Source: Methanosarcinaceae archaeon (GTDB lineage: Archaea; Halobacteriota; Methanosarcinia; Methanosarcinales; Methanosarcinaceae). From it: a stretch of 8,993 bases of DNA. A program made the position numbers and the translations under genes. This document shows, piece after piece, positions 1 through 8,993 of the stretch. Below the pieces are notes generated by a model. It ran no database searches. It saw only the letters and a list, made by a program, of their open reading frames with translations, and was not told where the DNA came from. Each line of letters starts with the position of its first letter. The first letter of the stretch is position 1. The DNA is taken from the NCBI GenBank assembly GCA_030596385.1, contig JAUVKD010000014.1:1-8993 (forward strand). Direction: 5' to 3'.

Positions 1-66
1 AAAGGCGCTAGGTTGAGGGCCTAGTCTCGTAGGAGTTCGTGCGTTCGAATCGCACCTCCCGCACCA
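1..66 (+). tRNA. tRNA-Leu (anticodon GAG), 5' part missing at window edge
   Basis: The sequence folds as the 3' two-thirds of a class II tRNA. The anticodon stem is 8-12 (CTAGG) paired with 20-24 (CCTAG), and the 7-nt loop TTGAGGG carries anticodon GAG at 15-17, which reads CUC/CUU leucine codons. A variable arm with a short CTC/GAG stem spans about 25-38, as expected for tRNA-Leu. The T arm is GTGCG-TTCGAAT-CGCAC (39-55). The 3' acceptor strand CTCCCGC (56-62) is followed by discriminator A63 and an encoded CCA (64-66). The 5' acceptor strand and most of the D arm lie outside the window, so any intron or promoter cannot be judged. The toxin-antitoxin unit begins only 33 nt beyond the CCA. 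Confidence 0.93.
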
Positions 67-99
67 TACCAATCCAACATATCAAAATGATTCAGTGGG

Positions 100-624
100 C
101 TAAAAATTTTCAACTGTTGAGAGTATACTTAAGTACAGCGAAGGTTCGTTTTTAGATATGGTTTTTTCCACAATTGTGAACCCATATTTTTCATAAAATC
201 CTATTGCATCTTTTTTAGCATCCACTGTCATGTATCTACAGCCAACTTGTTTTGATACGTTTAAAGCAATACTTACTGCAGCAGATAATAGAAGTCTTCC
301 TACCCCGTTTCCTTCGAATCTGGAATCGACCGCCAACCGTGCAAGTTTAATGGCCGGATATTTTTTGTGTTTATAGTCATCCCATCGGTGTGGATTTTCA
401 ACATGTTTGACTTCAATTATATCGGTGGTCAATGTGTAGAATCCTACCAATTGGTTTTCGTAACAGCATACATATGTTCTACTAACCATTTGTTCCTGAT
501 TTTCAAGAGCATCGTTTTTTAAAAAATCGTTCAAATCATGATTTGTACAATTAAATGAATCTGTATTGTGTTTTTCAGAAAAGGGAAAAACAGTGACGTC
601 GTCACGTAATAAATTTACTACCAC
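100..624 (-). CDS. GNAT-family N-acetyltransferase, TacT-like toxin of a toxin-antitoxin pair
   Basis: This is a 174-aa single-domain GNAT protein. The acetyl-CoA binding motif A lies at about residues 94-120, with the loop RFEGNGVG (102-109), the R-x-x-G-x-G/A signature. The C-terminal part has VDAKKDAIGFYEKYGF (134-149), whose Tyr143-144 region corresponds to the catalytic tyrosine segment of TacT-type toxins. The N-terminal pattern FNCTNHDLNDFLKNDA (24-39), then SRTYVCCYENQLVGFYTL, is also typical of that subfamily. TacT-type enzymes acetylate the amino group of aminoacyl-tRNA and stop translation; this activity is inferred here from family resemblance. The start is GTG at 622-624, one base after the stop codon of the small upstream gene, so the two are probably translationally coupled. 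The gene ends with TAG. An ordinary ribosomal or small-molecule acetyltransferase is the alternative. Confidence 0.82.
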   Translation of the reverse strand: MVVNLLRDDVTVFPFSEKHNTDSFNCTNHDLNDFLKNDALENQEQMVSRTYVCCYENQLVGFYTLTTDIIEVKHVENPHRWDDYKHKKYPAIKLARLAVDSRFEGNGVGRLLLSAAVSIALNVSKQVGCRYMTVDAKKDAIGFYEKYGFTIVEKTISKNEPSLYLSILSTVENF

Positions 625-625
625 G

Positions 626-769
626 TCAGAACCTGATCCGTTTATACATTAATTTTGCTTCTTTGAATAATTCAATTTGTTCCTTTGTTGGTGGGCGTTT
701 TTCATTCTCCAAGAACACCTTAGCGTCTTCCTCCTCTAAAACCAATCCAAATTCAATGGGTTTTGCCAT
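626..769 (-). CDS. Small putative antitoxin (47 aa) partner of the GNAT toxin
   Basis: A 47-codon gene begins at ATG 767-769, starting MAKPIEFGLVLEEEDAKVFL and ending KLMYKRIRF. It has a near-ideal ribosome binding site, AGGAGGAGGAG, ending 4-5 nt before the ATG. It ends in TGA one base before the GTG of the toxin gene. The segment with EEEDAKVFLENEKRPP and then a helix rich in Glu and Lys resembles the toxin-neutralising C-terminal tail of DUF1778/TacA-type antitoxins (a short acidic helix, a PP motif, then another helix). There is no room for the ribbon-helix-helix DNA-binding domain those proteins carry at their N-terminus. Size, position, coupling and strong RBS support a real gene. The antitoxin role is inference. 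Confidence 0.72.
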   Translation of the reverse strand: MAKPIEFGLVLEEEDAKVFLENEKRPPTKEQIELFKEAKLMYKRIRF

Positions 770-852
770 CGCTCTCCTCCTCCTGTATTTTTTACTCACG
801 TAAAATGTTAATCCATACTTAATTCTTGCGTCATACTATTTGAAATGACCTC

Positions 853-863
853 TAATATATAAG
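853..863 (-). promoter_or_regulatory. Putative TATA box for the toxin-antitoxin unit
   Basis: On the minus strand this reads CTTATATATTA, about 85 nt upstream of the antitoxin ATG, which predicts a leader of roughly 60 nt. The leader includes a small hairpin (TTTTAC/GTAAAA, 790-795 with 800-805, 4-nt loop) just before the ribosome binding site. This is a sequence match only. Confidence 0.4.
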
Positions 864-913
864 TGATGACATTTTGTTTCACATCTTCAAATGTCTTGTA
901 ATCAAAAACCATA

Positions 914-1231
914 GTAACTATTCAGCCATGCATAAACATTATCATTAGACTGAATAATCCATAAATTGATAAATACACACAATTGATAAATACGTATCCA
1001 CTTCAAATCTAATGGTAATAGATTACATTTTGTGAATCGAAAGATGCTTCTGCACTTGATTTAAATAATCCGAATATGCATTTTACCCCGCTTTTTGAAG
1101 TGGATACATAAATACCTTTGAAATCAATGGGCATCGACTCAATATTAAAAATTGTGAAATATATTGCCATAGATACAAAATCGAGGATTTTCGCCATCGT
1201 CGCCCGATCTCAAGGATGGCTGAATAGTTAC
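914..1231. mobile_element. 318-bp MITE-like element with 16-bp perfect terminal inverted repeats
   Basis: The left end GTAACTATTCAGCCAT (914-929) is the exact reverse complement of the right end ATGGCTGAATAGTTAC (1216-1231). Inside is a second inverted repeat, 991-1007 with 1094-1110 (16 of 17 pair), and a 13-nt direct repeat AATTGATAAATAC at 964-976 and 981-993. The interior has no convincing gene: the only open frame is 62 codons on the minus strand (1009-1197) with no recognisable domain. Perfect ends, small size and no transposase fit a non-autonomous insertion element. No clear target duplication is visible, so this could instead be a structured non-coding locus. Confidence 0.45.
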
Positions 1232-1521
1232 AATATTACATCCATTACATGTAATGACTTGAATTGGTTTAATATGACTATTATCTCCTTATAATCGATT
1301 TACCATGTGAATGTATGAGTTCAAGGTAAATAAATCCCGGTTTCATCTTCAAATAGTATCCATTTAAAAAAGCAGGGTAAAATTATATTCGAATTATCTA
1401 AACCATGTGCCTAAGGCATTCGATTTTAAAATGGAGTATGTTACCCTTAGATTTGAAACGAATATCAAGAATCCCGTTAACAAGATATATTAACAATAAA
1501 ATACAACTGGCTTTAGATATC
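1232..1521. other. Intergenic spacer upstream of kptA
   Basis: This is AT-rich non-coding sequence. It holds a 12-bp palindrome ATTACATGTAAT (1244-1255), a 7-bp inverted repeat ATTTACC/GGTAAAT (1298-1304 with 1325-1331), and a TATA-like GATATATTA (1484-1492). From the latter, transcription would begin about 10 nt before the kptA ATG, giving an almost leaderless mRNA. The kptA reading frame is open back to 1405, but those extra 39 codons are not family-like and are treated as non-coding. Confidence 0.5.
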
Positions 1522-2151
1522 ATGATTCGCAAATGTAATGAACATGGATACTTCAGGGGTCACGAATGTCCCGAATGTGAAAGTAATGGCAGGTATGTTC
1601 TTGATGATGAGCGTGAGGAAAGGCTGGGACGGTTTATTTCCGGGTCTCTCAGGCATTTCCCTGATGATGTGGGTCTTAAGATGGACCAACATGGTTGGGT
1701 TGATCTTAATCTCCTGTGCAATATCATGGAGAGCCGATACAGGTGGACAACAGGGGAACTTCTGCTTGCTCTTATTGAATCTGATATAAAAATAAGGTAT
1801 GAAGTCAAAGGCTCTTATATAAGAGCAAGGTATGGGCATTCGGTCAATATTGACATGGATTACCCGGAAAATGAACTTGCATATCTTTACTACGGTGTCA
1901 GTTTAGAAGAGGTTGACATGCTTCTTGAGAATGGTATCACATCACTGCGCCAGCGCTATGTACATCTTAGCACTTCATATGGCAAAGCTAATGAAGCCGC
2001 ATCAATTCATACTGACAATCCGGTTGTTATTGAAATAGATGCAGAGGATGCACAACAGGATGGTCTCTTATTTATGACTGTGAATAATGATATTGTCCTG
2101 ACAGATGAAGTGCCACCAGAGTATTTGAGTATTGTGGAAACACAGGAGTGA
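1522..2151 (+). CDS. kptA: RNA 2'-phosphotransferase (Tpt1/KptA family)
   Basis: This 209-aa protein would remove an internal RNA 2'-phosphate by transfer to NAD+, giving ADP-ribose 1'',2''-cyclic phosphate. That is the last step of yeast-type tRNA splicing; the archaeal substrate is uncertain. The N-terminus has a zinc-knuckle pattern CNEHGYFRGHECPEC (Cys5, His8, Cys16, Cys19) found in methanogen homologues. It is followed by GRFISGSLRHFP with the Arg44-His45 pair, KMDQHGWVDLNLL (54-66), IRARYGHS (100-107), LYYGVSLEE (122-130) and RQRYVHLS (143-150), then a PVV.EIDA...VLTDEVPPEYL ending. These cover the conserved Arg/His/Arg/Arg active-site positions. ATG 1522 is preferred because MIRKC is the family start. 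No strong RBS is seen, in keeping with a short leader. The gene converges on rtcA with only 10 nt between stops. Confidence 0.93.
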   Translation: MIRKCNEHGYFRGHECPECESNGRYVLDDEREERLGRFISGSLRHFPDDVGLKMDQHGWVDLNLLCNIMESRYRWTTGELLLALIESDIKIRYEVKGSYIRARYGHSVNIDMDYPENELAYLYYGVSLEEVDMLLENGITSLRQRYVHLSTSYGKANEAASIHTDNPVVIEIDAEDAQQDGLLFMTVNNDIVLTDEVPPEYLSIVETQE

Positions 2152-2161
2152 CCAATTTCTG

Positions 2162-3193
2162 TCATTTGACAGATACCTCTACGAGTTTGGGCTTAAGTTT
2201 AAGTTTATCCCCAAATCCATCGATTTTTTTTACATCGAACTTCACATCAAGGAACTGTTCGGTTACCCTGATGTTTGTGAGCGTATGCTTTGACAGTTCC
2301 CACACCGTGTAAGAACCGGAACCATCATTGCATAGCCCCATATACGGAATCAACTGGTCAGCAAGGTGTGCATCGACCGATGCTCCAAACCCTAATTCTG
2401 TGAGTATTTCATCTGCGGCATCCATGCCAACTTTCTCAGCAGGCAAACCTCGTTTCCCAAGTGCACTTCCGCCAAGCAGCCCGCGCCATAAACTAATCCC
2501 GCTGCCTGTTGAGCGGCATGCTACGCATTCGGTATCGATCCTACAATCAAATCCTGCCGCCATGATCCTTGAAGCAGCCGAATCCGCTTGCCTGCTTGCT
2601 ACATGTTCGGGCAGGTTTGAGCAATGTGATATTCCGTAAACCTTGCCTTTTTCTGCCTTAAAATTAAAACTATTAAGTCTGGCAGGTTTAAGGGGTGCAA
2701 GCACACGTCCCCCGCCTTTTGGATAATATCCGCGCGCAAGAAGTTCTATCTCACACTTATATCCCATATTTGACAGTGCCCTGGCAGTTATGTATTTCAG
2801 GTAATCGATGGGGGGCGACCATGCAACATTCGTACCTCCAGTAATATCCAGTTCAATATCATCGGGTGCGCAAGTAGCAATAGGCATAATGCACTGGAGA
2901 AGAAGTGATATACTTCCCGCAGTTCCGATATCGATCTCATATTTACCCCCCTTTAGTTCCAGTGGAGAAAACATGATCTTGGTCGAACCAATTGAAATTC
3001 CTGCCACATCAGCATCGCATAGCATAGCAGCTGTCATAATAGATTTTATGTGCTGTGGTTTAAGGCCTGGATCAGGACGGTTCTTTCGTATATTGATGAC
3101 CTTTACGTCCTCACCGGTTATAGCAGACAGGGACACGGCAGTCCTGACTATCTGTCCGCCTCCTTCTCCGTATGACCCGTCGATCTCGATGAT
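2162..3193 (-). CDS. rtcA: RNA 3'-terminal phosphate cyclase (RtcA), apparent non-canonical ATC start
   Basis: RtcA uses ATP to turn an RNA 3'-phosphate into a 2',3'-cyclic phosphate through a histidine-AMP intermediate. The 343-aa product from 3193 has the expected length and motifs: IEIDGSYGEGGGQIVRTAV at the N-terminus, RPDPGLKPQH (about 39-48), FSP, DIGTAGSISLLLQC (about 88-101), GGTNVAWSPPIDY, RGYYPKGGG, and DAHLADQLIPY, whose His (about 276) is the adenylated residue. The first in-frame GTG (3134-3136) would delete the GEGGGQ motif, so it cannot be the true start. No ATG, GTG or TTG is in frame at the family position. ATC at 3191-3193 lies 8 nt after AGGAG and would give M-I-E-I-D, exactly the usual N-terminus. 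The 5' end overlaps the flavin reductase gene by 46 nt, so the two are probably one transcript. Confidence 0.9.
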   Translation of the reverse strand: MIEIDGSYGEGGGQIVRTAVSLSAITGEDVKVINIRKNRPDPGLKPQHIKSIMTAAMLCDADVAGISIGSTKIMFSPLELKGGKYEIDIGTAGSISLLLQCIMPIATCAPDDIELDITGGTNVAWSPPIDYLKYITARALSNMGYKCEIELLARGYYPKGGGRVLAPLKPARLNSFNFKAEKGKVYGISHCSNLPEHVASRQADSAASRIMAAGFDCRIDTECVACRSTGSGISLWRGLLGGSALGKRGLPAEKVGMDAADEILTELGFGASVDAHLADQLIPYMGLCNDGSGSYTVWELSKHTLTNIRVTEQFLDVKFDVKKIDGFGDKLKLKPKLVEVSVK

Positions 3194-4560
3194 ATTTTCA
3201 TCTCCTGAAATTTTTTGTGTGCATCTTCGATCGCATACATTATCGGATCAACCAGCATGGATACCGGAGGCGCGTAGCATGTTTCTATATCCTGCATCTC
3301 ATCAATAGTCATCTTTTTTTTAATTGCGAATGAAAGCCCGTCGATGCGTTCTTTTACTCCCTCACCGGAAATAATCTGTGCACCAACCAGATACCTGTCA
3401 TTGAATATGAGTTTGATGTATATCTGGCTTCCTTCCGGATAATAACCGGCACGAGTCAAGCCTTTTGACATACCTGTTATTACCTTTTTGCCGCTTCTTT
3501 TTGCAATATTGCTTGTAAGACCCACGGATCCTACCTGTAGATCACCGACAATGCACACCCATGGATTTATTGTCGGACCAAAATTAGAAGGTGTGCCGCA
3601 CAGGTTGTTTCCAATCACAGCAGCCATACGTCGTGCATTGCTTCCAAGCTGGTTTACAAAAGGTTCGCCGGTTATAAAATTATAAACCTGTGCACACTCA
3701 CCTCCTGAAAATACGTCAGGGTGAAATGTATTGCCGACCTTTACTCGTAGTTGTCCGTTTGTTACAATACCGCCGCTTATGCCGATCTCAATTCCTGCGT
3801 CTTGTGCAAGTGAGGTGTCCGGAACCACACCTGTGGATATAATTACAATATCAGCTGGTATATCAGTGCCGTCAATAGTAACAGATCCAACCTTTGTAGT
3901 ACCGTTTATGGACGTGGGTGCGGTATCGGTTATGACATTAACGCCTATTGACACAAGATATGCCCGCACGATATCGGCCATTTCAGGATCAATGCTGTGC
4001 GATAGAAGCGAATTGTTTCGGTTAACAAGCGTTGTATTAATCCCGCGTTTCGATACAGAGGCTGCAATTTCAACACCGATCGAGCCTCCGCCTATGAGTG
4101 CCAGGTTAGTGGCAGTTTCAAGTGAATTTTGGATATTAATGCCATCTGATAAGGTGCGAAGTGTAAACACGTTATCAAGGCGTATATCAGATTTGATGTT
4201 GCCAGGTATGTTTGGGTAACTTCCGGTTGCGATTACGAGTTTATCAAAAGGAAGTATCCTGTCTTTGACATGAATAATTTTAGAATCAAGATCAATCGCA
4301 TCTACTGTGGTGTTTAGTTTTACATTGATACCCATATGTTTGAAGAAATCAGGTTTTTTAACGATCAATGCATCAAAGTCTTTGATCTCACCACCAAGTA
4401 CGAACGGCATTCCACACTGGCTGTATGCGGTGTATGCGTCTTTTGATATGACAGTAACAGAATAATCACCATGTCTTTTGGTGTGCGTCGCAACCGCCAT
4501 TCCAACAGCACCACCGCCGATTATTACAAGTTCCTGACGCTTAGTTGTTTTTTTATCCAT
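3148..4560 (-). CDS. FAD-dependent pyridine nucleotide-disulfide oxidoreductase, CoA-disulfide reductase/NADH oxidase-like
   Basis: This is a 470-aa flavoprotein with the two-Rossmann-fold layout of the Nox/CoA-disulfide reductase group. The FAD-binding GGGAVG is at residues 15-20. The single redox cysteine is Cys49 in YSQCGMPF, the group's hallmark. The NAD(P)H-binding GGGSIG is at 157-162, and the second FAD segment VFSGGECA at 283-290. The C-terminal dimerisation domain has the conserved ETCYAPPVSMLVDP (426-439). The likely reaction is NAD(P)H-dependent reduction of CoA disulfide, polysulfide or oxygen; the sequence cannot decide which. The last 15-20 residues, ending in TGHTEKEADR and stop TAG, are encoded inside the start of rtcA and are not family-conserved. 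No clear RBS precedes ATG 4558-4560, and the leader is about 50 nt from a TATA-like block shared with the heat-shock-type regulator gene. Confidence 0.88.
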   Translation of the reverse strand: MDKKTTKRQELVIIGGGAVGMAVATHTKRHGDYSVTVISKDAYTAYSQCGMPFVLGGEIKDFDALIVKKPDFFKHMGINVKLNTTVDAIDLDSKIIHVKDRILPFDKLVIATGSYPNIPGNIKSDIRLDNVFTLRTLSDGINIQNSLETATNLALIGGGSIGVEIAASVSKRGINTTLVNRNNSLLSHSIDPEMADIVRAYLVSIGVNVITDTAPTSINGTTKVGSVTIDGTDIPADIVIISTGVVPDTSLAQDAGIEIGISGGIVTNGQLRVKVGNTFHPDVFSGGECAQVYNFITGEPFVNQLGSNARRMAAVIGNNLCGTPSNFGPTINPWVCIVGDLQVGSVGLTSNIAKRSGKKVITGMSKGLTRAGYYPEGSQIYIKLIFNDRYLVGAQIISGEGVKERIDGLSFAIKKKMTIDEMQDIETCYAPPVSMLVDPIMYAIEDAHKKFQEMKISSRSTGHTEKEADR

Positions 4561-4620
4561 ATGAATATGAATATCGATGATGGGATATTAGGATTTGGAT
4601 TTACATGAATGCGGGTTTTT

Positions 4621-4683
4621 TATAGCATATAATTTATAAAATTATATATTCCGAGTAAATCCGACTGTAGCGAGGATTTTCTC
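4621..4683 (-). promoter_or_regulatory. Flavin reductase promoter block: TATA tract plus ATCC/GGAT operator-like element (copy A)
   Basis: On the minus strand, the element GAAAATCC-TCGCTACAG-TCGGATTT (about 4657-4682) is followed by ACTCGG and then a TATA-rich tract containing TTTATAAATTATATGC. From 4664 down to 4621 this matches 7459-7502 on the plus strand at 40 of 44 positions. The block ends 60 nt before the ATG, compared with 70 nt for the matching copy before the regulator gene. Seen from the plus strand, the operator part is a loose palindrome, AAATCC...GGATTT. Confidence 0.6.
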
Positions 4684-5448
4684 GTGCATTATTCAAGTTT
4701 AGCTGCATTCATCTGCGGTTAACAAAACCGGTTAATAAGTGCACCCATAAAATAATAAAAACCCTCCAGTCATTTTTTGTATAACCACAAGTTTATTAAG
4801 CTTCAACTACTTGCTATAATGTGTGATTACTTAATGTATATTGCACATTAGTAATTGAAAATCAATAAATTGCGCAACATACACTCAAAAGTTGCATTGA
4901 TACGATCACATATACAATAATAGTCAGGATCATTAATATATTAAATTTACAACATCATTTAATAATTCAAATATTATATACACAAGGAAGCACATTCACA
5001 GAGTTAAGTTTTAGCAGATAAAAAATGATATGATGGTGAGTATTTACAAAGGCATTTTTCAGGATTATAAAAAAATCATGGAATTATGTGGGTATATACA
5101 CCCTACAACAGTCTATATTACCGGGTGGGTAAGAAAGTAAGTCTGGCTTAAGGGTCCGAACAATTCAACAATAAATGGGTTGTATTCATATTGAATTTAA
5201 CATGCAAATTGCATAATGCGAAAACATTTACAATAATTGTTTCTATTGTGACATTGTGGAATAAGTTCGACACATAAAAATATGAACAAGACTTGTACTG
5301 GATATTGTACAAGTATAGTATTAGCATTTGAGGGAAAGTCAATCTGATCGGTGAATACATCAGTAACCATTTCCCGAATTATGTTGTAAATTTTTCAATT
5401 CTGCTATTTTTGTATTGTACTGGTATATATAAACTATGTATTTCAAAT
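4684..5448. other. Long AT-rich intergenic spacer between the flavin reductase gene and dnaG, with several hairpins
   Basis: I see no convincing gene here. There is a direct repeat CGGTTAA at 4716-4722 and 4729-4735. A hairpin at 4826-4855 has an 11-bp stem with one bulge and a 7-nt loop. Adjacent hairpins lie at 5087-5107 and 5118-5132, and a perfect 8-bp stem ACTTGTAC/GTACAAGT at 5291-5298 and 5307-5314. ATGCAA-A-TTGCAT is centred at about 5209, and a TATA-like GGTATATATAAA lies near 5422-5433. A small RNA could be encoded here, but no known RNA family is recognised. Confidence 0.45.
5030..5140 (+). CDS. Possible 36-codon small ORF (weak)
   Basis: Two adjacent ATGs (5030 and 5033) open a 35- to 36-codon frame beginning MVSIYKGIFQDYKK and ending TGWVRK, stop TAA. 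There is no good ribosome binding site and no family is recognised. The same stretch forms two small RNA hairpins, so structured RNA is as plausible as a peptide. Confidence 0.15.
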   Translation: MMVSIYKGIFQDYKKIMELCGYIHPTTVYITGWVRK

Positions 5449-5472
5449 AGATCCGATCGATAGGGAGGATCT
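5449..5472 (+). promoter_or_regulatory. Operator-like palindrome upstream of dnaG (copy C)
   Basis: AGATCC at 5449-5454 and GGATCT at 5467-5472 are exact inverted repeats around 12 nt. The sequence matches the ATCCGA...AGGAT pattern of the copies at 4658 and 5510. Eight bases later comes a TATA-like tract, TATATATTTTATAATAATG. It lies about 140 nt before the dnaG ATG, so it could mark a distal dnaG promoter or a small transcript. Confidence 0.5.
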
Positions 5473-5509
5473 CATTGTTGTATATATTTTATAATAATGT
5501 ACACCGGGT

Positions 5510-5537
5510 TGATCCGAGCGTAGCAAGGATTTTCTTG
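5510..5537 (+). promoter_or_regulatory. Operator-like element upstream of dnaG (copy B)
   Basis: This is aligned with copy A (4658-4683 on the plus strand), with 22 of 28 positions identical, including ATCCGA, GTAGC and AGGATTTTCT. It directly precedes the TATA-like tract AATATATATAATTATG (5539-5554). Transcription from there would begin near 5570, giving a dnaG leader of about 40 nt. Confidence 0.55.
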
Positions 5538-5612
5538 AATATATATAATTATGCCTTGTATAGGCGAGAAAAACGCACAATGATATATTATTAAATTGTG
5601 GAGAATAAAAAT

Positions 5613-6953
5613 ATGCAAAATACAGATACTACAAAATACATTATTCATTCCAAAATTAATGCGGATGGGGTAATTGAGCGTCCCGATATAGTCGGTGCCA
5701 TTTTCGGTCAGACCGAGGGGCTGCTGGGCTCAGACCTTGACCTTCGGGACCTTCAAAAAACAGGTCGGATTGGTAGGATAGAGGTTATTGTGAATACCAA
5801 AGGCGGGAAGGCAAAAGGCAACATCCTGATCCCTTCAAGTCTTGACAAGGTTGAAACATCAATCTTGGCAGCGTCACTTGAAACAATTGATAGGGTTGGT
5901 CCTTGCAGCGCAAAGATCGAGGTCATCAATATTGAGGACATACGTGCAACAAAAAGGCAACAGATTGTTGATAGGGCTAAGTTCATTCTCACCGATATGT
6001 TCGATATCAATCTACCGGAATCACAGGAAATTGCTGATGAGGTACGGCAGTCCGTGCGTATTGAGGAAATGGAGTATTACGGTAAGAAAAAAATTCCATG
6101 TGGTCCGAATGTGCTTGATTCAGATGCGATTGTGGTGGTCGAAGGACGTGCTGATGTGCTGAACCTTCTGCGCTATGGTCTTAAGAACGCAATTTGTGTT
6201 GGTGGTACGAATGTTCCACCTGAAGTTGCAGAACTTACTAAATCAAGGACCGTCACGGCATTCACAGACGGCGATCGTGGAGGGGAACTTATTATCAAGG
6301 AACTTCTCCAAGTTGCGGATATAGATTATATTGCAAGGGCCCCTGATGGAAAAAGTGTAGAAGACCTTGTCCAGAGGGAAATTGTGCGGGCTCTGCGCCA
6401 GAAGATACCTGTTGAACAAGCAATGGAGAAATATTCTGTCCGCCAGTTCGATGCACCTAAAACCACAAAGGTCTCAAGGTTGCCAAAACGAAAGGAACAA
6501 CGAAGAGTTCCGGAGGTTAAGAGGCATGTGGTTGCAAAGACTGAGAAAGTTTCTGAAAAAAAGCATGAGCGGATATTGGCAGAGCCATCAAAACAGCGTC
6601 GTGAAGCACCTGCAAGAAAAATTGAAGCGAAACCAAAAGTTACCGCATCTGTAAAAGAGGCAATTGAAAGTCGCAGATTCAAAACCCACGCGGATGCATT
6701 GGTTGGTACGCTTGGAGCGCGCTTATTAGGGTCTGATGATGATGTAGTTGTGGAGACTGCGGTCCGTGATCTTGTACAAAAATTAAAAGAGAGCGACGAA
6801 AGCGTTAAAAGTGTTATATTTGATGGCGTAATCACCCAGAGAATACTTGATATTGCAGTAGATAGGGGTATTGAAAATCTCGTTGGCGTCAAAATTGGAA
6901 ACATATCAAAAAGTCCTGAGGCAGTGAAAGTATTCACAGCACAGGAATTGTAA
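5613..6953 (+). CDS. dnaG: Archaeal DnaG-type primase / exosome-associated TOPRIM protein
   Basis: This 446-aa protein starts [20 protein letters not shown]. The TOPRIM domain lies at about residues 165-245. Its catalytic glutamate is in [14 protein letters not shown] (Glu about 177) and its metal-binding DxD in FTDGDRGG (Asp about 219 and 221). A highly charged Lys/Arg/Glu-rich linker (about 280-350) leads to a conserved C-terminal domain ([16 protein letters not shown] onward). In archaea this protein is known as a bacterial-type primase homologue and as a stable subunit of the RNA exosome, where it aids binding of poly(A)-rich RNA. ATG 5613 is chosen because GGAG ends 9 nt before it. The in-frame GTG at 5598 would place that RBS inside the gene. 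The gene is monocistronic here, and two operator-like elements lie upstream. Confidence 0.96.
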
Positions 6954-6960
6954 TTTTTAG

Positions 6961-7025
6961 TTAGGAAATGTAATAAATGTTGTTTAGATCTATGCAAAAA
7001 ACATTTCCTGACAGTTCATTTTTTT
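6961..7025 (+). terminator. Possible dnaG transcription terminator
   Basis: Starting 7 nt after the dnaG stop, TTAGGAAATGT (6961-6971) pairs with ACATTTCCTGA (7001-7011). That gives 11 bp including one G-U pair, with a 29-nt loop, followed by seven T residues at 7019-7025. The long loop makes it atypical. The T-run alone would suit archaeal termination. Confidence 0.4.
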
Positions 7026-7290
7026 GTTGTATAATTCGACTTTGACAAATTAGATCATTTATATTGCACTGATGTCTATTTGAGGATAACTACTACATTA
7101 TTATAAAGTGATATCTCGATATCGAGTTGTTCTATAATGTGGCAAAGTATAGACAATTCACAAAATTATATAGTGAGTTAATGTGAACATAGCGGTGTTT
7201 CCGGATACCTTTGTGATTTCCCAGAGTGTTTTTCCGATGTTTGACTGTTGTAATTTCTCACTCACTAAGTTTTTCATTCCATCGCGACAT
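7026..7290. other. Intergenic spacer with a perfect 12-bp palindrome
   Basis: There is no gene in this stretch. It holds the palindrome CTCGATATCGAG (7115-7126), flanked by ACATTAT (7095-7101) and ATAATGT (7134-7140), which also pair, so a longer cruciform or hairpin with slightly offset arms is possible. A TATA-like AAATTATATAG lies at about 7163-7173. The function is unknown. Confidence 0.35.
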
Positions 7291-7324
7291 CTATATATAC
7301 GAGTACCACTAACTATAGGTTAGT
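7291..7324 (+). promoter_or_regulatory. Distal promoter of the regulator-cdc48 operon with HSR1-type operator CTAAC-N5-GTTAG
   Basis: A TATA box CTATATATAC (7291-7300) is followed by ACTAACTATAGGTTAGT (7308-7324), a perfect 6-bp inverted repeat around 5 nt that contains CTAAC-N5-GTTAG at 7309-7323. This is the palindrome I recall as the binding site of the Archaeoglobus fulgidus heat-shock regulator HSR1, which is encoded with cdc48 and hsp20. The expected transcription start, 25-28 nt after the TATA centre, falls inside the palindrome, so bound protein would block RNA polymerase. The leader to the regulator ATG would be about 250 nt. Confidence 0.72.
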
Positions 7325-7386
7325 ATCTAAATGGCATGCCTTTTTGGTTACTAACCCTCAGTCTCAGTATGTATTTTCCTCCTATC

Positions 7387-7422
7387 ACAAGTAAATTCGT
7401 GCCAGCGTCTGGATTTACTTGT
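7387..7422 (+). other. Stable bulged hairpin in the leader/spacer before the regulator gene
   Basis: ACAAGTAAAT (7387-7396) pairs perfectly with ATTTACTTGT (7413-7422). Nested inside, CCAG (7402-7405) pairs with CTGG (7409-7412) around a 3-nt loop, stacking directly on the outer stem on one side and leaving a 5-nt bulge TCGTG on the other. It lies between the two putative promoters of the operon, so it would be present only in transcripts from the distal one. No T-run follows, so a simple terminator is unlikely. Confidence 0.45.
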
Positions 7423-7442
7423 CGACTCTGGGTCCTCAATAG

Positions 7443-7502
7443 GAAGATCTCGTTTTGATCGGATTAACTTGTAATATATAATTCTATAAATTATATGCTA
7501 TA
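7443..7502 (+). promoter_or_regulatory. Proximal promoter block of the regulator-cdc48 operon (copy D), shared with the flavin reductase promoter
   Basis: AAGATCTCGTTTTGATCGG (7444-7462), leading into ATTAAC, resembles the ATCC/GGAT operator family read from the other strand. It is followed by a TATA-rich tract ending TATAAATTATATGCTATA. Positions 7459-7502 match the minus strand of 4621-4664 at 40 of 44 positions, in the same orientation relative to the gene. After the block the motif TTATATGCTAT is repeated (7491-7501 and 7505-7515, 14-nt period). Confidence 0.6.
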
Positions 7503-7544
7503 AGTTATATGCTATGAGTATATCACAAAATCAATATGAGATTC

Positions 7545-7564
7545 AAATTTAAATTTAAATTTAA
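7545..7564 (+). repeat. Short AAATTT tandem repeat before the regulator gene
   Basis: Three AAATTT units followed by AA lie 8 nt before the ATG of the regulator gene and run into its AGGTG ribosome-binding-like sequence (7564-7568). It would leave the leader unstructured near the start codon. No other role is visible. Confidence 0.4.
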
Positions 7565-7572
7565 GGTGTAAT

Positions 7573-8271
7573 ATGGAACCAGCACAGGTGCTTGACATAT
7601 TGGGTAATAAAAACAGGAGAAAAATTCTCCAGCGTCTGTCGAACCGCCCATGTTATGTCAGTGAAATATCAGGGCGACTCGGTGTTGGTCCAAAAGCAAT
7701 TATAAACCACCTGAGCCTGCTTGAGCAAACCGGACTTATAAAATGCCATGTAGATGAACAGAGACGTAAGTATTTTAATATCGCAGATAACATGCGCCTT
7801 GAAATATCGGTATCACCCCACTCCTATGCCGCATCTGTATATTCTGTTCCCATTAATACTGAATACCACTTAAAGCAGAATCGCAATGAAACGATCGAAG
7901 TACAAAAAGCACATGCTGCATCAGTGCTTGTAGAATTGAATCGTGAAATAAGAAATACGAGATGCAAACAGGAAGAACTCACACGCAAACAACAGGAACT
8001 ACAGATCGAATTCTCAGAACTCATGGATATTTGCATGGATGCAATAGATAAAATTGCAAGCAATCCCCTTCAAGCAGAAATATTACATGCACTGCTCAAA
8101 AATGAACATTGTATAGCATCGTTGTCTTATAAATATACAATGCATCCGAGTCTTATCAGTGCTCAGGTATTAGAAATGGCAAAAAAAGGGTTCATTGAAT
8201 ATACTATAAGAGATAACCAACAATATTGGAAAATAATTGAAACCAAAAATGAAACTGGTAATGAACAATGA
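7573..8271 (+). CDS. Winged-helix transcriptional regulator, HSR1/ArsR-like, paired with cdc48
   Basis: This 232-aa protein has an N-terminal winged helix (about 3-75): [16 protein letters not shown], then [29 protein letters not shown] as the helix-turn-helix, and a wing with QRRKYFNI. The middle (about 108-155) is rich in Glu, Gln, Lys and Arg with heptad-like spacing, probably a coiled coil for dimerisation. The C-terminus (about 160-222) looks like a second winged-helix-type domain ([10 protein letters not shown]...[29 protein letters not shown]). There is no metal-binding cysteine cluster of the classical ArsR type. The stop TGA overlaps the ATG of the next gene (ATGA). Gene order with a Cdc48 ATPase and a perfect CTAAC-N5-GTTAG upstream point to an HSR1-like heat-shock repressor that controls its own operon. 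The family assignment is firm as a winged-helix regulator; the HSR1 role is inferred from context. Confidence 0.82.
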
Positions 8272-8993
8272 GTGAAAAAATCGTTATACGTGTAGCCGAA
8301 GCACACCATCGGGATACCGGCAAAGGAATTGCCAGACTTGATGTGGATTTAATGATAAATATCGGTGTTGTAAGTGGTGACATCATCGAGATAAAAAACA
8401 TGGAAAAAGCATATGGTATCGTCTGGCCAGGATATCCGGAAGATTCAAGGAAGAATATTATTCGGATTGATGGAAACCTGCGCAACAATGCCAGAGTTGG
8501 AATCGATGACAAGGTTACAATTAAAAAGGTTGATGCAAAAAAAGCGAAACGTATAACGCTGGCACCCACACAACCGGTCAGGTTGGTTGGTGGAACTCGT
8601 TATATATTACAAATACTTGAAGGGCGACCAATAGAACGTGGCCAGAGCATAAGAGTTGAAGCGGTCAACAATCCATTATTGTTTATAGTTATGTCAACAA
8701 ATCCCACCGGACCTGTTGTTGTTACGCGAAACACCGAAATAATAGTCAAAAAAAAACCAGTTAGTGAATGCAGGACGACCGAACATATCTCGTACGAGGA
8801 TATCGGCGGGCTCAAACGTGAAATCGAACTTGTTCGAGAAATGATCGAATTGCCTTTGCGCCATCCCGAACTGTTTCGGAAACTCGGCATCGAACCTCCA
8901 AAAGGAGTTCTTCTCCATGGGCCACCCGGAACCGGAAAAACCATGATAGCAAAGGCGGTGGTTTCCGAGACAGATGCTAATTTCATCTCCATC
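8268..8993 (+). CDS. cdc48: Cdc48/VCP/VAT-type AAA+ ATPase, 3' end beyond the window
   Basis: The first 242 codons are present and the frame is open to the right edge. The N-terminal substrate-recognition domain (about 1-165) begins [25 protein letters not shown], typical of the double-psi barrel of archaeal VAT. The D1 ATPase module follows with [30 protein letters not shown] (from 175) and Walker A GPPGTGKT (218-225). Full-length family members are about 730-760 aa with two ATPase modules, so roughly two-thirds is missing. It forms a hexamer that unfolds proteins for the proteasome or for refolding. It is translated from an ATG overlapping the stop of the regulator gene, so the two are clearly one operon. 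In Archaeoglobus an hsp20 gene follows; here that would lie outside the window. Confidence 0.96.

Follow-up and report, generated by a model that had tools for sequence, protein, structure and literature searches.

The operator of Phr, the regulator of Pyrococcus furiosus, holds the elements TTTA, TGGTAA and AAAA. According to the accessible text of PMC9133787, only two archaeal heat-shock regulators are known, Phr and HSR1 of Archaeoglobus fulgidus, and a binding site and a repression model are given there for HSR1. A gene for a small heat-shock protein (sHSP) and one for an AAA+ ATPase belong to both regulons, as stated in the available part of PMC10653856, and the Phr regulon, which includes hsp20 and a gene for an AAA ATPase, is described in PMC10746257 (also available in part). 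Both regulators were placed in arCOG01684 in PMC5852551, the accessible part of which also reports that the Methanonatronarchaeum regulator and Cdc48 are heat-induced and proposes an ancestral regulation.

The window (the whole stretch of DNA analysed, 8,993 nt) carries a promoter and genes comparable with the HSR1 operon, with the following features:
7292-7299, + strand: TATA box TATATATA in what is predicted to be the operon promoter, from the sequence.
7308-7324, no strand: palindromic operator ACTAACTATAGGTTAGT, predicted to cover the transcription start and conserved upstream of orthologues.
7346-7356, no strand: second element GGTTACTAACC, likely auxiliary half-sites (chance expectation 0.10 at no more than one mismatch).
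7573-8271, + strand: 232-aa ArsR-type winged-helix regulator, an HSR1 orthologue by Pfam, NCBIfam, homology, AlphaFold and Foldseek.
8268-8993, + strand: cdc48 (AAA ATPase), truncated where the contig ends and overlapping the regulator stop with its start.

The palindrome at 7308-7324 is probably the operator of an HSR1-type repressor that keeps the regulator-cdc48-hsp20 operon off until stress. Its CTAAC-N5-GTTAG core is perfect at 7309-7323 (CTAACTATAGGTTAG) and pairs one base pair further on each side at 7308-7324 (ACTAACNNNNNGTTAGT), both as stated in the preliminary description, whose distance of 20 nt from the TATA box was about right: 17 nt separate the TATA start from the start of the 15-bp core, and the operator begins 16-17 nt past the start of TATATATA. 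Because of this spacing, the transcript start should fall within the 3' half of the palindrome; the palindrome thus sits at the predicted start, as had been proposed, with the correction that this start lies about 250 nt ahead of the regulator ATG (7573). The 232-aa repressor, encoded 249 nt downstream, is predicted to sit as a dimer on the palindrome, across the transcription start, where it would block the polymerase and shut its own operon (autoregulation), and heat or misfolded protein would be the trigger that releases it. Binding, repression and the heat response of the regulator are what we infer from sequence.

Extra half-sites, in the form of a 14-bp lattice in several relatives and of GGTTACTAACC in ANME-3, could allow cooperative binding. 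Centre to centre, 35 bp separate the GGTTACTAACC element from the operator, a distance that puts it into half-site register with the 14-bp lattice, and it aligns gap-free in the seven genomes of the genus (7/7), its last base varying; a role as extra half-sites is likely from this placement. Site arrays with a 14-bp period were observed in several relatives; locus L017 has one at -102, -88, -74, -60 and -46, and many Methanoperedens loci have sites at -51 and -23, with a further one at -37 in L069.

By homology, the 232-aa protein is an orthologue of HSR1. Its Pfam domains are an ArsR-type helix-turn-helix and a C-terminal HTH_Cmi2_C domain, and its best NCBIfam model is Phr (NF053602), at 86.9 bits against a curated cut-off of 320. 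In the AlphaFold model (pLDDT 84, pTM 0.58) two terminal winged helices are joined by a long helix, and the eight Foldseek matches with E ≤0.001 were chains of Phr and of PF0095, which we take to be SurR, all with low TM-scores (0.33-0.41); the best solved relative by sequence was 2p4w, named P. furiosus heat-shock regulator in the fold search. Aligned with the regulator of genome G149, which we take to be A. fulgidus and its regulator to be HSR1, the protein had 29% identity over 226 aligned positions, along its whole length (E = 4e-38), a homology that extends beyond a generic winged helix, as the orthology put forward in the preliminary description demanded. The operon of G149 (223-aa regulator, 733-aa Cdc48 and 174-aa Hsp20) matches the A. 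fulgidus HSR1 operon order, consistent with the identification, and a search with the G149 protein gave, among the matches listed, an A. fulgidus entry at 84%, A. veneficus (G107) and A. sulfaticallidus (G185), because of which family f9 was read as Archaeoglobaceae. When searched in the window's genome, the G149 regulator yielded one match, the 232-aa gene, and the family profile yielded one match at E ≤1e-18 in G149 among the best 10 of 20 candidates scored. Two Methanosarcina orthologues bear the NCBI name 'Archaeal heat shock regulator, ArsR family'.

With the A. fulgidus HSR1 operon the locus shares the palindrome, its position after the TATA box, a full-length homologous regulator and, in the sister genomes, the operon order. 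It differs in the regulator sequence (29% identity), in a leader of 249 nt in the window against about 40-70 nt in Archaeoglobus, in the extra GGTTACTAACC element of ANME-3, and in the second hsp20, which is siteless in ANME-3, whereas three Archaeoglobus genomes have one with a site each. SurR, the Pyrococcus sulfur regulator, has a similar architecture and length, and its structures 2quf and 2qlz rank beside Phr, but the regulator reached 52.7 bits where the SurR cut-off is 250, and SurR by its model name controls sulfur metabolism genes. Phr has a homologous two-winged-helix architecture (2p4w), whereas the regulator falls below the Phr cut-off and a different operator is described for Phr in the accessible part of PMC9133787.

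The regulator stop and the cdc48 start overlap in ATGA (8268-8271), which fits co-transcription, and the order regulator-cdc48-hsp20 was found in all six sister genomes (6/6, one contig each), bearing out the regulator-cdc48 operon of the preliminary description. In the sister genomes the Hsp20-like gene (open frame of 178-182 aa) lies ~2.8 kb downstream of the regulator and follows a Cdc48-type C-terminus where readable, and the Pfam HSP20 domain was found in this ANME-3 operon partner. In the window's genome hsp20 and the C-terminal part of cdc48 sit on another contig, C189, so the hsp20 linkage is presumed there. The ANME-3 partners matched those of G149 at 62% (Cdc48 fragment) and at 46% over 146 positions (Hsp20). 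Of the 27 Methanoperedens-group loci, 24 have an Hsp20-like gene, detected with a regular expression, behind the regulator.

The preliminary description had suggested looking for further sites at hsp20 genes; the second, 153-aa hsp20 of the genus had no palindrome in the five ANME-3 genomes with a readable upstream region (the upstream region was cut in G003, and G002 gave no match). Because this other hsp20 is without a site, the recognisable regulon comes to about one operon, and in Methanosarcinales generally it seems, from the sites located, to be near single-operon. A perfect palindrome was also observed before a LolA-like lipoprotein gene at L122, L123 and L124 (G005:C190, G004:C113 and G002:C163). 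This gene (348-aa product) has the palindrome upstream in the three ANME-3 genomes with a close orthologue (3/3) and is a possible second target, but conservation seems to extend over its entire promoter region, and the window's genome yielded no close orthologue. A wider ANME-3 regulon was considered; the second hsp20, siteless where its upstream region was readable, gave it no support.

The regulator had been called a methanogen counterpart of HSR1, whereas the genus is ANME-3 and holds the ANME-3 assembly 'Methanosarcinaceae archaeon isolate HMMV ANME3_1' (DQIP01000236.1). ANME-3 archaea are methane oxidisers. HMMV is presumably a cold mud volcano, so that the label points to cold sediment, and because the genus is named from such a place heat is uncertain as the natural signal. 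The same regulator and operator could instead answer to general protein damage, redox or salt stress, or mainly set the Cdc48 dosage, a reading that we judge unlikely, although the cold-sediment label and a regulon of about one operon speak for it and the sequence itself carries no indication of the trigger. A CDC48-family gene of M. mazei, possibly the regulator-linked one, is raised in virus infection according to the available text of PMC9694453, whereas in Methanonatronarchaeum the family member and the neighbouring Cdc48 rise at high temperature (PMC5852551, accessible part), and the operon partner in ANME-3 is itself a small heat-shock protein gene.

Conservation of the site was assessed in 106 regulator upstream regions (80 named loci, 20 of f9, 5 of f6 and the window), which are not phylogenetically independent and in which we ourselves assigned a group to records that carry no genus name. 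The perfect palindrome was present in 69/106, and at least 9 of its 10 bases in 87/106, as is to be expected of an operator shared with related species, on which the preliminary description had staked its proposal. A TATA-like box (at least 7/8 match within 45 nt) was found for 79 of the 87 sites with at least 9/10 bases; it starts 16-18 nt before the palindrome in 68/79 and exactly 17 nt before it in 54/79. By group (perfect / at least 9 of 10 / total), the counts were 7/7/8 for ANME-3, in which the miss is L037, with 150 nt upstream only and a record labelled Deltaproteobacteria; 6/14/25 for Methanosarcina and kin; 2/2/2 for Methanosalsum; 4/5/5 for Methanocellales; 24/27/27 for the Methanoperedens group; 7/9/9 for the ANME-2 group; 1/1/1 for Methanosaeta; 18/20/20 for f9 (Archaeoglobaceae-type); 0/2/5 for f6; and 0/0/4 for haloarchaea, none of the four haloarchaeal loci having the palindrome at 9/10 or better. 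At the haloarchaeal-type locus L195, CTAACCACACGTTAATG overlaps the regulator start codon, perhaps as a degenerate site of a leaderless gene; other such loci are without it.

Other loci of the phylum, outside the 106-region set and possibly in part from the same genomes as the named loci, were perfect in f7 (3/3), f21 (3/3), f30 and f35 (1/1 each), f17 (4/5, the other at 9) and f12 (1/2). In f14 two loci were at 9, one at 8 and one below 8; the three loci of f15 and f34 were at 8, and none of the seven loci of f13, f18, f23, f24, f29 and f33 reached 9.

The site was also sought where the regulator is missing. Eighteen genomes gave no full-length regulator match, and 13 of them were examined; they had 30 CDC48_N matches above cut-off, one of them without upstream sequence, and the 530 nt before the domain match were scored for the remaining 29. 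No site with at least 9/10 bases was found at cdc48 in these 13 genomes (0/29), and a single region had 8/10 (1/29), against roughly 15-19% in most groups of shuffled sequences. The operon may be present in G007, cut at a contig end, a caution that arises because G020 of the same genus has the regulator. From absence in the assemblies we infer a loss of both regulator and site. That a different regulator binds the site, the neighbouring HSR1 homologue acting elsewhere, is very improbable: binding by the 232-aa protein is a prediction, but the site accompanies the regulator gene whether cdc48 or hsp20 comes next, it was not found at cdc48 where a full-length regulator was not found, and binding of this sequence by the autoregulator has been reported for A. 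fulgidus (PMC9133787, in its accessible part).

Genome-wide enrichment of the motif was rejected as evidence, since in most genomes the reversed control pattern occurs at a similar or higher frequency. In the window's own assembly (1.2 Mb, 61% complete) perfect CTAAC-N5-GTTAG occurs once, as the operator, and the reversed control likewise once; with one mismatch allowed, the real pattern gave 4 matches and the control 31. The seven genomes of the genus all carry the site at the regulator operon (7/7), with 4 further perfect sites against 21 for the reversed control; the 11 sites precede the operon (7), the LolA-like lipoprotein gene (3) and a PAS + GAF gene (1). The motif not being enriched genome-wide, what speaks against chance is where the site stands and how well it is conserved. 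Dinucleotide-shuffled upstream regions contained a perfect site in 0 to 0.13% of cases per group (2.5% for a group of one sequence) and at least 9/10 bases in 0 to 2.5% by group, ~2% overall. A chance palindrome without function can practically be dismissed, since the site, for all that the reversed control also gives about one perfect match per genome, is kept at one operon and at a fixed TATA distance across several families.

Specificity was also counted in 15 further genomes outside the genus. The single perfect site of G011, G025, G030 and G034 is in each case that of the regulator, and of the two in G038 one belongs to the regulator. In G016, G192 and G263 a single mismatch at the regulator site leaves no perfect one. 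No perfect site was found in G009 and G013, and G008 and G019, which gave no full-length regulator, hold one apiece, inside open reading frames. The three Archaeoglobus genomes have 4, 3 and 2 sites, of which one in each precedes a second hsp20. In the genome taken as A. fulgidus, two more perfect palindromes (L214 and L215) were observed directly ahead of DUF2178 membrane protein genes.

The distance from palindrome to ATG is 264 nt in the window against 177-182 in the six sister genomes, and the leader contains two more features:
7388-7445, + strand: leader region with two possible stem-loops, no function claimed, the second stem being poor in the window itself.
7441-7504, + strand: part of the leader formed by one copy of a dispersed repeat specific to the genus, from repeat searches.

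Searches with the leader gave 12 matches in the window's genome and, with up to 40 candidates scored in each, at least 17 to 43 in each of the six sister genomes, nearly all of those listed being to the 7441-7504 part; conservation of the whole long leader was ruled out, its 3' part being the dispersed repeat. This short AT-rich repeat (consensus about ACGAGAAAATCCTCGCTACGCTCGGATTAACTCGAACTATATAATTCTATAAATTATATACTATAA) was observed in the window at 7441-7504 and 4620-4664, and in many copies, at times tandem, in all seven genomes of the genus. Elsewhere in the window, positions 1-65 look like what the contig start has left of a tRNA gene, its 3' part with a terminal CCA, where ARAGORN reports none, and positions 911-1464 hold nested imperfect inverted repeats (911-929/1216-1234 and 995-1031/1428-1464), perhaps remnants of a small mobile element.

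The stem-loops upstream of the repeat are moderately supported: folding z-scores of five leaders were -2.4, -1.7, -0.9, -3.6 and -3.8, and pair counts in eight closely related sequences lean positive (both partners changed in 4/22 pairs, and pairing in 80.5% of cells). An RNA thermometer is not claimed, as pairing with the ribosome site was inconsistent between species, and Rfam gave for the leader just three weak microRNA matches, far below gathering scores. A two-level control in ANME-3, in which the cooperative operator lattice at the start site would be joined by a structured, stress-sensing RNA leader, lying between the operator and the start codon and opened by warming, is quite unlikely; if true, the RNA layer would be one that is absent from the descriptions of Phr or HSR1 in the accessible literature.

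The spread of the circuit beyond Archaeoglobus, which the preliminary description had presented, is supported here; it is not new, having been proposed at the protein level in the accessible part of PMC5852551. The family and its proposed ancestry are thus already in print, and what stands out in this lineage is an unusually well-kept promoter-operator geometry. No description of the operator outside Archaeoglobus was found in the literature, in which subscription papers were partially covered. The HSR1 promoter-operator module extends from Archaeoglobaceae to Methanosarcinales, including methane oxidisers, with the TATA distance held within about a base. The new points are this fixed promoter geometry, the near single-operon regulon apparent in Methanosarcinales, the occurrence of hsp20 rather than cdc48 after the regulator in Methanoperedens, and the lack of the site at cdc48 in genomes that gave no full-length regulator. 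Methanosarcina and Methanosalsum, which have orthologues, are relatives suited to direct study of the predicted repression.
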